This document shows positions 1-64,000 of a stretch of DNA of 64,000 nt, piece after piece (the stretch's first letter is position 1; every line of letters begins with the position of its first letter). The position numbers were made by a program, and so were the translations under genes. The stretch covers positions 558,001 to 622,000 of the forward strand of contig NZ_FWFR01000002.1 of NCBI RefSeq assembly GCF_900172325.1. The letters run 5' to 3'. The stretch is from Oceanibacterium hippocampi (lineage in GTDB: Bacteria; Pseudomonadota; Alphaproteobacteria; Sneathiellales; Sneathiellaceae). The notes below the pieces were generated by a model. That model was not told the DNA's origin. It searched no databases and worked only from the letters and a program-made list of their open reading frames with translations.

Positions 1-145
1 CGCCGACCTGATGGAAGCCGGCGCCGCCGTGATCCGCCGCGACCAGGTGATGGAGGGGATCCCCGAGATGATCGAGGAAGTACAGGTCGAGGCGACCTTT
101 CCCGACGGCACCAAGCTCGTCACTGTCCACCACCCGATCCGCTGA
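1..145 (+). CDS. ureA: urease gamma subunit, C-terminal fragment
   Basis: Only the last 47 codons are in the window; the gene starts to the left. The reading frame ends [19 protein letters not shown], the usual C-terminus of the urease gamma chain. UreA is the small structural subunit of the nickel urease that splits urea into ammonia and carbamate in the cytoplasm. The stop is followed 10 bp later by ureB, so the subunits are co-transcribed. There are too few residues to judge whether the rest of the gene is intact. Confidence 0.93.
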
Positions 146-155
146 GGGGGCACGC

Positions 156-476
156 ATGATACCGGGCGAAATCCTGCCGGCCGACGGCGAAATCGAACTG
201 AATGCCGGGCTCGAGACGACGACGGTAACGGTCGCCAACAGGGGCGACCGGCCGGTCCAGGTCGGCAGTCACTATCACTTCTACGAGGTAAACGGGGCGC
301 TCGACTTCCCGCGCATGGAGGCGCTCGGCAAGCGCCTCGACATCCCGGCCGGAACCGCCGTCCGCTTCGAGCCCGGCCAGTCGCGCGAGGTGACGCTGGT
401 GCCCTACGGCGGCAGGCGCCGGGTCTACGGCTTCAACCAGGCGGTCATGGGACCGCTCGACGGCGGGGAGCGCTGA
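156..476 (+). CDS. ureB: urease beta subunit
   Basis: A 106-residue protein of normal UreB length. It opens with [16 protein letters not shown] and contains [11 protein letters not shown], both hallmarks of the beta chain, which packs against UreC and stabilises the trimer. It is read between ureA and ureC with a 3 bp gap before ureC, the standard separate-subunit layout ureA-ureB-ureC of proteobacteria. No accessory gene lies between the structural genes. Confidence 0.97.
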
Positions 477-479
477 ACG

Positions 480-2192
480 ATGGCCTATCGCATGTCACGC
501 GCCGCCTATGCCGGGATGTTCGGCCCGACCGTCGGCGACAAGGTTCGCCTCGCCGATACCGAGCTCTTCATCGAGGTCGAGGAGGACCACACGAATTACG
601 GCGACGAGGTCAAGTTCGGCGGCGGCAAGGTCATTCGCGACGGCATGGGCCAGAGCCAGGCCTCGCGCGCCGAGGGCGCTGTCGACCTGGTGATCACCAA
701 TGCCCTCATCCTCGACCACTGGGGGATCGTAAAGGCCGACATCGGCGTGAAGGACGGCCGCATCGTCGCCATCGGCAAGGCCGGCAACCCGGATGTGCAG
801 TCCGCCGGCAATCGCGGCATCGACATCGTCATCGGCCCGGCGACCGAGGCGATCGCTGGCGAAGGCAAGATCGTCACTGCCGGCGGCCTCGACGTGCATA
901 TCCATTTCATCTGCCCGCAGCAGATCGACGAGGCCCTGCATTCCGGCATCACGACCATGATGGGCGGCGGCACCGGCCCGGCGACCGGCACCAATGCCAC
1001 GACCTGCACACCAGGTCCGTGGAACATCCGCCGGATGATCGAGGCAGCCGACGCCTTCCCGATGAATCTCGGCTTCTTCGGCAAGGGCAACGCAAGCCGC
1101 CCGGCCGGCCTGATCGAGCAGGTCCAGGCAGGCGCCTGCGGGCTCAAGCTGCACGAGGACTGGGGCACCACGCCGGCGGCCATCGACTGCTGCCTCGGGG
1201 TCGCCGACGAGATGGACGTCCAGGTCCTCATCCATACCGACACCCTGAACGAGTCGGGCTTCGTCGAGAACACCGTCGCCGCCTTCAAGGGCCGCACCAT
1301 CCACGCCTTCCATACCGAGGGCGCCGGCGGCGGGCATGCCCCGGACATCATCAAGGTCTGCGGCGAGGCGAACGTCATCCCGTCCTCGACCAACCCGACA
1401 CGGCCCTTCACCGTCAACACGGTCGACGAGCATCTCGACATGCTGATGGTCTGCCATCACCTCGACCAGAAGATCCCCGAGGATGTCGCCTTCGCCGAAA
1501 GCCGGATCCGCAAGGAGACGATCGCCGCCGAAGACATCCTGCACGACATGGGCGCCTTCTCGATCATCGCCTCCGACAGCCAGGCGATGGGCCGGGTCGG
1601 CGAAGTGGTGATCCGCACCTGGCAGACAGCCGACAAGATGAAGCGCCAGCGCGGCCGGCTGCCCGAGGAAACCGGGGACAACGACAATCTCCGGGCCCGG
1701 CGCTATGTCGCGAAATACACCATCAACCCGGCGATCGCGCACGGCATCTCCAGCCATGTCGGTTCGGTCGAGCCGGGAAAGCTCGCCGACCTGGTGATCT
1801 GGTCGCCGGCCTTCTTCGGCGTCAAGCCGGACCTGGTGCTGAAATCCGGCATGATCGCCGCCGCCGTCATGGGCGATCCGAACGCCTCGATCCCGACCCC
1901 GCAGCCGACTCACATGCGGCCGATGTTCGCCGCCTTCGGCAAGGCGCTGACGAAAAGCTCGGTCACCTTCGTCAGCGAGGCGGGCCTGAGTGCCGGGCTC
2001 GAGGTCGACAAGCCGCTGCTGGCCGTCGCCAACACGCGCGGCGGGATCGGCAAGGCGTCGATGGTCCTGAACGGCGCGACGCCGCATATCGAGGTAAACC
2101 CGGAGACCTATGAAGTGCGCGCCAACGGCGAGCTTCTGACCTGCGAGCCGGCAAGGGAACTTGCCATGGCCCAGCGCTACTTCCTGTTCTGA
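480..2192 (+). CDS. ureC: urease alpha subunit (catalytic)
   Basis: The catalytic nickel amidohydrolase, 570 residues as expected. The active-site set is complete: metal ligands His140 and His142 (HIHF), the lysine to be carbamylated, Lys223, in GLKLHEDWG, the flap motif VCHHLD with the catalytic His at about 326, and the metal ligand Asp366 in ASDSQAMG. It hydrolyses urea in the cytoplasm to ammonia and carbamate. It sits 3 bp after ureB and 2 bp before ureE. Long open frames on the opposite strand are base-composition shadows. Confidence 0.98.
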
Positions 2193-2194
2193 GC

Positions 2195-2710
2195 ATGGAA
2201 CGCGCGATCGAACACAGGCCGAGGGGCAACTGGCCGGCCGACGCCGCGGGCGATTCCGTGACGCTCGATTTCCATGACCGGCACCGCCGGCGGATCCGCC
2301 TCGCGACCGACGGCGGCAACGCCGTGCTGCTCGACCTGCCGAAGGCGATCGCGATGGCCGACGGCGACGGACTGAAGACCGAGGCGGGCGCCTGGATCGC
2401 CGTGCGCGCCGCGCCGGAAGCGTTGCTCGATATCACCGCCGACGACAGCCACCACCTGATTCGCCTAGCCTGGCATCTCGGCAACCGGCATATCCCGGCC
2501 GAAATCGACGCCGCACGGATCCGCATTCGCCCCGATCATGTGATCGCCGAGATGCTCCGCGGCCTCGGCGGCCGGGTCGTCGAGGTTACCGCGCCCTTCC
2601 AGCCGGAATCGGGCGCCTATGCGGGTACGGGTGCCGGCGATGTCCACGACCATGGCCACGGGCACGAACATCATCACGGCGACGGGCACGATCATGGACA
2701 CGGGCACTGA
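2195..2710 (+). CDS. ureE: urease accessory nickel chaperone UreE
   Basis: UreE delivers Ni2+ to the UreFGD-apo-urease complex. The protein is 171 residues: an N-terminal beta domain, the peptide-binding core with the usual HHLIRLAWHLGNRH metal-binding stretch at about residues 88-101, and a C-terminal tail after about residue 148 built almost only of His, Asp, Gly and Glu ([21 protein letters not shown] split over the last 22 residues). Such tails bind additional nickel. The tail codons overlap the start of ureF by 17 bp, so the two are probably translationally coupled. Confidence 0.96.
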   Translation: MERAIEHRPRGNWPADAAGDSVTLDFHDRHRRRIRLATDGGNAVLLDLPKAIAMADGDGLKTEAGAWIAVRAAPEALLDITADDSHHLIRLAWHLGNRHIPAEIDAARIRIRPDHVIAEMLRGLGGRVVEVTAPFQPESGAYAGTGAGDVHDHGHGHEHHHGDGHDHGHGH

Positions 2711-3395
2711 ACTGACCGCGCCGCAGGCGCTGCGGCTGGCCAGTTGGCTCTCGCCGTCCTTCCCGATCGGCGCTTTCAGCTATTCGCACGGCCTTGAATT
2801 CGCGATCGAGCATGGCGACGTGACCGACGAGACCACGCTGCTCGACTGGCTCGACGGATTGCTGTCCTTCGGCAGCGGCCGGAACGAGGCGATCCTGTTC
2901 GCCGCCGCCTGGCGAGCCGCGCCCGATGCGGCGGCGTTCCGGGCAGTCGCCGAGGTCGGCGCCGCCCTTCGCCCGTCCGTCGAACTGGCGCTGGAAACCG
3001 AGATGCAGGGTGCGGCTTTCCTCGACACCGTGATCGCCGCCTGGCCGGACACCGCCCTGGCGGCACTGCGAGAGGATCTGGAAGCGGCCGACATCGCGCT
3101 TTCGCTGCCGGTCGTCGCAGGGGCCGCCTGCCGGCTCCACGGCCTGCCGCTCGCCGGCGCAATGACCCTGCATCTGCATGCCTTCGCCGCCAACCTCGTC
3201 TCGGCCGGGGTGCGGCTGATCCCGCTCGGCCAGACCGCCGGCCAGCGGATCACGGCGGCGCTGGAAGCCGGCCTGCTGGCGGCAGCGGCCGTGGCGCTCG
3301 ACCGGAATCTCGACGATCTCGGCGGCGCCGGCGTCGCGGCCGAACTCTGCTCACTCTCCCACGAAACCCAGTATACGAGGCTGTTCCGCTCATGA
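2694..3395 (+). CDS. ureF: urease accessory protein UreF
   Basis: UreF acts with UreD and UreG as the GTPase-gating part of the urease activation complex. The frame is open further upstream, but the ATG at 2694 is chosen because the family pattern [23 protein letters not shown] begins shortly after it, and the upstream residues are only the His-tail of ureE read out of frame. With this start the protein has 233 residues, normal for UreF. It overlaps ureG by 4 bp (ATGA). Confidence 0.92.
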
Positions 3396-4054
3396 GCACG
3401 ATCCGGATCGGACAAGGCGGCCCCCTGCGGGTCGGGATCGGCGGCCCTGTCGGCTCCGGCAAGACGGCGCTGGCCGAGCAGATCTGCCGGCGCATGCGCG
3501 CCGACTACGATCTCTTCGTCATCACCAACGACATCTATACCCGCGAGGACCAGATGATCCTGACGCGGGCCGGCGCGCTCGACGCCGAACGGATCGAGGG
3601 GGTCGAGACCGGGGGCTGTCCGCACACGGCGATCCGCGAGGACGCCTCGATCAACCTTGCGGCGGTCGCCCGCATGGGAACCCGGTTTCCGGCTGCCGAG
3701 CTTTGCCTGATCGAAAGCGGCGGCGACAACCTGGCCGCGACCTTCAGCCCGGAACTCGCCGACATCACCATCTACGTGATCGATGTTGCGGCCGGCGAGA
3801 AAATCCCGCGGAAAGGCGGACCGGGCATCACCCGCTCCGACCTGCTGGTCATCAACAAGACCGACCTGGCGCCGCTGGTCGGCGCCGATCTTTCCGTCAT
3901 GGAAAGCGACACCCGTCGTGCCCGGGGCGAGCGGCCCTTCGTCTTCGCCAATCTCAAGATCGGCGACGGCGCCGACGAGATCGTCCGCTTCATCGTCGAA
4001 AGCGGCGGCCTGCCCGACCGGATCGGCAAGGCAGCGGACGGCGGCGCGGCCTGA
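3392..4054 (+). CDS. ureG: urease accessory GTPase UreG
   Basis: A SIMIBI-class GTPase that couples GTP hydrolysis to nickel insertion into urease. The P-loop GGPVGSGKT is at residues 17-25; the CPH nickel-binding motif ([13 protein letters not shown]), the ESGGDN switch and the NKTDL guanine-specificity motif follow in order. At 220 residues the length is typical. It is the last gene of this operon; no ureD appears in the window, so it presumably lies left of ureA. The stop is only 3 bp from the stop of the convergent doeB. Confidence 0.97.
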
Positions 4055-4057
4055 GGG

Positions 4058-5065
4058 TCAGAGCACGCCGACCACGGCCAGGCAGTCGCCGGTCTTGATC
4101 TGACCCTGGAAATGACGGGCGGCGAGAATGCCGTCGAGCTTCGCGTGCAGCACCTTGGGCGCGATCCCGGTCCGCGTCACCGGGTGAATGCGGGCGATCG
4201 CCTCGCCGGACTTGACCGGTTCGCCCAGATCGCGGGCAAGCTCCAGCAAGCCGTCCTCCTCGGCGAAGAGGAAACAATCGTCGGACGGCATGTCGAGCCA
4301 GCGGCTCGGCGTCCGCTCGACCGTTCCCTTCAGGATGCCCGAGTGGATCAGCACGTTGCGGAGGCCGCGCTTGGCGATCGCGACCGTCGCCGCCCGCGCC
4401 GTGCCGCCGCCGCCCAGTTCGGTGGTGACGAAGACCTTCCCCATGTCCTCGCAGGCGGTATCGAACATGCCGGCCGCATCGATCTCCCGCATCCGGACCG
4501 ACCAGGGCGCGGAGAACGCCTCGACCGCTGCGAAGCAGCGTTCCTCCTGTTCCTTGTCGATCAGCACATGCGCGGCGGCGAACGGCACGAAATCGAGCGT
4601 CCGGCCGCCGGAATGGATATCGACCACGACATCGGCGAGCGGCACCAGGTGACGCTGGAAATAGTCGGCAATCTTCTCCGTCACCGTTCCGTCGGGGCGG
4701 CCGGGGAAGCTCCGGTTCAGGTTGCCGCGATCGATCGGCGAGGTCCGCGTGCCGGCCCTGAGCGCCGGGTAGTTCATTCCCGGCACGATTATGACGCGCC
4801 CCGTAATGTCCTCGGCGCGGATCGACTGGGCGAGATCGAAGAGCGCGATCGGCCCCTCGTACTCGTCGCCGTGATTGCCGCCGGTCAGCAGCGCCGTCGG
4901 ACCCTCGCCGCTCCGGACGACGGTGATCGGGATCATCACCGAGCCCCAGGCGGAATCGTCGTGGCTGTAGGGCAGCCTCAGGAATCCGTGCTGGACTCCG
5001 GCAGCGTTGAAATCGACGGTCGGCGTGAGCGGCGACGAACGCGGACGGGGCTCTGTCTTCGGCAC
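4058..5065 (-). CDS. doeB: N-alpha-acetyl-L-2,4-diaminobutyrate deacetylase (ectoine degradation)
   Basis: DoeB (also called EutE) removes the acetyl group from N-alpha-acetyl-diaminobutyrate released by DoeA, giving diaminobutyrate. It belongs to the zinc-dependent succinylglutamate desuccinylase/aspartoacylase family: zinc ligands are visible in GGNHGDEYEG (His, Glu) and VVVDIHSGG (His), with the substrate-binding NLNRSFPG motif. The start is GTG at 5065, 4 bp after the doeA stop, preceded by AAGGA. At 335 residues it has the expected length. It is the last gene of the minus-strand ectoine operon. Confidence 0.92.
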   Translation of the reverse strand: MPKTEPRPRSSPLTPTVDFNAAGVQHGFLRLPYSHDDSAWGSVMIPITVVRSGEGPTALLTGGNHGDEYEGPIALFDLAQSIRAEDITGRVIIVPGMNYPALRAGTRTSPIDRGNLNRSFPGRPDGTVTEKIADYFQRHLVPLADVVVDIHSGGRTLDFVPFAAAHVLIDKEQEERCFAAVEAFSAPWSVRMREIDAAGMFDTACEDMGKVFVTTELGGGGTARAATVAIAKRGLRNVLIHSGILKGTVERTPSRWLDMPSDDCFLFAEEDGLLELARDLGEPVKSGEAIARIHPVTRTGIAPKVLHAKLDGILAARHFQGQIKTGDCLAVVGVL

Positions 5066-5069
5066 GGCG

Positions 5070-6251
5070 TCAATCCTTCACGAACAGCTGGCGGGGAAAG
5101 TCGGCGAGGCATTCGACGCCCTGCTCGGTGATGACGATCGACTCCGTGATCTCGAGCCCCCAGTCCTGCTGCCAGAGACCGGTCATGAAATGGAAGGTCA
5201 TGCCGGGTCGAAGCTCGGTCCGGTCACCGGGACGCAGGCTCATCGAGCGTTCGCCCCAGTCGGGCGGATAGCTCAGCCCGATCGAGTAGCCGGTGCGGTT
5301 GTCCTTGACGATGCCGGCCCGCTTCAGCACGGCGAAGAAGGCGTTGGCGATATCCTCGCAGCTGTTGCCCGGACGCGCCGCGGACAGGCCCGCCTCCATG
5401 CCCTCCAGCACCGCCGCCTCGGCGCGCAGGAAATTGTCCGTCGGCTTGCCGAGGAAGACCGTGCGCGAGAGCGGGCAATGGTAGCGCTTGTAGCAGCCGG
5501 CGATCTCGAAGAAGGTCGCCTCGCCTGACTTCATCGGCCGGTCGTCCCAGGTCAGGTGCGGCGCCGCCGCGTCGGTCCCGGACGGCAGCAGCGGCACGAT
5601 CGCCGGATAGTCGCCGCCATGGCCGTCGGCGCCGCGAATGCCGGCATCGTAGATCTCCGCCACCAGGTCGCATTTCCGCATGCCCGGTTCGATCACGTCG
5701 ACGATCCGCCTGTGCATGCCCTCGACGATGCGGGCGGCGATCCGCATGTAGTCCAGTTCCTGCGGGCTCTTCACGGCGCGCTGCCAGTTCACCAGTGAAT
5801 TGGCGTCGCTGAAGCGGGCGTTCGGCAGATGCCGCTGCAGTGCGGCGAAGGCAGCCGCGGTGAACCAGTAATTGTCCATCTCGACGCCGGTCGCGAGACC
5901 GTCCCAGCCGCGATCGGCGAGCCGGGCCGAGAGATAGTCCATCGGATGGCGCTCGGTCGACTGCACATAGTGATCCGGGTAGCCGATGATGTTCGCCTCG
6001 GCCATGTAGACCGTGCGGAGTGCGCCGTTCGCATCCTGGCCGCGGCCGAACCAGACCGGCTCTCCGTCCGGCGGCACGATCACCGCCTGATGGACATAGA
6101 AGGACCAGCCGTCGTAGCCGGTCAGCCAGGCCATGTTCGACGGATCGCTGACGATCAGCAGTTCGACGCCCGCCGCCGCCATGGCCCGGCGGGTCGCGGC
6201 CAGCCTGTCGGCATATTCGGAGCGGCTGAAATTGAGAGCGATATCGGGCAT
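5070..6251 (-). CDS. doeA: ectoine hydrolase (M24 family)
   Basis: DoeA (EutD) opens the ectoine ring to N-acetyl-diaminobutyrate. It has the creatinase-like N-terminal domain (residues about 1-150, with SNMAWLTGYDGWSFYVHQ) and an M24 'pita-bread' domain (GGDYPAIVPLLPSG, FEIAGCYKRYHCPLSR). The ATG at 6251 is preferred over a GTG two codons earlier, because GGGAGGA lies six bases before the ATG whereas the GTG directly abuts it. The product is 393 residues. It lies between eutC and doeB, as in characterised ectoine catabolic clusters. Confidence 0.93.
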   Translation of the reverse strand: MPDIALNFSRSEYADRLAATRRAMAAAGVELLIVSDPSNMAWLTGYDGWSFYVHQAVIVPPDGEPVWFGRGQDANGALRTVYMAEANIIGYPDHYVQSTERHPMDYLSARLADRGWDGLATGVEMDNYWFTAAAFAALQRHLPNARFSDANSLVNWQRAVKSPQELDYMRIAARIVEGMHRRIVDVIEPGMRKCDLVAEIYDAGIRGADGHGGDYPAIVPLLPSGTDAAAPHLTWDDRPMKSGEATFFEIAGCYKRYHCPLSRTVFLGKPTDNFLRAEAAVLEGMEAGLSAARPGNSCEDIANAFFAVLKRAGIVKDNRTGYSIGLSYPPDWGERSMSLRPGDRTELRPGMTFHFMTGLWQQDWGLEITESIVITEQGVECLADFPRQLFVKD

Positions 6252-6269
6252 CGGCACTCCTCCCGATGG

Positions 6270-7259
6270 TCAGGCCTGAAAGGTCGCGCCGGCGCCCGAG
6301 GCGGAGGCACGGGCGATGGCGAGCGTGGCGATGGCGGTATCCTGGACACCGGTCCCGGTGAGATCGGCAACGGTGATGTCGACGTCGCCGGTCCGCCCCT
6401 CCGCCTGCCCCGCGATGACGGCGCCGAGCTCGGCGAAGATCGCATCGTCTCCGACCAGCCCGGCGGCGATCGCGTGATGCAGTTCGCCCAGGCGGCGGAC
6501 CTGCTTCAGGCTGTCGGGGACGTAGCGCGCCATGGCAACGATCCGCGGATCGAGCTCGTTCTTGTGCTCGGCATCGGAACCCATGGCGGTCACATGCTGG
6601 CCGGGGACCAGCCAGTCGGCCGCGAGCAGCGGCGCCGTCGACGGGGTCGTCGTGACGATGATGTCGGCGCCGGCGACCGCCGCCTCGGCGTCGTTTGACG
6701 CGCGGACGGCGATGCCGAGTTCGGCGGCAAGTTCGGCGGCAGCCCTGGACGCCCGCTCGCTGTCGCGGGCCCAGATCCGGGCCTCGGCAATCGGACGCAC
6801 CAGGGTCAGTGCGCGCAGCTGCAGGCGGGCCTGGACCCCGGCCCCGAAGATCGTGGCGACCGACGAATCGGCCCGGGACAGATGCCTGGCCGCGACCGCG
6901 CCTGCGGCGGCGGTCCGGAGATCGGTCAGATAGCCGTTGTCCAGCAGGACCGCCTCGACCAGGCCGGTGCGGGCGCTGAACACCACCATCAGCCCGTTGA
7001 CGCTTGGCAGGCCGAGCTTCGGATTGTCGAAGAAGCCGGGGCTGATCTTGATCGCGAAACTGTCAAGACCCGGCACGTAGGCCGTCTTCACATCGACCTC
7101 GCCGTTATGGGCCGGGATGTCGAGCCGCAGGATCGGCGGCATCGCCACCGCCTTGGTCGCGAGTGCCACGAAGGCGTCCTCGACGCAGTCGAGCACGCTC
7201 AAGTCGAGGTCGAGCGCCGCGCGCAGCTCCTTCTCGCCGACGATCCTGATCGCGTTCAC
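6270..7259 (-). CDS. eutC: hydroxyectoine utilisation protein EutC, ornithine cyclodeaminase family
   Basis: A 329-residue member of the ornithine cyclodeaminase/mu-crystallin family with a Rossmann motif ATIFGAGVQARLQLRAL near the middle. In characterised clusters EutABC are thought to convert hydroxyectoine into ectoine before ring opening; EutC would act on an imine/enamine-type intermediate with NAD(P). The gene starts with GTG overlapping the eutB stop (GTGA), so coupling to eutB is expected. The family assignment is firm; the precise chemistry is not readable from sequence. Confidence 0.88.
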   Translation of the reverse strand: MNAIRIVGEKELRAALDLDLSVLDCVEDAFVALATKAVAMPPILRLDIPAHNGEVDVKTAYVPGLDSFAIKISPGFFDNPKLGLPSVNGLMVVFSARTGLVEAVLLDNGYLTDLRTAAAGAVAARHLSRADSSVATIFGAGVQARLQLRALTLVRPIAEARIWARDSERASRAAAELAAELGIAVRASNDAEAAVAGADIIVTTTPSTAPLLAADWLVPGQHVTAMGSDAEHKNELDPRIVAMARYVPDSLKQVRRLGELHHAIAAGLVGDDAIFAELGAVIAGQAEGRTGDVDITVADLTGTGVQDTAIATLAIARASASGAGATFQA

Positions 7260-8254
7260 GTCCCTTCCTCCGCCACGTCGACATCCTCGCCCGAGATGAT
7301 CCGGTGATGCAGCGCCATGTCGATGTTCCGGCCCGAGAGCAGCACGACGGTCGGCCCGGCGGCACGGACCTTGCCGGCCAGGATCGCGCCGACCCCGACC
7401 GAGCCGGAGCCTTCGACGATCTCCTGTTCCTGCCAGTAGACATGGCGTATCGCGGCCGCGATCTCGGCCTCATCGAGCAGCAGGATCTCGTCGACGAGAT
7501 CGCGAACCATGCGGAAGGTGTAGCGGTTGTCGAGCCCGACGCCGCCGCCGAGCGAATCGGCAAGCGTCGCCAGTTCCTCGACGAGGACCGGCTTGCCCGC
7601 CTGCTGCGAGGCATGCATCGCCGCGCCGCGCGCCATGCTGACGCCGACGACCCTGACATCCGGCTGGGTTTCCTTGATCGCCAGCGCCAGCCCCGCGATC
7701 AGGCCGCCGCCGGACAGCGGCACCAGCACCGTTTCCACCTCCGGGCATTCCTCGAGGATCTCCAGCCCGAGCGTGCCCTGGCCGGCGATAATGTCCGGAT
7801 GATCGAAGGGCGGCAGCATCGTCATGCCCTCCTCCGCGACCAGCCGGTCGACCTCGACCTGGGCGTCGTCCTGGGACCGGCCGACGATCCGGACATCGGC
7901 GCCGAGTGCCCGGATCGCCTCGACCTTGTTGGCCGGCACGAGGGCCGACATGCAGATCGTGCAGGGTACGCCGGCGACCTTCGCCGCATGGGCCAGGCCA
8001 CGCCCGTGGTTGCCGGTCGAGACGCCGACGACGCCGCGTTGCGCCTGCTCGGCGGCCAGCGAGAGGATCGCGTTGGTGGCGCCGCGGAGCTTGAAGCTGC
8101 CGGTGATCTGGAGATGTTCGAGTTTGAGGCTGACCGGGCGGCCGAGTCGGTCGGAGAGAGCGGTCGAAGGCACCAGCGGCGTGCGGCGGACATGGCCGGC
8201 AATGCGGCGGCGGGCCTCGCGGATCCCGGCCATGCCGACGGGCAGCGCCGTCAT
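7256..8254 (-). CDS. eutB: hydroxyectoine utilisation dehydratase EutB (PLP-dependent)
   Basis: A fold-type II PLP enzyme of the serine/threonine dehydratase family. The PLP lysine lies in ITGSFKLRGATN, the substrate loop is STGNHGRG, and the phosphate-binding glycine loop is LSGGGLIAG. The start at 8254 (MTALPVGM) is chosen because it overlaps the eutA stop by 4 bp (ATGA) and gives a 332-residue protein of family length; the frame is open further upstream. With EutA and EutC it is placed in hydroxyectoine-to-ectoine conversion. Confidence 0.9.
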   Translation of the reverse strand: MTALPVGMAGIREARRRIAGHVRRTPLVPSTALSDRLGRPVSLKLEHLQITGSFKLRGATNAILSLAAEQAQRGVVGVSTGNHGRGLAHAAKVAGVPCTICMSALVPANKVEAIRALGADVRIVGRSQDDAQVEVDRLVAEEGMTMLPPFDHPDIIAGQGTLGLEILEECPEVETVLVPLSGGGLIAGLALAIKETQPDVRVVGVSMARGAAMHASQQAGKPVLVEELATLADSLGGGVGLDNRYTFRMVRDLVDEILLLDEAEIAAAIRHVYWQEQEIVEGSGSVGVGAILAGKVRAAGPTVVLLSGRNIDMALHHRIISGEDVDVAEEGT

Positions 8255-9042
8255 CGGCCCGGTCCGGCAGTATCGGGCAACGGCAATCCGAGCAGGCGGC
8301 CGTAACCGTCGATGGCACTGGCGATGCCCGCCTGCCGCATCGAGCACCAGATCCCGGCCTGGTTCGAGGTCACGGCCGGACGCCCGAGACGGCGCTCGAT
8401 CTCGCCCACGACCTCGGTCGAACGAAGCGCGGTGCAGGAAATGAACAGGCCCTCGGCGCCGTCCCCGGCTGCCTCGACCGCCGCGCGGACCAGCTCGGAG
8501 GGCTTGATCCGCGCCATCTCGCGATCGTCCTCCATCCCGAAACAGGTCAGGCCGGTGACCTCGAGACCGCGTTCCTCCAGATAGGGGATCAGCGGCCGGC
8601 TGGTTTCCTCCAGATAGGGGGTGAGGATCGCGATCCGGCGGATGCCGAGAGCCCGGAAGGCGAGCACCGCCGCCTGCGGCGGCGTGACCACCGGAACGTC
8701 CGGCTTGGCCGACGCGAAAGCCGCCGCGACCGCCCTGTCACCCATCACGAAGGAGGCGGCGGTGCAGCCGTAATAGAGCGCGTCGAGCGGTTCCCCGGGC
8801 AGGATCAGCGCCGCCGCGGCGCCGAGCCGCGGCCCCATCCGGGCAAGATTCTCGGGCGTCGTCGGATTGTCGTAGGCGACCCGGCTGACGTAGACGGCGG
8901 CCTCGCCATGCGGCAGCATCCGGGCGAAATCACGCTCGGTCGTGTGATCGGTCGCCAGCGCGACCAGGCCGATCCTGCGCGCGACCGGACGGTCGTCCAG
9001 TTCGGGCAGGCGCGCGGTCCGCGCGATCCGGTCGGCACCCAT
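8251..9042 (-). CDS. eutA: ectoine utilisation protein EutA, Asp/Glu racemase superfamily
   Basis: A 263-residue protein of the Asp/Glu racemase and maleate isomerase superfamily. The two catalytic cysteines of that fold can be seen in YYGCTAASFVMG and FISCTALRS. EutA is the first of the three genes for hydroxyectoine conversion, and an isomerase/racemase step is the usual proposal. The frame continues far upstream through ehuD and ehuC in another phase, but the ATG at 9042 follows GGAGTAACCGAG and lies 5 bp after the ehuD stop. Confidence 0.9.
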   Translation of the reverse strand: MGADRIARTARLPELDDRPVARRIGLVALATDHTTERDFARMLPHGEAAVYVSRVAYDNPTTPENLARMGPRLGAAAALILPGEPLDALYYGCTAASFVMGDRAVAAAFASAKPDVPVVTPPQAAVLAFRALGIRRIAILTPYLEETSRPLIPYLEERGLEVTGLTCFGMEDDREMARIKPSELVRAAVEAAGDGAEGLFISCTALRSTEVVGEIERRLGRPAVTSNQAGIWCSMRQAGIASAIDGYGRLLGLPLPDTAGPGR

Positions 9043-9047
9043 CTCGG

Positions 9048-9704
9048 TTACTCCACTTTGCCAAAACGCTTTTCCAGCCACCGGAGAAGGACCACCGACG
9101 GCACGCTGATCACCAGGAAGAAGACGCCGACAAGGGTCATCGGCTCGAGATAGCGGTAGTAGAAGTTCGCGGCGCTGCGGGCCTCGTTCATCAGTTCGAG
9201 AACGGTGATCGCGGCGAGCAGCGGCGTTTCCTTGAACATCGCCACGAAGTAGTTGGCCAGCGCCGGCATCATCGGCGGCACGGCCTGGGGAATGATGACG
9301 TGGCGCCAGGTCTGGTAGGCGTTGAGGTTGGCGGCCTTCGCCGCCTCCCACTGGCCGCGCGGGACGTTGTCGATGCCGGCCCGGTAGACCTCGGCGGTGT
9401 AGGTCCCGTAATGCAGCCCGAGACCGATCACGCCGGCCAGCAGCGGCGGCAGCAGGATGCCGATGTCGGGCAGGATGTAGAACAGGAAATAGAGCTGCAC
9501 CAGCAGCGGCGTGCCGCGCACGAAATCGACGAAGAAGCCGACCGGACGCGAGATCCACCGGTTCGTCGACCGCCTGAGGATGGCGAAGAAGAGGCCGACG
9601 ACCATCGCGATCACCGTGCCGATGATCGTCGCCTGGATGGTTATCAGGACGCCCCGGCCGAGGCCCGGCAGGATCTTGAAGACGAATTCCCAGTCCCATT
9701 CCAT
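9048..9704 (-). CDS. ehuD: ectoine/hydroxyectoine ABC transporter permease EhuD
   Basis: A polar-amino-acid type ABC permease (HisM/GlnP family), 218 residues with about five membrane helices. The EAA loop that contacts the ATPase is visible as EAAKAANLNAYQTWRHVIIPQA. It pairs with EhuC to form the inner-membrane channel of the osmolyte importer. It is 6 bp from ehuC and 5 bp from eutA, so uptake and degradation genes form one transcript. Confidence 0.93.
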   Translation of the reverse strand: MEWDWEFVFKILPGLGRGVLITIQATIIGTVIAMVVGLFFAILRRSTNRWISRPVGFFVDFVRGTPLLVQLYFLFYILPDIGILLPPLLAGVIGLGLHYGTYTAEVYRAGIDNVPRGQWEAAKAANLNAYQTWRHVIIPQAVPPMMPALANYFVAMFKETPLLAAITVLELMNEARSAANFYYRYLEPMTLVGVFFLVISVPSVVLLRWLEKRFGKVE

Positions 9705-9710
9705 GGCCGG

Positions 9711-10370
9711 CTAGCTCCTCGTGCCTTCGAGGCCGCGGCTCAGGCGCCGTTCGAGCCCGCGGATCGACGAGCTCAGCACCGTCGCGAAGAGGAAATAGAG
9801 CACCAGGATGGTCAGGAACGGGACCGCCGTGCTGCCGGTCTGCGCGCGCACCACCTGGGCCTGGAAGGTCATGTCGGAAAGCGAGATCAGGGAAACGACG
9901 GCGGTTCCCTTCATCAGCTCGATCGCGTTGTTGCCGAAGGTCGGCAGCATCAGCACGAAGGCCTGCGGCAGGATGACATGGCGGAGCCGCTGCCAGCGCC
10001 CCAGGTTGAGCGCCGTGCAGGCCTCGTACTGCTCGCGCGGGATCGAGCGGATCGCGCCGCGCACGACCTCGGCGCCGTAGGCCCCGACGTTCAGCCCGAG
10101 GGCAAGCACGCCGGCCTGGAAGGGCGACAGCGGAACGCCCATGAGCGGCAGCACGAAATAGGCCCAGAAAAGCTGGACGAAGATCGAGGTGCCGCGAAAG
10201 AACTCGATATAGGCGGTGGCGATCGCCCGCAATGCGAAGAACCGCGACAGCCGCCCGAGGCCGGCGACGAACGCCATCACGAGCGCCAGCGCGCAGCCCA
10301 TCAGCGTCAGTTGGACGGTGACGAAGGCGCCGTCGACGATCAGCTGGAGATAGCCGGACCACTGGTCCAT
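9711..10370 (-). CDS. ehuC: ectoine/hydroxyectoine ABC transporter permease EhuC
   Basis: The second permease of the importer, 219 residues. It has the family's hydrophobic helices and an EAA loop (YEACTALNLGRWQRLRHVILP), plus the FFRGTSIFVQLFWAYF segment common in amino-acid ABC permeases. It lies between ehuB and ehuD. The 89 bp gap to ehuB contains a stem-loop (see 10425-10446) that may set the ratio of binding protein to membrane parts. Confidence 0.93.
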   Translation of the reverse strand: MDQWSGYLQLIVDGAFVTVQLTLMGCALALVMAFVAGLGRLSRFFALRAIATAYIEFFRGTSIFVQLFWAYFVLPLMGVPLSPFQAGVLALGLNVGAYGAEVVRGAIRSIPREQYEACTALNLGRWQRLRHVILPQAFVLMLPTFGNNAIELMKGTAVVSLISLSDMTFQAQVVRAQTGSTAVPFLTILVLYFLFATVLSSSIRGLERRLSRGLEGTRS

Positions 10371-10424
10371 CGATCAAGCCTCCCGATAGGCCGGAGTTCC
10401 GGCGGAACGAGGCGATGCGGGGGT

Positions 10425-10446
10425 GCGTGGGGGTCTCCCCCCACGC
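10425..10446 (-). promoter_or_regulatory. intercistronic stem-loop between ehuB and ehuC
   Basis: A perfect 9 bp inverted repeat, GCGTGGGGG and CCCCCACGC, with a 4-base loop, just after the ehuB stop. It has no U-run on the transcribed strand, so it is not a classic terminator. It is more likely an mRNA 3'-end stabiliser or partial attenuator that raises the amount of binding protein over permeases. The role is inference. Confidence 0.6.
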
Positions 10447-10459
10447 GATCCCGGTCGGT

Positions 10460-11311
10460 TCAGTTCGGGCCGCCGCAGAGCGTCTCGCGGTTCTGCTGCT
10501 TCGCCGCTTCCGCCGAATAGCCCCAGGGCTCGACGATCGCCGCGAATTCCCCGTTCTCTTTCATCTTCGCCAGTTCGACGTCATAGGCGTCGCGAAGCGC
10601 CTCGGCGCCCTTCGGGAAGGCCACGCCGGCGCAGAAGATCGGCGTCCCGGCGACCGGCGCGAACATCTCGAGTTCCGGATCGTCGGCCTTCTTCAGCAGA
10701 TCGCTGATCGACAGCACCGGCAGCGCATAGACGTCGATGCGACCGGCCTGCAGCATCTTGATGCCGGACTGCGGATCGGGGACGACGATCACCTTGTCGC
10801 GCGGCACGCCGGCCTCGATCGCCAGCTTCTCCTCGGTGCCGCCGCCGACGACGCCGACGCTGGCACCCTTGGTCGCGACATCCTCGAAGGACTTGATGCC
10901 CATCGGGTTGCCCTTCTTGACGGCGAAGGATTCGGCGTCGCACAGGTCAGGTTGCGAGAACAGAACGGCGGCGCAGCGCTCCGGCTTGATGAACAGGCCG
11001 GCCGCGACCATGTCGAAGCGCTTGGCCTGCAGGCCCGGGATCATCGCGCCGTACTCGGAGATCGAGGCGACGATGTCGTCGACGCCGAGCTTCTTCAGGA
11101 TCGCGCGAGCGACCTCGGGTCCGGCGCCGGTGACCTTGCCGTCCGGCTTGACCTCGGTCCAGGGCGGCTCGTTCGCGATCGCGATCCGCGCGAAGCCCTG
11201 GTCGCGGAGACGGTCGAGTTCGCCTTCCGCCAGCGCCGCGCCGGACAGCATTGTCAGGCCGATGGCGAAGCCCGCGGCCGCGACGCGGCCGATTTTCCGT
11301 TCGATACCCAT
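10460..11311 (-). CDS. ehuB: ectoine/hydroxyectoine periplasmic binding protein EhuB
   Basis: The extracytoplasmic solute-binding protein (SBP family 3) of the Ehu importer. A signal peptide (basic start, hydrophobic core AAAGFAIGLTMLSGAALA) ends near residue 28. The mature domain has typical motifs such as EPPWTEVKPDGKVTGAGPEV and the domain-2 entry GASVGVVGGGTEEK. The ATG at 11311 is preferred to a GTG at 11317: GGGAGG stands five bases before the ATG but abuts the GTG. The product is 283 residues. Confidence 0.94.
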   Translation of the reverse strand: MGIERKIGRVAAAGFAIGLTMLSGAALAEGELDRLRDQGFARIAIANEPPWTEVKPDGKVTGAGPEVARAILKKLGVDDIVASISEYGAMIPGLQAKRFDMVAAGLFIKPERCAAVLFSQPDLCDAESFAVKKGNPMGIKSFEDVATKGASVGVVGGGTEEKLAIEAGVPRDKVIVVPDPQSGIKMLQAGRIDVYALPVLSISDLLKKADDPELEMFAPVAGTPIFCAGVAFPKGAEALRDAYDVELAKMKENGEFAAIVEPWGYSAEAAKQQNRETLCGGPN

Positions 11312-11367
11312 ATTCACCTCCCGTTTCTAATTGACGTGCAGATTGTCGAGACAGGATGCGGCCGGGT

Positions 11368-12153
11368 TCAGATTCGCTGCCCCGCCGCGATGATCTTGCG
11401 CAGGAAGGACTGCGTCCGTTCCTGCTGCGGGTCGCTGAAGATCTTCTCCGGCGGCCCCTCCTCGACGATCCGGCCCTGATCGAAGAACAGGACCCGATCG
11501 GCGAAATCGTGCGCGAAACTCATTTCGTGGGTGACCAGCAGCATGGTCATGTCGGTTTCCCGGGCGAGGCGGCGCATGACGTTCAGTACCTCCTCCACCA
11601 GTTCCGGATCGAGTGCCGAGGTCACCTCGTCGAAGAGCATGATCTTCGGCTGCAGGGCGAGCGCGCGGGCGATCGCCACGCGCTGCTTCTGCCCGCCCGA
11701 GAGCTGCGCCGGGCGTACGTCGGCCTTCTCGGACATGCCGACCATGTCGAGCAGTTCCATGGCGCGTGTCCTCGCCTCCTCCCGCGAGACGCCCTTCACC
11801 AGCACGGGGGCCAGCATGACGTTCTGCAGCACCGTCTTGTGCGGGAAGAGATTGAAGAGCTGGAAGACCATCCCGATCTTCTCGCGCATCCTGTGCAGGT
11901 GCTTCTCGTCGGCCGGCACCAGCTTGCCGTTCTCCTCCTTGTGCCACAGCTGCTCACCGTCGACCGTGATGTGGCCGCCGTTGATCGTCTCGAGCGTCAT
12001 CAGGATCCGGAGAATGGTCGTCTTGCCGGATCCCGAGGGACCGATCAGCGCCAGCTTCTCGCCGGGCTTCACGCTGAAGGAGAGTTCCTTGAGAACCTCG
12101 AAGGCACCGAAGCTCTTCGATACCTTGTCGATATTGATGATGGGCTCTGTCAT
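11368..12153 (-). CDS. ehuA: ectoine/hydroxyectoine ABC transporter ATPase EhuA
   Basis: The nucleotide-binding subunit, 261 residues. Walker A GPSGSGKTT, Q-loop VFQLFNLFPH, signature LSGGQKQR, Walker B IMLFDEVTSALD and the H-loop LLVTHEM are all present, so it should be an active ATPase. It is the first gene after enuR on the same strand, and the 123 bp in between hold a repeat-rich AT stretch that is a good operator and promoter candidate. Confidence 0.95.
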   Translation of the reverse strand: MTEPIINIDKVSKSFGAFEVLKELSFSVKPGEKLALIGPSGSGKTTILRILMTLETINGGHITVDGEQLWHKEENGKLVPADEKHLHRMREKIGMVFQLFNLFPHKTVLQNVMLAPVLVKGVSREEARTRAMELLDMVGMSEKADVRPAQLSGGQKQRVAIARALALQPKIMLFDEVTSALDPELVEEVLNVMRRLARETDMTMLLVTHEMSFAHDFADRVLFFDQGRIVEEGPPEKIFSDPQQERTQSFLRKIIAAGQRI

Positions 12154-12201
12154 GGCTGACCGCCGCCTCCCTGCACCCTATTCCCGAGTGCTTGCCGACA
12201 A

Positions 12202-12253
12202 ACGATTCAATCCAAAGTGAATCATGTCAATCTGAATATTTAATCATGACAAT
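12202..12253 (-). promoter_or_regulatory. candidate EnuR operator and promoter upstream of ehuA
   Basis: This AT-rich stretch in a GC-rich window contains AATCATGTCAAT (12220-12231) and AATCATGACAAT (12242-12253): a 12 bp direct repeat with 11 matches and a 22 bp register, two helical turns. An inverted repeat GATTCA-N8-TGAATC (12204-12223) overlaps the first copy. On the minus strand TTGACA (12230-12225) could be a -35 box for ehuA. MocR-type regulators commonly bind such direct repeats; binding here is inferred. Confidence 0.6.
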
Positions 12254-12276
12254 TCAGGACGCGGAGAAAGATACGC

Positions 12277-13662
12277 TCAGAGCGTCAGCAGGGCCGGCTC
12301 CGGCGCCCCCCGATAAAGCGAGGCGATGATGCCGAGTCCGGTCCGCAATTCGTCCGCCCCGGTCGATCCGACCGAGACGCGGATCCCCGGCGGGCTCGGC
12401 TGGGCGCCGGCATGAAAGGACGACCCGGGCGCCACCGCGACGCCGCGCAACCGGGCAAAGGAGACGAAGTCCGATTCGCTCCGGCCCTCCGGCAAAGGCA
12501 GCCAGAGATGCAAGCCCTGCTCGTGCGAAGTGTAGCAGATATCGCCGAGAACCGCCGCCGCGTCCCGCTGGCGCCGGGCGAGCGCCTGCCGCTGCCAGCG
12601 CACCAGTTCGTCCGCGGTTCCGTCGACGACCCATTGCCTGGCCAGTTCGGCGATCAGCGAGGAGGCCATCCAGTTGGTCACCAGATGGCGGTTCAGGGCC
12701 GAGGCGAGCAGCCGTTCCGGGGTCAGCAGATAGGCGATCCGCAAGGCCGGCACGGTGATCTTCGTAAAACTGGTGAAATAGAAGGTCCGCTCCGGCGCGA
12801 GTGTCGCGAAGGGCGGCGGCCGATCGGCGATCAACGGCCCCCAGGCGTCGTTCTCGATCAGCCAGAGATTGTAGTGCCGGGCGATCCTGGCGATCGCCTC
12901 GCGGCGCCCGAGCGACATGAAGGCGGCGGTCGGCCCGGCTCCGTTCGGCAGCAGCGCGAGCGCCGAGATGTCGCCTTCACGGCACAGCCGCTCGAGCTCG
13001 GTGGGGATGATCCCCTCCTCGTCCATCGCCACCCCTCGCACCTGGATACCCAGATAGCGGGCCAGCGGCAGGAGCGTGTGGTGGGTGAAAACCTCGGTCG
13101 CGATCGTGCTGCCCGGCGGCAGGGCCGTCATCACCGAAACGGCGATCGCCGCCGTCGCACCATTGGTGATCTGCACATCCCGTTCGCCCGGATCGATGCC
13201 GCAACGCCTGAGCCAGGCGAGCGCCGCCGGACGATGGCTGGCATAGACGACGTTGGAGCGGAAGGAGGTGATCGCGCGATCCGGCATCGAGCCCGCGACC
13301 GCCGCCGCGCCGGCGCGGAACAGATCGACATGGCGTGCTTCGAGAACCGGCTTCAGCATCGACAGGTCGATGACCTCGGCGACCCGTTCCGGGATATAGG
13401 GCGGGCTGTGTTCCTCCGCGCCGAGCCGCACGAAGGTGCCGCGGCCGACCTCGCCCGAGGCAAGCCCTCGCCGCATCAGTTCCTCGTAGGCCCGGCTCAC
13501 GGTCTGCACCGAGATGCCGAGTTCGTAGGCAAGCTGGCGGTGGGTCGGCAGCCGCTCGCCCTCCTGCAGAAGACCCTCGGCGATCGCCCGGCCGAACTGC
13601 TCGACCAGCGACAGATAGATGGGACGGCTCAACTGGCCGGGATCGGGACGCCAACTTGTCAT
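12277..13662 (-). CDS. enuR: MocR/GntR-type regulator of ectoine genes, EnuR
   Basis: A 461-residue regulator with an N-terminal GntR winged helix (about residues 10-78, LPTHRQLAYELGISVQTVSR) joined to an aminotransferase fold type I domain (about 110-455). The PLP lysine is expected in YFTSFTKITVPALRIAY. EnuR is the known repressor of ectoine catabolism, relieved by PLP-linked binding of the pathway intermediates acetyl-diaminobutyrate or diaminobutyrate. It is the first gene on the minus strand, directly upstream of ehuA and divergent from the AsnC-type regulator. Confidence 0.9.
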   Translation of the reverse strand: MTSWRPDPGQLSRPIYLSLVEQFGRAIAEGLLQEGERLPTHRQLAYELGISVQTVSRAYEELMRRGLASGEVGRGTFVRLGAEEHSPPYIPERVAEVIDLSMLKPVLEARHVDLFRAGAAAVAGSMPDRAITSFRSNVVYASHRPAALAWLRRCGIDPGERDVQITNGATAAIAVSVMTALPPGSTIATEVFTHHTLLPLARYLGIQVRGVAMDEEGIIPTELERLCREGDISALALLPNGAGPTAAFMSLGRREAIARIARHYNLWLIENDAWGPLIADRPPPFATLAPERTFYFTSFTKITVPALRIAYLLTPERLLASALNRHLVTNWMASSLIAELARQWVVDGTADELVRWQRQALARRQRDAAAVLGDICYTSHEQGLHLWLPLPEGRSESDFVSFARLRGVAVAPGSSFHAGAQPSPPGIRVSVGSTGADELRTGLGIIASLYRGAPEPALLTL

Positions 13663-13765
13663 GAGACACTTATGCCCATAATCAGTACAATTGACAATGC
13701 GGAACGGATATCCTCATGCTGCATCGGTGCCGGCGGCGAGCCCGGCATCCGCGCAACGGTGAGCC

Positions 13766-14260
13766 ATGAAACTCGACGCGATCGACCTTCGCATCCTGTC
13801 GGAAATCCAGAAGAACGGGCGCGTCGCCAAGGTCGCCCTGGCCGAGCGCGTCGGGATATCGGCAACGCCTTGCTGGACGCGCCTGAAGCGGCTCGAGGAC
13901 AGTGGCCTGATCGCCGGCTATCACGCCAGGCTGGCGCCCCGCGTCGCCGGTCCGGTCACGACGGTGCTGGTCGAGGTGACGCTCACCAATCACCGGCAGG
14001 CCGATTTCGACCGGTTCGAGCGCGCCGTCCGGGCGATCCCGGAAATCGTCGGCTGCTGGGCGGTGGGCGGCGGGCTCGACTACATGCTGCAGGTCATGAC
14101 ACGCGACATCGACATCTACCAGCGCCTGATCGACGAGTTGCTGGAGCGCGAGATCGGCATCGCGCGCTATTTCTCCTACATCGTCACCAAGACCGTGAAG
14201 GACCCGGTCATCCTGCCGACGGATGCGCTGTTCGGGGCCTCGTCCGAGGCGGAAAGATGA
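13766..14260 (+). CDS. asnC: Lrp/AsnC-family regulator of ectoine degradation
   Basis: A 164-residue feast/famine regulator (DoeX/AsnC of ectoine clusters): N-terminal helix-turn-helix (LSEIQKNGRVAKVALAERVG) and C-terminal ligand-binding RAM domain with the GCWAVGGGLDYMLQV core. It starts 103 bp from divergent enuR and leads the plus-strand arm encoding the last two degradation enzymes. Family knowledge places it as a DNA-binding activator or repressor that senses an ectoine intermediate; the effector cannot be read from sequence. Confidence 0.9.
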   Translation: MKLDAIDLRILSEIQKNGRVAKVALAERVGISATPCWTRLKRLEDSGLIAGYHARLAPRVAGPVTTVLVEVTLTNHRQADFDRFERAVRAIPEIVGCWAVGGGLDYMLQVMTRDIDIYQRLIDELLEREIGIARYFSYIVTKTVKDPVILPTDALFGASSEAER

Positions 14261-14384
14261 TTCCCCCGCGCCTCCGCCCCGCGGGAAGATGATCTCTCTC
14301 CGATCGGCGGCCTATTCGGACTCGCTCTCTCCGTCCGGGCCCCATTCTCAAGGGCGAAATCGCTCTGCCAGGGGAGAAAACCGG

Positions 14385-15887
14385 ATGTCCGCCTTGTTCC
14401 CGATCAAGCAAGCCGTCCACGAGACCGCCGCCGAGCTCGACCGTCTCGGCAACCGCCGGCTGCTGCGCACCCTCGCCTATGTCGACGGCCGCTGGACGGC
14501 CGGCCCGGAGGGCCGCGATTTCACCGTCGACGATCCGGCCACCGGGCTCACCATCGCCCGGGTCGCGAAGCTCGGCGCCGGCGACACCCGGGCCGCGATC
14601 GACGCCGCGACGACGGCCTTTGCCGGCTGGTCGAAGGCCCCGGCGGCCGAGCGCGCCGCGCGGCTAGACGCCTGGCACCGGCTGATCGTCGCCAATCGCG
14701 AGGACCTGGCCGTGCTGATGACCCTGGAACAGGGCAAGCCGCTGGCCGAGGCCCGCGGCGAGATCGACTATGCCGCCTCTTTCGTCGCCTTCTACGCGAC
14801 CGAGGCGAACCGATCCTTCAGCGAACCGATGGAGAGCCACCTGCCGGGCGCCGAAGTCGCGGTCGAGCGGATCCCGCTCGGCGTGGCCGGCATCGTCACG
14901 CCGTGGAACTTCCCGGCCGCGATGCTGACCCGGAAAGCCGCTGCGGCGCTGGCCGCCGGTTGCACGGTGGTCGCCCATCCGTCCGCCTGGACGCCGCTCT
15001 CCGCGCTGGCGCTGGCGGCGCTGGCCGACGAGGCGGGACTGCCGGCGGGCGTCTTCAACGTGGTCACCGGCGAGGCCTCGGAAATTGTCGGCACAATGGT
15101 CGACGACCGCCGCGTCCGGGTCTTCTCCTTCACCGGCTCGACCGAGATCGGGACGATGCTCGCCGGACGGTGCGCGGGGACCATGAAGACCGTGATCATG
15201 GAACTCGGCGGTCATGCCCCGCTAGTGATCTTCGACGACGCCGATATCGAGCGCGCGGTCGGGATCGCGATGGCGGCCAAGTTCGCGACCTCGGGCCAGG
15301 ATTGCCTCGCCGCGAACCGGATCCTCGTGCAGCGCGGCATTTACGAGGCGTTCACGGCAGCCTTCGCAGAAAAAGTTTCCGCGCTCCGCACCGGCAACGG
15401 CTTCGACGACGTCGATATCGGCCCGCTGATGCATGAAGGCGCCGTCGACAAGGCGGCGCGTCATGTGGACGACGCGGTAGCCAGGGGCGCCCGCCTGCTG
15501 GTCGGTGGCGCGCGGCACGAGGCCGGGCCGCTGTTCTACCAGCCGACGCTGCTTGCCGACGTCCCGGCCGACGCCCTGATCATGACCGAGGAAACCTTCG
15601 CGCCGGTCGCCGCCCTTGCCCCTTTCGACACGGAGGCGGAGGCGATCGGCCGGGCCAACGACACCGACTACGGGCTCGTCGCCTACCTGGTCACGGCCGA
15701 CCCGGCGCGCATCGAGCGGATGAGCGCGGCGCTCGATTTCGGCATGGTCGCGGTCAACCGGGTCAAGATCACCGGGGCCCCAGTGCCCTTCGGTGGCGTC
15801 AGGATGTCCGGCCTCGGCCGCGAGGGTTCGCGGCACGGGCTCGAGGCCTTCACGACGCTCAAATACCGCTGCCTCGAACAGGCTTGA
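14385..15887 (+). CDS. ssd: NAD(P)-dependent semialdehyde dehydrogenase of ectoine degradation
   Basis: An aldehyde dehydrogenase superfamily enzyme, 500 residues, close to succinate-semialdehyde dehydrogenases. Motifs: PWNFPAAMLTRKAAAALAAG, FTGSTEIG, catalytic Glu in MELGGHAP and nucleophile Cys in SGQDCLAANR. In ectoine clusters this protein (Ssd, or DoeC) oxidises aspartate semialdehyde to aspartate. The ATG at 14385 follows AGGGGAGAAAACCGG; the frame is open upstream, but the additional residues are unlike the family. The downstream aminotransferase starts 34 bp later. Confidence 0.88.
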   Translation: MSALFPIKQAVHETAAELDRLGNRRLLRTLAYVDGRWTAGPEGRDFTVDDPATGLTIARVAKLGAGDTRAAIDAATTAFAGWSKAPAAERAARLDAWHRLIVANREDLAVLMTLEQGKPLAEARGEIDYAASFVAFYATEANRSFSEPMESHLPGAEVAVERIPLGVAGIVTPWNFPAAMLTRKAAAALAAGCTVVAHPSAWTPLSALALAALADEAGLPAGVFNVVTGEASEIVGTMVDDRRVRVFSFTGSTEIGTMLAGRCAGTMKTVIMELGGHAPLVIFDDADIERAVGIAMAAKFATSGQDCLAANRILVQRGIYEAFTAAFAEKVSALRTGNGFDDVDIGPLMHEGAVDKAARHVDDAVARGARLLVGGARHEAGPLFYQPTLLADVPADALIMTEETFAPVAALAPFDTEAEAIGRANDTDYGLVAYLVTADPARIERMSAALDFGMVAVNRVKITGAPVPFGGVRMSGLGREGSRHGLEAFTTLKYRCLEQA

Positions 15888-15921
15888 GGCGAAACGACAG
15901 AACCGGAAAGGCAGGACCGAC

Positions 15922-17295
15922 ATGCTCCGTCGCAACGACCAGCTCGAAGAGTGGGATCGCGCCCACTTCTTCCACCCCTCGACCCACATGGCGCAGCATG
16001 CCCGCGGCGAAACGCCGACCCGCGTCGTCACCGGCGGCGAAGGCGTCTTCATCAGGGACCGTGACGGCAACCGCCTGCTCGACGGCTTCGCCGGGCTCTA
16101 TTGCGTCAACGTGGGCTACGGCCGCACCGAGATCGCCGAGGCGATCGCCGCACAGGCCCGCGAACTCGCCTATTACCATTCCTATGTCGGGCATGGCTCC
16201 GAGGTCTCGATCACGCTTTCCAGGATGATCGCCGAGCGCGCGCCCGAGGGCCTCAACCACACCTATTTCGGGCTTTCCGGCTCGGACGCCAACGAGACCA
16301 ACATCAAGCTCGTCTGGTATTATAACAACGCGCTCGGCCGGCCCGAGAAGAAGAAGATCATCTCGCGCTGGCGCGGTTACCACGGCTCCGGCGTCATGAC
16401 CGGCTCGCTGACCGGACTCGACCTCTTTCACAAGGCGTTCGACCTGCCCCGCGCGCCGATCCTGCATACCGACGCGCCCTACTATTTTCGGCGCGAGGAC
16501 CGCAGCCAGAGCGAGGCTGACTTCGCCCGCCAGTGCGCCGAACGGCTGGAAGCGCTGATTGTCGCCGAAGGTCCCGATACCGTCGCCGCCTTCATCGGCG
16601 AGCCGGTCCTCGGCACCGGCGGCATCGTGCCGCCGCCGGCCGGTTACTGGGAAGCGATCCAGGCGGTGTTAAGGAAGCACGACGTGCTACTGATCGCCGA
16701 CGAGGTGGTCACCGGCTTCGGCAGGCTCGGCAGCATGTTCGGCTCGGACCATTACGGGATCGACGCCGATATCATCACCATCGCCAAGGGCCTGACCTCG
16801 GCCTATGCGCCGCTGTCCGGTTCGATCGTCCACGACCGGGTCTGGGAGGTGCTGATGCAGGCCTCCGACGCGATGGGACCGATCGGCCATGGCTGGACCT
16901 ATTCGGCGCATCCGGTCTGCGCGGCGGCCGGCGTCGCCAACCTGAAACTGATCGACGACCTCGGCCTGGTCGGCAATGCCGGCAAGACCGGCGGCTATTT
17001 CAACAAGGTGATGCGCGAGGCCCTTTCCGGCCATGCCCATGTCGGCGACGTGCGGGGCGAAGGCCTGCTTTGTGCCGTCGAGTTCGTCGCCGACAGGGAG
17101 ACCACGCGGTTCTACGACGCCGCCGAGAAAGTCGGTCCGCGCGTCGCCGCCGCCCTGCTGGAACGCGGCGTGATCGCCCGCGCCATGCCGCAGGGCGACA
17201 TCCTCGGCTTCGCGCCGCCGCTCTGCCTGTCCCGGGCGGAGGCAGACACCATCGCCGGCGCCACGGGTGAGGCGGTCAAGGCAGTGCTCGGCTGA
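15922..17295 (+). CDS. doeD: class III aminotransferase, diaminobutyrate transaminase of ectoine degradation
   Basis: A PLP enzyme of 457 residues with the class III signature: LIADEVVTGFGRLG and the PLP lysine in IITIAKGLTSAYAPL. In ectoine clusters this protein (Atf/DoeD) converts diaminobutyrate to aspartate semialdehyde, which the preceding gene product then oxidises. The ATG at 15922 is chosen because it lies just after the dehydrogenase stop with AGGACC upstream, and MLRRNDQLEEWDRAHFFHPSTH is the family N-terminus. The assignment rests on homology and on cluster position. Confidence 0.88.
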   Translation: MLRRNDQLEEWDRAHFFHPSTHMAQHARGETPTRVVTGGEGVFIRDRDGNRLLDGFAGLYCVNVGYGRTEIAEAIAAQARELAYYHSYVGHGSEVSITLSRMIAERAPEGLNHTYFGLSGSDANETNIKLVWYYNNALGRPEKKKIISRWRGYHGSGVMTGSLTGLDLFHKAFDLPRAPILHTDAPYYFRREDRSQSEADFARQCAERLEALIVAEGPDTVAAFIGEPVLGTGGIVPPPAGYWEAIQAVLRKHDVLLIADEVVTGFGRLGSMFGSDHYGIDADIITIAKGLTSAYAPLSGSIVHDRVWEVLMQASDAMGPIGHGWTYSAHPVCAAAGVANLKLIDDLGLVGNAGKTGGYFNKVMREALSGHAHVGDVRGEGLLCAVEFVADRETTRFYDAAEKVGPRVAAALLERGVIARAMPQGDILGFAPPLCLSRAEADTIAGATGEAVKAVLG

Positions 17296-17577
17296 CCGGG
17301 ACGGGCAGGCAAGGAAGGGGGCGAATGGTCGTTCCCTTCCCCCTCCGGCGCGCATGTCGCGCGGCCCGTTCAGCCACCGGTCAGGGTGGGGCCAGTCCGA
17401 AACAGGCTTGCCAAGCGACGCCACGAACGGCTTAGATAGACGGCGAGAAAGCGGCAACGACCGAGGGGTGCGACTATCGAACAAGGGCGAATTGCCAGCG
17501 AAACGGCCGATGAACGAAGCGGCGGCGCCATCGTCGCCGAGCATGTCTTCAAGATCTTCGGCGAGGGCGCGAACGCC

Positions 17578-18597
17578 ATGCAGGCGCTCGACGACGTTTC
17601 CGTCACGATCCGGGAGAACGAGTTCTTCACCCTTCTCGGTCCCTCCGGCTGCGGCAAGACCACCCTGCTCCGCCTGATCGCGGGTTTCGATCAGCCGACC
17701 CGCGGCACGATCCTGCTGCAGGGACAGGATATCTCCCATCTCCCGCCCTACCAGCGCTCGGTCAACACGGTCTTCCAGAGCTACGCGCTGTTCCCGCACA
17801 TGACGGTGGCGGAGAATATCGGCTTCGGCCTCGAGATGCTCGGCAAGCCGAAATCTGAGGTCCGCGAGACCGCCGACCGGATGCTGAAACTGGTCCGCAT
17901 GGAGGAATTGCGCGACCGCCGCACCGACCAGATTTCCGGCGGCCAGCAGCAGCGCGTGGCGCTTGCCCGCGCACTCGCGCCGCGACCGAAGGTCCTGCTG
18001 CTCGACGAGCCGCTGTCGGCGCTCGACTACAAGCTCCGCAAGGAAATGCAGATCGAGTTGAAACGCCTGCAGAGCGAGACCGGGATCACTTTCATCTTCG
18101 TCACGCACGACCAGGAAGAGGCGCTGACGATGTCGGACCGCATCGCGGTGATGCATGCCGGCAAGGTCCTGCAGATCGGCAGCCCGCGGGAGATCTACGA
18201 TCACCCGGCCGACCGCTTCGTCGCCGACTTCATCGGCGATACCAATTTCCTCATGGCCGAGGTGCTCGCCTCCGACGGCCGGCAGGTCCGGCTGCGTCTC
18301 GCCAGCGGGCCGGAGATCGCCGTCGAACTGCCGGAGAACCGGAGCGCGAGCGGCCGCGTCACCGTGGCGATCCGGCCCGAACATGCCCGGCTTGCACCGG
18401 ACGGCGCAGCGCTCAACGGGACGCTCGAGAATATCGTCTATCTCGGCACCGACACCCATTACCACGTCCGCCTTGACGGCGGCGAAGCCTTCGTCGTGCG
18501 CAACCAGAACCGCCGCGACAGCACCGAGGCCCTGCAGGCCGGCGCCCCCGTCGGCATCGCCTTCGAGCCGGATTCCGTCCAGGTATTGAGAGATTGA
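17578..18597 (+). CDS. PotA-type ABC transporter ATPase, apparent start too short
   Basis: The ATPase of a polyamine/opine-type importer: Walker [10 protein letters not shown], signature ISGGQQQR, Walker [13 protein letters not shown], and a C-terminal TOBE region (about residues 250-335). From the first ATG the protein is 339 residues but lacks the first beta strand and the A-loop aromatic. The same frame upstream reads [17 protein letters not shown], clearly family-like, back to about 17520, yet has no ATG, GTG or TTG before the stop at 17437. Either a rare start (ATT at 17491, preceded by AAGGG) is used or a single base is missing after the ATG at 17510. Confidence 0.85.
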
Positions 18598-18598
18598 G

Positions 18599-19528
18599 AT
18601 GCTGACCGAGACAGCCGGCAGCGGACGGGTCGAGGCGGAGGAACGCCGCAAGGTCCGGCGCAGCTGGCTGCTCAGCGCGCCGGCGCTCACCGTGCTGTTC
18701 ATGGCCGCCTCCGGCCCGCTCCTGATCGTGCTGGTCTATTCCTTCCTGGAGCCGGCCGAATACGGCGGCGTGGTCTGGAAGTTCTCCGACGAGGCCTGGT
18801 TCAAGGTCGTCTTCCAGCGCGATATCTTCGACGGCACGCTCTCGTTCGCCGACGCGCACCTGATGATCCTCTGGCGCTCGGTCCGGATCGCCTTCCTGAC
18901 CACCCTGACGACCCTGGCCTTCGGTTTTCCGACCGCCTATTTCATCGCCACCCGGCCGGCCTCGGACCGCAACATCTGGCTGTTCCTGATCACCATCCCG
19001 TTCTGGACCAACCTGCTGATCCGCACCTTCGCGATCCTCGAGGTGATCCGCAACGAGGGCATCATCAATACCGGGCTGAAGCTCGCCGGCATCATCGACC
19101 AGCCGATCCAGATGCTCTACAGCGACTTCGCGATCATGGTCGGCATGACCTACGTCTACCTGCCGCTGATGGTGCTGCCGCTCTATGCCTCGATGGAGCG
19201 GCTCGACTTCCGCCTCGTGGAAGCCGCCTACGACCTCTATGCCAGCCGCCTCGCCGTGCTGCGCCGGATCATCGTGCCGCTGGTCAAGCCGGGTATCGTC
19301 GCCGGCTCGATCCTGGTCTTCGTGCCGGCGCTCGGTGCCTATGTCACGCCGCGCGTGCTGGGCGGCGGCAAGAACATGATGCTGGGCAACCTGATCGAGT
19401 TGCAGTTCGGCGCCGGCCGCAACTGGTCGCTCGGCGCGGCGCTCTCGATCACCCTGCTGGCGATCGTCATGATCGTGCTGCTGTTCTATGTCCGCGCCGT
19501 GCAGCGTGCGTCGGAGGCGCGGCAATAA
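18599..19528 (+). CDS. PotB-type ABC transporter permease
   Basis: An inner-membrane permease of the spermidine/putrescine family, 309 residues with about six helices. The first begins near residue 22 (SWLLSAPALTVLFMAASGPLL) and the EAA loop reads VEAAYDLYASRLAVLRRIIVPL. It starts 1 bp after the ATPase stop and overlaps the next permease by 1 bp (TAATG), so translation is coupled. The substrate is unknown. The proximity to ectoine genes does not prove a link, since Ehu already supplies ectoine uptake. Confidence 0.9.
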   Translation: MLTETAGSGRVEAEERRKVRRSWLLSAPALTVLFMAASGPLLIVLVYSFLEPAEYGGVVWKFSDEAWFKVVFQRDIFDGTLSFADAHLMILWRSVRIAFLTTLTTLAFGFPTAYFIATRPASDRNIWLFLITIPFWTNLLIRTFAILEVIRNEGIINTGLKLAGIIDQPIQMLYSDFAIMVGMTYVYLPLMVLPLYASMERLDFRLVEAAYDLYASRLAVLRRIIVPLVKPGIVAGSILVFVPALGAYVTPRVLGGGKNMMLGNLIELQFGAGRNWSLGAALSITLLAIVMIVLLFYVRAVQRASEARQ

Positions 19529-20343
19529 TGGCGCTCTTCGGACAGCGGCGACCCTTCTCGATCCGGCGGCTGCCCGGGTTCACGATGATCGCGATCACCT
19601 GTTTCGTGCTGCTCTACACGCCGATCGTCACGCTGGTCGTCTATTCCTTCAACGCGGGCAAGTATATCGCGATCTGGGAAGGCTTCTCGCTGCAATGGTA
19701 TGTCGCGGCCTGGAACAACGCGGCCGTGCAGGACGCGACGATCCGCTCGCTGGTACTGGCGGCCCTCGCCTCGCTGTTCGCCACGACGCTGGCGACCATG
19801 GCGGCGCTCGGCACGACCCGGGTCAAGCCGTTCCGCGGGCTCACCGCGATATACGCGATGATCAACCAGCCGCTGATGGTGCCGGAAATCGTGACCGCGG
19901 TGGCCCTGCTGATCCTGTTCGCGGTGATCAAGGTCGCGACCGGCGTTCAGGGTCTCTATTACCTGGTCGCCGCCCATACCGCCTTCTGCATCCCGTTCGC
20001 CTATCTGCCGATCCGCGCCCGCCTGGAGGGCATGGACCTGACGCTCGAAACGGCGGCGGCCGACCTCTACGCGACGCCATGGCAGACCTTTCGCCGGGTC
20101 ACGCTGCCGCTGCTTTTCCCCGGCATTCTCGCGGGCGCCATGCTCGCCTTTGTCATTTCGCTCGACGACGTGGTGATCACGGAATTCGTCAAGTCGGCCG
20201 GCCAGGAAACCCTGCCGACCTACATGCTGGGCCAGCTTCGCCGGGTGATCACCCCGGAAATCAATGCCATTTCGACGGCGTTGCTGGCGATCTCGATCAT
20301 CGTCGTATCGCTGTTCTTTGTGATTACGCGCAAACCTTCGTAA
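19528..20343 (+). CDS. PotC-type ABC transporter permease
   Basis: The second permease, 271 residues, about six helices, EAA loop ETAAADLYATPWQTFRRVTLPL and the family motif ISLDDVVITEFV. It forms a heterodimer with the preceding PotB-type protein. It lies 30 bp before the binding-protein gene, whose translation start is preceded by AGGGAGATG. Confidence 0.9.
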   Translation: MALFGQRRPFSIRRLPGFTMIAITCFVLLYTPIVTLVVYSFNAGKYIAIWEGFSLQWYVAAWNNAAVQDATIRSLVLAALASLFATTLATMAALGTTRVKPFRGLTAIYAMINQPLMVPEIVTAVALLILFAVIKVATGVQGLYYLVAAHTAFCIPFAYLPIRARLEGMDLTLETAAADLYATPWQTFRRVTLPLLFPGILAGAMLAFVISLDDVVITEFVKSAGQETLPTYMLGQLRRVITPEINAISTALLAISIIVVSLFFVITRKPS

Positions 20344-20373
20344 AATGGAAAAACCTATACAGGGAGATGTCCA

Positions 20374-21408
20374 ATGATGTGGAAACTGTCCGCCGGCCTC
20401 GCCGGTGCGGCCCTGCTTGCCTCCGCCGGCATGGCGCAGGCCGCAGGGGAACTCAATCTCTACAACTGGGGCAACTACACCAATCCCGAACTGATCAAGA
20501 AGTTCGAGGAAGCCCACGACATCAAGATCACGGTCACCGACTACGATTCGAACTCGACCGCGCTGGCCAAGGTCAAGGCCGGCGGCCACGGCTTCGACAT
20601 GGTCGTCCCCTCGGCGAATTTCGTGAAGATCTTCATCGACGAGGGGCTGGCGATGGAATCGCGGCCGGACCAGATGCCGAACTTCAAGAATGTCGCCGAG
20701 CAATGGCGCAACCCGCCGTGGGACCCGGGCCGGCATTACAGCGTCCCGTGGCAATGGGGCACGGTCGGCATGGTCGTCGACACCTCGGTCTATGACGGCG
20801 ACATCAATACCTCGGCGATCGTCTTCGATCCGCCCGAATCCCTGGTCGGCAAGATCAACGTTGCGCCGGAAATGGGCGATATCATGGGCCTCGCGCTCAT
20901 GTATGTCGGCAGCGAGCCCTGCACGACCGACAAGGATGCGCTGAAGAAGGCGCGCGACGCGCTGATGGCCGCGAAGCCGAAGTGGCTGTCCATGGATTAC
21001 GGCCTCGTCGAGAAGATGCCGCGCGGCGACTTTGCCGCGGCCGCCTACTGGAACGGCGCCGCGTTCCGCGCCCGGCTGGCCAAGGACACCATCAAGTTCG
21101 GCTATCCGAAGGAAGGCTACCCGGTCTGGATGGACAGTGTGCTCATCCTGAAGGACGCCAAGAATGTCGAGAACGCCAAGACCTTCATGAACTTCGTCAT
21201 GGAGCCGGAGAATGCCGCGCTGATCTCGGCCTTTGCCCGCTACGCCAATGGCATCGACGGCTCGGAAGCCTTCATGCCGGAAGACATGAAGACGGCGGTC
21301 GAGATCCAGGTGCCCGACGCCTACAAGGACAAGGGCGTCTTCCTCCCGGCCTGCCCGAAGGAAGTCAACGACATCTACACCGCGATCTGGACCGAACTCA
21401 CGAAGTAA
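20374..21408 (+). CDS. PotD-type periplasmic binding protein
   Basis: A 344-residue solute-binding protein with a signal peptide (MWKLSAGLAGAALLASAGMAQA) and the family opening LNLYNWGNYTNPELIKKFEE. PotD homologues bind linear polyamines or related cations through acidic and aromatic residues; VTDYDSNSTALAKVKAG and SVPWQWGTVGMVV belong to the pocket-forming regions. The exact ligand cannot be told. It is the last gene of the ABCD operon and is followed directly by a strong terminator. Confidence 0.9.
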   Translation: MMWKLSAGLAGAALLASAGMAQAAGELNLYNWGNYTNPELIKKFEEAHDIKITVTDYDSNSTALAKVKAGGHGFDMVVPSANFVKIFIDEGLAMESRPDQMPNFKNVAEQWRNPPWDPGRHYSVPWQWGTVGMVVDTSVYDGDINTSAIVFDPPESLVGKINVAPEMGDIMGLALMYVGSEPCTTDKDALKKARDALMAAKPKWLSMDYGLVEKMPRGDFAAAAYWNGAAFRARLAKDTIKFGYPKEGYPVWMDSVLILKDAKNVENAKTFMNFVMEPENAALISAFARYANGIDGSEAFMPEDMKTAVEIQVPDAYKDKGVFLPACPKEVNDIYTAIWTELTK

Positions 21409-21423
21409 GGGTCACGTCCTACG

Positions 21424-21455
21424 GAAGGGCCCGGTTCGCCGGGCCCTTCTTTTTT
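21424..21455 (+). terminator. rho-independent terminator of the first pot-type operon
   Basis: A perfect 11 bp stem GAAGGGCCCGG / CCGGGCCCTTC with a TTCG tetraloop followed by six T. It lies 16 bp after the binding-protein stop and only 13 bp before the next start codon, so the hydrolase gene needs read-through or a promoter overlapping the terminator. Confidence 0.95.
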
Positions 21456-21467
21456 CCGCGAGGGACC

Positions 21468-22628
21468 ATGACAACGCACCCCGACGAGGCCGAACCGACG
21501 CTCGCGAACTGGCGCCTCGCGCCCTACAGCAGCCGCTCGTTCCACAATGTCGAGGCGCTGGTGCCGGTCGTTCGCGCCGCCGCCGGAACGCCGCGGCCGT
21601 TCGAGACCGCTCCGACCCCGGTCGACGGGATCGCCTTCGAGGGCCCCGACGGGCAGGAGCGCCGCGTGGGCGAGGCCATGGCGGCGACCGCGACGCGCGG
21701 CCTGGTGGTCCTCAAGCGCGGCCGGCTCGTCGCCGAACGCTACGGCCACGGCTACGACGGCGACACGCCGCACATCATCTTCTCGATCACCAAGTCGGTC
21801 ACGGCCCTGCTCGCCGGGATCGTCGTCGAACAGGGCAAGCTCGACCCGGAGCAGCCGGTCACCCGATACGTGCCGGAAGTGGCCGGCTCCGCCTACGGCG
21901 ACTGCACCGTGCGCCACGTGCTGGACATGACCGTCTCGTCCTCCTTCGTCGAGGATTACAACGATCCGGACAGCGACTATGTCCGCTACCGCCGGGCGAC
22001 CCTCTGGAATCCGCTGCCGCCGGGCGAAAAGCCGGAATCGCTGCACGAATTCCTCGCCGACATGCGCCCTGCACCCGAACCCCACGGCGAGATCTTCCGC
22101 TATCTCTCACCCAACGCCGACCTGCTCGGCTGGATCGTCGAACGCGCCGCCGGCGAACGCATCGTCGACCTGCTCTCCGACCACCTGCTGAGGCCGATGC
22201 GGGCCGAGGCGCCGGGTGTCATCACCGTCGACCGCGACGGCTCGCCGCGCACCGGCGGCGGCCTTTCGCTTCGCCTGCGCGACCTTGCCAGGCTCGGCGA
22301 ACTGATGCGCAACCACGGCGAGGTCGAGGGCCGCCAGGTGCTGCCGCGCGACTGGGTCACGGATATCCGCGAAGCCGGCGACAGCAGGCCCTGGCGGAAA
22401 GGCAGCATGGCCTACCTCTTCCCCGAGGGCCGTTACCGCAGCCAGTGGTACCAGACCGGCAACGCCAGCGGCAGCTTCTGCGGCATCGGCATCCATGGCC
22501 AGTGGCTGTGGATCGACCCGGCCCGCGAGGTCGTGATCGCCAAGGCCGCCGCGCAGCCGGAACCGGTCGACGACCCGACCGACGCGCTGATGCTCCGCGC
22601 CTTCGAGGCGATCGCCGCCGCCGTCTGA
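21468..22628 (+). CDS. beta-lactamase-fold serine hydrolase
   Basis: A 386-residue class C beta-lactamase/esterase-family hydrolase. The catalytic SxxK motif is SITK in IIFSITKSVTALLAG, and a YLSPNADLLGW segment supplies the second conserved region. No signal peptide is apparent, suggesting a cytoplasmic esterase, amidase or peptidase. The start follows CGAGGGACC just after the terminator. The substrate is unknown; a role with the adjacent importer or permease is only suggested by position. Confidence 0.85.
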   Translation: MTTHPDEAEPTLANWRLAPYSSRSFHNVEALVPVVRAAAGTPRPFETAPTPVDGIAFEGPDGQERRVGEAMAATATRGLVVLKRGRLVAERYGHGYDGDTPHIIFSITKSVTALLAGIVVEQGKLDPEQPVTRYVPEVAGSAYGDCTVRHVLDMTVSSSFVEDYNDPDSDYVRYRRATLWNPLPPGEKPESLHEFLADMRPAPEPHGEIFRYLSPNADLLGWIVERAAGERIVDLLSDHLLRPMRAEAPGVITVDRDGSPRTGGGLSLRLRDLARLGELMRNHGEVEGRQVLPRDWVTDIREAGDSRPWRKGSMAYLFPEGRYRSQWYQTGNASGSFCGIGIHGQWLWIDPAREVVIAKAAAQPEPVDDPTDALMLRAFEAIAAAV

Positions 22629-22796
22629 CTCTCCCGAAACCGCTGTCACCGATACCCGGTGCGCCCCCAAATCCGCGTGCGAAGGGAACCCGACTGGCCG
22701 AAACACGGTTATCGGTTCCCGGCGTGTCGCACCGCCGGTCAGTCGTCAGAGCCGTTCCGGCATGACGACATGGTTGTTTTCCGCGGGGGAATACCG

Positions 22797-24116
22797 ATGC
22801 GCCGACCGAACGATGACAACAGCCAATCGAGCCGATACGCGCGCGACAGCCTGACGCTGGTCGGCGCGATCTCGATGGGCACCGGCGTGATGATCGGGGC
22901 CGGTATCTTCGCGCTGACCGGTCAGGTCGCGGAACTGGCCGGATCGTGGTTCCCGCTGGCCTTCCTGGCCGCCGCCGTGGTGTCCGGTTTCAGCGCCTAT
23001 TCCTACGTGAAGCTGTCGAATACCTACCCGTCCGCCGGCGGAATCGCGATGTTCCTGGAAAAGGCCTACGGCAAGACGGCGATCACGGCCGGCTTCGCGC
23101 TGCTGATGTATTTCTCGATGGTCATCAACGAAAGCCTGGTGGCACGGACATTCGGCACCTACGCGCTGCGGCTGTTCGATGTCGGGGAGGAAAGCTTGCT
23201 TGTTCCAGCCCTCGGCGTCGGTCTGCTGCTGATTGCCTTTCTCGTGAATATCGTGGGCAACCGGATCATACAGACCCTCTCGTTCGTGATGGCCTTTCTC
23301 AAGATCGGTGGAATAGCGGTATTCGCGATCACCGGACTCTGGGCGTCCGGCTTGTCGTTCGAAAGCGCTTCGATCGCTCCGCGCGAAACATCGGCAGGGG
23401 GATTTCTCGGCGCCGTGGCGCTCGGCATTCTTGCCTACAAGGGATTCACGACGATCACCAACAGCGGCGGTGAGATCGTCGATCCGCATCGCAATGTCGG
23501 GCGCGCGATCATCTGGTCGATCCTCATCTGTGGCATCGTATACCTGCTGGTCGCACTGGCGGTCGGGAGCAACCTGACACTGGAGGAGATCGCCGCGGCG
23601 AAGAACGCCTCGCTCGCCGAAGCGGCCCGACCTGCCTTCGGGGGCGCCGGCGAAACGTTCACGATTATCTTCGCCATCGTCGCGACAGTATCGGGGGTTA
23701 TTGCCAGCGTCTTCGCGGTCTCGCGGATGCTGGCAATGCTGACGGACATGAAGCTGGTCCCGCACAGCCATTTCGGCATGCCCGGCGACATCCAGAAACA
23801 TACGCTCGTCTATACCATCGTGGCCGCCATGCTGCTGACGATCCTCTTCGATCTTTCGCGCATCGCGGCGCTCGGTGCGATTTTCTATATCGTCATGGAT
23901 ATCGCCGTGCATTGGGGAATCCTGCGCCATCTGCGCAAGGAGACCGGCGCTTCGACGCCGATACTCGTGACCGCCATTCTGCTCGACGTGACTGTTCTCG
24001 GCGCCTTGCTCGTGGTCCGTGGCGGCTCCGATCCGATCATCATCGTCGTCGCGCTCGCCGGGATCGCCATCCTCTTCCTCGGCGAGAGACTGTTCCTGCG
24101 CCTGTCGCGGGAGTGA
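22797..24116 (+). CDS. APC-family amino acid permease
   Basis: A membrane transporter of 439 residues with about twelve hydrophobic helices. The first carries the unwound-helix signature GTGVMIGAGIFALTGQ of the amino acid-polyamine-organocation superfamily. The ATG at 22797 is preferred over one at 22770 because GCGGGGGAA stands seven bases before it. Substrate and direction are unknown. Codon use is a little less GC-biased than in its neighbours. It is convergent with aacS. Confidence 0.85.
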   Translation: MRRPNDDNSQSSRYARDSLTLVGAISMGTGVMIGAGIFALTGQVAELAGSWFPLAFLAAAVVSGFSAYSYVKLSNTYPSAGGIAMFLEKAYGKTAITAGFALLMYFSMVINESLVARTFGTYALRLFDVGEESLLVPALGVGLLLIAFLVNIVGNRIIQTLSFVMAFLKIGGIAVFAITGLWASGLSFESASIAPRETSAGGFLGAVALGILAYKGFTTITNSGGEIVDPHRNVGRAIIWSILICGIVYLLVALAVGSNLTLEEIAAAKNASLAEAARPAFGGAGETFTIIFAIVATVSGVIASVFAVSRMLAMLTDMKLVPHSHFGMPGDIQKHTLVYTIVAAMLLTILFDLSRIAALGAIFYIVMDIAVHWGILRHLRKETGASTPILVTAILLDVTVLGALLVVRGGSDPIIIVVALAGIAILFLGERLFLRLSRE

Positions 24117-24176
24117 CCGCGCCACAGCGCGCGTTCTCACCCGCACCGGGCGATTACCGGTCGGTTCGTCGAACCC

Positions 24177-26195
24177 TCAGGCCGGGTTCCCGGCGGCGTC
24201 CTGCCCGAAGCTCCCGCTCGCGGCGAGCGCCGCGTACCAGTCGAGCGCGCCCGGATCGGCGAGCGCGTCGCGGCTCGCCACCTTGTCGGCCGGATGGCCG
24301 AGCAGCAGCCGGCGCACCGGGATCTCGAGCTTCTTGCCGGACAGCGTGTAGGGGATCGACGGCGCGGCGATGATCCGGTCGGGCAGGAAGCGCGGCGACA
24401 CGCGCGAGCGGATCGCCTCGCCGATCCGCTGCCGGAGGCAGTCATCGACGCGCGTCCCCTCGCGCGGGACGACGAACAGGACGAGACAGCTGTCGCGTCC
24501 GAGATACTCCAGGTCGACCAGCATGGAATCCTGCAGGTCCGGCAGCTTCTCGACCGCCGAGTAGATCTCGCTGGTGCCAAGCCGCACGCCGTGCCGGTTG
24601 ATGGTCGCGTCACTGCGGCCGAAGATCACGCAGGTGCCGTCGGCATCGATGCGGATCCAGTCGCCGTGCCGCCAGACCCCCGGGAAGACGTCGAAATAGC
24701 TCGACCGGTAGCGCTCGCCGTCGGGGTCATTGAGAAAATAGAGCGGCATCGACGGCAACGGCCGGGTACAGACCAGTTCGCCCATCTCGCCGATGACCGG
24801 CTCACCGGCGTCGTTCCAGGCGGCGACGGCGGAGCCGAGTTGGCGGCATTGCATGCGCCCCGGTTGCAGCGGCAGGTCCCGGTTGCCCGACACCAGGTTG
24901 GCGCAGAAATCGGTGCCGCCGGAGATGTTGCTCCACCAGATGTCCGGCGTGCCGAGGGCGGCAAATGTCCGTGTTCCCCATTCCTGGACCGCAGGCGGCA
25001 GCGGCGAACCGGTGGTCCCGAGGGCCCGGATGCGAGCGAGATCGCCGCAGGCGGCCAGGCCGATCCCGGCCTTCATGCAGGCCCCGTAAAAGGCCGCGCC
25101 GGCACCGAAGTAGGTCACCCCGTGCCGGGCCGCGAAGCGCCAGAGCGTGGTCCAGTCCGGCCCCCCCTTCGGCCCGTTCGGGCTGCCGTCGTAAATGCAG
25201 ATCGTCGTGCCGCTGACCAGTCCGCCAACCTGGGCGTTCCACATCACCCAGCCGGTCGTCGAGAACCAGTGGAAGCGTTCGCCGAAGCTGTTCTCCTCGT
25301 AGGAGCAGCCGACATCGACATTCTTGCTGCCGGCGAACCCGGCCATGAGAACACCGCCATGGCTGTGCACCATCGCCTTCGGCATGCCGGTCGTGCCGCT
25401 CGAGAAGAGTACCCAGAGCGGATGATCGAAGGGCAGCCATTCGGGCTCGAAATCATCCGCCGCCGCATCCTCCCGCGCGACCGACGCCGCGAAATCCGCA
25501 TCGGCCGGGATCGTTCCCGTGGCATACGGCGTGCGCAGCAGGATCACCCGCTCGACGCTCGGCAGTTCGGCGCGCAGCGTCTCGACCATGGCGCTCCGGT
25601 CGGCCGCCCGGCCGCCGTAATGGATGCCGTCGACGGCGATCAGGATGCACGGCCCGATCTGGCGGAACCGGTCGATGACCGCCTGCGGTCCCATGTCGGG
25701 GGCGCAGACGCTCCACACCGCGCCGATCGAAATGGTCGCGAGAAAGGCGACGATCGTCTCGGTCCGGTTCGGCATGTAGGCCGCGACCCGGTCACCCCGC
25801 GTCACGCCCAGATCGCGAAGGGTCAGGGCGAAGGCAGCAACGTCGCGGCGCAGCCCGGTCCAGCTCGTCTCGCGGACCGCCCCCTCCTCGTTCTCGGCGA
25901 TGATTGCCGGCATGCCGGCCGCCGTCGCGGCATCGACATGGCGGAACACCTCGCGCGCATAATTCACCTGCGCGCCCGGGAACCAGACGGCGCCGGGCAT
26001 CCGTTCCTCCGCCAGCGCGGCACTGTGCGGCGTCGGCGAGGTCATCCCGTGATAGTCCCAGAGGCTCTGCCAGAAGTCGTTCGGTTCCCCCACCGACCAT
26101 TGCCAGAGCGCTTCGTAATTCTGGAAGTCGAGGCCCCGGTTCCGGCTCAGCCAGGCCTGGTAGCGGCGAAGTTGCGAAACATAAGCAGGACGCAC
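24177..26195 (-). CDS. aacS: acetoacetyl-CoA synthetase
   Basis: An ANL-superfamily acyl-CoA synthetase of 672 residues. The N-terminal ACAS-type region begins YQAWLSRNRGLDFQNYEALWQWSV; the adenylate P-loop is SSGTTGMPK, followed by ISGGTDFC, the A7 Asp region HGDWIRI and the catalytic lysine in YTLSGKKLEIPVR. The N-terminal text and length match acetoacetate-CoA ligase rather than acetate-CoA ligase. It activates acetoacetate for ketone-body or PHB-cycle use. The start is GTG, eight bases after GGGGAG. Confidence 0.92.
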   Translation of the reverse strand: MRPAYVSQLRRYQAWLSRNRGLDFQNYEALWQWSVGEPNDFWQSLWDYHGMTSPTPHSAALAEERMPGAVWFPGAQVNYAREVFRHVDAATAAGMPAIIAENEEGAVRETSWTGLRRDVAAFALTLRDLGVTRGDRVAAYMPNRTETIVAFLATISIGAVWSVCAPDMGPQAVIDRFRQIGPCILIAVDGIHYGGRAADRSAMVETLRAELPSVERVILLRTPYATGTIPADADFAASVAREDAAADDFEPEWLPFDHPLWVLFSSGTTGMPKAMVHSHGGVLMAGFAGSKNVDVGCSYEENSFGERFHWFSTTGWVMWNAQVGGLVSGTTICIYDGSPNGPKGGPDWTTLWRFAARHGVTYFGAGAAFYGACMKAGIGLAACGDLARIRALGTTGSPLPPAVQEWGTRTFAALGTPDIWWSNISGGTDFCANLVSGNRDLPLQPGRMQCRQLGSAVAAWNDAGEPVIGEMGELVCTRPLPSMPLYFLNDPDGERYRSSYFDVFPGVWRHGDWIRIDADGTCVIFGRSDATINRHGVRLGTSEIYSAVEKLPDLQDSMLVDLEYLGRDSCLVLFVVPREGTRVDDCLRQRIGEAIRSRVSPRFLPDRIIAAPSIPYTLSGKKLEIPVRRLLLGHPADKVASRDALADPGALDWYAALAASGSFGQDAAGNPA

Positions 26196-26558
26196 GATCC
26201 GTTCTCCCCTTCTTCGGTCCGCTCGGGACCATCAATCCTCTCGTTCCCTGTCGCAGGCCGCAAGCGCGACATCGCACCTCTTGCGGGAAGCGGGGAAGCC
26301 GTATTCGTATCAACGGTTTATCTCAAGAAATATCACGCAAGCAACAGAAGCGCCTGGTCAAGTAATGAGGGGACGCGCCGATTCTTCGTTAACTTTCTCA
26401 AAAGTCGCGTATTATCTTCCATTAAGGAATGCATTTTCGACAGCTGGCCAATCGGCAAGCGGGAGGCATTTCCTCCCCAGGCTGGCAGCGACTGTGCGTA
26501 GTTGTTTCGCGAATTGTAGTGATTTACCGGCCGATCGGAGTTTGGAGAATTCAGTAAG
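26196..26558 (+). other. 363 bp intergenic region, AT-richer than its surroundings
   Basis: No gene is supported here. The right part (26300-26540) is clearly AT-richer than the flanks. A TATTAT at 26410-26415 could be a -10 box for the next gene, but no matching -35 is convincing. A short inverted repeat GGGAGG-CATTT-CCTCCC lies at 26461-26477 and could be an operator or leader hairpin. No GGAAC-type promoter was found on either strand. Confidence 0.5.
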
Positions 26559-27155
26559 ATGGAGAAGAGAGCCGAGCGACTGCAGGTCATGCTTACGCAG
26601 TCAGAGGTCCTTGCCGTCGATGACTGGCGTTTCGAGCACAAGATGCCGTCCCGCTCGGCGGCTGTCCGGGCATTGATGAACATCGGCCTCAGTACCGCCG
26701 GTTCGGTCGACGGCGAGAAGCTGATGCAGAACAACATCTCGTCTACCGATATCGGCGTGGTCAAGAACGGTTCCGCCGTTGTCCGCGAAGCGTTGCGCCT
26801 CGGCGACGGCGCCACCATCCTGATCGTCGATCAGGATTTCCTCATCGCGCACGGCATCAAGAGTGTCCTGGAAGACGCCGGATTCGACGTTCTCGAACCG
26901 GTCGCGACAACCGAAGAAGCGCTCAAGTCGGTCGAGCAGTTCGAACCGGACGCGGTCATTCTCGATCTGCATGCGGGCGAGTGTCCCGTCGTCGACATCG
27001 CCGATGCGCTCGCCGAGGCGAAGGTGCCCTTCATCTTCTGCACCGATTGCGACCCGCAGGACGCATTGCCGGAACGGCACTGGGTGGCACCGATCGTCAG
27101 CAAGGTCAGCATTCCCACAACACTCGTGACGGCGGTCCGCGATCTCGTCGAATAG
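26559..27155 (+). CDS. ribbon-helix-helix / response-regulator receiver fusion
   Basis: A 198-residue two-domain protein. Residues about 5-45 (RLQVMLTQSEVLAVDDWRF, then MPSRSAAVRALMNIGL) match the short ribbon-helix-helix proteins of alphaproteobacteria. Residues about 85-195 form a receiver: acidic pair in ILIVDQD, phosphoacceptor Asp in VILDLHAG, Thr in FCTD and a conserved Lys in VSKVSIP. Receivers of this type usually stand alone. The predicted role is a phosphorylation-controlled DNA-binding protein with no partner kinase beside it. It lies just upstream of dps at the edge of the stress island. Confidence 0.8.
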   Translation: MEKRAERLQVMLTQSEVLAVDDWRFEHKMPSRSAAVRALMNIGLSTAGSVDGEKLMQNNISSTDIGVVKNGSAVVREALRLGDGATILIVDQDFLIAHGIKSVLEDAGFDVLEPVATTEEALKSVEQFEPDAVILDLHAGECPVVDIADALAEAKVPFIFCTDCDPQDALPERHWVAPIVSKVSIPTTLVTAVRDLVE

Positions 27156-27169
27156 ACGCGTTCGGACCC

Positions 27170-27194
27170 GGAACCTGTCCGCCCGGTAAGCGTT
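27170..27194 (+). promoter_or_regulatory. EcfG-type promoter for dps
   Basis: GGAAC (27170-27174), 16 bp spacer, CGTT (27191-27194): an exact match to the alphaproteobacterial general-stress sigma factor (EcfG) consensus. It is 73 bp before the dps start codon, in the gap after the RHH-receiver gene. Dps is a classical general-stress target. Confidence 0.85.
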
Positions 27195-27267
27195 CGTCTG
27201 GCATCAGGCCATCCGGCCAGTTGATGCCGCCACAGGCGGACAGTACCGACCGACAGGAGATTGTTGC

Positions 27268-27777
27268 ATGAGCAAGCAGGCCGTTCTGCAGGCGAAACCC
27301 GGCAAGGTGAAGGTGAAGACCGGGATCCCCGAGCGCGACACCGGGAAACTGGCGACCTGCCTCTCCCGCTCGCTCGCCGATACCTACATCCTCTACCTGA
27401 AGACGCAGGGCACGCACTGGAACGCGGTCGGGCCGTTATTCTACGGCCTGCACAATCTCACCGAGGCACAATACGAGGATCTGGCGGCCGCCATCGACGA
27501 CATCGCCGAACGCATCCGCGCCATCGGCCATGTCGCGCCGTCCAGCTTCGCCGAGTTCGAGAAATTCTCGGAACTGAAGAGCGAGGCGACCCAGAAATCC
27601 GCCGAGAACCTCGTCCGCCAGCTCGTGGCCGACAACCAGGCGGTCGCCGAACGGCTGCGCCATTCCGTGCAGGCCGCCGAGGAGATCGACGATGTCTATA
27701 CCGCCGACCTCCTGACCGCCCGAATCGGCGCGCATGAGCAGGCGGCATGGATGCTGCGCTCGATCCTCGCCGAGTAG
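27268..27777 (+). CDS. dps: Dps, DNA-binding ferritin-like protein
   Basis: A mini-ferritin of 169 residues. The ferroxidase ligands are visible in TQGTHWNAVGPLFYGLHN (His) and AAAIDDIAERIRAIG (Asp, Glu), and a basic N-terminal tail (Lys-rich, residues 1-20) could bind DNA. Dps dodecamers oxidise and store iron with peroxide and protect DNA in stress. It is preceded by an EcfG-type promoter and followed 37 bp later by a small conserved gene likely on the same transcript. Confidence 0.94.
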   Translation: MSKQAVLQAKPGKVKVKTGIPERDTGKLATCLSRSLADTYILYLKTQGTHWNAVGPLFYGLHNLTEAQYEDLAAAIDDIAERIRAIGHVAPSSFAEFEKFSELKSEATQKSAENLVRQLVADNQAVAERLRHSVQAAEEIDDVYTADLLTARIGAHEQAAWMLRSILAE

Positions 27778-27814
27778 GGCCACCCCTACCCTCCCGCAAC
27801 GCACGGAGATCACC

Positions 27815-28105
27815 ATGGCCACGGAGAATGCCCGCAAGACGGTTGCCGAGATCATCGAGGATCCCGGCCAGTTCTACGCCAGCCCCTTCGACGTCGTCCG
27901 CGACGACGAGTTGAGCCGCGACGACAAGCTTCGCGTCCTCGGCGCGATGGAAACCGACGCGCGCGAGCTGGAGGTCGCGGAGGAGGAGAACATGCAGGGC
28001 GGCGAAACATCCCGCCTCACGGATGTGCTCGAGGCGATCCGCCTGCTCGCGCCCGACAAGGCATCGGCGCATGCGCTCGGCGAGCGTCGTAACACCAAGC
28101 AGTAG
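27815..28105 (+). CDS. small acidic conserved protein, function unknown
   Basis: A 96-residue soluble, acidic protein, not tied to any function. Visible pattern: SRDDKLRVLGAMETDARELEVAEEENM, the kind of stretch seen in small conserved alphaproteobacterial proteins next to stress genes, then an amphipathic helix (LTDVLEAIRLL). No signal peptide or membrane segment. The start follows CGGAGATCACC. It most likely shares the EcfG-type promoter of dps. Confidence 0.8.
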   Translation: MATENARKTVAEIIEDPGQFYASPFDVVRDDELSRDDKLRVLGAMETDARELEVAEEENMQGGETSRLTDVLEAIRLLAPDKASAHALGERRNTKQ

Positions 28106-28160
28106 CGCCCGTCAGGTTCCACGACGTTTCCGCCGGCTCCCTCTCCGTCCGCGCGGAAAC

Positions 28161-28202
28161 GGGCGGCCGTGCCGGACCCCGCCGGGTCAGGCGCGGCCGC
28201 CC
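28161..28202 (+). terminator. long stem-loop between convergent genes
   Basis: An 18-position stem (GGGCGGCCG / CGGCCGCCC outside, GCC/GGC and GACCC/GGGTC inside, with one T.G pair and one mismatch) closes a CGCC loop between the stops of the small dps-linked gene and the exchanger gene. TGTCTTC follows on the plus strand. It may terminate both directions. Confidence 0.6.
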
Positions 28203-28207
28203 TGTCT

Positions 28208-29245
28208 TCAGCCGCCGGCGAGCAGGATCGCCATCGCCCCGCCATAGAGCCCGACAAGCGCCAGCCCCTCGAAACCGATATTGCCCGGGCCGTGCCGCTG
28301 GCGACCGACCAGGCCAAGAATCAGGACGACCGTCATGAGGATGGAAAGCAGCACCAGGAAGGCCTGCTCGCCCGCCATCGCGTGATAGATCGAGCCGTCC
28401 CGGTAGGCGATGTCGGCGGCGCCGACGAAGAGAACATCGAAGCAGTTCCCGCCGAGTATGCCCCCGACGGCCAGGGTCAGTGCGCCGCGGCGCACCGCGG
28501 CGACGGTCGTCACCAGCTCCGGCGTCGAGGTCGCAAGCGCCGTGACCAGCGCCCCGACGACCGTTTCCCGCAACCCGCCCAGGCGAACGAACGCCAGGCC
28601 GCTCTCGGCGATCAGGTATCCGGCAACCGCCACAACCAGACCGAGGGCAAGGATCCCGGCCAGCAGCGAGCCGGTCCCGGGCGATCCCTCCGGACCGCCT
28701 TCGGGCCGGTCGGGACGGGTTTCCGGGGTCTCGGCCGGCCCCCACATGGGCTCCGTCCGGACACCGGAGCCGAGCCGCAGCCCGACTAGGTAGAGCGCGA
28801 ACAGGACCGGCGTCGCCGGATGGATGCCGAGAAACGTGACCGGGTCGAGGTGGCCGGCGGCAAGCAGCACCGTCAGCATCATGACCAGCATCAGGCCGCT
28901 CACCATGTTGGTCAGCGATGCCGCTGCGTGTTCCAGGTTGGCATGGCGATAGGCGAGGTCGGCGGCGACCAGAAACAGGGTTTGCGCGGCAATCCCGCCG
29001 AGCGCGTTGGAGAGCGCGAGATCGACATAGCCGTCTCCGGCGGCAACCACCGAGGTCACGAGGCCGGACAACGAAGTCGCGGCCCCGAGAAACAGGGCGC
29101 CGGCAATCGCCTCCCCGAGACCGGTGACGTCGGCCAGGCGGTCGACCAACCGGGTCAGCCGGATTCCGCCCAGGAGAATGGCGACCGAAGCCGCGGTGAA
29201 GACCAGCAACGCCGGCAGAACAGACTGGGACTGGATATCGGGCAC
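28208..29245 (-). CDS. CaCA-family sodium/calcium exchanger
   Basis: An inner-membrane cation antiporter of 345 residues with two homologous halves of about five helices each. The alpha repeats are represented by [25 protein letters not shown] and [26 protein letters not shown]-like sequence (here [10 protein letters not shown]), joined by a hydrophilic Pro/Gly/Glu-rich loop at about 165-190. It would export Ca2+ or another cation using Na+ or H+. The GTG start follows GGAAGGCGATC. It lies 63 bp after a small membrane-protein gene that carries an EcfG-type promoter and is probably co-transcribed. Confidence 0.85.
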   Translation of the reverse strand: [345 protein letters not shown]

Positions 29246-29308
29246 GATCGCCTTCCTGAGAGTGCATGGCGCACCGGTGCCGGCCGGCGCCGGGATCGCT
29301 CGGCGCGC

Positions 29309-29617
29309 CTAGTCCGGGAGGGGCTGTCGGGAGGGCGGACGGCGGATCATCCTCCCACCCAGCAGGATTGCGGGAACCGTCGCCGCCAACGCGATGAGGG
29401 TTGCCGGCGGAAAGACCGCCACATCGGTCGCGAAGCCGAAGCCGAACAGCAACGAGGCGGTCATGAAGAATGTCCCGCCGGTGATCATGGACACCACCGT
29501 GACGAAGACCAGATAGGCGGCCGCCAGCGGCAACCGGGGATGCCGCGCATGCCGGCAATAGGGCCAGGCAACGACCATGAAGGCGCCCCAGAGCGCCAGT
29601 ATCAGTCCGCCGATCAT
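29309..29617 (-). CDS. small membrane protein, function unknown
   Basis: A 102-residue hydrophobic protein with about three membrane helices (residues 3-20, 29-55 and 66-88) and a basic tail (RMIRRPPSR). No known domain is recognised. An exact EcfG-type promoter ends 28 bp before its start, so it belongs to the general stress response and may form an operon with the cation exchanger downstream. Confidence 0.75.
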   Translation of the reverse strand: MIGGLILALWGAFMVVAWPYCRHARHPRLPLAAAYLVFVTVVSMITGGTFFMTASLLFGFGFATDVAVFPPATLIALAATVPAILLGGRMIRRPPSRQPLPD

Positions 29618-29644
29618 GTCAAGAGATCCCTGCCATGCCGGTTG

Positions 29645-29669
29645 AACGCCTGTCGGCCCGGATTGTTCC
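29645..29669 (-). promoter_or_regulatory. EcfG-type promoter, minus strand
   Basis: Read on the minus strand: GGAAC (29669-29665), 16 bp, CGTT (29648-29645), 28 bp before the small membrane-protein gene that starts at 29617. It is back to back with a plus-strand copy whose GGAAC begins 7 bp away. Confidence 0.85.
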
Positions 29670-29675
29670 CGTCAT

Positions 29676-29700
29676 GGAACCAAAGCGGATGGCGCGCGTT
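29676..29700 (+). promoter_or_regulatory. EcfG-type promoter, plus strand
   Basis: GGAAC (29676-29680), 16 bp spacer, CGTT (29697-29700), 30 bp before the small gene at 29731. It is one half of a divergent pair that could fire both ways from a single stress signal. Confidence 0.85.
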
Positions 29701-29730
29701 CCTTGTTCAAACGCACCGAAGGAACAGGAG

Positions 29731-29958
29731 ATGACCGACCCGCGTGGCCGGACATCCGGAAACGCGCCGGGAAATCCGGATGAGAACACCGCCAGAAATC
29801 GTCCCGGCCGGGATGATGCGACGCACATCGATCCACGCGCGGCGAGACAGGCCGAGATCATCCTCGACACGCGCCGGAAACGCTGGCGCTACGTCGCCAT
29901 TCTCGGGCTCGCCGTGGTGTTCCTGTTGATCGCCTTTCTGGCGGCGATTCCATCCTGA
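29731..29958 (+). CDS. small single-span membrane protein, function unknown
   Basis: A 75-residue protein with a hydrophilic, Asn/Arg/Asp-rich N-terminal half and one C-terminal membrane helix (WRYVAILGLAVVFLLIAFLA, about residues 52-71), so it looks tail-anchored with its bulk in the cytoplasm. The ATG at 29731 is preferred to upstream starts because GGAACAGGAG precedes it and the EcfG-type promoter would fall inside a longer gene. No family is recognised. Confidence 0.7.
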   Translation: MTDPRGRTSGNAPGNPDENTARNRPGRDDATHIDPRAARQAEIILDTRRKRWRYVAILGLAVVFLLIAFLAAIPS

Positions 29959-30142
29959 CGTCCGGGCAGCGTCCGAATTCTCGGACGCCCCCGGCAATGA
30001 CCATGCAGCAGAAGGAATCGGGAGAACGGCAGCGGCCGCCCCGATGTCAGTTACTCAGTATGTCGTCGGTGGCGTCGGACTGCCGCCAGACCCACGCCCG
30101 TTCGCGTTGCCCGATGACCGGACCCTTGACCGGAGGCATTCC

Positions 30143-30643
30143 ATGACAATGGCACGCGATATCATGCAACCCGCCGAAGCCATCGTGCATGTCGCACATT
30201 CGCTTCGCGAGGCCCTGATCCGATTCCGCGAAAGCGACACCGACTATCTCGTTGCCCTGGACGGCAACCAGGTCGCCGGCGTCATCGACCGTGCCCTGCT
30301 GGTCGATCTCGACGCGAAAACGCCCGGGATCAGCGATGAACTGATCGGCAACCTCGATTCCCTGAAATTCCGCACCTGCCGGCTCGACGACGACATCACC
30401 GTGGTCGAGCGACTGCTGACCTTCTCCGATGCGGGTATCGTCGCCGTCGTCGACGAGGATCACCAGATCCACGGCCTGATCGGCCCGAGCGACCTGGCCC
30501 CCGGCGACGACACCGCCGCCCCAGACAGGAAGCGGCGCGCCCGCGACCCGATGGAGAAGGCGCCCGACACCGCCCCCTTCGGCGAGGTGAAGAGTTACAC
30601 GACCCGGCCGCATGTCCCGCCGGCGAAGAAAAGGCGCGACTGA
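30143..30643 (+). CDS. CBS-domain protein
   Basis: A 166-residue protein with a pair of CBS motifs (residues about 1-60, MTMARDIMQPAEAIVHVAHSL, and about 70-120, GIVAVVDEDHQIHGLIGPSDL), which typically bind adenosine nucleotides. A basic, disordered C-terminal tail of about 40 residues (KKRRD end) follows. The ATG at 30143 follows CCGGAGGCATTCC. No GGAAC-type promoter lies directly upstream, so it is probably read from the promoter of the preceding small gene. Confidence 0.8.
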   Translation: MTMARDIMQPAEAIVHVAHSLREALIRFRESDTDYLVALDGNQVAGVIDRALLVDLDAKTPGISDELIGNLDSLKFRTCRLDDDITVVERLLTFSDAGIVAVVDEDHQIHGLIGPSDLAPGDDTAAPDRKRRARDPMEKAPDTAPFGEVKSYTTRPHVPPAKKRRD

Positions 30644-30658
30644 GCCGCGTCGTCGACA

Positions 30659-30683
30659 GGAACCTCGGCCTTCCGCAAGCGTT
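30659..30683 (+). promoter_or_regulatory. EcfG-type promoter
   Basis: GGAAC (30659-30663), 16 bp, CGTT (30680-30683), 50 bp before the small gene at 30734. A 16 bp palindrome begins 5 bp further on, about where transcription should start. Confidence 0.85.
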
Positions 30684-30688
30684 CAATT

Positions 30689-30704
30689 TGGTAGTGAACT
30701 ACCA
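30689..30704. promoter_or_regulatory. palindrome at a predicted transcription start
   Basis: TGGTAGT-GA-ACTACCA is a perfect 7+7 bp palindrome, 5-20 bp after the CGTT box of the EcfG-type promoter. It could be an operator for a second regulator or a 5'-leader hairpin. No binding protein can be named. Confidence 0.55.
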
Positions 30705-30733
30705 GCATCCCGCAAACCGGAAAGGACGGAAAC

Positions 30734-31039
30734 ATGGTCGACAGGAAAGACAAGCATATCCTCAGATTCAACGAGTTGCGCCGCGATCTGGATGAAGTGA
30801 AGGAGGAACGCGGACACTGGGATCAGAGCGATCCCTATGGCGAAACGATCGAATGGCTGGACGCCGAGATCGGTCGCGCGATGCGCGAGATCGACGAGAC
30901 GGCGGAGGCGTCCTGGCCCGACGACGACAAGGAAATGGAGGATCGCTACACCGAACTCCGCCATGCCCTGGACCGGCTGCGCGACGGCGACACGGGCGCG
31001 ACGCCTGCCGGTCACGACGGACACGCCCACCACGCCTGA
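30734..31039 (+). CDS. small coiled-coil-like protein, function unknown
   Basis: A 101-residue, strongly charged protein. Residues about 8-85 are predicted to be mostly helical with Leu/Ile heptad-like spacing (LRRDLDEVKEERGHWD, EDRYTELRHALDRLRDG), and the end is His-rich (GHDGHAHHA), a possible metal-binding tail. No known domain is recognised. GGAAAGGACGG serves as ribosome-binding region. It is expressed from its own EcfG-type promoter. Confidence 0.75.
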   Translation: MVDRKDKHILRFNELRRDLDEVKEERGHWDQSDPYGETIEWLDAEIGRAMREIDETAEASWPDDDKEMEDRYTELRHALDRLRDGDTGATPAGHDGHAHHA

Positions 31040-31063
31040 CGACTGTCGCAGGAAATGCGCCGC

Positions 31064-31137
31064 GGCCGGCATCTCGCCGGCCGCGGCCGTTATCATCTGC
31101 GGCCGGCATCTCGCCGGCCGCGGCTGATATCATCTGC
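31064..31137 (+). repeat. tandem 37 bp repeat with internal hairpins
   Basis: Two direct copies of 37 bp (31064-31100 and 31101-31137) differ at two positions. Each begins with the perfect hairpin GGCCGGC-ATCTC-GCCGGCC and ends TATCATCTGC. They lie between the His-tailed small gene and dodecin, in the leader of dodecin or the trailer of the preceding gene, and could stabilise or attenuate that transcript. Confidence 0.8.
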
Positions 31138-31192
31138 CCCCCCCGGCAGGATAACCGGACACACGACACATTTTCACGAAAGCGAGGACGAC

Positions 31193-31408
31193 ATGTCGAA
31201 GAATGTCTACAGCGTCACCGAAGTCTACGGCTCATCGCCGGACTCGCTGGACGACGCGATCAACAACGCGGTTGAAACCGCCGGCAAGACGCTCCGCAAT
31301 CTCGAATGGTTCGAAGTGTCGGAAATCCGCGGCCACATCGAGGCCGGCAAGGTCGCCCATTACCAGGTCGGCGTGAAACTCGGCTTCCGCTACGAAGGCG
31401 GCAAGTAA
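31193..31408 (+). CDS. dodecin, flavin-binding protein
   Basis: A 71-residue dodecin: KNVYSVTEVYGSSPDSLDDAINNAVETA, the family pattern, with the flavin-stacking Trp in NLEWFEVSEIRG. Dodecamers store riboflavin or FMN and quench the photochemistry of free flavin. The ATG follows GCGAGGACGAC. It is followed by a strong terminator. No promoter motif of its own is seen, so it probably depends on the EcfG-type promoter at 30659. Confidence 0.92.
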   Translation: MSKNVYSVTEVYGSSPDSLDDAINNAVETAGKTLRNLEWFEVSEIRGHIEAGKVAHYQVGVKLGFRYEGGK

Positions 31409-31447
31409 GCCACCACCGCCGCACGGCCCGCAACGGCCCGCAACGGA

Positions 31448-31480
31448 ACGGCGCCCGGAGTTACCCGGGCGCCGTTTCTT
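31448..31480 (+). terminator. rho-independent terminator after dodecin
   Basis: An 11 bp stem ACGGCGCCCGG / CCGGGCGCCGT with a 6-base loop, followed by TTCTT. It separates dodecin from the convergent PRC-barrel gene. Confidence 0.85.
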
Positions 31481-31510
31481 CCTGGCCGACCGTCCCTGTC
31501 TGCGGATCCG

Positions 31511-32281
31511 TCACGGCCACATGAGCGGTCGGTCGTAGTGGCTCTCCAGCGACTTCTCGAACTCGGGGCCGATCTCGGAATGGCCGGTGAATTCAGGGCT
31601 CTCCTTGATCGCCTGGCGCTCCAGGTCGACCTGGACGATCTTGGCCGACCAGTCGATCGCCTTGGCCCAGACCGGCGCGACGATCACCTTCCTGCCGGGC
31701 AGCCAGTTCCGCGTGTCGATGACCATGTAGCGGACGACCCAGGTTTCGTCATCGACCAGGAAGTCCTCGACATGGCCGATCTCGCCGTCGAGCGCCTCGA
31801 TGTGATAACCCTCGACCTCGTTCGCGCTGCGCAGGTGGGAATCGTGGCCCTCGGCGATTTCCGCCTCGCTCTCGCCCGCGGCGTTCCGTTCCTCGGGAAT
31901 CGCCCGCACCGGCTGCAACGGCGGGACCAGCGGCGCCGCCATGACGCCGGCCGGATAGGCCTCCCAGTAATAGGGCCAGTTGTAGTGACGGCGGAGATTG
32001 ATCTCCTCCTGGCGCGAGACCGGCAAGTCGGTCGAGACCCCGGGCCCCTCCTCGATCGCCTTCTTGGAGAGGCCGACGACGAACTTCTCGTCGACGATAT
32101 TGACGTCGTTCACCGCGTCGGGCGCGACCAGCACCTTGCGCCCGAACAGCCAGCCCGTGTCGACCACCATGTAGCGGACGGTCCAGACGCGGTCGTCGAA
32201 AAAGAAATCGTTCGCCTTGCCCACGTCGCCGTCCGACGCCTGGATCCGGTAGCCCTGCAGTTCCTTCATACTTTGCAACAT
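31511..32281 (-). CDS. protein with two PRC-barrel domains
   Basis: A 256-residue protein built from an internal duplication: repeat 1 at about 6-70 (LQGYRIQASDGDVGKANDFFFDD, VRYMVVDTGWLFGRKVLV) and repeat 2 at about 155-220 (VEGYHIEALDGEIGHVEDFLVDD, VRYMVIDTRNWLPGRKVIV). A Tyr/Trp/Pro-rich linker lies between (HYNWPYYWEAYPAG). PRC barrels are adaptor-like modules known from photosynthetic reaction-centre H subunits and RimM. An EcfG-type promoter lies 89 bp upstream. The molecular function is unknown. Confidence 0.85.
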   Translation of the reverse strand: MLQSMKELQGYRIQASDGDVGKANDFFFDDRVWTVRYMVVDTGWLFGRKVLVAPDAVNDVNIVDEKFVVGLSKKAIEEGPGVSTDLPVSRQEEINLRRHYNWPYYWEAYPAGVMAAPLVPPLQPVRAIPEERNAAGESEAEIAEGHDSHLRSANEVEGYHIEALDGEIGHVEDFLVDDETWVVRYMVIDTRNWLPGRKVIVAPVWAKAIDWSAKIVQVDLERQAIKESPEFTGHSEIGPEFEKSLESHYDRPLMWP

Positions 32282-32369
32282 GATCTGGCCTTCCTTTGCC
32301 TGTGTCAGGGGACGGCCACCGCCGCGGCGATCCTTGGCGCTGCGCGGCCAACCGACCGTTGACTAGGGA

Positions 32370-32394
32370 AACGTCTGCGCGCAGTCGCGGTTCC
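32370..32394 (-). promoter_or_regulatory. EcfG-type promoter for the PRC-barrel gene
   Basis: On the minus strand: GGAAC (32394-32390), 16 bp, CGTT (32373-32370), 88 bp before the PRC-barrel start. It lies between the stop of the ABC membrane gene and the PRC-barrel gene. Confidence 0.85.
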
Positions 32395-32405
32395 AACCGC
32401 CGGGC

Positions 32406-33374
32406 TCACATCCAGCGGGTGATCATGCGGTGCTGTACATCCGCCTGCGCGGCGATCCGGTAGAAATTCAGCAGTTCGCGCATCGGATCCGCCAGGCGAT
32501 CGAAGCCGGACATGAAGGCGACGACGATACCGATCGTCGTTTCGCCCTGGATCGCCAGGTAGCCGCCGACGAGAAGGACCGACAGCGGCGCCAGGTTGTT
32601 CATCAGGTTGACCGCGGCCTTCAGGACCGATTTCAGCGCGACGATCTTGATCCGGTTCCGATAGACTTCGTGGACAACGGTCCGGAACCCGTCACCGGTC
32701 AGGCTTCCGCCGTCCTCCTCCGCCCCGGTGATGGTGTCGCTGAGCCCGCGGATGAGCTTCAGCCGTTCCTCGATCAGCCGGTTGAGCCAGGACTGGACGA
32801 ATGGCACGAGGATCAGCTGCGGCACCAGGAACGCGAAGCTCAGCGCCGCGACCAGCGGATCGACCACCAGCATGTAGCCGGTGATCGCGACGAACATGCC
32901 GAGATTGACGACCGGTTGCGAAATCCCCTCGCCGACGAAACCGGCCAGCTTGTCGATCTCGGTGGTGATGACCGAGACAGCCCGTCCCTGGCCGTTGTTC
33001 TCGTCGTCCCGGTCCCGCTCAGCATGGATACGCGCCAGATGGTTCCGGCAATAGGCGGTGGCACTTTCGCTGAGCCAGCCCTGGTAGATGCGGAGCCCGA
33101 ACTTGATCGCGCCCTGCACGGCGACGACGGCGAGATAGATCGCCCCGAGTTCGATGAGCAATGTCGCGTCGCGATCCTCGACGGCGTTGTTGATGATGCG
33201 GCGCTGCAGTTCGAGCGGGGCCATGCTGAGACTGGCGACGGCGAGCGCCACCAGGCTGACCAGCACCTGGTGCTGGCCGGTCATGCGCCAGACGAAACGG
33301 AACAGCGAGCGCACCGGCCTGTCGTCGCCGGTCCTCTCGATGCTCTTGGGCTTAAGCCGGATCCAGCCGAACAT
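32406..33374 (-). CDS. ABC exporter transmembrane domain without ATPase domain
   Basis: A 322-residue protein that matches only the type I exporter membrane domain: about six helices and the long cytoplasmic loops (RNHLARIHAERDRDDENNGQGR, ADPMRELLNFYRIAAQADVQHR). A fused exporter would continue with about 250 residues of nucleotide-binding domain, but the frame stops here and only 124 bp precede the next gene, so no ATPase follows in any frame. The ATG at 33374 follows GGGGGGAC. An EcfG-type promoter lies upstream. It may be a partner for an ATPase elsewhere, or a repurposed membrane protein. Confidence 0.8.
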   Translation of the reverse strand: MFGWIRLKPKSIERTGDDRPVRSLFRFVWRMTGQHQVLVSLVALAVASLSMAPLELQRRIINNAVEDRDATLLIELGAIYLAVVAVQGAIKFGLRIYQGWLSESATAYCRNHLARIHAERDRDDENNGQGRAVSVITTEIDKLAGFVGEGISQPVVNLGMFVAITGYMLVVDPLVAALSFAFLVPQLILVPFVQSWLNRLIEERLKLIRGLSDTITGAEEDGGSLTGDGFRTVVHEVYRNRIKIVALKSVLKAAVNLMNNLAPLSVLLVGGYLAIQGETTIGIVVAFMSGFDRLADPMRELLNFYRIAAQADVQHRMITRWM

Positions 33375-33426
33375 GAACGTCCCCCCTGCCCGTCGCCGAA
33401 CCGCGATGCGGGCATCCCCATAGCCG

Positions 33427-33451
33427 AACGATGGAACTGGGAACAAGTTCC
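33427..33451 (-). promoter_or_regulatory. EcfG-type promoter for the ABC membrane gene
   Basis: On the minus strand: GGAAC (33451-33447), 16 bp, CGTT (33430-33427), 52 bp before the start at 33374. It lies in the 102 bp gap after the histidine-kinase gene. Confidence 0.85.
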
Positions 33452-33476
33452 CGGCGCGGCAACGCCCCGCCGCCGA

Positions 33477-34847
33477 TCAGGCGAGGGGCAGGCGCAGGAT
33501 GACCCGCAGTCCGGGCTCGTTGTCGGCGAGCGCCAGCGCCGCGCCGTGCAGCCTGGCGACCGCGGCCACCAGGCTCAGGCCAAGCCCGCTGCCCGGCGTT
33601 CCCCGGCTCGCGTCGAGGCGCACGAAACGCTGGAGCACGCGCTCCCGGTCGGCGGCGGGAATGCCGGGTCCGCTATCGGCAACCGCGAGGACGGCGGTAT
33701 CGCCCTCGCGGCCCAGCACAACCCGTATCTCCCCGCCTTCCGGCGTGAACTTGATGGCGTTGTCGATCAGGTTGGCGACCGCCTGGCCGAGCAGTTCGCG
33801 ATGGCCCCGGATCATGATCCCTGGCGCGACCTCGCCAACCAGCACGCGGCCGGCCTCTTCCGCCATCGGCTGGTAAAGATCCGCCAGATCGCCGAGCAGT
33901 TGCGAGAGGTCGAGCGAGCTGTCCGCCAGTCGGTTCATGCCGGTCTCGGCATGGGCGATGCTGATGAGCGCCTCGAAGGTGCGGAGGATGGTCTCCAGTT
34001 CGCCGTTGGTCTGCTCGAGGGTCTGCCGGTAGGTGGCGATGTCGCTTTCTCGGCGGAGCGCCAGTTCGATGCCGGTCTTGGCCCGGGTCAGCGGGCTGCG
34101 AAGGTCGTGGGCCAGGCTGTCGGTCACGGTCCGCATGCCGGTCATCAGGGTTTCGCTCTGCTCAAGCATCCTGTTGATGGTTTCCGCCAGCCGGTCGAAC
34201 TCGTCGCCGCTGCCGGCGAGCGGCACGCGGCGGGTCAGATCGCCGGCCAGGATCTCCTCGCTGGTTGCCCGCACCGCGTCGACCCGGCGCAGCGCGTAGC
34301 GGCCGATCAGGACACTGCCAAGGAGGCCGAGCGCCAGCGCCGGCAGGAGCGCCCAGACGATCGCGTTGATCATGATCTCCTTGAAGAGACTGCGTTCCGC
34401 CGTGTCGCGGCCGACGAACAGGTGATAGCCGCCCTTCAGGACAAAGACCCGGCCGCGAACCACATGGCGGGTCGTCGCACCGTTCAGGTTGCGGGCAAGC
34501 GAAAGCTCGCGCCAGCCGTCGGCCGCCGACGCCTCGCGCGGCCACGCGGTCAGGTTGCCGGCGAGCATCGCGAAACCCGGCGTGGCGAGCCCGTAGACGC
34601 CGTCACCGCCACCGCGCGGTCCGCTCCGCTCGGCAATCACCTCGACCAGCCGCCCGATCCCCTCGGCCCGGTATTGCTCGTCAAGGCCCCGGATCTCCGC
34701 CTCGATCGTCTCGTTGAGTTGCGCGTCGATCAGCGACGAGGTCGACCAGTAGATGAAGCCGAGCAGCGCGACCAGGGTCACGCCGAGCAACAGGACGTAG
34801 AGAACCGCGACCTGGAATCCCGATGTCCTGAGCAGCCTAGTCAGCAC
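33477..34847 (-). CDS. sensor histidine kinase
   Basis: A 456-residue membrane kinase: helices at about 12-34 and 157-182 frame a periplasmic sensor of about 120 residues, followed by a HAMP region (about 182-235), phosphoacceptor His247 in DSLAHDLRSPLTR, and a HATPase domain with NLIDNAIKFTPEGG, DSGPGIP and GSGLGLSL. It starts with GTG inside the last codons of the response-regulator gene (11 bp overlap), so the two are a pair. The signal is unknown; the upstream degP-type gene suggests envelope stress. Confidence 0.92.
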   Translation of the reverse strand: MLTRLLRTSGFQVAVLYVLLLGVTLVALLGFIYWSTSSLIDAQLNETIEAEIRGLDEQYRAEGIGRLVEVIAERSGPRGGGDGVYGLATPGFAMLAGNLTAWPREASAADGWRELSLARNLNGATTRHVVRGRVFVLKGGYHLFVGRDTAERSLFKEIMINAIVWALLPALALGLLGSVLIGRYALRRVDAVRATSEEILAGDLTRRVPLAGSGDEFDRLAETINRMLEQSETLMTGMRTVTDSLAHDLRSPLTRAKTGIELALRRESDIATYRQTLEQTNGELETILRTFEALISIAHAETGMNRLADSSLDLSQLLGDLADLYQPMAEEAGRVLVGEVAPGIMIRGHRELLGQAVANLIDNAIKFTPEGGEIRVVLGREGDTAVLAVADSGPGIPAADRERVLQRFVRLDASRGTPGSGLGLSLVAAVARLHGAALALADNEPGLRVILRLPLA

Positions 34848-35511
34848 GGATGGAATAGCCTCCGCCCCGGTGGGTATGGATCAGCGGCTTGTCGAAACCC
34901 TTGTCGATCTTCTGGCGGAGGCGGCTGACATGGACATCGACAACATTCGTCTGCGGATCGAAATGGAAATCCCAGACGCCCTCGAACAGCATTGTCCGCG
35001 TCACCACGTCACCGGCGTGGCGCAGCAGATACTCGAGCAGCTTGTATTCCTGCGGACGCAGCTCGATCGGCTGGCCGGCGCGCACGACCCGGCGGGCGAG
35101 CAGGTCCATCGAGAGGTCGCCGACCGTCAGTACGGTCTGCTGCGCGATCGCGTGCGGCCGCCTGAGCAGCGCCTCGAGGCGCGCCAGCAATTCGGAAAAG
35201 GCGAAAGGCTTGGTCAGATAGTCGTCGCCGCCGGCGCGCAGTCCCGTCACCCGCTCGTCCACATGGGCGAGGGCGCTCAGGATCAGGACCGGAACCGTCA
35301 TGTCGGCCGCCCGGATCGCCCTGACGATCGAAAGCCCGTCGAGGCCCGGCAGCATGCGGTCGACGATCAGCGCGTCATACTCGCCCCCGGTCGCCCGGTG
35401 CAGGCCTTCGCGGCCGTCGACCGCGTGGTCGGCCCGGTGTCCCGCCTCGCCCAGTCCCTTCAGGATGTAATCGGCGGTCTTCGCGTCGTCCTCTATCACC
35501 AGTATCCGCAT
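34837..35511 (-). CDS. OmpR-family response regulator
   Basis: A 224-residue regulator: receiver with acidic pair IEDD, phosphoacceptor Asp51 in LIVDRMLPG and Lys in YLTKPF, then a winged-helix output domain (about 125-222) with the recognition region VVDVHVSRLRQKID. The frame is open upstream; MRILVIEDD at 35511 is the obvious family start. It forms an operon with the kinase that follows, and probably with the degP-type gene upstream on the same strand. Confidence 0.93.
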   Translation of the reverse strand: MRILVIEDDAKTADYILKGLGEAGHRADHAVDGREGLHRATGGEYDALIVDRMLPGLDGLSIVRAIRAADMTVPVLILSALAHVDERVTGLRAGGDDYLTKPFAFSELLARLEALLRRPHAIAQQTVLTVGDLSMDLLARRVVRAGQPIELRPQEYKLLEYLLRHAGDVVTRTMLFEGVWDFHFDPQTNVVDVHVSRLRQKIDKGFDKPLIHTHRGGGYSIRAD

Positions 35512-35630
35512 GCCGTCCCCGACTCTCGACTGCGGCCAGGCTTCCCGGCCTTCGCTTCCGCTGCAATATGGGGTTCTGGTCATGGTTGCCGCAATCTCCT
35601 CTTTGGCACCACCCTGTGCCGGAACGAGAT

Positions 35631-35664
35631 CGGGCCAGCCGGTTTGCCGCCGGCCGGCCCGTTT
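35631..35664. terminator. hairpin between degP-type gene and response regulator
   Basis: A 12-position stem (CGGGCCAGCCGG / CCGGCCGGCCCG, one mismatch) followed by TTTT on the plus strand. The genes on both sides read the minus strand, where no U-run follows. As a terminator it faces the wrong way, so it may instead be a 3'-end barrier or partial terminator for the degP-type mRNA. Confidence 0.5.
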
Positions 35665-35684
35665 TCACGACGTGGCGCGTGGGG

Positions 35685-37166
35685 TCATGCCCGGTCGAGC
35701 TTCAGGCCGAGAAAGAGATTGTGACCCCGGCGATTGATCAGGGTGAGAACCGAGTTGCGCTTCTCCGTCTTCGCCTTCTCGACGATGGCGTCGACCTCGT
35801 GCGGCGAGGAAACCGCGACCTGGTTTATCTCCTCGATCACGTCGCCCTCGCGGATCCCGACCTCGAAGGCCGAACCCTGCTCGACGTCAAGGACCAGGAC
35901 ACCGGTTGTCTCCTCATCGATATTGTAGGCCTTGCGCCGTTCCGGGGTCAGCGATGCGAGTTCGGCGTTCAGGGCATCCGAGCGGTAGGCGCCGGTCGGC
36001 TCGACCGGTGCCCCCTGTCCGGGCTGGTCGGCCGAGGCCGTAAGCCGGCCGGTGACGACCGGGATTTCCCGTTCGCCGTCGCCGCGCCAGATCGTCACCG
36101 CGGTCTTCGAACCGACCTTCTGCATCGCGACGACGCGGGCCAGTTCACGCGGGCCGGAAACCCTGTGCCCGGCATAACCGACGATGACATCGCCCTGCTT
36201 CAGCCCGGCCTTCGCGGCGGGGCTGTCCTCGGTCACCGCGGTGACCATCGCGCCGGCCGGCTGCTCCATGCCGACCGCGTCGGCGATCTCCGGCGTTACC
36301 GGCTGGATCTGCACGCCGAGCCAGCCGCGCTCGACCTGGCCGCCGTCTTTCAGCTGGGCGACCACGGTCTTCACGAGATTGGAGGGGATCGCGAAACCGA
36401 TGCCGACGCTGCCGCCGTTCGGCGAGTAGATCGCCGAGTTCACGCCGACCACGCCGCCGTCCATGTTGAACAGCGGACCGCCGGAATTGCCCTTGTTGAT
36501 CGCCGCGTCGATCTGCAGGAAGTCGTCATAGGGTCCGGCGTCGATGTTGCGGCCGCGCGCCGAGACGATTCCGGCGGTCACCGTGCCGCCGAGGCCGAAC
36601 GGGTTGCCGACCGCCATGACCCAGCTGCCGACCTCGGCCTTGTCGGAATCGCCGAAGTCGACCGACGGCAGGGGCTTGCCGGCATCGATCTTGAGCAGCG
36701 CCAGGTCGGTCAGCGGATCGGTCCCGACGATCGTCGCCGGATAGGAGGTGTCATCGTCGAGCCGCACCTTCACCTCGGTGGCGCCGTCGATGACATGGTT
36801 GTTGGTGACCACGTAGCCCGAGGGGTCGATGATGAAGCCCGAACCGAGCCCCATCGCCATCCGCGGCGCCTCGTGTCCCCGGCCCTGCGGGCCCATGCGA
36901 TCCTGGAACTGCCGGAAGAACTTCTCGAACGGCGATCCCTCGGGAAACTGGAACGGCATCTCCGGCGTCGAGCCGGTTTCGACCTCGTGGGCGGAGGCGA
37001 TATTGACCACCGCCGGCGTCACCTTCTTGGCCAGCGCCGTGAAACCGTCGGGAGCCGGCGCGGCCGAGGCCACGCCGCTCCACAGGAGCATCGTGCCCGC
37101 GGCGATCCCGATCCCGAGGGACCGGAGACCGGATGCGGGGCGCTCCCGAATTGCAAGTGCCGTCAT
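35685..37166 (-). CDS. degP: DegP/HtrA-type periplasmic serine protease
   Basis: A Do-like protease of 493 residues: signal peptide (hydrophobic stretch about residues 15-37, ending VASAAPA), trypsin-like domain with His124 (NNHVIDG), Asp154 (PLTDLALL) and Ser228 (NKGNSGGPLF), then two PDZ domains (about 275-370 and 390-490). It degrades or chaperones misfolded periplasmic proteins. The ATG at 37166 is preferred to one four codons earlier because GGAG lies six bases before it. It heads the probable degP-regulator-kinase operon. Confidence 0.93.
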   Translation of the reverse strand: MTALAIRERPASGLRSLGIGIAAGTMLLWSGVASAAPAPDGFTALAKKVTPAVVNIASAHEVETGSTPEMPFQFPEGSPFEKFFRQFQDRMGPQGRGHEAPRMAMGLGSGFIIDPSGYVVTNNHVIDGATEVKVRLDDDTSYPATIVGTDPLTDLALLKIDAGKPLPSVDFGDSDKAEVGSWVMAVGNPFGLGGTVTAGIVSARGRNIDAGPYDDFLQIDAAINKGNSGGPLFNMDGGVVGVNSAIYSPNGGSVGIGFAIPSNLVKTVVAQLKDGGQVERGWLGVQIQPVTPEIADAVGMEQPAGAMVTAVTEDSPAAKAGLKQGDVIVGYAGHRVSGPRELARVVAMQKVGSKTAVTIWRGDGEREIPVVTGRLTASADQPGQGAPVEPTGAYRSDALNAELASLTPERRKAYNIDEETTGVLVLDVEQGSAFEVGIREGDVIEEINQVAVSSPHEVDAIVEKAKTEKRNSVLTLINRRGHNLFLGLKLDRA

Positions 37167-37308
37167 GTTGATCTCCATCGTGACTGCGGATTCGATCGGC
37201 GGTGCATGTTCCGCCGTGCCGTCATGAAGGTAGGGAGACCGGACGGGCCTTACGCTTTCAGGAAGATGAACTCCGTGTCATGTGGCGACGGGCCGCGCTG
37301 GCGGCGCC

Positions 37309-37659
37309 TCAGCCGGCGGCCGCGACGACGATGATCTCGACCCGGTAGTCGGGCGTGGCGAGCCGGGACTCGCCGCAGGCCCGGGTTGGCGGATTCTTCG
37401 GGTCGATCCAGGCGTCCCATACCGCGTTCATTTCCTGGAAATCGTCCATCGAGGCAAGCCAGATGGTCGCCTGCAGAAGTCGCGACTTGCTGCTGCCGGC
37501 CTCGGCCAGAAGACGGTCGATGTTGGCGAGGATCGCCTCGGTCTGCCGGGTGACGCTTTCGCCCGGCGCACCGACCTGGCCCGCCAGCCAGATGAGGCCG
37601 CCGTGGGCGACCGCCTGGGACATCCGCTTGCCGGGCTCGTAACGTGTGATATCGCTCAT
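37309..37659 (-). CDS. RidA-family enamine/imine deaminase
   Basis: A 116-residue YjgF/YER057c/UK114 protein. RidA proteins hydrolyse reactive enamine or imine intermediates released by PLP and flavin enzymes; the conserved active-site Arg is expected in NPPTRACGES, which is the family pattern. It is the last gene of the nine-gene amine catabolic operon, 37 bp after the FAD oxidoreductase whose imine product it could clear. Confidence 0.88.
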   Translation of the reverse strand: MSDITRYEPGKRMSQAVAHGGLIWLAGQVGAPGESVTRQTEAILANIDRLLAEAGSSKSRLLQATIWLASMDDFQEMNAVWDAWIDPKNPPTRACGESRLATPDYRVEIIVVAAAG

Positions 37660-37696
37660 GGAAACCCTCTCAAGTCATTGGGAAATCGGAAGAATG

Positions 37697-38797
37697 TCAG
37701 AAGAAGCGTGCCGGCGCGACCGCCGCGACCGTCTGCTGGCCCAGTACCGGTTGACGCCCGAGCGCGATATCGGCGGCAAGGCGTGACAGCGCCGGCGAGG
37801 TCTGTACGCCGTAACCGCCCTGCCCGGCCAGCCAGAGAAAGCCCTCGCCGTCCGGCGCGAAGCCGACGACCGGCGAGCGGTCGGGGGCGAAGGTGCGAAG
37901 CCCCGCCCAGGTCCGCTCGACCCGCGTCACTTCCATGGTCATCGCCTTCTCGAAACGGTCGAGACCTTCCGCCAGCACCATGTCGTCCGGCCAGGCGTCA
38001 TGCGGTTCGACCAGGTCCTCGTCGGCCGGCGAGACCATCAGCTTGCCGCCCTCGGGCTTGGCGTACCAGTTCTCCGCCGCGCTCGCGACCATCGGCCAGC
38101 TACGCGAATCCTGGCCATCGGGCAGCGGCACGATCGCCGCGGAGCGTCGCAGCGGCATCAGCCCGAGACGGCGAAGGCCGGCGGTGGCGGCGACCTCGTC
38201 GGCCCAGGCCCCGGCGGCATTGACGAGGATCGGCGCCTCGAAGCTCCCGGCCGGGGTCTCGACATGCCAGACCCCGTCGCGACGAACGATGGTCTCGGCG
38301 CGGGCCTCGGGCACGATCTTGCCGCCATGGTGGCGCAACAGCCGGGCGAAGCCCTGCAACAGCCGGTCGACGTCGATCTCCTGGGCATTGCGCTCGATCG
38401 CCGCCGCGAAGATCGGCTCCGGCCGGAGCAGCGGAAACAGCTCGACAGCCTCCTTCGGCGTCAGCCGGTCCATCCCGACCGAGCCGGCCAGGTAGGCCTC
38501 GAACGCCGGCATGTCCGCCTCGCTCGCGATCAGCATCTCGCCGCGCGGCGACAACAGGCTGCGGTCGGAGATCCCGACCGGCTCCAGGAGCTCGCTCTCG
38601 GATGCGAGGTTGAGCGCGCGCAGCGTCATGTTGCCGTAGTTCAGGATGAAGATCGCCGCCGAGCGACCGGTCGCGTGCCGCCCGATCGTGTCTTCCGCCT
38701 CGAGCACGATGACGGAGGCCTCCGGCGCCATCCGCGCCGCAGCGCTGATGCCGGCAATTCCGCCACCGATAACGAGGATATCAGCCGTCTCGCTCAT
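37697..38797 (-). CDS. FAD-dependent oxidoreductase, glycine/D-amino-acid oxidase family
   Basis: A 366-residue DAO-family flavoenzyme. The N-terminal dinucleotide fold is ILVIGGGIAGISAAARM, and the C-terminal FAD motif region reads PVVGFAPDGEGFLWLAGQGGYG. Relatives oxidise secondary or D-amino acids to imino acids. No signal peptide, so cytoplasmic. It overlaps the preceding amidohydrolase gene by 4 bp (ATGA), which argues for consecutive steps. The substrate is not known. Confidence 0.88.
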   Translation of the reverse strand: MSETADILVIGGGIAGISAAARMAPEASVIVLEAEDTIGRHATGRSAAIFILNYGNMTLRALNLASESELLEPVGISDRSLLSPRGEMLIASEADMPAFEAYLAGSVGMDRLTPKEAVELFPLLRPEPIFAAAIERNAQEIDVDRLLQGFARLLRHHGGKIVPEARAETIVRRDGVWHVETPAGSFEAPILVNAAGAWADEVAATAGLRRLGLMPLRRSAAIVPLPDGQDSRSWPMVASAAENWYAKPEGGKLMVSPADEDLVEPHDAWPDDMVLAEGLDRFEKAMTMEVTRVERTWAGLRTFAPDRSPVVGFAPDGEGFLWLAGQGGYGVQTSPALSRLAADIALGRQPVLGQQTVAAVAPARFF

Positions 38798-39816
38798 GTC
38801 CCTACAAACCCCCGCAGGAAACTGGTCAGGTTGGCTCCGAGATCGTCGGAGAGATAGCCGCCTTCCTGCACCAGCAGTGTCGGAAGAGCAAGCCCGGCGA
38901 TGGCCGCCCCGATACCGCCGAATCCGGCGGTCGTGATCGACAGGCCCTGGAGCGGGTCGTTCTCGGACGCGTCGAGGCCCAGCGCCACGACGAGGACGTC
39001 GGCCCCGAAGGCGCGGATCCGCGCGAGGGCAAGCCCGAGCGCCTCACGATGCGCCGCGTCGCCGGTGCCGCGCGGCAGCGGCAGATTGAGATTGTAGCCT
39101 CGCCCGCGCCCCTCGCCGCGTTCCTGGGCATGCCCCCAGAAGAACGGGTAGAAGCGTTCCGGATCCGCATGGATCGAGACGGTCAGCACGTCGTCGCGGT
39201 CGTAGAAAATGCCCTGCGTGCCGTTGCCGTGATGGACGTCGACGTCGAGGATCGCCGGCCGCCGCCCGGCGCGCCGCAGATGTTCGGCCGCGATCGCCAC
39301 GTTATTGAGGAAGCAGAAGCCGCCGGCGAGATCCGCGAATGCATGATGTCCGGGTGGCCTGGCAAGGACATAGGCCGCCTTCTCACCATCGAGGATGAGG
39401 TCCGCGCCGGTAAGCGTGGCCTGTGCCGCCCAATAGGCGGATTCCCAGGTGCCGGCGGCGATCGGACAGGCCGTGTCGACCTGGTGATAGCCCGCCTGGC
39501 CGACCGCCGAGCGCGGGTAGCCGACCGTGCGGCGGTCCGGATGGACGTTCGGAATGACTTCCTCGGAAGCGCCGGGAATGCGTTTCCAGCGTTCGTGGAT
39601 GGTTTCGAGAAAGGCGAGATACTCCGGCGAATGGATGGCCGCGAGCGGCCCCCGGCCATGATCCTCCGCCGCGACGAAACTGGCGCCCGCCGCCTTCGCG
39701 CCGGCCATCAGCGCGTCGATCCGCGCCGGCTGCTCCGGGTTCTGCGACAGCGCGCCGCTCGCCATGAAATGCTTCGGATCGTGCTTGCGCTGGCGCGCGT
39801 CAAAGACAGCCTTCAT
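38794..39816 (-). CDS. histone-deacetylase-fold amidohydrolase, acetylpolyamine amidohydrolase-like
   Basis: A 340-residue zinc amidohydrolase of the HDAC superfamily. The general-base His pair lies in ARPPGHHAF, zinc ligands in ILDVDVHHGNGTQ and in the later GLDASENDP loop. The N-terminus (MKAVFDARQRKHDPKHFMASG) resembles bacterial acetylpolyamine amidohydrolases, which remove acetyl groups from acetylated putrescine, cadaverine or related amines. The ATG at 39816 is preferred to the longer open frame. Deacylation of the imported substrate is the likely first catabolic step. Confidence 0.88.
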   Translation of the reverse strand: MKAVFDARQRKHDPKHFMASGALSQNPEQPARIDALMAGAKAAGASFVAAEDHGRGPLAAIHSPEYLAFLETIHERWKRIPGASEEVIPNVHPDRRTVGYPRSAVGQAGYHQVDTACPIAAGTWESAYWAAQATLTGADLILDGEKAAYVLARPPGHHAFADLAGGFCFLNNVAIAAEHLRRAGRRPAILDVDVHHGNGTQGIFYDRDDVLTVSIHADPERFYPFFWGHAQERGEGRGRGYNLNLPLPRGTGDAAHREALGLALARIRAFGADVLVVALGLDASENDPLQGLSITTAGFGGIGAAIAGLALPTLLVQEGGYLSDDLGANLTSFLRGFVGT

Positions 39817-39898
39817 TTCTCTTCCTCCGGCGGAACGTCGGCGGCGGGACCGGGCCAGTTGCCGTCCCGTCACGTTCTTCATCAAAAAGGTCGTCGCG

Positions 39899-40825
39899 TC
39901 AGAATGCGGTGCGGTCGGCGCCCTTCAGCCCCAACATATGCCGGGCTTCGGCCGGGGTGGCAATATCGCGGCCGAGACGCTCGACGATCTCGCGAATTTT
40001 CGTCACCTGTTCCGCGTTCGAGGTGGCAAGACGGCCACGCGCGATGAAGATGCTGTCCTCGAGCCCGACCCGGACATGACCGCCCATCGCCGCCGCGATG
40101 GTGGCGAGCGGCATCTGGTGGCGGCCCGCTGCGAGGACGGAGAAGGCATAATCGTCGCCGAACAGCTTGTCGGCGATGCCCTTCATGTGGGTCAGGTTCT
40201 CCGGATCGGCGCCGATGCCGCCGAGCACACCGAACACGAACTGGATGAAGAACGGCGCCTCGACCATGCCACGGTCGGCGAAGTGCCGGAGCATGTAGAG
40301 ATGGCCGACGTCATAGCATTCGAACTCGAAGCGTGCGCCCCGCCTGGTCCCCATCTCGGTCAAGACATGGGCGATATCGCGCGGCGTGTTCTTGAACACG
40401 AGATCGTCGGAATTCTCGAGGAACGGCCGTTCCCAGTCGTATCTCCAGGCGCTGATCCGCTCGGCCGCCGGGTAGAGCGCGAAATTCATGCTGCCCATGT
40501 TGAGCGAGCACATTTCCGGCGCCGCCGCCTTCGGCGCCGCCAGCCGCTGGTCGAGCGTCATCGTCGCGCTGCCGCCGGTCGTGAGGTTCACCACCGCGTC
40601 GGTCTGCTGCTTGATGCGCGGCAGGAAGGCCATGAAATGCTCGGTCGCGGCGGACGGACGGCCGTCCGCCGGATCGCGGGCGTGGAGATGCAGGATCGCC
40701 GCCCCCGCCTCGGCCGCGGCCACCGACTGTTCGGCGATCTGGTCGCCGGTCACCGGCAGATGCGGCGTCATCGAAGGCGTGTGGATCGAGCCGGTCACGG
40801 CGCAACTAATGATGATCTTGCTCAT
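39899..40825 (-). CDS. beta-keto acid cleavage enzyme (BKACE, DUF849)
   Basis: A 308-residue TIM-barrel enzyme of the 3-keto-5-aminohexanoate cleavage family. The family's zinc site is visible: AAILHLHARDPADG (His-x-His) and the early SCAVTGSIHTP. BKACEs condense a beta-keto acid with acetyl-CoA, giving acetoacetate and a new CoA ester. It follows an aminotransferase by 12 bp, so that enzyme may supply its beta-keto substrate. Family members differ widely in substrate, so none is assigned. Confidence 0.92.
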   Translation of the reverse strand: MSKIIISCAVTGSIHTPSMTPHLPVTGDQIAEQSVAAAEAGAAILHLHARDPADGRPSAATEHFMAFLPRIKQQTDAVVNLTTGGSATMTLDQRLAAPKAAAPEMCSLNMGSMNFALYPAAERISAWRYDWERPFLENSDDLVFKNTPRDIAHVLTEMGTRRGARFEFECYDVGHLYMLRHFADRGMVEAPFFIQFVFGVLGGIGADPENLTHMKGIADKLFGDDYAFSVLAAGRHQMPLATIAAAMGGHVRVGLEDSIFIARGRLATSNAEQVTKIREIVERLGRDIATPAEARHMLGLKGADRTAF

Positions 40826-40837
40826 GCTACCTTCCGG

Positions 40838-42193
40838 TCAGACGGCGCCGGGACCGGGCAGGCCCGCCTCCCGGGCGAACTGGTCGAGCGAACGATCGAG
40901 CCCCTCGATGATCTCGGCCACATGATCTTCGGTCGCGATCATCGGCGGGCAGACGAGGAAATGATCTCCGACGTAACCGCCACGGCTGCGCCGGGAATAG
41001 ATGATCAGGCGGTTGTCGTAGGCGATCTCGACCAGCCGGTCGAACGCCCCGAGCGCCTTCGGCAGCGGCTCCATGGTCGCCCGGTCGGCGACCAGTTCGA
41101 AGGCGAGCAGCAGGCCCTCTCCCCGCACGTCGCCGATGAACGGATAGCGTTGTTTCAGGCCCTCGAGGCGTGATTTCAGCAGGGCGCCCACGCGGGCCGC
41201 GTTCGCCATCATGCCATCGGCCTCGATCGCCTCCAGTACCGCGAGGCCGGCGGAACAGGCGAGCGGGTTGCCGGCATAGGTGAAGCCGTGGATGAAGCCG
41301 CCGTCGTCGAGCACGGCTTCCACGATCCGGTCATGGGCGACCATCGCGCCGAGCGGCGCATAACCGGCCGCGAAACCCTTCGAGACCGCGAGTATGTCGG
41401 GCTCCACCCCCCAATGCTCGGCGGCGAAGAAGCGTCCGGTGCGGCCGCCGCCCGACATCACCTCGTCATGGATCAGCAGGATACCGTAGCTGTCGCAGAT
41501 CTCGCGGACCCGCGCCATGTAGCCCGCCGGCGGAACGAGCGCCCCGGTCGAGGCGCCGCCAACCGGCTCGACGATGAAGGCGAGCACGGTTTCCGGGCCC
41601 TCGGCAAGGATTGCCGCCTCCAGCATGTTCGCGTAATGCCGGCCGGTCGCCTGATCGTCGGCGTCGAGACCGTCCAGGTAGGCACGCGGCGCCGGGATTT
41701 TCGGCATCGGCCGCATCATCGCGTCGAACGGCGCGGTCATCGGCGCGTAGCCGGTCAGGGCGAGCGCGCCGAGCGTGCAGCCGTGATAGCTCGGATAGCG
41801 CGAGATCACCTTCCAGCGCTGCGCCTCACCGATGGCAAGCGCGAATTGCCGGGCGAGCTTGATGGCGCTCTCGACCGCCTCCGAGCCGCCGGAAACGAAG
41901 AACACCTTGTTCATCCCCTCCGGCGCCAGGCTCGCCGTCTTCTCGGCCAGCCGCTCGGCCGCCTCGGTCTCGAAATGCAGCCGGTAGCCGAAGGTCGACT
42001 TGTCCATCTGCCGGCGCATCGCCGCCAGCACCCGCTCGTCCGAATGGCCGATGTTGCAGACCATGGCACCGGACGAGCCGTCGAGATATCGGTTGCCGTC
42101 GACGTCCCACATGTAGACGCCGCGGGCCTGGTCGAGCACCGGCCGCCGGCGCCGGCTCTGGTAGAACAGGTGGCTCGCCTTGCGCTGGCTCAC
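40838..42193 (-). CDS. class III aminotransferase
   Basis: A PLP transaminase of 451 residues: LLIHDEVMSGGGRTGRFFA with the PLP-contacting Asp, and the PLP lysine in ILAVSKGFAAGYAPLG. The N-terminal text SHLFYQSRRRRPVLD is typical of omega-amino acid or beta-alanine-type relatives. A GTG start at 42193 overlapping the ATPase stop (GTGA) is preferred; an ATG nine codons upstream is possible. Its product probably feeds the BKACE encoded next. Confidence 0.9.
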   Translation of the reverse strand: MSQRKASHLFYQSRRRRPVLDQARGVYMWDVDGNRYLDGSSGAMVCNIGHSDERVLAAMRRQMDKSTFGYRLHFETEAAERLAEKTASLAPEGMNKVFFVSGGSEAVESAIKLARQFALAIGEAQRWKVISRYPSYHGCTLGALALTGYAPMTAPFDAMMRPMPKIPAPRAYLDGLDADDQATGRHYANMLEAAILAEGPETVLAFIVEPVGGASTGALVPPAGYMARVREICDSYGILLIHDEVMSGGGRTGRFFAAEHWGVEPDILAVSKGFAAGYAPLGAMVAHDRIVEAVLDDGGFIHGFTYAGNPLACSAGLAVLEAIEADGMMANAARVGALLKSRLEGLKQRYPFIGDVRGEGLLLAFELVADRATMEPLPKALGAFDRLVEIAYDNRLIIYSRRSRGGYVGDHFLVCPPMIATEDHVAEIIEGLDRSLDQFAREAGLPGPGAV

Positions 42194-43275
42194 TGCGGGC
42201 CTCCCGGCAGGGCGGCGCAATCGCGCGGCCGCAGGCAGACCGAAACGGCCTCGCCCTCGGCAAAGGGGTGGTCGTCGATCATGTTGATCGCCTGCAACTG
42301 CTCGCCGCCGACGCGTACGAAATAGCGCGCCGCCTGGCCCTGGTAATCGACCGTCTCGACCATGCCGTCGACCGCGACCTCGCCGTCGACAAGGGCGCCG
42401 GGCGCGGCAAGGCGGAGCTTCTCGGCCCGGATCACCAGCTTCGCCGGCCCGGCACCGTCCAGTCCCGGCGCGCGGGCCCGGGCGACCCGGATCGCGCCGA
42501 TGGCCGGGGCCTCGATCGTCAGTTCCCCGCCGTCAGCGCCGGAAACGCGCCCGTCGAGGATGTTGGAGGCACCGAGGAAACGGGCGACGAACTCCGTCGC
42601 CGGCGTGTTGTAGACCTCTTCCGGCGCGCCGACCTGCTCGATCCGGCCATCCGACATGACGACGATCAGGTCGGACATCGCCAGCGCCTCCGACTGGTCA
42701 TGGGTGACGAACACGGTGGTGACGCCGATCCGGTGCTGGATGCGTTTCAGCTCGACCCGCATGCTTTCGCGCAGGTTGGCGTCAAGCGCCGACAGCGGCT
42801 CGTCGAGCAGCAGCACGTCCGGCTCGATGACGATTGCCCGGGCCAGCGCGATGCGCTGCTGCTGGCCGCCCGAAAGCTGCTTCGGATAGCGGTCGCCGAC
42901 ATCCGGGAGTTGGACCAGTTCGAGCGCCTCCCGGACCCGCTTCGCCGCCTCGGCCTGCGGGACATTCCGGTACCTGAGTCCGAAGGCAATGTTGTCGGCC
43001 ACGCTCTTGTGGGGGAACAACGCGTAATTCTGGAACACGAGGCCCAGGTTGCGCTTGTGGATCGGCACCTCGTTGACCCGCCGGCCGCCGATGGCGATCT
43101 CGCCCTCGCTCGGGTCGAGAAGGCCAGCGATCATCCGCAAGGTCGTCGTCTTGCCGCAGCCGGACGGCCCGAGCAGGGTGACGAAGCCGCCATCCGGGAT
43201 CTCCAGCGACATCCTGTGGACGGCGGTGAAGGTCCCGAACTGCTTGACGATGTCGGTCAGTTGAACGGCGCTCAA
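42190..43275 (-). CDS. PotA-type ABC transporter ATPase of the amine catabolic operon
   Basis: A 361-residue ATPase: Walker [12 protein letters not shown]-loop VFQNYALFPHKS, signature LSGGQQQR, Walker [13 protein letters not shown] and a TOBE region after about residue 245. It starts with TTG, eight bases after GGAG; no better start is near. It energises the importer made with the binding protein and two permeases encoded upstream. The 75 bp gap to the binding-protein gene is filled by a strong stem-loop. Confidence 0.92.
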   Translation of the reverse strand: MSAVQLTDIVKQFGTFTAVHRMSLEIPDGGFVTLLGPSGCGKTTTLRMIAGLLDPSEGEIAIGGRRVNEVPIHKRNLGLVFQNYALFPHKSVADNIAFGLRYRNVPQAEAAKRVREALELVQLPDVGDRYPKQLSGGQQQRIALARAIVIEPDVLLLDEPLSALDANLRESMRVELKRIQHRIGVTTVFVTHDQSEALAMSDLIVVMSDGRIEQVGAPEEVYNTPATEFVARFLGASNILDGRVSGADGGELTIEAPAIGAIRVARARAPGLDGAGPAKLVIRAEKLRLAAPGALVDGEVAVDGMVETVDYQGQAARYFVRVGGEQLQAINMIDDHPFAEGEAVSVCLRPRDCAALPGGPQ

Positions 43276-43302
43276 CGGCTGTACTCCGGTCTGTCGCGGC
43301 GC

Positions 43303-43337
43303 GGCCGGGGCGCGAGGGCTCTCCTCCCGCCCCGGCC
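43303..43337 (-). promoter_or_regulatory. intercistronic stem-loop after binding-protein gene
   Basis: A perfect 10 bp stem GGCCGGGGCG / CGCCCCGGCC with an inner GAGG / CCTC helix, directly after the binding-protein stop and before the ATPase gene. No U-run follows. Its position matches the ehuB-ehuC hairpin, so it probably protects the upstream mRNA or attenuates downstream genes. Confidence 0.65.
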
Positions 43338-43350
43338 GGTTGCCGGGTCC

Positions 43351-44490
43351 TCAATAGCCCTTCTGGATCCGGCCGAATGCCTTCGACCATTCCTGCTCGT
43401 TGCCGTTCCAGTAAGCCGGATCGGCGAAGGTGAGACCGGCCAGCGTGCCGCTCGGATCGAAGGCCGGAAGGGTCGGGATCTTCTTGCCGAGATCGACCTT
43501 CTTCGGGTCGAGGGCCGGCGGGTAATTCTGCCCCTCCGCGACCGCGATCGAGGTCGCCGGCGCCAGCATGAAGTTCAGCAGCTCCTCGCAGGCCTCCATC
43601 GGCGAGCCCTTGAGCACGAACAGGCATTCCTGCCAGCCGTAGCCGTTCGGCGGGTCCATGTAGCCGATGTCGTGGCCCTGCTCCTGCAGCGCGTAAATGC
43701 GGCCGGACCAGCCCTCGGTGACGTAGATCTCCTCCTCGGCCAGCAGGCTCATCAGCTCCGCGCCGGAACCCCAGTACTTCAGCGCGAGGTCGCGGTGGGT
43801 GCGGATCGCGTTCCAGACCGCGTCCATGTCGGTGATGCCGTTCGGGTCCTGCCCGGTCTGCAGCGCGCCCATCCAGATCCGCGTGCGCCAGTCGCCCCAG
43901 CCGCCGATCTTGCCCTTCAGGCGCTCGTCGATGAGGATCTTCGCGCCCTTCTCTTTCATCTCCTCGTCGGAGACATGCTTGCGGTTATAGGCGAGCCCGG
44001 TGGTGCCGTAATCGTAGGGCACGCAGGACAGCTTGCCGTCGGTGACGCCGCGGAACACGTCGACCAGTTTCGGGATGACATATTCGAGGTTGGGGATATT
44101 CGCCTCGTTCAGGGTCGAGGCGAGCCCGAGATTGGCGTAGCGGGCATAGTCGAAGACGCCGGACAGGTGGGCGATATTGTATTCGCCGGGCTGGCTCGCC
44201 TTGACGCGCGAGAGATACTCGTCGCCGCCGCCGAAGGTGCCGTCGATGACCTTGATGCCGGTCTTCGCGGTATAGGGGTCGAAGGCATGCTTGCGGAAGG
44301 CTTCCGAGACGACACCGCCCCAGCCGTCGAAGCGGACCTCGCCGGCCGCCGCCAGCGCGTGCCGGGCAAAGGGCGTCTGCAGGCCGTAGGCGGCACCGGC
44401 GGCGCCGATCAGCCCGAGGAAGGTGCGGCGGTCCAGCCCGCCGTTCAGGTAACGCTCGCGAAGGCGTTCGTATCGCTTTGAATTGTCCAT
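43351..44490 (-). CDS. PotD-type binding protein with Tat-like signal
   Basis: A 379-residue solute-binding protein. The N-terminus carries a twin-arginine type signal, LDRRTFLGLIGAAGAAYG, so it may be exported folded. The mature part has family text such as VRFDGWGGVVSEAFRKHAFDPY and SCVPYDYGTTGLAYN. It should bind a linear amine, opine or amino-acid derivative in the periplasm. The signal differs from the Sec signal of the other PotD-type protein in this window. Confidence 0.9.
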   Translation of the reverse strand: MDNSKRYERLRERYLNGGLDRRTFLGLIGAAGAAYGLQTPFARHALAAAGEVRFDGWGGVVSEAFRKHAFDPYTAKTGIKVIDGTFGGGDEYLSRVKASQPGEYNIAHLSGVFDYARYANLGLASTLNEANIPNLEYVIPKLVDVFRGVTDGKLSCVPYDYGTTGLAYNRKHVSDEEMKEKGAKILIDERLKGKIGGWGDWRTRIWMGALQTGQDPNGITDMDAVWNAIRTHRDLALKYWGSGAELMSLLAEEEIYVTEGWSGRIYALQEQGHDIGYMDPPNGYGWQECLFVLKGSPMEACEELLNFMLAPATSIAVAEGQNYPPALDPKKVDLGKKIPTLPAFDPSGTLAGLTFADPAYWNGNEQEWSKAFGRIQKGY

Positions 44491-44532
44491 GAGTCTCTCC
44501 TTGTGACCTTTCCCTGATTGAGCCGCGCGTTT

Positions 44533-45318
44533 CTAACCGCCGCGCCGGCTTGCCATGCGCCGGGCGATCGCCATCCCGACAAGGGGCAGCCCGGCAGTGA
44601 GCAGGATCATCACGGTGCCCAGGGCGTTGATCTCGGGCGAGATCGAGTTCCGGAGCATCGCGAAGATCTGCGTCGGTACGGTTTCGACGCCGCCGGGCTT
44701 CCAGAAGAGGGTCCCGGTGATGTCGTCGAAACTGATGGTGAAGGCGAACAGCATGCCGGCGAAGACGGCGGGGGCGAGCAGCGGCAGCGTGATCTGCAGG
44801 AAGGTCTGCGCCGGGCTCGCGCCGAGGCTCATCGCCGCCTCCTCGATGTCGCGGCGGATGCTGACCAGCCGCGCCTGCACGACGAGAATGACGAACGGCA
44901 GCGTGAAGATGACATGCCCCATGAGCAGCAGCAGGAAGCTCTTGTTGATCTGCAGCACGTTCAGGAACAGCAGGAGCGCGACCGCCAGCACCACCTCGGG
45001 CACCAGGATCGGCGCGATCAAGAGGGTCGAGATGACATTCCGCCCCGGCACCTCGTAGCGGACGAGCGCGAGACTGGCGAGCACGCCAAGCGTCGAGGAG
45101 ATGATCGCCGTCAGCGTGCCGAGCAGGATCGAGGTCCGGAAGGCGCGCAGGATCGCGTCGTTGTTGGCGAGCTCGACGAACCAGCGGAGCGAGAAGCCGG
45201 TCATCGGGAAGGAGCCGAACTGGCTCGCGTTCACGCTGAGCAGCATGACCACGGCGACCGGCAGGAACATGAAGAGATAGACCAGCACGGTCCAGCCGCG
45301 CAGCAGGTTCCAGCCCAT
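44533..45318 (-). CDS. PotC-type ABC transporter permease
   Basis: A 261-residue inner-membrane permease with about six helices. EAA loop EEAAMSLGASPAQTFLQITLPL and the family motif ISFDDITGTLF. The start ATG overlaps the stop of the preceding permease by one base (TGATG), which supports this start over the much longer open frame. It is the second channel subunit of the amine importer. Confidence 0.9.
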   Translation of the reverse strand: MGWNLLRGWTVLVYLFMFLPVAVVMLLSVNASQFGSFPMTGFSLRWFVELANNDAILRAFRTSILLGTLTAIISSTLGVLASLALVRYEVPGRNVISTLLIAPILVPEVVLAVALLLFLNVLQINKSFLLLLMGHVIFTLPFVILVVQARLVSIRRDIEEAAMSLGASPAQTFLQITLPLLAPAVFAGMLFAFTISFDDITGTLFWKPGGVETVPTQIFAMLRNSISPEINALGTVMILLTAGLPLVGMAIARRMASRRGG

Positions 45319-46184
45319 CAGCCGAGCCCTTTCATCAGCTGCGCCATGCCGAGGAAATGGTTGTAGACGGCGACCAGGGCGCCGAGCACGCCGAGCAGCA
45401 TCAGCGAGAGCGCCGAGCCGAGCGGCCAGTCGAGCTGGGTGATGATCGCCTCGAAGACGAGGTTGGCGAACATCGCGTCGGTCGGCCCGCCGAGAACGAG
45501 CGGCGTGATGTAGGTGCCGGCGCCGAGCACGAAGCAGAGCAGGCCGCCGGCGGCGAGCCCGGGCAGCGACAGCGGCAGCGTGACCCGGATGAAGCTTTCC
45601 CAGCGCGTCGCGCCGAGCGAACAGGCGGCATCCTCGAGCGTGCGGTCGATGCCCTCCAGGCTGACGAAGACATTCAGCACCATGAAGGGCAGCAGGAAAT
45701 GCACGAGGCCGAGGATGACCGTCGTCTCGTTGTAGAGCATCTGGATCGGCTCGCCGATCAGGCCGAGCGCCAGCAGCGCCGAATTGATCGCGCCGGAGAC
45801 GCCGAGGATGTTGATCCACGACATCGTCCGGATGATGTAGCTGATCCAGAAGGGCAGCATCAGGAGCAGGAGAAGCAGCGCCTTGTTGCCCTTCGAGCGG
45901 GCAACCACGTAGGCCGCCGGATAGCCCATCAGGGCACAGACGATCGTCGTGATCGCGGCGATCTTGAGGGTGTTGAGCAGGATGTCCCGGTAGAACCGGT
46001 CGCTCAGCGCCTCCTGCCAGTTGTCGAGGAAGAAGCCGACCTGGTCGGCGCCGGTCGAGGTCCGGAGCCAGAACGAATAGACGACGATGAAGGCCAGCGG
46101 CACGAGAAGCAGAAGGGCCACAGCGGTCAGGGCGGGGGAAAGCAGGATCCACGGTTGTCGCGCTTCGCGCGCTTCGACAGTCAT
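45318..46184 (-). CDS. PotB-type ABC transporter permease
   Basis: A 288-residue permease with about six helices; EAA loop EDAACSLGATRWESFIRVTLPL. It is the first gene of the nine-gene minus-strand operon and faces the divergent LysR regulator across about 100 bp. MTVEAREARQP at 46184 is preferred (GGAAGACAGAACAGC upstream); an in-frame ATG at 46226 is possible. Confidence 0.88.
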   Translation of the reverse strand: MTVEAREARQPWILLSPALTAVALLLLVPLAFIVVYSFWLRTSTGADQVGFFLDNWQEALSDRFYRDILLNTLKIAAITTIVCALMGYPAAYVVARSKGNKALLLLLLMLPFWISYIIRTMSWINILGVSGAINSALLALGLIGEPIQMLYNETTVILGLVHFLLPFMVLNVFVSLEGIDRTLEDAACSLGATRWESFIRVTLPLSLPGLAAGGLLCFVLGAGTYITPLVLGGPTDAMFANLVFEAIITQLDWPLGSALSLMLLGVLGALVAVYNHFLGMAQLMKGLG

Positions 46185-46240
46185 GCTGTTCTGTCTTCCG
46201 TTGTCAGCGTCGGAAGACGGTCGCATGACCCCTAATATTC

Positions 46241-46286
46241 TTCAAATAGATAGTTGAAATCTTCACTATAGCGATGCCCTATAGTG
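46241..46286. promoter_or_regulatory. candidate LysR operator pair in the divergent promoter
   Basis: Two inverted repeats in an AT-rich stretch: TTCAA-N8-TTGAA (46241-46258) and the perfect CACTATAG-N7-CTATAGTG (46264-46286). The second contains the T-N11-A spacing of LysR boxes and lies directly before the LysR start at 46289. This is the layout expected for autorepression and control of the divergent importer operon. Confidence 0.6.
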
Positions 46287-46288
46287 GA

Positions 46289-47248
46289 ATGCAGCACAGC
46301 GACAGCCCCGAGCGGATCGCCCGCGAGCTCGACTGGAACCTCCTGCGCACCTTCGTGGCGCTTGCCGAGGCGCGCTCGGTCACGGAAGCCGCCGAGCGCC
46401 TGCGTCTCAAGCAGCCGACCGTCTCGAACGCGCTCAAGCGTCTCGAGGACCGGCTCGGCCGGCGGCTCATCCACCGCTCGCCCGGGCGTTTCGAACTGAC
46501 CGACGCCGGCCGGCTTCTGCATCGTGAGGCGATAGAGATCCATGGCTCGATCCTCCGCCTCGGCACCCTGATGCGGGAGATCACCGACGCGGTTCAGGGC
46601 CACGTCAGGGTCGCGATGGCCAGCCACGTGATCTGTCCCCTGTTCGACGAGGCGCTGAATCATTTCCACCGCGCCCATCCCCGCGCCACTCTTTCGATCG
46701 ACGTCTCAGCCAGCCGGGAGGCAATCGCGGCGGTCACCGCGCGGCGCGCGTCATTTGCCGTGTGCCTGGTCCGCGACCGCAGTCCGCGGCTCGAATACCG
46801 CCGGCTATACCGGGAGTATTTCGGGCTTTTCTGCGGCCCGACCCACGCGCTCTACGGCCGCGAGGGACTGACCAAGGCGGATCTCGCCGGCCAGTCTTCG
46901 GTCAGCTTCGTCACCGACCAGATGAACGATGCGCTCCGCTCCGTCGCCCTGATGCGCGCCGAGGCGGAACTGGACGAACGGATCGTCGGCACCTCGGCAC
47001 ATCTGGAGGAGGTTCGGCGCATGATCGTCGCCGGGCTCGGCGTCGGCCCGCTGCCGATCCATGTCATGCGGCGTGACATCGAGGATGGCCTGCTCTGGCG
47101 CCTGCCGCCCTACGACAACCCGCCGGCGATCGATGTCCACGTGGTGTGGAACCCGAAGGCGCGGATGAACAGGGCCGAGGAAGTGCTGATCGCGGAACTG
47201 GTTCGCCGCATCGAGGAAACCCCGATCGCCGAACGCACCTATCTGTAG
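46289..47248 (+). CDS. LysR-family regulator of the amine catabolic operon
   Basis: A regulator of 319 residues: winged HTH at about 10-70 (NLLRTFVALAEARSVTEAAERL, PTVSNALKRLEDRLG) and a periplasmic-binding-like effector domain. The start at 46289 (MQHSD) is preferred to 46274 because the latter falls inside the perfect CTATAG palindrome. It is divergent from the PotB-type gene, so it most likely controls that nine-gene operon in response to its substrate. Confidence 0.9.
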   Translation: MQHSDSPERIARELDWNLLRTFVALAEARSVTEAAERLRLKQPTVSNALKRLEDRLGRRLIHRSPGRFELTDAGRLLHREAIEIHGSILRLGTLMREITDAVQGHVRVAMASHVICPLFDEALNHFHRAHPRATLSIDVSASREAIAAVTARRASFAVCLVRDRSPRLEYRRLYREYFGLFCGPTHALYGREGLTKADLAGQSSVSFVTDQMNDALRSVALMRAEAELDERIVGTSAHLEEVRRMIVAGLGVGPLPIHVMRRDIEDGLLWRLPPYDNPPAIDVHVVWNPKARMNRAEEVLIAELVRRIEETPIAERTYL

Positions 47249-47412
47249 ATCGGTTAGGGCGAAGAAACGCCTGGCGCGAATGACAGCCTGATCGCGCAAT
47301 TTCCGGTTCGTCTTGATTTCGGTCAATGCACCGGGCCGCAAGGTCGCCGATCCTGCCCTCCGTTCGAACCAGCGACGCCCGCCCGAGGCGCCGTATCGAA
47401 GGAGAGGAAAGC

Positions 47413-47595
47413 ATGCGCGGCACAAGCCCGACAGCGGAGAAGCATGACGGCGGTCGGAGGTCCGAACTGCTGACCTTCCTGTTCACCGTGTTCCTTCTCA
47501 TTCCCGGGCTCGCCGTCGGATTTGTCGGGGCATTCGGCCTGGCGATCTGGCTGATCCAGATCATCTACGGCCCCCCGGGGCCGCCGGCGGCCTGA
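47413..47595 (+). CDS. napE: periplasmic nitrate reductase component NapE
   Basis: A 60-residue protein with one membrane helix and the family text RSELLTFLFTVFLLIPGLAVGFVGAFG. NapE is a small membrane protein found only in nap operons; its job is unclear. GAAGGAGAGGAAAGC provides a strong ribosome-binding site and argues for this start. It is the first gene of napEFDABC. Confidence 0.92.
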   Translation: MRGTSPTAEKHDGGRRSELLTFLFTVFLLIPGLAVGFVGAFGLAIWLIQIIYGPPGPPAA

Positions 47596-47599
47596 CATC

Positions 47600-48124
47600 A
47601 TGTGGCATAGAGCAACGATGCCGGACCCCGGGCGGCGCGCGCTGCTGAGCGGCAGGGTGAAGCCCGGCCCGGCCCCGATCCGGCCGCCCTGGACCGACGA
47701 AGCCCGCATCGCCATCGCCTGCGACGGCTGCGCCGCCTGCCGGGATGCCTGTCCGGAAGCGATCATCCGGATCGGCGACGGCGGATATCCGGTCGTCGAT
47801 TTCCTGGCCGGCAACGGCGCCTGCACCTTCTGCGGCGACTGTGCGCGGGCCTGTCCGGCGGACGTCTTCGGCCATATCGGGCTGCCGGCCTGGTCGCTTG
47901 CCGTGTCCGTCGATGACGGGAAGTGCCTGCCGGCCAAGGGCATCCATTGCGAAACCTGTCGCGATTCCTGCGACATGCAGGCGATCCGCTTCCCGCCGCG
48001 CCTTGGCGGGCCGCCCGTTCCGATCGTCAGCAGCGCCGATTGCAGCGGCTGCGGCGCCTGCCTCTCCCATTGTCCGACCGGCGCGCTGTCCGCCGCCTAT
48101 TCGCGGGAAACCATGAGCCCATGA
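47600..48124 (+). CDS. napF: ferredoxin-type protein NapF
   Basis: A cytoplasmic iron-sulphur protein, 174 residues, with cysteine clusters for three to four [4Fe-4S] centres (CDGCAACRDACPEA, CTFCGDCARACPAD, CETCRDSC, CSGCGACLSHCPTG). NapF helps mature NapA before Tat export. Its stop overlaps napD by 4 bp. An alternative start at 47618 is possible. Confidence 0.93.
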   Translation: MWHRATMPDPGRRALLSGRVKPGPAPIRPPWTDEARIAIACDGCAACRDACPEAIIRIGDGGYPVVDFLAGNGACTFCGDCARACPADVFGHIGLPAWSLAVSVDDGKCLPAKGIHCETCRDSCDMQAIRFPPRLGGPPVPIVSSADCSGCGACLSHCPTGALSAAYSRETMSP

Positions 48125-48396
48125 CCGAAGCCGTGAACATCGCCAGCCTCATCGTGCAATGCCGGCCCGAGCGGCTGGCCGACGTCTGCGCCGAAATCCG
48201 GGCCGACGCGACCTGCGAGATCCATGCGACCGATCCGTGCGGCAAGATCGTCGTCGTCATCGAGGTGCCGACGACGGCGCCGATCGCGGCCCGTGCCGAC
48301 AGCTTCTCGCGCATCGCCGGCGTTCTCAGCTGCAACCTCGTCTACCACGCGATCGACGAGGGTGCGGACGAGCCAATTGAGGAATACGTCCAATGA
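48121..48396 (+). CDS. napD: NapA chaperone NapD
   Basis: A 91-residue Nap[23 protein letters not shown] and [11 protein letters not shown] with the ferredoxin-like fold of this family. NapD binds the twin-arginine signal peptide of NapA so that export waits for cofactor insertion. It overlaps both neighbours by 4 bp (ATGA). Confidence 0.93.
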
Positions 48397-50897
48397 CCGA
48401 CCTGAAACCGACGCGGCGGGCTTTCCTGAAGGCGCAGGCCGCGGCCACGGCGGCGATGGCCGCCGGGATCACGCTGCCGGCCGAGGCGCAGAACCTCGTC
48501 ACCCATCGCGACAAGACGGCCCTGACCTGGTCGAAGGCGCCCTGCCGGTTCTGCGGCACCGGCTGTTCGGTGATGGTCGCGACCAAGTCGGGCCGTGTCG
48601 TCGCCACCCATGGCGACGTCAAGGCCGAGGTCAATCGCGGCCTCAACTGCGTGAAGGGCTACTTCCTGTCCAAGATCATGTACGGCGGCGACCGCCTGAC
48701 GACGCCCCTGCTCCGCATGAAGGACGGCGCCTATGCCAAGGACGGCGAATTCACCCCGGTGAGCTGGGATACCGCGTTCGACGTCATGGCCGAGAAGTTC
48801 AAGGCGGTGCTGCGCGACAAGGGGCCGACCGCGGTCGGCATGTTCGGCTCCGGGCAGTGGACGGTCTGGGAGGGCTATGCCGCGCTCAAGCTCTTCAAGG
48901 CCGGCTTCCGGACCAACAACATCGACCCCAACGCGCGCCATTGCATGGCCTCGGCGGTCGGCGGCTTCATGCGGACCTTCGGCATGGACGAGCCGATGGG
49001 CTGCTACGACGATATCGAGCAGGCGGACGCCTTCTTCCTCTGGGGCTCCAACATGGCGGAGATGCACCCGATCCTGTGGACGCGCCTGACCGACCGCCGG
49101 CTGAGCGCCCCCCATGTCCGGGTCGGCGTGCTGTCGACCTTCGAGCATCGCTGCTTCGACCTTGCCGACATCCCGATGGTGTTCAAGCCGCAGACCGACC
49201 TGGTGCTGCTCAACTTCATCGCCAACCACATCATCCAGACAGGGCGGGTGAACCGCGATTTCGTCCGGAAGCACACCACCTTCCGGCGCGGCAATACCGA
49301 CATCGGCTATGGCCTGAGGCCCGAGCATCCGCTCGAGCAGGCGGCGCAGAACGCCGACAATGCGGGCGGCTCGACCGACATGACGTTCGAGGACTATGCC
49401 GCCTTCGTCGCCGACTACACGCTCGACAAGGCGCACGAGATGTCCGGCGTGCCGAAGGAACGGCTGCTCGAGATGGCGGAAGCCTATGCCGATCCGGCGA
49501 CCAGGGTCGTCTCGTTCTGGACCATGGGCTTCAACCAGCATACGCGGGGCGTCTGGGCCAACAACCTGATCTACAACATCCATCTTCTGACCGGGAAGAT
49601 CGCCGAACCCGGCAACAGCCCCTTCTCGCTGACCGGTCAGCCGTCCGCCTGCGGTACGGCGCGCGAGGTCGGCACCTTCTCGCACCGCCTGCCGGCCGAC
49701 CTGGTGGTCGCCAATCCGGAACATCGGGCGATCGCGGAGAAGATCTGGAAGCTGCCGGCCGGCGCCATCCCGGACACGCCGGGCTATCACGCGGTGCAGC
49801 AGAACCGGATGCTGAAGGACGGCAAGCTCAACGCCTATTGGGTGCAGGTCAACAACAACATGCAGGCCGCGGCCAACATGATGGAAGAGACCCTGCCCGG
49901 CTATCGCAACCCGGACAATTTCATCGTCGTCTCGGACGCCTATCCGACGGTGACGGCGGAAGCTGCCGACCTCGTCCTGCCGACCGCGATGTGGGTCGAG
50001 AAGGAAGGCGCCTACGGCAACGCCGAGCGACGGACCCAGTTCTGGCACCAGCTGGTCGACGCCCCGGGCGAGTCGCGCTCCGATCTCTGGCAACTGGTGG
50101 AATTCTCCAAGCGCTTCACGGTCGAGGAGGTCTGGCCCGAGGATCTGCTCGCGAAGATGCCGGAATATCGCGGCAAGACGCTGTACGACATCCTCTACCG
50201 GAACGGCCAGGTCGACCGCTATCCGCTTTCCGAGGCGAGCCCGGACTACGCCAACCACGAGGCCGAGGCCTTCGGCTTCTACCTGCAGAAGGGCCTGTTC
50301 GAGGAATATGCCGAATTCGGGCGCGGTCACGGGCACGATCTCGCCGATTTCGACCGTTATCACGCGGAACGCGGACTGCGCTGGCCGGTCGTCGATGGCC
50401 AGGAAACCCGCTGGCGCTACCGGGAAGGCCACGACCCCTATGTGACGGCCGGCGCCGGCGTCGAGTTCTACGGCCACAAGGACGGCAAGGCGCGGATCTT
50501 CGCCCTGCCCTACGAGCCGCCGGCGGAATCCCCCGATGTCGATTACCCGTTCTGGCTCTCGACCGGGCGGGTTCTCGAACACTGGCATTCCGGCTCGATG
50601 ACCCAGCGGGTCCCGGAACTCTACAAGGCAGTCCCCGATGCGCTCTGCTACATGCATCCGGACGACGCGGCCGCCCTGCGCCTGCGGCGGGGCGATGCCA
50701 TCGCCGTGATTTCCCGGCGCGGCCGGATGCAGACCCGGGTCGAGATGCGCGGCCGCAACAGGCCGCCCCGGGGCCTCGTCTTCGTGCCCTGGTTCGATGC
50801 CAGCCAACTGATCAACAAGGTCACGCTGGACGCCACCGATCCGATCTCGAAACAGACCGACTACAAGAAATGCGCCGTTCGGATCGAGCGGATATGA
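48393..50897 (+). CDS. napA: periplasmic nitrate reductase catalytic subunit NapA
   Basis: The molybdenum enzyme that reduces nitrate to nitrite in the periplasm, 834 residues. It has a Tat signal ([17 protein letters not shown]), [4Fe-4S] ligands Cys51, Cys54, Cys58 and Cys86 ([13 protein letters not shown]), and the Mo-ligating Cys184 in [11 protein letters not shown]. The C-terminal molybdopterin-binding domain ends normally ([18 protein letters not shown]). The protein appears intact. A 917-codon open frame on the other strand is a composition shadow. Confidence 0.98.
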
Positions 50898-50922
50898 GCC
50901 GGCGCGCCGGGAGGACTTCACG

Positions 50923-51387
50923 ATGAAAAAGTCGGTTCTCGCAGTTCTCGCTCTGCTGTTCGCAGTGGCCCCGCTGCAGGCCCAGGATGTCCCGCACTCG
51001 ATTGCCGGTCTTCGCGGCGAGGCGACCCTCGGTGGCGACACGATGCCCCCGCCGATCGCCCGGACCGAGGACAGCGCCAGCCGCCGGGTCCGCAACTACC
51101 CGGAACAGCCGCCGACCATCCCGCACGAGATCGACGGCTACCAGGTCACCCGCAACGCCAACAAGTGCCTGTCCTGCCACGCCCGCGCCCGGACCCAGGA
51201 AAGCGGCGCGCCGATGGTCAGCATCACCCATTTCATGGATCGCGACGGCCAGTTCCTCGCGGCCATCTCGCCGCGCCGCTACTTCTGCAACCAGTGCCAC
51301 GTCACCCAGCAGCGGATCGATCCGGCGGTCGCCAACGGCTTTGTCGACATCGACAGCCTGCTCGCGGCCGAACGGGACAAGGAATAG
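50923..51387 (+). CDS. napB: nitrate reductase dihaem cytochrome NapB
   Basis: A 154-residue periplasmic cytochrome: signal peptide (LAVLALLFAVAPLQAQ) and two c-type haem sites, CLSCH and CNQCH, plus the distal His pairs of the family. It passes electrons from NapC to NapA. It starts 25 bp after napA. Confidence 0.95.
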   Translation: MKKSVLAVLALLFAVAPLQAQDVPHSIAGLRGEATLGGDTMPPPIARTEDSASRRVRNYPEQPPTIPHEIDGYQVTRNANKCLSCHARARTQESGAPMVSITHFMDRDGQFLAAISPRRYFCNQCHVTQQRIDPAVANGFVDIDSLLAAERDKE

Positions 51388-51396
51388 GAAGCGGCC

Positions 51397-51993
51397 ATGC
51401 GGGCACTCATTTCCCTTGTCCTGGGTTTCTGGCGGACCCTCAGCCGTCCGGCGGTTCACCTGAGCTTCGGCTTCCTCACGCTCGGCGGCTTCCTGGCCGG
51501 TGTCGTGTTCTGGGGCGGCTTCAACACCGCCCTCGAAGCGACCAATACCGAGACCTTCTGCGTCTCCTGCCACGAGATGCGCGACAACGTCTTCGCCGAA
51601 CTGAAGACGACGGTGCATTTCTCCAACGCATCGGGGGTGCGCGCCTCCTGCCCCGACTGCCATGTGCCGCATGAATGGACGCACAAGATCGCCCGCAAGA
51701 TGCAGGCATCGAAAGAGGTCTGGGGGACACTGTTCGGCACCATCAACACCCGCGACAAGTTCGTCGCCGAGCGACTTCGTCTGGCCAAGCACGAATGGCA
51801 TCGGCTGAAGAGCAACGACTCGCTCGAATGCCGGAACTGCCACAGCGCCGAATCCATGGACTTCACCCAGCAGGGACCGCGCGCCGCCGAAGCCCATCAG
51901 GGCTTCCTGGTGTCCGGCGAGAAGACCTGCATCGACTGCCACAAGGGGATCGCCCACCAGTTGCCGGACATGGCCGGGGTCGAGGGCTGGTGA
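51397..51993 (+). CDS. napC: tetrahaem quinol dehydrogenase NapC
   Basis: A NapC/NirT-family membrane-anchored cytochrome of 198 residues: one N-terminal helix (about 21-42) and four CxxCH sites (CVSCH, CPDCH, CRNCH, CIDCH). It oxidises quinol and reduces NapB. No napG or napH is in the cluster, so NapC is the only visible quinol route. Confidence 0.95.
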
Positions 51994-52008
51994 GCCGCCT
52001 GTCGAGGA

Positions 52009-52038
52009 CGGCGACCGGGTCGTCGAACCCGGTCGCCG
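52009..52038 (+). terminator. stem-loop after the nap operon
   Basis: A perfect 12 bp stem CGGCGACCGGGT / ACCCGGTCGCCG with a 6-base loop between the convergent napC and opgG stops. GTTTCTC follows five bases later on the plus strand. The lack of an immediate U-run lowers confidence. Confidence 0.55.
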
Positions 52039-52048
52039 GCCGCGTTTC

Positions 52049-53614
52049 TCAGGTCTTCGGGAAGTACTTGTAGAGCCAGGTCTCGGTCAGCGTGCGCCCG
52101 TCGAGGCGAAGGAAGCACCGCAGATCGATCGGGGCGTCGCCGTCGACGGCGACGTCGAAGACCGCGCGCCAGCTGTTCGTGCCGACGACCTTGATGACGT
52201 AGCCGTTCGACACCTCGCCGTGCGAAACGGTAACGACCGGGTCGACGTCGTAGCGTGCTTCCATCTCGGTCAGCGGACCGCCGGCAAAATCGACGACGAA
52301 TTTCCGCAGGCCCTGGCGCTCGGAAGCGGGACCGCCGGGGATTCCGCCACGGCCGATCCGGGTCGCGACCACCTGGCCGACACCCTGCGCCGGATAGGGC
52401 TCCCTGTCCCGCCAGTGCAGGCGGTAGTCGAAGGCCAGCACGTCGCCATCGCGAACCGGCTTCTTCGGCTGCCAGAAGGCGACGATGTTGTCGTAAACCT
52501 CGTCGTCGGTCGGGATCTCGACCAGCACCACCGCGCCGTCGCCCCAGTCGCCCTTCGGCTCGACCCAGACGCTCGGCCGGCGATCGTAGAAGGCGCCGTC
52601 ATCCTGGTAATGATCGAAGTCCCGGTCGCGCTGCATCAGGCCGAAGCCCTTCGGGTTGCGGTCGACGAAGGAATTGACCTGAACGCTCGGCGGGTTGACC
52701 AGCGGCCGGAAGATCCGCTCACCCGTCCCGGTCCAGAGCGCCAGCCCGTCGCTGTCGTGGATCTCCGGCCGCCAGTCGACCGCCTGCCGACGCTCGTTCT
52801 CGCCGAACCAGTACATCGAGGTCAGCGGCGCGATCCCGAGCCGCGGCACGTCGCCGCGCATGAAAAGCTCGGCATGGACGTCCATCACGGCACCGTCCTT
52901 CTGCGCCGCGTCGAAGCGGTAGGCGCCGGTCACGCTCGGCCCCTCCAGCAAGGCATATATCACCAGTGGCGCGCCTTCCTCGAGCGGCGCCTGCAGCCAG
53001 AATTCGGTGAAGACCGGGAACTCCTCGCGGGTCGCGAGCGCGGTGTTGGTGGCGATGCCGCGCGCCGAGATGCCGTACTGGTCGGATTCGCCGGAGGTAC
53101 GGAAATAGCTCGCCCCCTGGAAGGCCAGCCAGTCGCTGTCGCGGCCGCTGCCGTCCATGACCCGGAAACCGGCGAAGCCGAGGCCTTCGGGAAGGCTTTC
53201 GCCGAGCCCCGTGTCGCCGTAGTCGAACAGCGCCTTCTCGTAGACGAGTGGCCGCGACTGCTCGCCGCTGACGACGTTCATCCGGACCGGCTCCTGGGCG
53301 AAGCGGTGCAGGTGGAAAAAACGCACCGGATAACCGACGGGGGCGTCCTGCCACAAGGCGCGGTCGGCCCTGTAGCGGATCTTCTGGACGGTGTCATAGT
53401 CGATTGCGGCGGTGGCGTCGGGCGCCGGCTTCTCCGGCGGCCTGTAGTCCTCGCCGGCAAGCCGCCGGGCGCGGGCGCGCAGCAGATCGAAGCTGAACGG
53501 CTCGGCCGCACCAAACGCGGCCGCGTGCGCGGACCGGCTCCATATCGCACCGAATCCGAGGGCGGAAAAGGCTGCGCCGGCAGCCAGCAACTGGCGGCGA
53601 TCAAGTTCGCTCAT
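52049..53614 (-). CDS. opgG: periplasmic glucan biosynthesis protein, OpgG/OpgD family
   Basis: A 521-residue MdoG-domain protein that acts in the periplasm on nascent beta-glucans (osmoregulated periplasmic glucans). The N-terminus carries a double-arginine motif before a hydrophobic stretch (LDRRQLLAAGAAFSALGFG), as in the Tat-exported OpgD branch. Typical text: PVRFFHLHRFAQEPV, GLMQRDRDFDHYQD, RRPSVWVEPKGDWG. The start at 53614 follows GGGAGTAAG. It is divergent from opgH with a 216 bp gap. Confidence 0.92.
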   Translation of the reverse strand: MSELDRRQLLAAGAAFSALGFGAIWSRSAHAAAFGAAEPFSFDLLRARARRLAGEDYRPPEKPAPDATAAIDYDTVQKIRYRADRALWQDAPVGYPVRFFHLHRFAQEPVRMNVVSGEQSRPLVYEKALFDYGDTGLGESLPEGLGFAGFRVMDGSGRDSDWLAFQGASYFRTSGESDQYGISARGIATNTALATREEFPVFTEFWLQAPLEEGAPLVIYALLEGPSVTGAYRFDAAQKDGAVMDVHAELFMRGDVPRLGIAPLTSMYWFGENERRQAVDWRPEIHDSDGLALWTGTGERIFRPLVNPPSVQVNSFVDRNPKGFGLMQRDRDFDHYQDDGAFYDRRPSVWVEPKGDWGDGAVVLVEIPTDDEVYDNIVAFWQPKKPVRDGDVLAFDYRLHWRDREPYPAQGVGQVVATRIGRGGIPGGPASERQGLRKFVVDFAGGPLTEMEARYDVDPVVTVSHGEVSNGYVIKVVGTNSWRAVFDVAVDGDAPIDLRCFLRLDGRTLTETWLYKYFPKT

Positions 53615-53653
53615 CTTACTCCCATACACTTTGTCACCTGCTTCCGCTGCGCG

Positions 53654-53679
53654 GGAACTTTCCCGGTGTCCACGACGTT
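53654..53679 (+). promoter_or_regulatory. possible EcfG-type promoter upstream of opgH
   Basis: GGAAC (53654-53658), 17 bp spacer, CGTT (53676-53679). The spacer is one base longer than in the six island copies and the opgH start is 151 bp away, so this is a weaker candidate, but glucan synthesis under stress control would be sensible. Confidence 0.45.
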
Positions 53680-53830
53680 GATCGGTCTTGAAACAGCCGC
53701 AATTCCGCGAGATAGCATGCGGCCCGGGCTACTACATTGGTTAGTGTTCGTGAATTTTGTAGGGCATCGCTGGAAAGCGCTTCGCCGCGCACAATCTAAC
53801 TGACGCTACCCAAGCCAGAAAGGCATCGCA

Positions 53831-55981
53831 ATGACCCCGCTGCAAGCAAATCTGCGGCACCATAATATTGCATCCCGCGACCAGGATACCGGCGCCGACA
53901 GTGCCGACACTGCCTTCGATTCCAGCGCTGAACACGGAACCGCCGACGACGGTCGTGCGCGTCGGGCCGACCCTTCCTTCACGCCCGCACCGCGCCCGGC
54001 CGCCATGCCCGTCCAGTCACTGGCGCGGATCGGCCTGTCTGACGCGGGGCCGCTTTTCCTGCTGGGGCTCCGCCGCATCCGCGATCTCGCAGTCTCGCTC
54101 TGGATCGTCCTGGCGGGGCTCGCCACCGTCGCCGGCGGCCGCGGCCTCGCGACCCGGCGCCGCCTTTTCGAGCATGAGCTCCGGCTCCGCCGCTGGCTGT
54201 TCCTGCTGCTCGTGGTCGCCACCACTGCTACCGGCGTCGCCTGGTTCTGGACGGTGCTCCGGATCGATGGCACGACGCCGCTCGAGATCGCCCTCATTTC
54301 GGTCTTCGGCATCGTCTTCGCCTGGATCGCCACCTCATTCTGGCTGACCGCGTTCGGCATCTTCGCCCACTGGCGCGCCGTGCCGCTGCATTTCCTCCGG
54401 CATGCGCCCCGCCGCACCGGCCGTGTCGAGTTCCACGGCGCGGCACGGACCGTGATCGCGATGCCGATCTACAACGAGGACGTGGACCGGGTCTTCGCGC
54501 GACTGGAGGCGATCGCCACCTCGCTCCGGACCGCCGGCGGGGCTGGCGACTTCGAGTTCTTCGTGCTGAGCGACAGCACCGACCCGGCGATCCGGCAGGC
54601 GGAACAGGCCGCGGCCCGGCGCCTGCGCCATGCGCTCGCCGGCAGCTTCCCGCTCCATTACCGCCGGCGCAGCGAGAACAAGGGCCGGAAGAGCGGCAAC
54701 ATCGCCGAGTTCTGCGAGAACTGGGGCCGCCGCTATGAACATATGGTGGTGCTCGACGCCGATAGCCTGATGACCGGCGAGACCCTGCTCAGGCTGGTCG
54801 ACCTGATGGACGCCAACCCGAAGGTCGGCCTGATCCAGGTCCCGCCGCAGATCATCGGCCGCGATTCGCTGTTCGCCCGCGTGCAGCAGTTCGCCTCGTC
54901 GGTCTACGGACCGATCTTCGCCACCGGCCTCGCCTATCTGCAGGGCAGCGACGGCAATTACTGGGGCCACAACGCGATCATCCGCGTCAAGGCCTTCATG
55001 GACCAATGCGGCTTGCCGCTGCTCTCCGGCAAGGCGCCGCTCGGCGGCGAGATCATGAGCCACGACTTCGTCGAGGCCGCGCTGCTTCGCCGGGCCGGCT
55101 GGGAGGTCTGGATGGCGCCCGATCTGGGCGGCAGCTTCGAGGAAACCCCGACCACGTCGATCGACTACCTGGCCCGCGAGCGGCGTTGGTGCCAGGGCAA
55201 CATGCAGCATCTCAAGATCATTGCCGCGCGCGGCCTTACCCTGCCCTCGCGGATGCATTTCGCGATCGGCATCATGAGCTATCTCTCCTCGCCGCTCTGG
55301 CTGCTGCTGCTCGGCCTCTCGGCGGTCGAGGCGTACCAGATCGCGCAGATCCCCGAGGTCAGCTATGTCGGCGGCCGTCCGGTGCTGACTTGGCCGATCT
55401 CGCACGCCGCCGCCGTGACCGGCCTGTTGAGCGCGATGATCGTCCTGCTGCTCGGGCCGAAGCTCTTCGCCTTCGCGCTGATGCTCCGCAACCGCCGGCT
55501 GACGGCCGCCCATGGCGGCGCCGTGGCACTCGCCCGCAGCATCTTCTGGGAAACCGTCTTCTCGGCGCTGTTCGCGCCGGTGGCGATGCTCGCGCACAGC
55601 TGGTTCGTGATCAATATCCTGTTCGGCCGGAGCGCCGGCTGGGCAAGCCAGGAGCGTGACGACCACCTGCTCCCGTTCCGCTTCGTCGCGCGGGTCTTCG
55701 CGCCGCACACGATCATCGGCCTGGTCGCGGCGCTCGCCGTCGCCCTGTTCATCCCCGGCAGCTTCTGGTGGCTGTCGCCGATCCTCGTCGGCCTGATCCT
55801 GGCGATCCCGGTCAGCTGGCTGAGTTCCAGTCCCGACGCCGGCCGCTGGGCGCGTTCACAGGGCCTGTTCCTGAACCCGACCGAGACGACCGAGATGGCG
55901 ATCGTGCCGCAGATGGCGTCCGACCGCGCACGTACACCGGCCGCTCCGCCGGCTCCCACCGCGAACAGGCAAGCCGCCTAG
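53831..55981 (+). CDS. opgH: glucan glucosyltransferase OpgH
   Basis: The inner-membrane GT2 enzyme that polymerises the beta-1,2-glucan backbone from UDP-glucose, 716 residues. Helices flank the catalytic domain (about 120-175 before, 480-650 after); GT2 motifs are FVLSDSTD, VVLDADSLM, HDFVEAALLRRAGW and the QxxRW-type ERRWCQGN. The N-terminal about 60 residues are polar and low complexity. It lies next to opgG but on the opposite strand. Its TAG stop shares the palindrome CTAG with the stop of the convergent kinase gene. Confidence 0.94.
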   Translation: MTPLQANLRHHNIASRDQDTGADSADTAFDSSAEHGTADDGRARRADPSFTPAPRPAAMPVQSLARIGLSDAGPLFLLGLRRIRDLAVSLWIVLAGLATVAGGRGLATRRRLFEHELRLRRWLFLLLVVATTATGVAWFWTVLRIDGTTPLEIALISVFGIVFAWIATSFWLTAFGIFAHWRAVPLHFLRHAPRRTGRVEFHGAARTVIAMPIYNEDVDRVFARLEAIATSLRTAGGAGDFEFFVLSDSTDPAIRQAEQAAARRLRHALAGSFPLHYRRRSENKGRKSGNIAEFCENWGRRYEHMVVLDADSLMTGETLLRLVDLMDANPKVGLIQVPPQIIGRDSLFARVQQFASSVYGPIFATGLAYLQGSDGNYWGHNAIIRVKAFMDQCGLPLLSGKAPLGGEIMSHDFVEAALLRRAGWEVWMAPDLGGSFEETPTTSIDYLARERRWCQGNMQHLKIIAARGLTLPSRMHFAIGIMSYLSSPLWLLLLGLSAVEAYQIAQIPEVSYVGGRPVLTWPISHAAAVTGLLSAMIVLLLGPKLFAFALMLRNRRLTAAHGGAVALARSIFWETVFSALFAPVAMLAHSWFVINILFGRSAGWASQERDDHLLPFRFVARVFAPHTIIGLVAALAVALFIPGSFWWLSPILVGLILAIPVSWLSSSPDAGRWARSQGLFLNPTETTEMAIVPQMASDRARTPAAPPAPTANRQAA

Positions 55982-57315
55982 GCGGAACCGCCTCCCAGCA
56001 ACAGCCTCGCCTCGAAACCGTCGTCGCGACCGGGTGCCGGCGAAAAGAGCTCCAGCCGGCAGCCGGCGCCGGCGGCGATCGCCTCTGCAATCGCAAGACC
56101 GAGGCCCGCGCCGTTCGCGCCCGTTCCGGCCCGCTCGAAGCGGTCTTTCAGCCGTCCCAGTTGCGCGGCGGGTACGACCGGCCCCGCATTGACCACGCGA
56201 AGCACGCCACCGGCCGCGACGACGATATCGACGGGCGCCGCGGGATCGCCATGCTTCAGCGCGTTCTCGATCAGGTTCCGCAGCAGTATCGCGAAGGCAT
56301 CCGGATCGATCCGCGAGACCAGTTGGTCGTCCGACTTGTGCACGCGCAATCGCTCGCCGGCATTCTCCGCGCGCCGCATCTCGTCGACCAGGAAGGCAAG
56401 GACGGGCGCCAGATCGCCGGGCTCCTCGCGGACCAGGCCGACCCCTTCCGCCTTGGCGAGCTGCAACAGCTTTTCCGACAAGGTGGCGAGATCGTGCAGC
56501 GAACGCTCGATCCGGCGCGCCCGTGGCCCAAGCGGACCGGGTTCCACCTCGGCGATCAGCCGTTGGGTCTGGGCCAGCGCCGCCGCGATCGGCGTGCGGA
56601 TTTCATGGGCGCTGTTCGCGGTGAAGCTCCGCTCTGCCTCGATTGCCGCCCCGAGACGGGCAATCAGCCGGTTGATCGCCTCGGCGATCGGCCGGAGTTC
56701 CGCCGGCAGCGTGTCGTCCGCAACCGGCGTCAGATCGCCGCCGCCGCGTCGCTCGACCTCGGCATTGAAAGCCGCGACCGGTCGCAGGCTGTGGCGGACG
56801 AACCACCACACCCCGCCGAGGCTCAGCGGAATGAAGGCCAGCAGCGGCAGCAATAGCGGAACCAGTGGCTCCATGATTGCCCGGCGCCGATCCGCCAGCG
56901 GTTCGGCGACTTCGAGGATCATCGTTCCGCTCACGCCCGCCTCGCCATACAGGCGGTGCGTCGCGGTCGTCGAAAAACCCGCCCGCGGCACGGCCGGAAA
57001 ATGCGCCGGATCGGCGTCGTGGGATTTCAGCAGAACCCGCCCCGCCGGATCGCGGACCAGGTAGGTCAGGAACTCGCGATGCGCGCGCATCGCGATTGCC
57101 TCGTGCGGCAGGCCGGTCATTCCGCGTTCGAGAATGGCCGGAACGGCGAGCGGCAGCAACCGCTGCGCCGTTTCCTGAAGCGCGCTGTCGAGGGCTTCGT
57201 CGAGTTCGTGGCGGACCACCAGTCCGGCGCCGATTGCCGCCACCAGCCAGAGCAGCGCGACGCCGAACGCGAGCCCGAGGGCGAGCCGCCGCTGCAGGCT
57301 GCGCCGTTCGCTCAC
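55978..57315 (-). CDS. sensor histidine kinase
   Basis: A 445-residue membrane kinase: two helices (about 11-33 and 148-174) around a periplasmic region of about 115 residues, HAMP-like linker, phosphoacceptor His238 in SAHEIRTPIAAAL, and a HATPase domain with NLIENALKHGDP and NGAGLGLAI. GTG at 57315 overlaps the regulator stop (GTGA) and is chosen for that reason; the longer open frame runs into the regulator gene. The signal is unknown. Confidence 0.9.
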   Translation of the reverse strand: MSERRSLQRRLALGLAFGVALLWLVAAIGAGLVVRHELDEALDSALQETAQRLLPLAVPAILERGMTGLPHEAIAMRAHREFLTYLVRDPAGRVLLKSHDADPAHFPAVPRAGFSTTATHRLYGEAGVSGTMILEVAEPLADRRRAIMEPLVPLLLPLLAFIPLSLGGVWWFVRHSLRPVAAFNAEVERRGGGDLTPVADDTLPAELRPIAEAINRLIARLGAAIEAERSFTANSAHEIRTPIAAALAQTQRLIAEVEPGPLGPRARRIERSLHDLATLSEKLLQLAKAEGVGLVREEPGDLAPVLAFLVDEMRRAENAGERLRVHKSDDQLVSRIDPDAFAILLRNLIENALKHGDPAAPVDIVVAAGGVLRVVNAGPVVPAAQLGRLKDRFERAGTGANGAGLGLAIAEAIAAGAGCRLELFSPAPGRDDGFEARLLLGGGSA

Positions 57316-57971
57316 GACCTGCCCAGCCGATAGCCGAGACCGCGCATGGTTTCGATCACTCCGGCGCCGAGTTTCTTGCGCAGCCGACTGACATGGACCT
57401 CGATGGTGTTGCTCTCGACTTCCGTGCCGTAGGCATAGATCTTCTCCTCCAGCCGGGCCTTGGAGAAGATTGCCCCGGGATGCTGCACGAGCGCCTCGAA
57501 GATCGCCCATTCCCGCGCGGTCAGCTCGACACGCCGACCGGCCCGGAAGACGGCTTTCGCGGCGAGATCGATGTCGAGTTCGCCGAGCGTGACTTGCGGG
57601 TTGGGATTGCCCGCATAACGGCGGGCCACCGCGGCGATCCGGGCGGAAAGCTCGGACAGGTCGAACGGTTTGACCAGGTAATCGTCGGCGCCGGCATTCA
57701 GGCCGGCGATACGGTCGGAAATCTGGTCGCGCGCGGTCAGGATGATGACCGGCGTCACGCTGCCCTCGGCCCGGCGCCGTCGCAGAAAATCCAGGCCGCT
57801 GCCGTCGGGCAGCATGAGATCGAGCAACACCAGATCGTAGGCCGCGGCGCGGACGCTTGCGGCGGCATCGGCCAGCCGGGTCACCCGGTCGACCGCGTGG
57901 CCGGCCTCGGCAACATGCTCGCAGACCGCGGCGCCGAGCGCCTCGTCATCCTCGACCAGCAAGACTCGCAT
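57312..57971 (-). CDS. OmpR-family response regulator
   Basis: A 219-residue regulator: receiver with VEDDE, phosphoacceptor Asp51 in LLDLMLPDG and Lys in YLVKPF, then a winged helix with IEVHVSRLRKKLG. It forms a kinase-regulator pair with the following gene and is divergent from the PepSY/cytochrome b561 genes 140 bp away, a common target arrangement for this kind of system. Confidence 0.93.
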   Translation of the reverse strand: MRVLLVEDDEALGAAVCEHVAEAGHAVDRVTRLADAAASVRAAAYDLVLLDLMLPDGSGLDFLRRRRAEGSVTPVIILTARDQISDRIAGLNAGADDYLVKPFDLSELSARIAAVARRYAGNPNPQVTLGELDIDLAAKAVFRAGRRVELTAREWAIFEALVQHPGAIFSKARLEEKIYAYGTEVESNTIEVHVSRLRKKLGAGVIETMRGLGYRLGRS

Positions 57972-58111
57972 GTGATCCGTCCTCCCCGGGGGCCGGAAAC
58001 TAGGCCCTCGACCTGAAGCCGGGCTGAAGCCAGTTCGGCCGCGGCTTCAGCTTGTCGTCAGGTTCGCATCCCATCTTGGTCTTAACGCAACCCCGATCCG
58101 GAGAAACAGCG

Positions 58112-58384
58112 ATGAATCGTCTCACCACCGCCGCCGTCCTTCTCGCCGCCCTGCTCGGCACTAATTCCGCATTTGCCGAGGACCGCTGCAATGTGCCGGT
58201 CGCCGAATGGCAGCCCAGCGAAGCCCTTCAGCAGAAACTCGAGACCGAGGGTTGGAAAATCAAGCGGATCAAGTCCGACGACGGGTGCTACGAGGTCTAC
58301 GCCATCGACCCGCGGGGCGACCGGGTGGAAGCCTATTTCGACCCCCGCAGCTTCAAGATGATCAAGCAGAAGATCGATGACTGA
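58112..58384 (+). CDS. small secreted PepSY-domain protein
   Basis: A 90-residue protein with a signal peptide (LTTAAVLLAALLGTNSAFA) and one PepSY-type domain (LQQKLETEGWKIKRIKSDDG, CYEVYAIDPRGDRVEAYFDP). Two cysteines (in RCNVPV and GCYEVY) could form a disulphide. PepSY proteins modulate enzymes or bind cations; here the role is unknown. It overlaps the cytochrome b561 gene by 8 bp. Confidence 0.87.
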   Translation: MNRLTTAAVLLAALLGTNSAFAEDRCNVPVAEWQPSEALQQKLETEGWKIKRIKSDDGCYEVYAIDPRGDRVEAYFDPRSFKMIKQKIDD

Positions 58385-58928
58385 CATGACGAGAACCACG
58401 GTCCCGGTCTGGGACCCGCTCGTCCGGCTGTTCCACTGGAGCCTCGTGGCCGCCTTCGCGATCGCCTGGCTGACAGCGGATGAGCTGGACAGGATCCACG
58501 AATGGTCGGGTTACGTGGCGGGCGGACTGGTCGCCTTCCGCTTGCTCTGGGGCCTGATCGGCCCGCGCCATGCCCGGTTTAGCCAGTTCGTACGGTCGCC
58601 CGCGGCGGTCGGCCAGTATCTCCGCGACATCCTGCGCGGCCGGGAGCGGCGCTTTGTCGGCCACAACCCGGCAGGTGCCGCGATGATCCTCGCCCTGTTG
58701 GCGATTACCGCGATGACCGCGACAACCGGCTGGATGACCACGCTCGACGTCTACTGGGGCATCAAATGGGTCGAAGATGTCCATGAGATCATGGCCAATC
58801 TGATGATTGTCATGGTCGCGATCCACGTCACGGGCGTCGCCCTGACGAGCCTGCGACACCGCGAAAACCTGGTCCGGGCGATGATCGTCGGGCGGAAACG
58901 GGCGCCCTCGGGTACCGACATAGACTGA
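58377..58928 (+). CDS. cytochrome b561
   Basis: A membrane dihaem cytochrome of 183 residues with about four helices. Haem-ligand histidines are visible in RLFHWSLVAAFAIAW and in DVHEIMANLMIVMVAIHVTGVAL. Such proteins move electrons from quinol to a periplasmic partner, often a c-type cytochrome or a peroxide-detoxifying system. With the PepSY gene it forms a two-gene operon facing the two-component system. Confidence 0.9.
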   Translation: MTDMTRTTVPVWDPLVRLFHWSLVAAFAIAWLTADELDRIHEWSGYVAGGLVAFRLLWGLIGPRHARFSQFVRSPAAVGQYLRDILRGRERRFVGHNPAGAAMILALLAITAMTATTGWMTTLDVYWGIKWVEDVHEIMANLMIVMVAIHVTGVALTSLRHRENLVRAMIVGRKRAPSGTDID

Positions 58929-58960
58929 CCCTCGCCCCGGTCATTGCCGGCCCGCAAACA

Positions 58961-59014
58961 CCGGCGGGCGACCCCCTTCGCCCGCCGGCCTGCGGCCCCC
59001 GACGATGTCGGGGG
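58961..59014. terminator. two stem-loops between convergent genes
   Basis: CCGGCGGGCG-N8-CGCCCGCCGG (58961-58988) and CCCCCGAC-GAT-GTCGGGGG (58996-59014) stand side by side between the cytochrome b561 and aldo/keto reductase stops. No long U-run follows either. A bidirectional terminator is plausible. Confidence 0.55.
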
Positions 59015-59036
59015 AGCAGTGTCCGCTATCGCCCTC

Positions 59037-60041
59037 TCAGGCGAATTCCTCGGTATCGACCGTGGCCTGCGCGGCCGCGTTGTAGCGCGACCCGGTCACC
59101 GTGCGCTCGTTGATGAGCGCCTCGAGGCGGGCCATCGTCGGCGCATCGAGACGCCAGCGGGCGGCGCCAAGATTTTCCTCCAGGTGATCGATCCGCGTGG
59201 TGCCGGGGATCGGCACGATATGCGGCGCCTTGGCAAGCAGCCAGGAAAGCGCAAGCTGGGCCATCGAGCAGCCGACCTCACCCGCAATCTCGGCAAAACC
59301 GTCCAGCAGCTTGAGATTCTTCGCGTAATTCTCCGGCGTGAAGCGCGGCATCGTGGCGCGGATGTCGCCGTCGGGGAAGCCCGTCACGTCGCGCAGCTTG
59401 CCGGTGAGGAAGGCCCGGGCGAGCGGGCTGAAAGCGACCAGCGTGGCGCCGATTTCCCGGCAGGTTTCCAGCACGCCGATTTCGACATTCCGCGACCACA
59501 GCGAGTATTCGCTCTGCACGGCTGCGATCGGATGCACCTTGTGCGCGCGGCGCACCGTCGCCGCCGAGACCTCGGACAATCCGATGGCGCGGATCTTGCC
59601 CGCAGCGACGAGGTCGGCGAGCGCGCCGACGCTGTCCTCGATCGGCACCTTCTTGTCCATCCGGTGAAGATAGTAGAGGTCGATCACGTCGGTGCCGAGA
59701 CGGCGCAGCGCACCCTCGCAGGTCTTCTTCAGGGTCTCCGGGCGGCCGTCGAGCGCGCGCTTGCCATCGGGCCCCCGGTCCATGCCGCACTTGCTGGCGA
59801 GCAGGAACTCGTCGCGACGATGCATGACGGCCCGGCCGAGCAGTTCCTCGTTATGGCCGAGGCCGTAGATCGCCGCCGTATCCAGGTGGGTGCAGCCCAG
59901 ATCGAGCGCCCGGTTCAGCAGCGCCGAGGCGTCCACCTCGTCCGGGCCGGGGCCATAACCGTGTGAGAGGTTCATGCAGCCCAGACCGATCGGATAGATC
60001 GATCCCGGGCCGAGTGTCCGTTCCGCAATCTTGTCGCTCAA
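59037..60041 (-). CDS. aldo/keto reductase
   Basis: A 334-residue NADPH-dependent oxidoreductase with the AKR tetrad: Asp and Tyr in HLDTAAIYGLG, Lys in LASKCGM, His in LYYLHRMD. A TTG start at 60041 is chosen: AAAGGAG stands six bases before it and it overlaps the ligC stop by 4 bp (TTGA); no ATG fits. It is the last gene of the protocatechuate cleavage operon. Which step it serves is not evident, since AKRs are not part of the standard 4,5-cleavage route. Confidence 0.87.
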   Translation of the reverse strand: MSDKIAERTLGPGSIYPIGLGCMNLSHGYGPGPDEVDASALLNRALDLGCTHLDTAAIYGLGHNEELLGRAVMHRRDEFLLASKCGMDRGPDGKRALDGRPETLKKTCEGALRRLGTDVIDLYYLHRMDKKVPIEDSVGALADLVAAGKIRAIGLSEVSAATVRRAHKVHPIAAVQSEYSLWSRNVEIGVLETCREIGATLVAFSPLARAFLTGKLRDVTGFPDGDIRATMPRFTPENYAKNLKLLDGFAEIAGEVGCSMAQLALSWLLAKAPHIVPIPGTTRIDHLEENLGAARWRLDAPTMARLEALINERTVTGSRYNAAAQATVDTEEFA

Positions 60042-60979
60042 CCGAGACTCCTTTCGATCAGATCGAGCGTCCGCATCGCCGGCAGGCACTGGGCGACGGA
60101 GCCGTTGGGCTCACGTCCCTCCCGGATGGCGCCGATGAACTCGCGGTCGATCAGCTCGATTCCGTTGTTCGAGACCGCGACGCCCGACAGATCGACCTGT
60201 TCCTCCTTGCCGGTGAACAGATCGTCATAGCGGGCGATGTAGGTCCCGTTATCGCAGATATAACGGAAGAACGTCCCGAGCGGACCATCATTATTGAACG
60301 AAAGCGACAGCGTGCAGACCGCGCCGGACGGAACCTTGAGGCCGATCGACATGTCCATGGCGATGCCGAGTTCCGGATGGATCGGGCCTTGCAGCCCGAA
60401 GGCGCGGCTCGCCGTCTCGCCGGTCTGGTACTGGAACAGGTCGACCGTGTGGCAGGCGTGATGCCAGAGCAGGTGGTCGGTCCAGGAGCGTGGTTCGCCC
60501 AGCGCGTTCTTGTTGGTGCGCCGGAAGAAATAGGTCTGCACGTCCATCTGCTGGATCTTCAGCTCGCCGGCCTCGATCCGGTTGTGGATCCACTGATGGC
60601 TCGGGTTGAAGCGGCGGACATGGCCGGCCATGGCGACCAGCCCGGTTTCCCGCTGGGCCGCGACGAGCGCCTCGGAATCGGCCAGGCTGTCGGCCATCGG
60701 GATCTCGACGAGCACATGCTTGCCGGCCTTCAGGCACTGGATCGCCTGGGCCGCGTGCAACTGCGTCGGCGTCGACAGGATCACCGCGTCGACGTCGTCG
60801 CGGGCCAGGCTTTCCTCCAGGTCGGTCGTCGCATGCGGGATGCCGCGCTCGGCGGCGAAGCCATCGATGCTGTTCGACCGGCCGACGACCGAGGTCACGC
60901 GTACATCCTCGATCGCGCCGAGGGCATCCAGATGCTTCCGCCCGAAGGCGCCCGCCGCGCCGGCTACACAGACTCTCAT
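60038..60979 (-). CDS. ligC: 4-carboxy-2-hydroxymuconate-6-semialdehyde dehydrogenase
   Basis: A Gfo/Idh/MocA-family oxidoreductase of 313 residues. It oxidises the ring-cleavage product (as its hemiacetal) to 2-pyrone-4,6-dicarboxylate with NADP+. Rossmann start VCVAGAAGAFGRKHLD; family-specific text includes EIPMADSLADSEALV, QMDVQTYFFRRTNKNA, PRSWTDHLLWHHACHTVDLF and LGTFFRYICDNGTYIARYDD. ATG at 60979 is preferred to two preceding GTG codons on ribosome-binding distance. Confidence 0.92.
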   Translation of the reverse strand: MRVCVAGAAGAFGRKHLDALGAIEDVRVTSVVGRSNSIDGFAAERGIPHATTDLEESLARDDVDAVILSTPTQLHAAQAIQCLKAGKHVLVEIPMADSLADSEALVAAQRETGLVAMAGHVRRFNPSHQWIHNRIEAGELKIQQMDVQTYFFRRTNKNALGEPRSWTDHLLWHHACHTVDLFQYQTGETASRAFGLQGPIHPELGIAMDMSIGLKVPSGAVCTLSLSFNNDGPLGTFFRYICDNGTYIARYDDLFTGKEEQVDLSGVAVSNNGIELIDREFIGAIREGREPNGSVAQCLPAMRTLDLIERSLG

Positions 60980-61006
60980 CACCACCTCTTCTTCCTCTCT
61001 CCCAGG

Positions 61007-62224
<1,218 letters not shown>

Positions 62225-62228
<4 letters not shown>

Positions 62229-63151
62229 GCCGCCTCGTCCTTGCTCGGGATCCGTTCGATCAGGGCGTCGGCGAGAACGCGGTAGTCGTCGTTCTCCATC
62301 GGCAGGCCGAGCCCCCCTATTTCCGCCTGCCAGCCAACCGTCGCCGCGGCCATTCGGGGCGCCAGCCCCAGTTCCTCGACGGTCCGCGCCACCTCGCGCA
62401 TCTCGGCCGCGCGCCGCGTGCCGTGGATCATCGCCCGGCTCATCATGTAGGCCGCCCGCCCGGCGACGTCGAAACCGGGGAAACTCTTCTCCAGCGAGGC
62501 CAGCACGGTCTCGTCGACACCCGCCTTCCGGCCGGTGAGCACGCATTCGAGAAACAGCGCCTCCATGCCCTTGATCATGATCGATCGTACCATCTTGATC
62601 GACGAGGCGGCGCCGACCGGCCCCTCGACCGCCTGCGCATTCATGCCGAGTGCCCCAAGCCGTTCCAGAGCCGCCGCCGCGTGCGGCCCGGCGACCAGCA
62701 GCGGCGTCCGGTGCAGACCCGGATGGACCGGCGCCATGACCGCCGTGTCGACGTAGCGGCCGCCGGCGGCCTCGATCGACAACGCGGCCCGGCGCTTGCT
62801 CTCGGGCGAGCAGGAATTGCAGTCGAAATAGAGCGCGCCGGCGCCGATCCCCGGTGCGGCCGCCTCCGCCGCGACGAGCGCCTGATCGGCGGTCACGGTC
62901 GAGAATATCGCCGCGGCGCCGGCCAGCGCCCCGGCAAGGCTCGCCGCACCGGTGATGCCGGTCCGAGCGTAATCGGCCCGCTTGGCCGCGACGATGGCGG
63001 CGTCGGCCGAGTCGGTCTTGATGTCATAGGCGACGATCGCTTCGGTTCGCCCGGCGCCCCATCCGGCAACGAAGGCCTGCGCGGCCTCGCCATAACCGAT
63101 GAAGGCGACCGTTCCCGGCGCTGTTCCCCTGTTTTCGCTGATGCCTGCCAC
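62225..63151 (-). CDS. NAD(P)-binding dehydrogenase with DUF1932-type C-terminal domain
   Basis: A beta-hydroxyacid-dehydrogenase-like enzyme of 308 residues: Rossmann motif VAFIGYGEAAQAF, then a C-terminal helical domain (KMVRSIMIKGMEALFLECVL, about 200 on) of the 6-phosphogluconate dehydrogenase type. GTG at 63151 is preferred (GGGAGAACGGGAAC upstream); TTG at 63214 would add 21 residues before the fold. It is the first gene of the lig operon and overlaps ligA by 4 bp. Its substrate is unknown, and it is not part of the textbook pathway. Confidence 0.82.
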
Positions 63152-63223
63152 GTTCCCGTTCTCCCGTCCGGCGGGCTCTTCGACCGTCCGCTGCTCGACC
63201 GGCGTACCATTCAACGGCCAACC

Positions 63224-63265
63224 TGAATAATCGGAAATTCATCTCCGCTATTCATTTCTTGAATA
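63224..63265. promoter_or_regulatory. candidate LysR boxes upstream of the lig operon
   Basis: Two related inverted repeats in an AT-rich gap: TGAAT-N8-ATTCA (63224-63241) and TATTCA-TTTCT-TGAATA (63249-63265). The second contains T-N11-A. They lie between the LysR gene and the first operon gene and are the probable control site. Confidence 0.6.
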
Positions 63266-63286
63266 ATGCGACCGGGTCAATGCCGC

Positions 63287-64000
63287 TCAGGGCTGCGCCG
63301 TTGCCAGCTCGCCCGCCCGGCGCAGGCAATCGAGGAAGGCGCTCTGGGTCCCGGTCGGCCGCCAGTCCCGCCGGCAGGTCGTTCCGATCGGCCGGACCGT
63401 GCCGGCGCTATCGACGGGGAGCGGCGCGAGCAGGCCCATTTCCTGCTCGTGGCGGATCTGGTGGGTCGAGATCAGGGTCAGCCGATCGGAACCCGTCAGC
63501 AACCCGCGGATCAACACCAGTGAGCTTGCCTCGACGATCGACGATGGCTCGCTCACGCCCGCGAACAGCGCCTCGAAATGGCGGCGTGTCGGCGTGCCGC
63601 GGCGGGCAACCACCCAGGGATAGGCGGCCAGGTCGTCGCGCCCGATCGCCCCCTGCCGGCACAACGGATGGCCGGCCCGGCCGACCACCGCGAGCGGATC
63701 GCGGAACAGCTCCTCCTGCACGACATCGTCGATCGGCACCGGAATGCGCAGCGCACCGACCAGCACGTCGATATCGCCATGGCGAAGCCCGTGCAGCAGG
63801 TCGTCATAGGGGCCGTCGATAACGCTGAACCTGACATCGGGCCGGGATTCCATCAGCATGTTGATCGCGCTCGGCAGCACGAAGGTTCGCGCCAGCGGCA
63901 TCGTGCCGACGACGATCCGGCCCTGGTCGACGCCCAGCGTCTCGCCGATCTCGGCGAAGCCCTGGGCCAGTTCGGCGAAGGCGAGCCGCACCGAGCGGGC
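63287..64000 (-). CDS. LysR-family regulator, C-terminal part
   Basis: The effector-binding domain of a LysR regulator: GRIVVGTMPLARTFVLPSAIN, DVLVGALRIPVPIDDVV and AAYPWVVARRGTP are typical. The helix-turn-helix end lies beyond the right edge, so this is a fragment of an otherwise open gene, not a damaged one. It sits on the same strand, 135 bp before the lig operon, and most likely controls it in response to protocatechuate or a ring-cleavage product. Confidence 0.9.
   Translation of the reverse strand, partial: ARSVRLAFAELAQGFAEIGETLGVDQGRIVVGTMPLARTFVLPSAINMLMESRPDVRFSVIDGPYDDLLHGLRHGDIDVLVGALRIPVPIDDVVQEELFRDPLAVVGRAGHPLCRQGAIGRDDLAAYPWVVARRGTPTRRHFEALFAGVSEPSSIVEASSLVLIRGLLTGSDRLTLISTHQIRHEQEMGLLAPLPVDSAGTVRPIGTTCRRDWRPTGTQSAFLDCLRRAGELATAQP

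Follow-up and report, generated by a model that had tools for sequence, protein, structure and literature searches.

The usual place of a receiver is ahead of a helix-turn-helix output domain. A gene of Oceanibacterium hippocampi has instead a probable ribbon-helix-helix (RHH) domain in front of a receiver, and the question it raises is whether that receiver switches DNA binding by phosphorylation, as the original prediction had it, or serves the protein in another way. The gene lies in a 64-kb stretch of DNA, here called the window (Table 1). Its open reading frame is intact and uninterrupted, begins with ATG and has GC contents of 0.66/0.39/0.79 at the three codon positions, which is typical of coding DNA. 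A start at the alternative ATG at 26589 would cut away the predicted RHH strand, and homologues cover that stretch, so the first ATG is preferred. The frame is a real gene, and the joined architecture is real but very rare. It was also partly misread: the reading frame, both domains and the motif context of the original prediction hold, while the full set of phosphorylation residues does not.

Table 1. Features at the fusion gene and in its surroundings (positions in the window)
Feature	Position	Strand	Evidence
RHH-receiver fusion gene, 198 aa	26559..27155	+	ORF, coding GC pattern, two full-length orthologues
Probable RHH domain, aa 1-46, predicted helices 14-26 and 32-46	26559..26696	+	Alignment of stand-alone RHH family, Pfam RHH_1 in 10/18 members, AF2 model
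Linker, aa 47-83, tail motif SSxDIG(V/I), pLDDT <50 over most	26697..26807	+	Alignments, model
FATGUY-type receiver, aa 84-198 (D91, D136, T162, K182 kept; Q92, V183 changed)	26808..27152	+	Pfam, phmmer to Sma0114, FATGUY profile, residue map
EcfG-type motif GGAAC-N16-CGTT, before Dps-like gene	27170..27194	+	Motif search
Dps-like ferritin, next gene after fusion	27268..27777	+	Pfam Ferritin 4.3e-25
Tandem PRC-barrel protein	31511..32281	-	Pfam PRC; blastp 6e-44 to L169:56-1030, 3e-52 to L170:85-945

About the first 70 residues of the protein are homologous, at 36–63% identity, to short stand-alone alphaproteobacterial RHH proteins (ERLQxML...MPSRAAAxREL), a resemblance that had been noticed before and is upheld here. 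These relatives form a widespread, unnamed family with ORFs mostly of 63–131 aa, and are annotated as hypothetical protein in most plasmid matches; unlike the fusion they are short and have no receiver. Their common pattern is RxERLQ(I/V)ML...EL...D(D/E)(W/F)RF..(R/K)MP(S/T)R(A/S)AA(V/I)RxL..GL with a short (K)SxxFGV tail behind it, and the homology includes this tail motif, which aligns as KSxxFGV in the stand-alone proteins and ISSTDIGV in the fusion. The invariant positions R4-Q9-M11-L12-E16-A35-R37-L39-G43 of the family alignment fit an RHH domain. Pfam RHH_1 does not match the window protein itself but does match members of its family (best 8.5e-5). In a profile search of solved structures the RHH region of NikR was returned weakly (E 0.076), together with one weaker unrelated match, and NCBIfam named NikR, again weakly, for one family member. 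An RHH domain binds DNA in dimeric form, a single sheet being built from the strands of both subunits. In the AF2 model of the monomer (mean pLDDT 65.5, which is modest) the two helices are predicted and the RHH strand is not formed. Matches to the receiver took up the whole of the Foldseek and VIA-align lists, which are therefore uninformative on this part, and a mixed alignment including separate receivers placed these wrongly on the RHH part and was left out of folding. By homology, the N-terminal part is likely an RHH domain.

The C-terminal half had been described as a receiver with all phosphorylation residues, of which the receiver stands and the residue set stands in part. Pfam Response_reg matches this half at 2.8e-8, its best phmmer match is Sma0114 (2lpm), and VIA-align fits the predicted model to the receiver fold with Z 13.6 and rmsd 2.1 over 100 residues. 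Scored against a profile from 24 class receivers of HWE/FATGUY type, the window receiver reaches 98.7 bits, compared with 28 bits for CheY and 127–155 bits for the intact FATGUY receivers inside that profile. Mapping onto CheY gives D12=D91, D13=Q92, D57=D136, T87=T162, K109=K182 and P110=V183, and the same six positions are E, D, D, T/S, K and P in 24/24 FATGUY-type comparison receivers. The phospho-Asp (D136), T162 and K182 are present, and the window receiver is therefore not aspartate-less. The acidic pair is incomplete, as the second metal-binding acid, Asp in all of the compared receivers, is Gln (Q92), and the conserved Lys-Pro has become Lys-Val. Residues 157–164 (PFIFCTDC) match the FATGUY motif PFxFATG[G/Y] only partially. 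Because D13 of CheY contacts Mg2+ directly, Q92 should, by analogy, weaken phosphorylation of the window receiver.

A survey for the same architecture by profile scan of genome contigs yielded, among the matches listed, at least two other full-length orthologous fusions, one of 215 aa in Leisingera sp. ANG59 (L074) and one of 224 aa in Thermohalobaculum xanthum (L075). The three are homologous over their full length at 34–38% identity (36–37%, tblastn 2e-29 and 4e-28, for the two orthologues), and the RHH and linker parts of both orthologues align closely with the window protein. All three lineages have an open full-length frame, and motifs in linker and tail (S-x-[VL]-S-[IVM]-P) are conserved among them. 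At the six diagnostic positions everything is lost in the orthologue tails, which read G106/T107/I147/M173/Y193/L194 in Leisingera and A97/S98/A142/L168/R188/L189 in Thermohalobaculum; both are aspartate-less, with neither phospho-Asp nor either acid, Thr or Lys, and Pfam Response_reg matches neither of them. The Leisingera tail is still predicted to take the receiver fold (mean pLDDT 74; Z 13.6, rmsd 2.6–2.7 over 115–118 residues), and among the receivers compared the best match of both tails is the window tail. In a tree of the short RHH part the fusions are not resolved and a single fusion clade is not rejected (p-AU 0.61); a single origin is the simplest reading, which this tree neither proves nor rejects. 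The best reading of these sequences, in which three fusions are known and decay is judged from two diverged relatives, is that the orthologue tails are pure pseudo-receivers and that the window protein may stand at an earlier stage of the same change.

The fusion is distributed very sparsely. It occurs in 1/26 genomes of its own order, in none of the 384 other genomes of a class sample of 385, in 2/391 genomes of a Rhodobacterales sample, in 1/149 of a family sample around Thermohalobaculum and in 1/21 Leisingera genomes, which makes it patchy (about 7–8 candidates were scored per genome in the large samples; weak matches could escape at this depth, and full-length fusions should rank first). 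The class-wide sample queried with the window protein gave only the protein itself, stand-alone RHH proteins and separate receivers, and the fusion profile run over an equal-sized class sample of largely the same genomes gave nothing at 1e-22. Stand-alone RHH open frames in the class-wide sample do not exceed 131 aa, except for a 188-aa frame of the paralogue in the own genome. No fusion was seen in searches of plasmids and phages, and peptide words taken from the window protein, scanned genome-wide, returned no relative; the profile scan did find relatives. Two candidates were discarded: a match over aa 2–161 in Bradyrhizobium lablabi (L077) continues beyond the stop of what is a stand-alone RHH gene, and a 351-aa frame with an RHH part in another genome (G636) is a long open frame upstream and no receiver fusion. 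In the literature searched, we saw no bacterial RHH-receiver protein described and, at title and abstract level, no paper linking ribbon-helix-helix proteins with PhyR.

The surroundings of the gene are as first described in two respects. The intergenic stretch before it contains no GGAAC-N15-18-CGTT motif, such a motif being present right before the Dps-like gene, where it lies 73 bases upstream of the start codon, and no kinase gene is adjacent to the fusion; one of the other kinases of the genome is encoded at 33477-34847. Eight GGAAC-N15-18-CGTT motifs occur in the window, against 1.5 expected by chance. No clear operator repeat was found upstream of the fusion gene. At 29645-29702, EcfG-type motifs lie on both strands within 60 bases (29645-29669 on the minus and 29676-29700 on the plus strand), a possible divergent promoter pair. 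A tandem PRC-barrel protein is encoded within about 10 kb of all three fusions, a proximity that is suggestive only, PRC-barrel genes being common.

FATGUY receivers exchange phosphate with HWE and HisKA2 kinases (PMC5964349). HWE_HK and HisKA_2 profiles found no match in the own genome, which is 99.4% complete, and match 2/14 control genomes. No PhyR of this genome scores above the NCBIfam cut-off, each match being confined to the sigma half or the receiver half. One paralogue of the same RHH family is encoded in the genome (L056:9436-9843), and its RHH part is followed by a weak Rv0623/VapB-antitoxin-like segment (PF07704 9e-5, below cut-off). Between this paralogue and an ECF sigma factor gene 1.8 kb away stands a PRC-barrel gene. 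The N-terminal part of the sigma factor (G000:C7, L056:5582-7660) matches PhyR_sigma2 (3.1e-23), the gene divergent to it has a weak zinc-finger anti-sigma match (zf-HC2 0.0012; NepR 0.008; both below cut-off), and several GGAAC-N15-18-CGTT motifs are found around it. In a genome without a recognisable PhyR, this may be the sigma factor behind the EcfG-type motifs of the window.

The earlier statement that these families are usually found as separate proteins is true and incomplete, since the separate genes recurrently adjoin: unfused RHH genes are found beside genes for PhyR, a FATGUY receiver or a divergent degenerate receiver. In one genome (G039; L057:8156-5295) genes for a hybrid HisKA kinase, a FATGUY receiver whose residues are intact and an RHH protein stand in that order on one strand, in an apparent operon. 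In another (G401), only 34 bases separate one RHH gene from a PhyR-like gene; a second RHH gene is divergent to the gene of a phytochrome-type HWE hybrid kinase, beyond which a PhyR-like gene follows. That genome has four RHH genes of the family (one in L058, two in L059, one in L073), and PhyR-like genes lie near two of these (L073:4262-5239, L058:4813-9379). Seven Bradyrhizobium loci, which form one syntenic group, have PhyR, either whole or truncated by the end of the locus, 0.3–2.5 kb from the RHH gene. In at least five Rhodobacterales loci (L087, L093, L162, L163, L168) the RHH gene has as its divergent neighbour a single-domain receiver in which the acidic pair is gone and Asp and Lys-Pro are kept; these pseudo-receivers are not specially close to the fused receivers, and their degeneration therefore looks independent. 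The association is a qualitative one, read from these loci. We suggest tentatively, at somewhat less than even confidence, that an uncharacterised alphaproteobacterial family of DNA-binding RHH proteins is functionally coupled to receivers of the FATGUY/PhyR type, whether these are its neighbours, operon mates or fusion partners or degenerate receivers encoded divergently. The family would then make up a hitherto unrecognised transcriptional arm of stress signalling, with a receiver that acts either with phosphate or without it.

For the fusion itself, we think it slightly favoured overall that it is an RHH regulator with a receiver-derived tail acting as a phosphate-independent, or nearly phosphate-independent, dimerisation or partner-binding module, not as an ordinary phosphorylation switch. 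The orthologue tails without phosphorylation residues, the absence of HWE or HisKA_2 matches and the Rhodobacterales receivers without the acidic pair speak for this. The gene product would be a homodimeric RHH transcription regulator, possibly of nearby stress genes, and its C-terminal domain, probably derived from a FATGUY-type receiver, would tune DNA binding with little or no aspartyl phosphorylation. The tail would be independent of phosphate in the two orthologues and perhaps still weakly responsive in the window protein, where phospho-Asp, Thr and Lys remain and one metal ligand and Lys-Pro are gone, as might be expected of an earlier stage. The original proposal was that a kinase or acetyl phosphate acts on D136 and so switches DNA binding. 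In its favour are the four retained residues (D91, D136, T162 and K182), the strong FATGUY profile score, the intact FATGUY receiver gene set between hybrid kinase and RHH genes in G039 (L057:5295-8156) and the RHH genes near PhyR in Bradyrhizobium and G401; it is nonetheless weakened, to the point of being unlikely, by Q92 in place of a direct Mg2+ ligand, by the loss of Lys-Pro, by the disappearance of every phosphorylation residue from the orthologues and by a genome with no recognisable HWE or HisKA_2 kinase. As phospho-Asp, Thr, Lys and one acid are kept and the FATGUY score is 99 bits, phosphorylation of the window receiver, by a different kinase or by acetyl phosphate, may still occur. 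As the mechanism of the whole family, phosphorylation control is not supported, although the domain assignment and the architecture of the original prediction stand.

It is a good deal less probable that the joining was a chance or selfish event, in which an RHH gene and a receiver came together on an island that is mobile or variable, the receiver drifting since then without function. A very patchy distribution, rapid loss of residues and a transposase-like ORF near the Leisingera copy (L169:3953-4204; named by eye) would suit such a history, but unconstrained drift would break the full-length frame and the linker and tail motifs that three lineages keep at their level of divergence, and a receiver fold is still predicted. 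We give very little credence to a last reading, in which the N-terminal part is not a DNA-binding RHH domain and is instead a segment that binds proteins, for instance as an anti-sigma-like partner or a phosphorelay partner within the stress-response machinery. The stand-alone relatives near PhyR and receivers, the weakness of the best solved-structure match and the strand not formed in the monomer model would agree with it, whereas the RHH_1 matches within the family, the predicted helix pair and the pattern of invariant residues fit RHH.

If the preferred reading, that of a largely phosphate-independent tail, is true, an RHH domain placed before a receiver that is losing its phosphate site and keeping its fold would represent a phosphorylation switch turned structural module. 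The recurrent RHH-receiver neighbourhoods, in turn, offer stand-alone FATGUY receivers, which lack an output domain, a DNA-binding partner that can be tested. The FATGUY single-domain response regulators MrrA, SdrG and Sma0114 share receiver sequence and fold, the PFxF...T core and an alphaproteobacterial stress setting with the window receiver (PMC5964349; PDB 2lpm, 5ieb), which differs from them in being fused behind an RHH domain, in having lost the second acid and Lys-Pro and in reading PFIFCTDC for PFxFATG[G/Y]. Pseudo-receivers, in which the Asp is missing and the fold is kept, are well documented (PMC4395418). The two orthologues resemble aspartate-less examples such as RitR and FrzS in having lost the metal-binding and phosphorylation residues with the fold kept, whereas the window protein still has its phospho-Asp, and RitR and FrzS have other output domains (PMC4395418). 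The architecture is, as predicted, unlike that of OmpR, NarL or PhyR, its DNA-binding domain being N-terminal and of the RHH kind. OmpR, NarL and NtrC types have an N-terminal receiver and a C-terminal HTH, an order that is reversed in the fusion, for which Pfam gives no HTH family match. PhyR likewise has an N-terminal effector domain followed by a C-terminal receiver, but its effector is sigma-like (anti-anti-sigma). Arc-type RHH-HisKA-REC proteins have been reported from Lokiarchaeum (PMC5847659) and likewise combine an N-terminal RHH with a receiver at the end; they are archaeal, however, and contain a kinase domain, and there is no evidence of common descent with the fusion described here.
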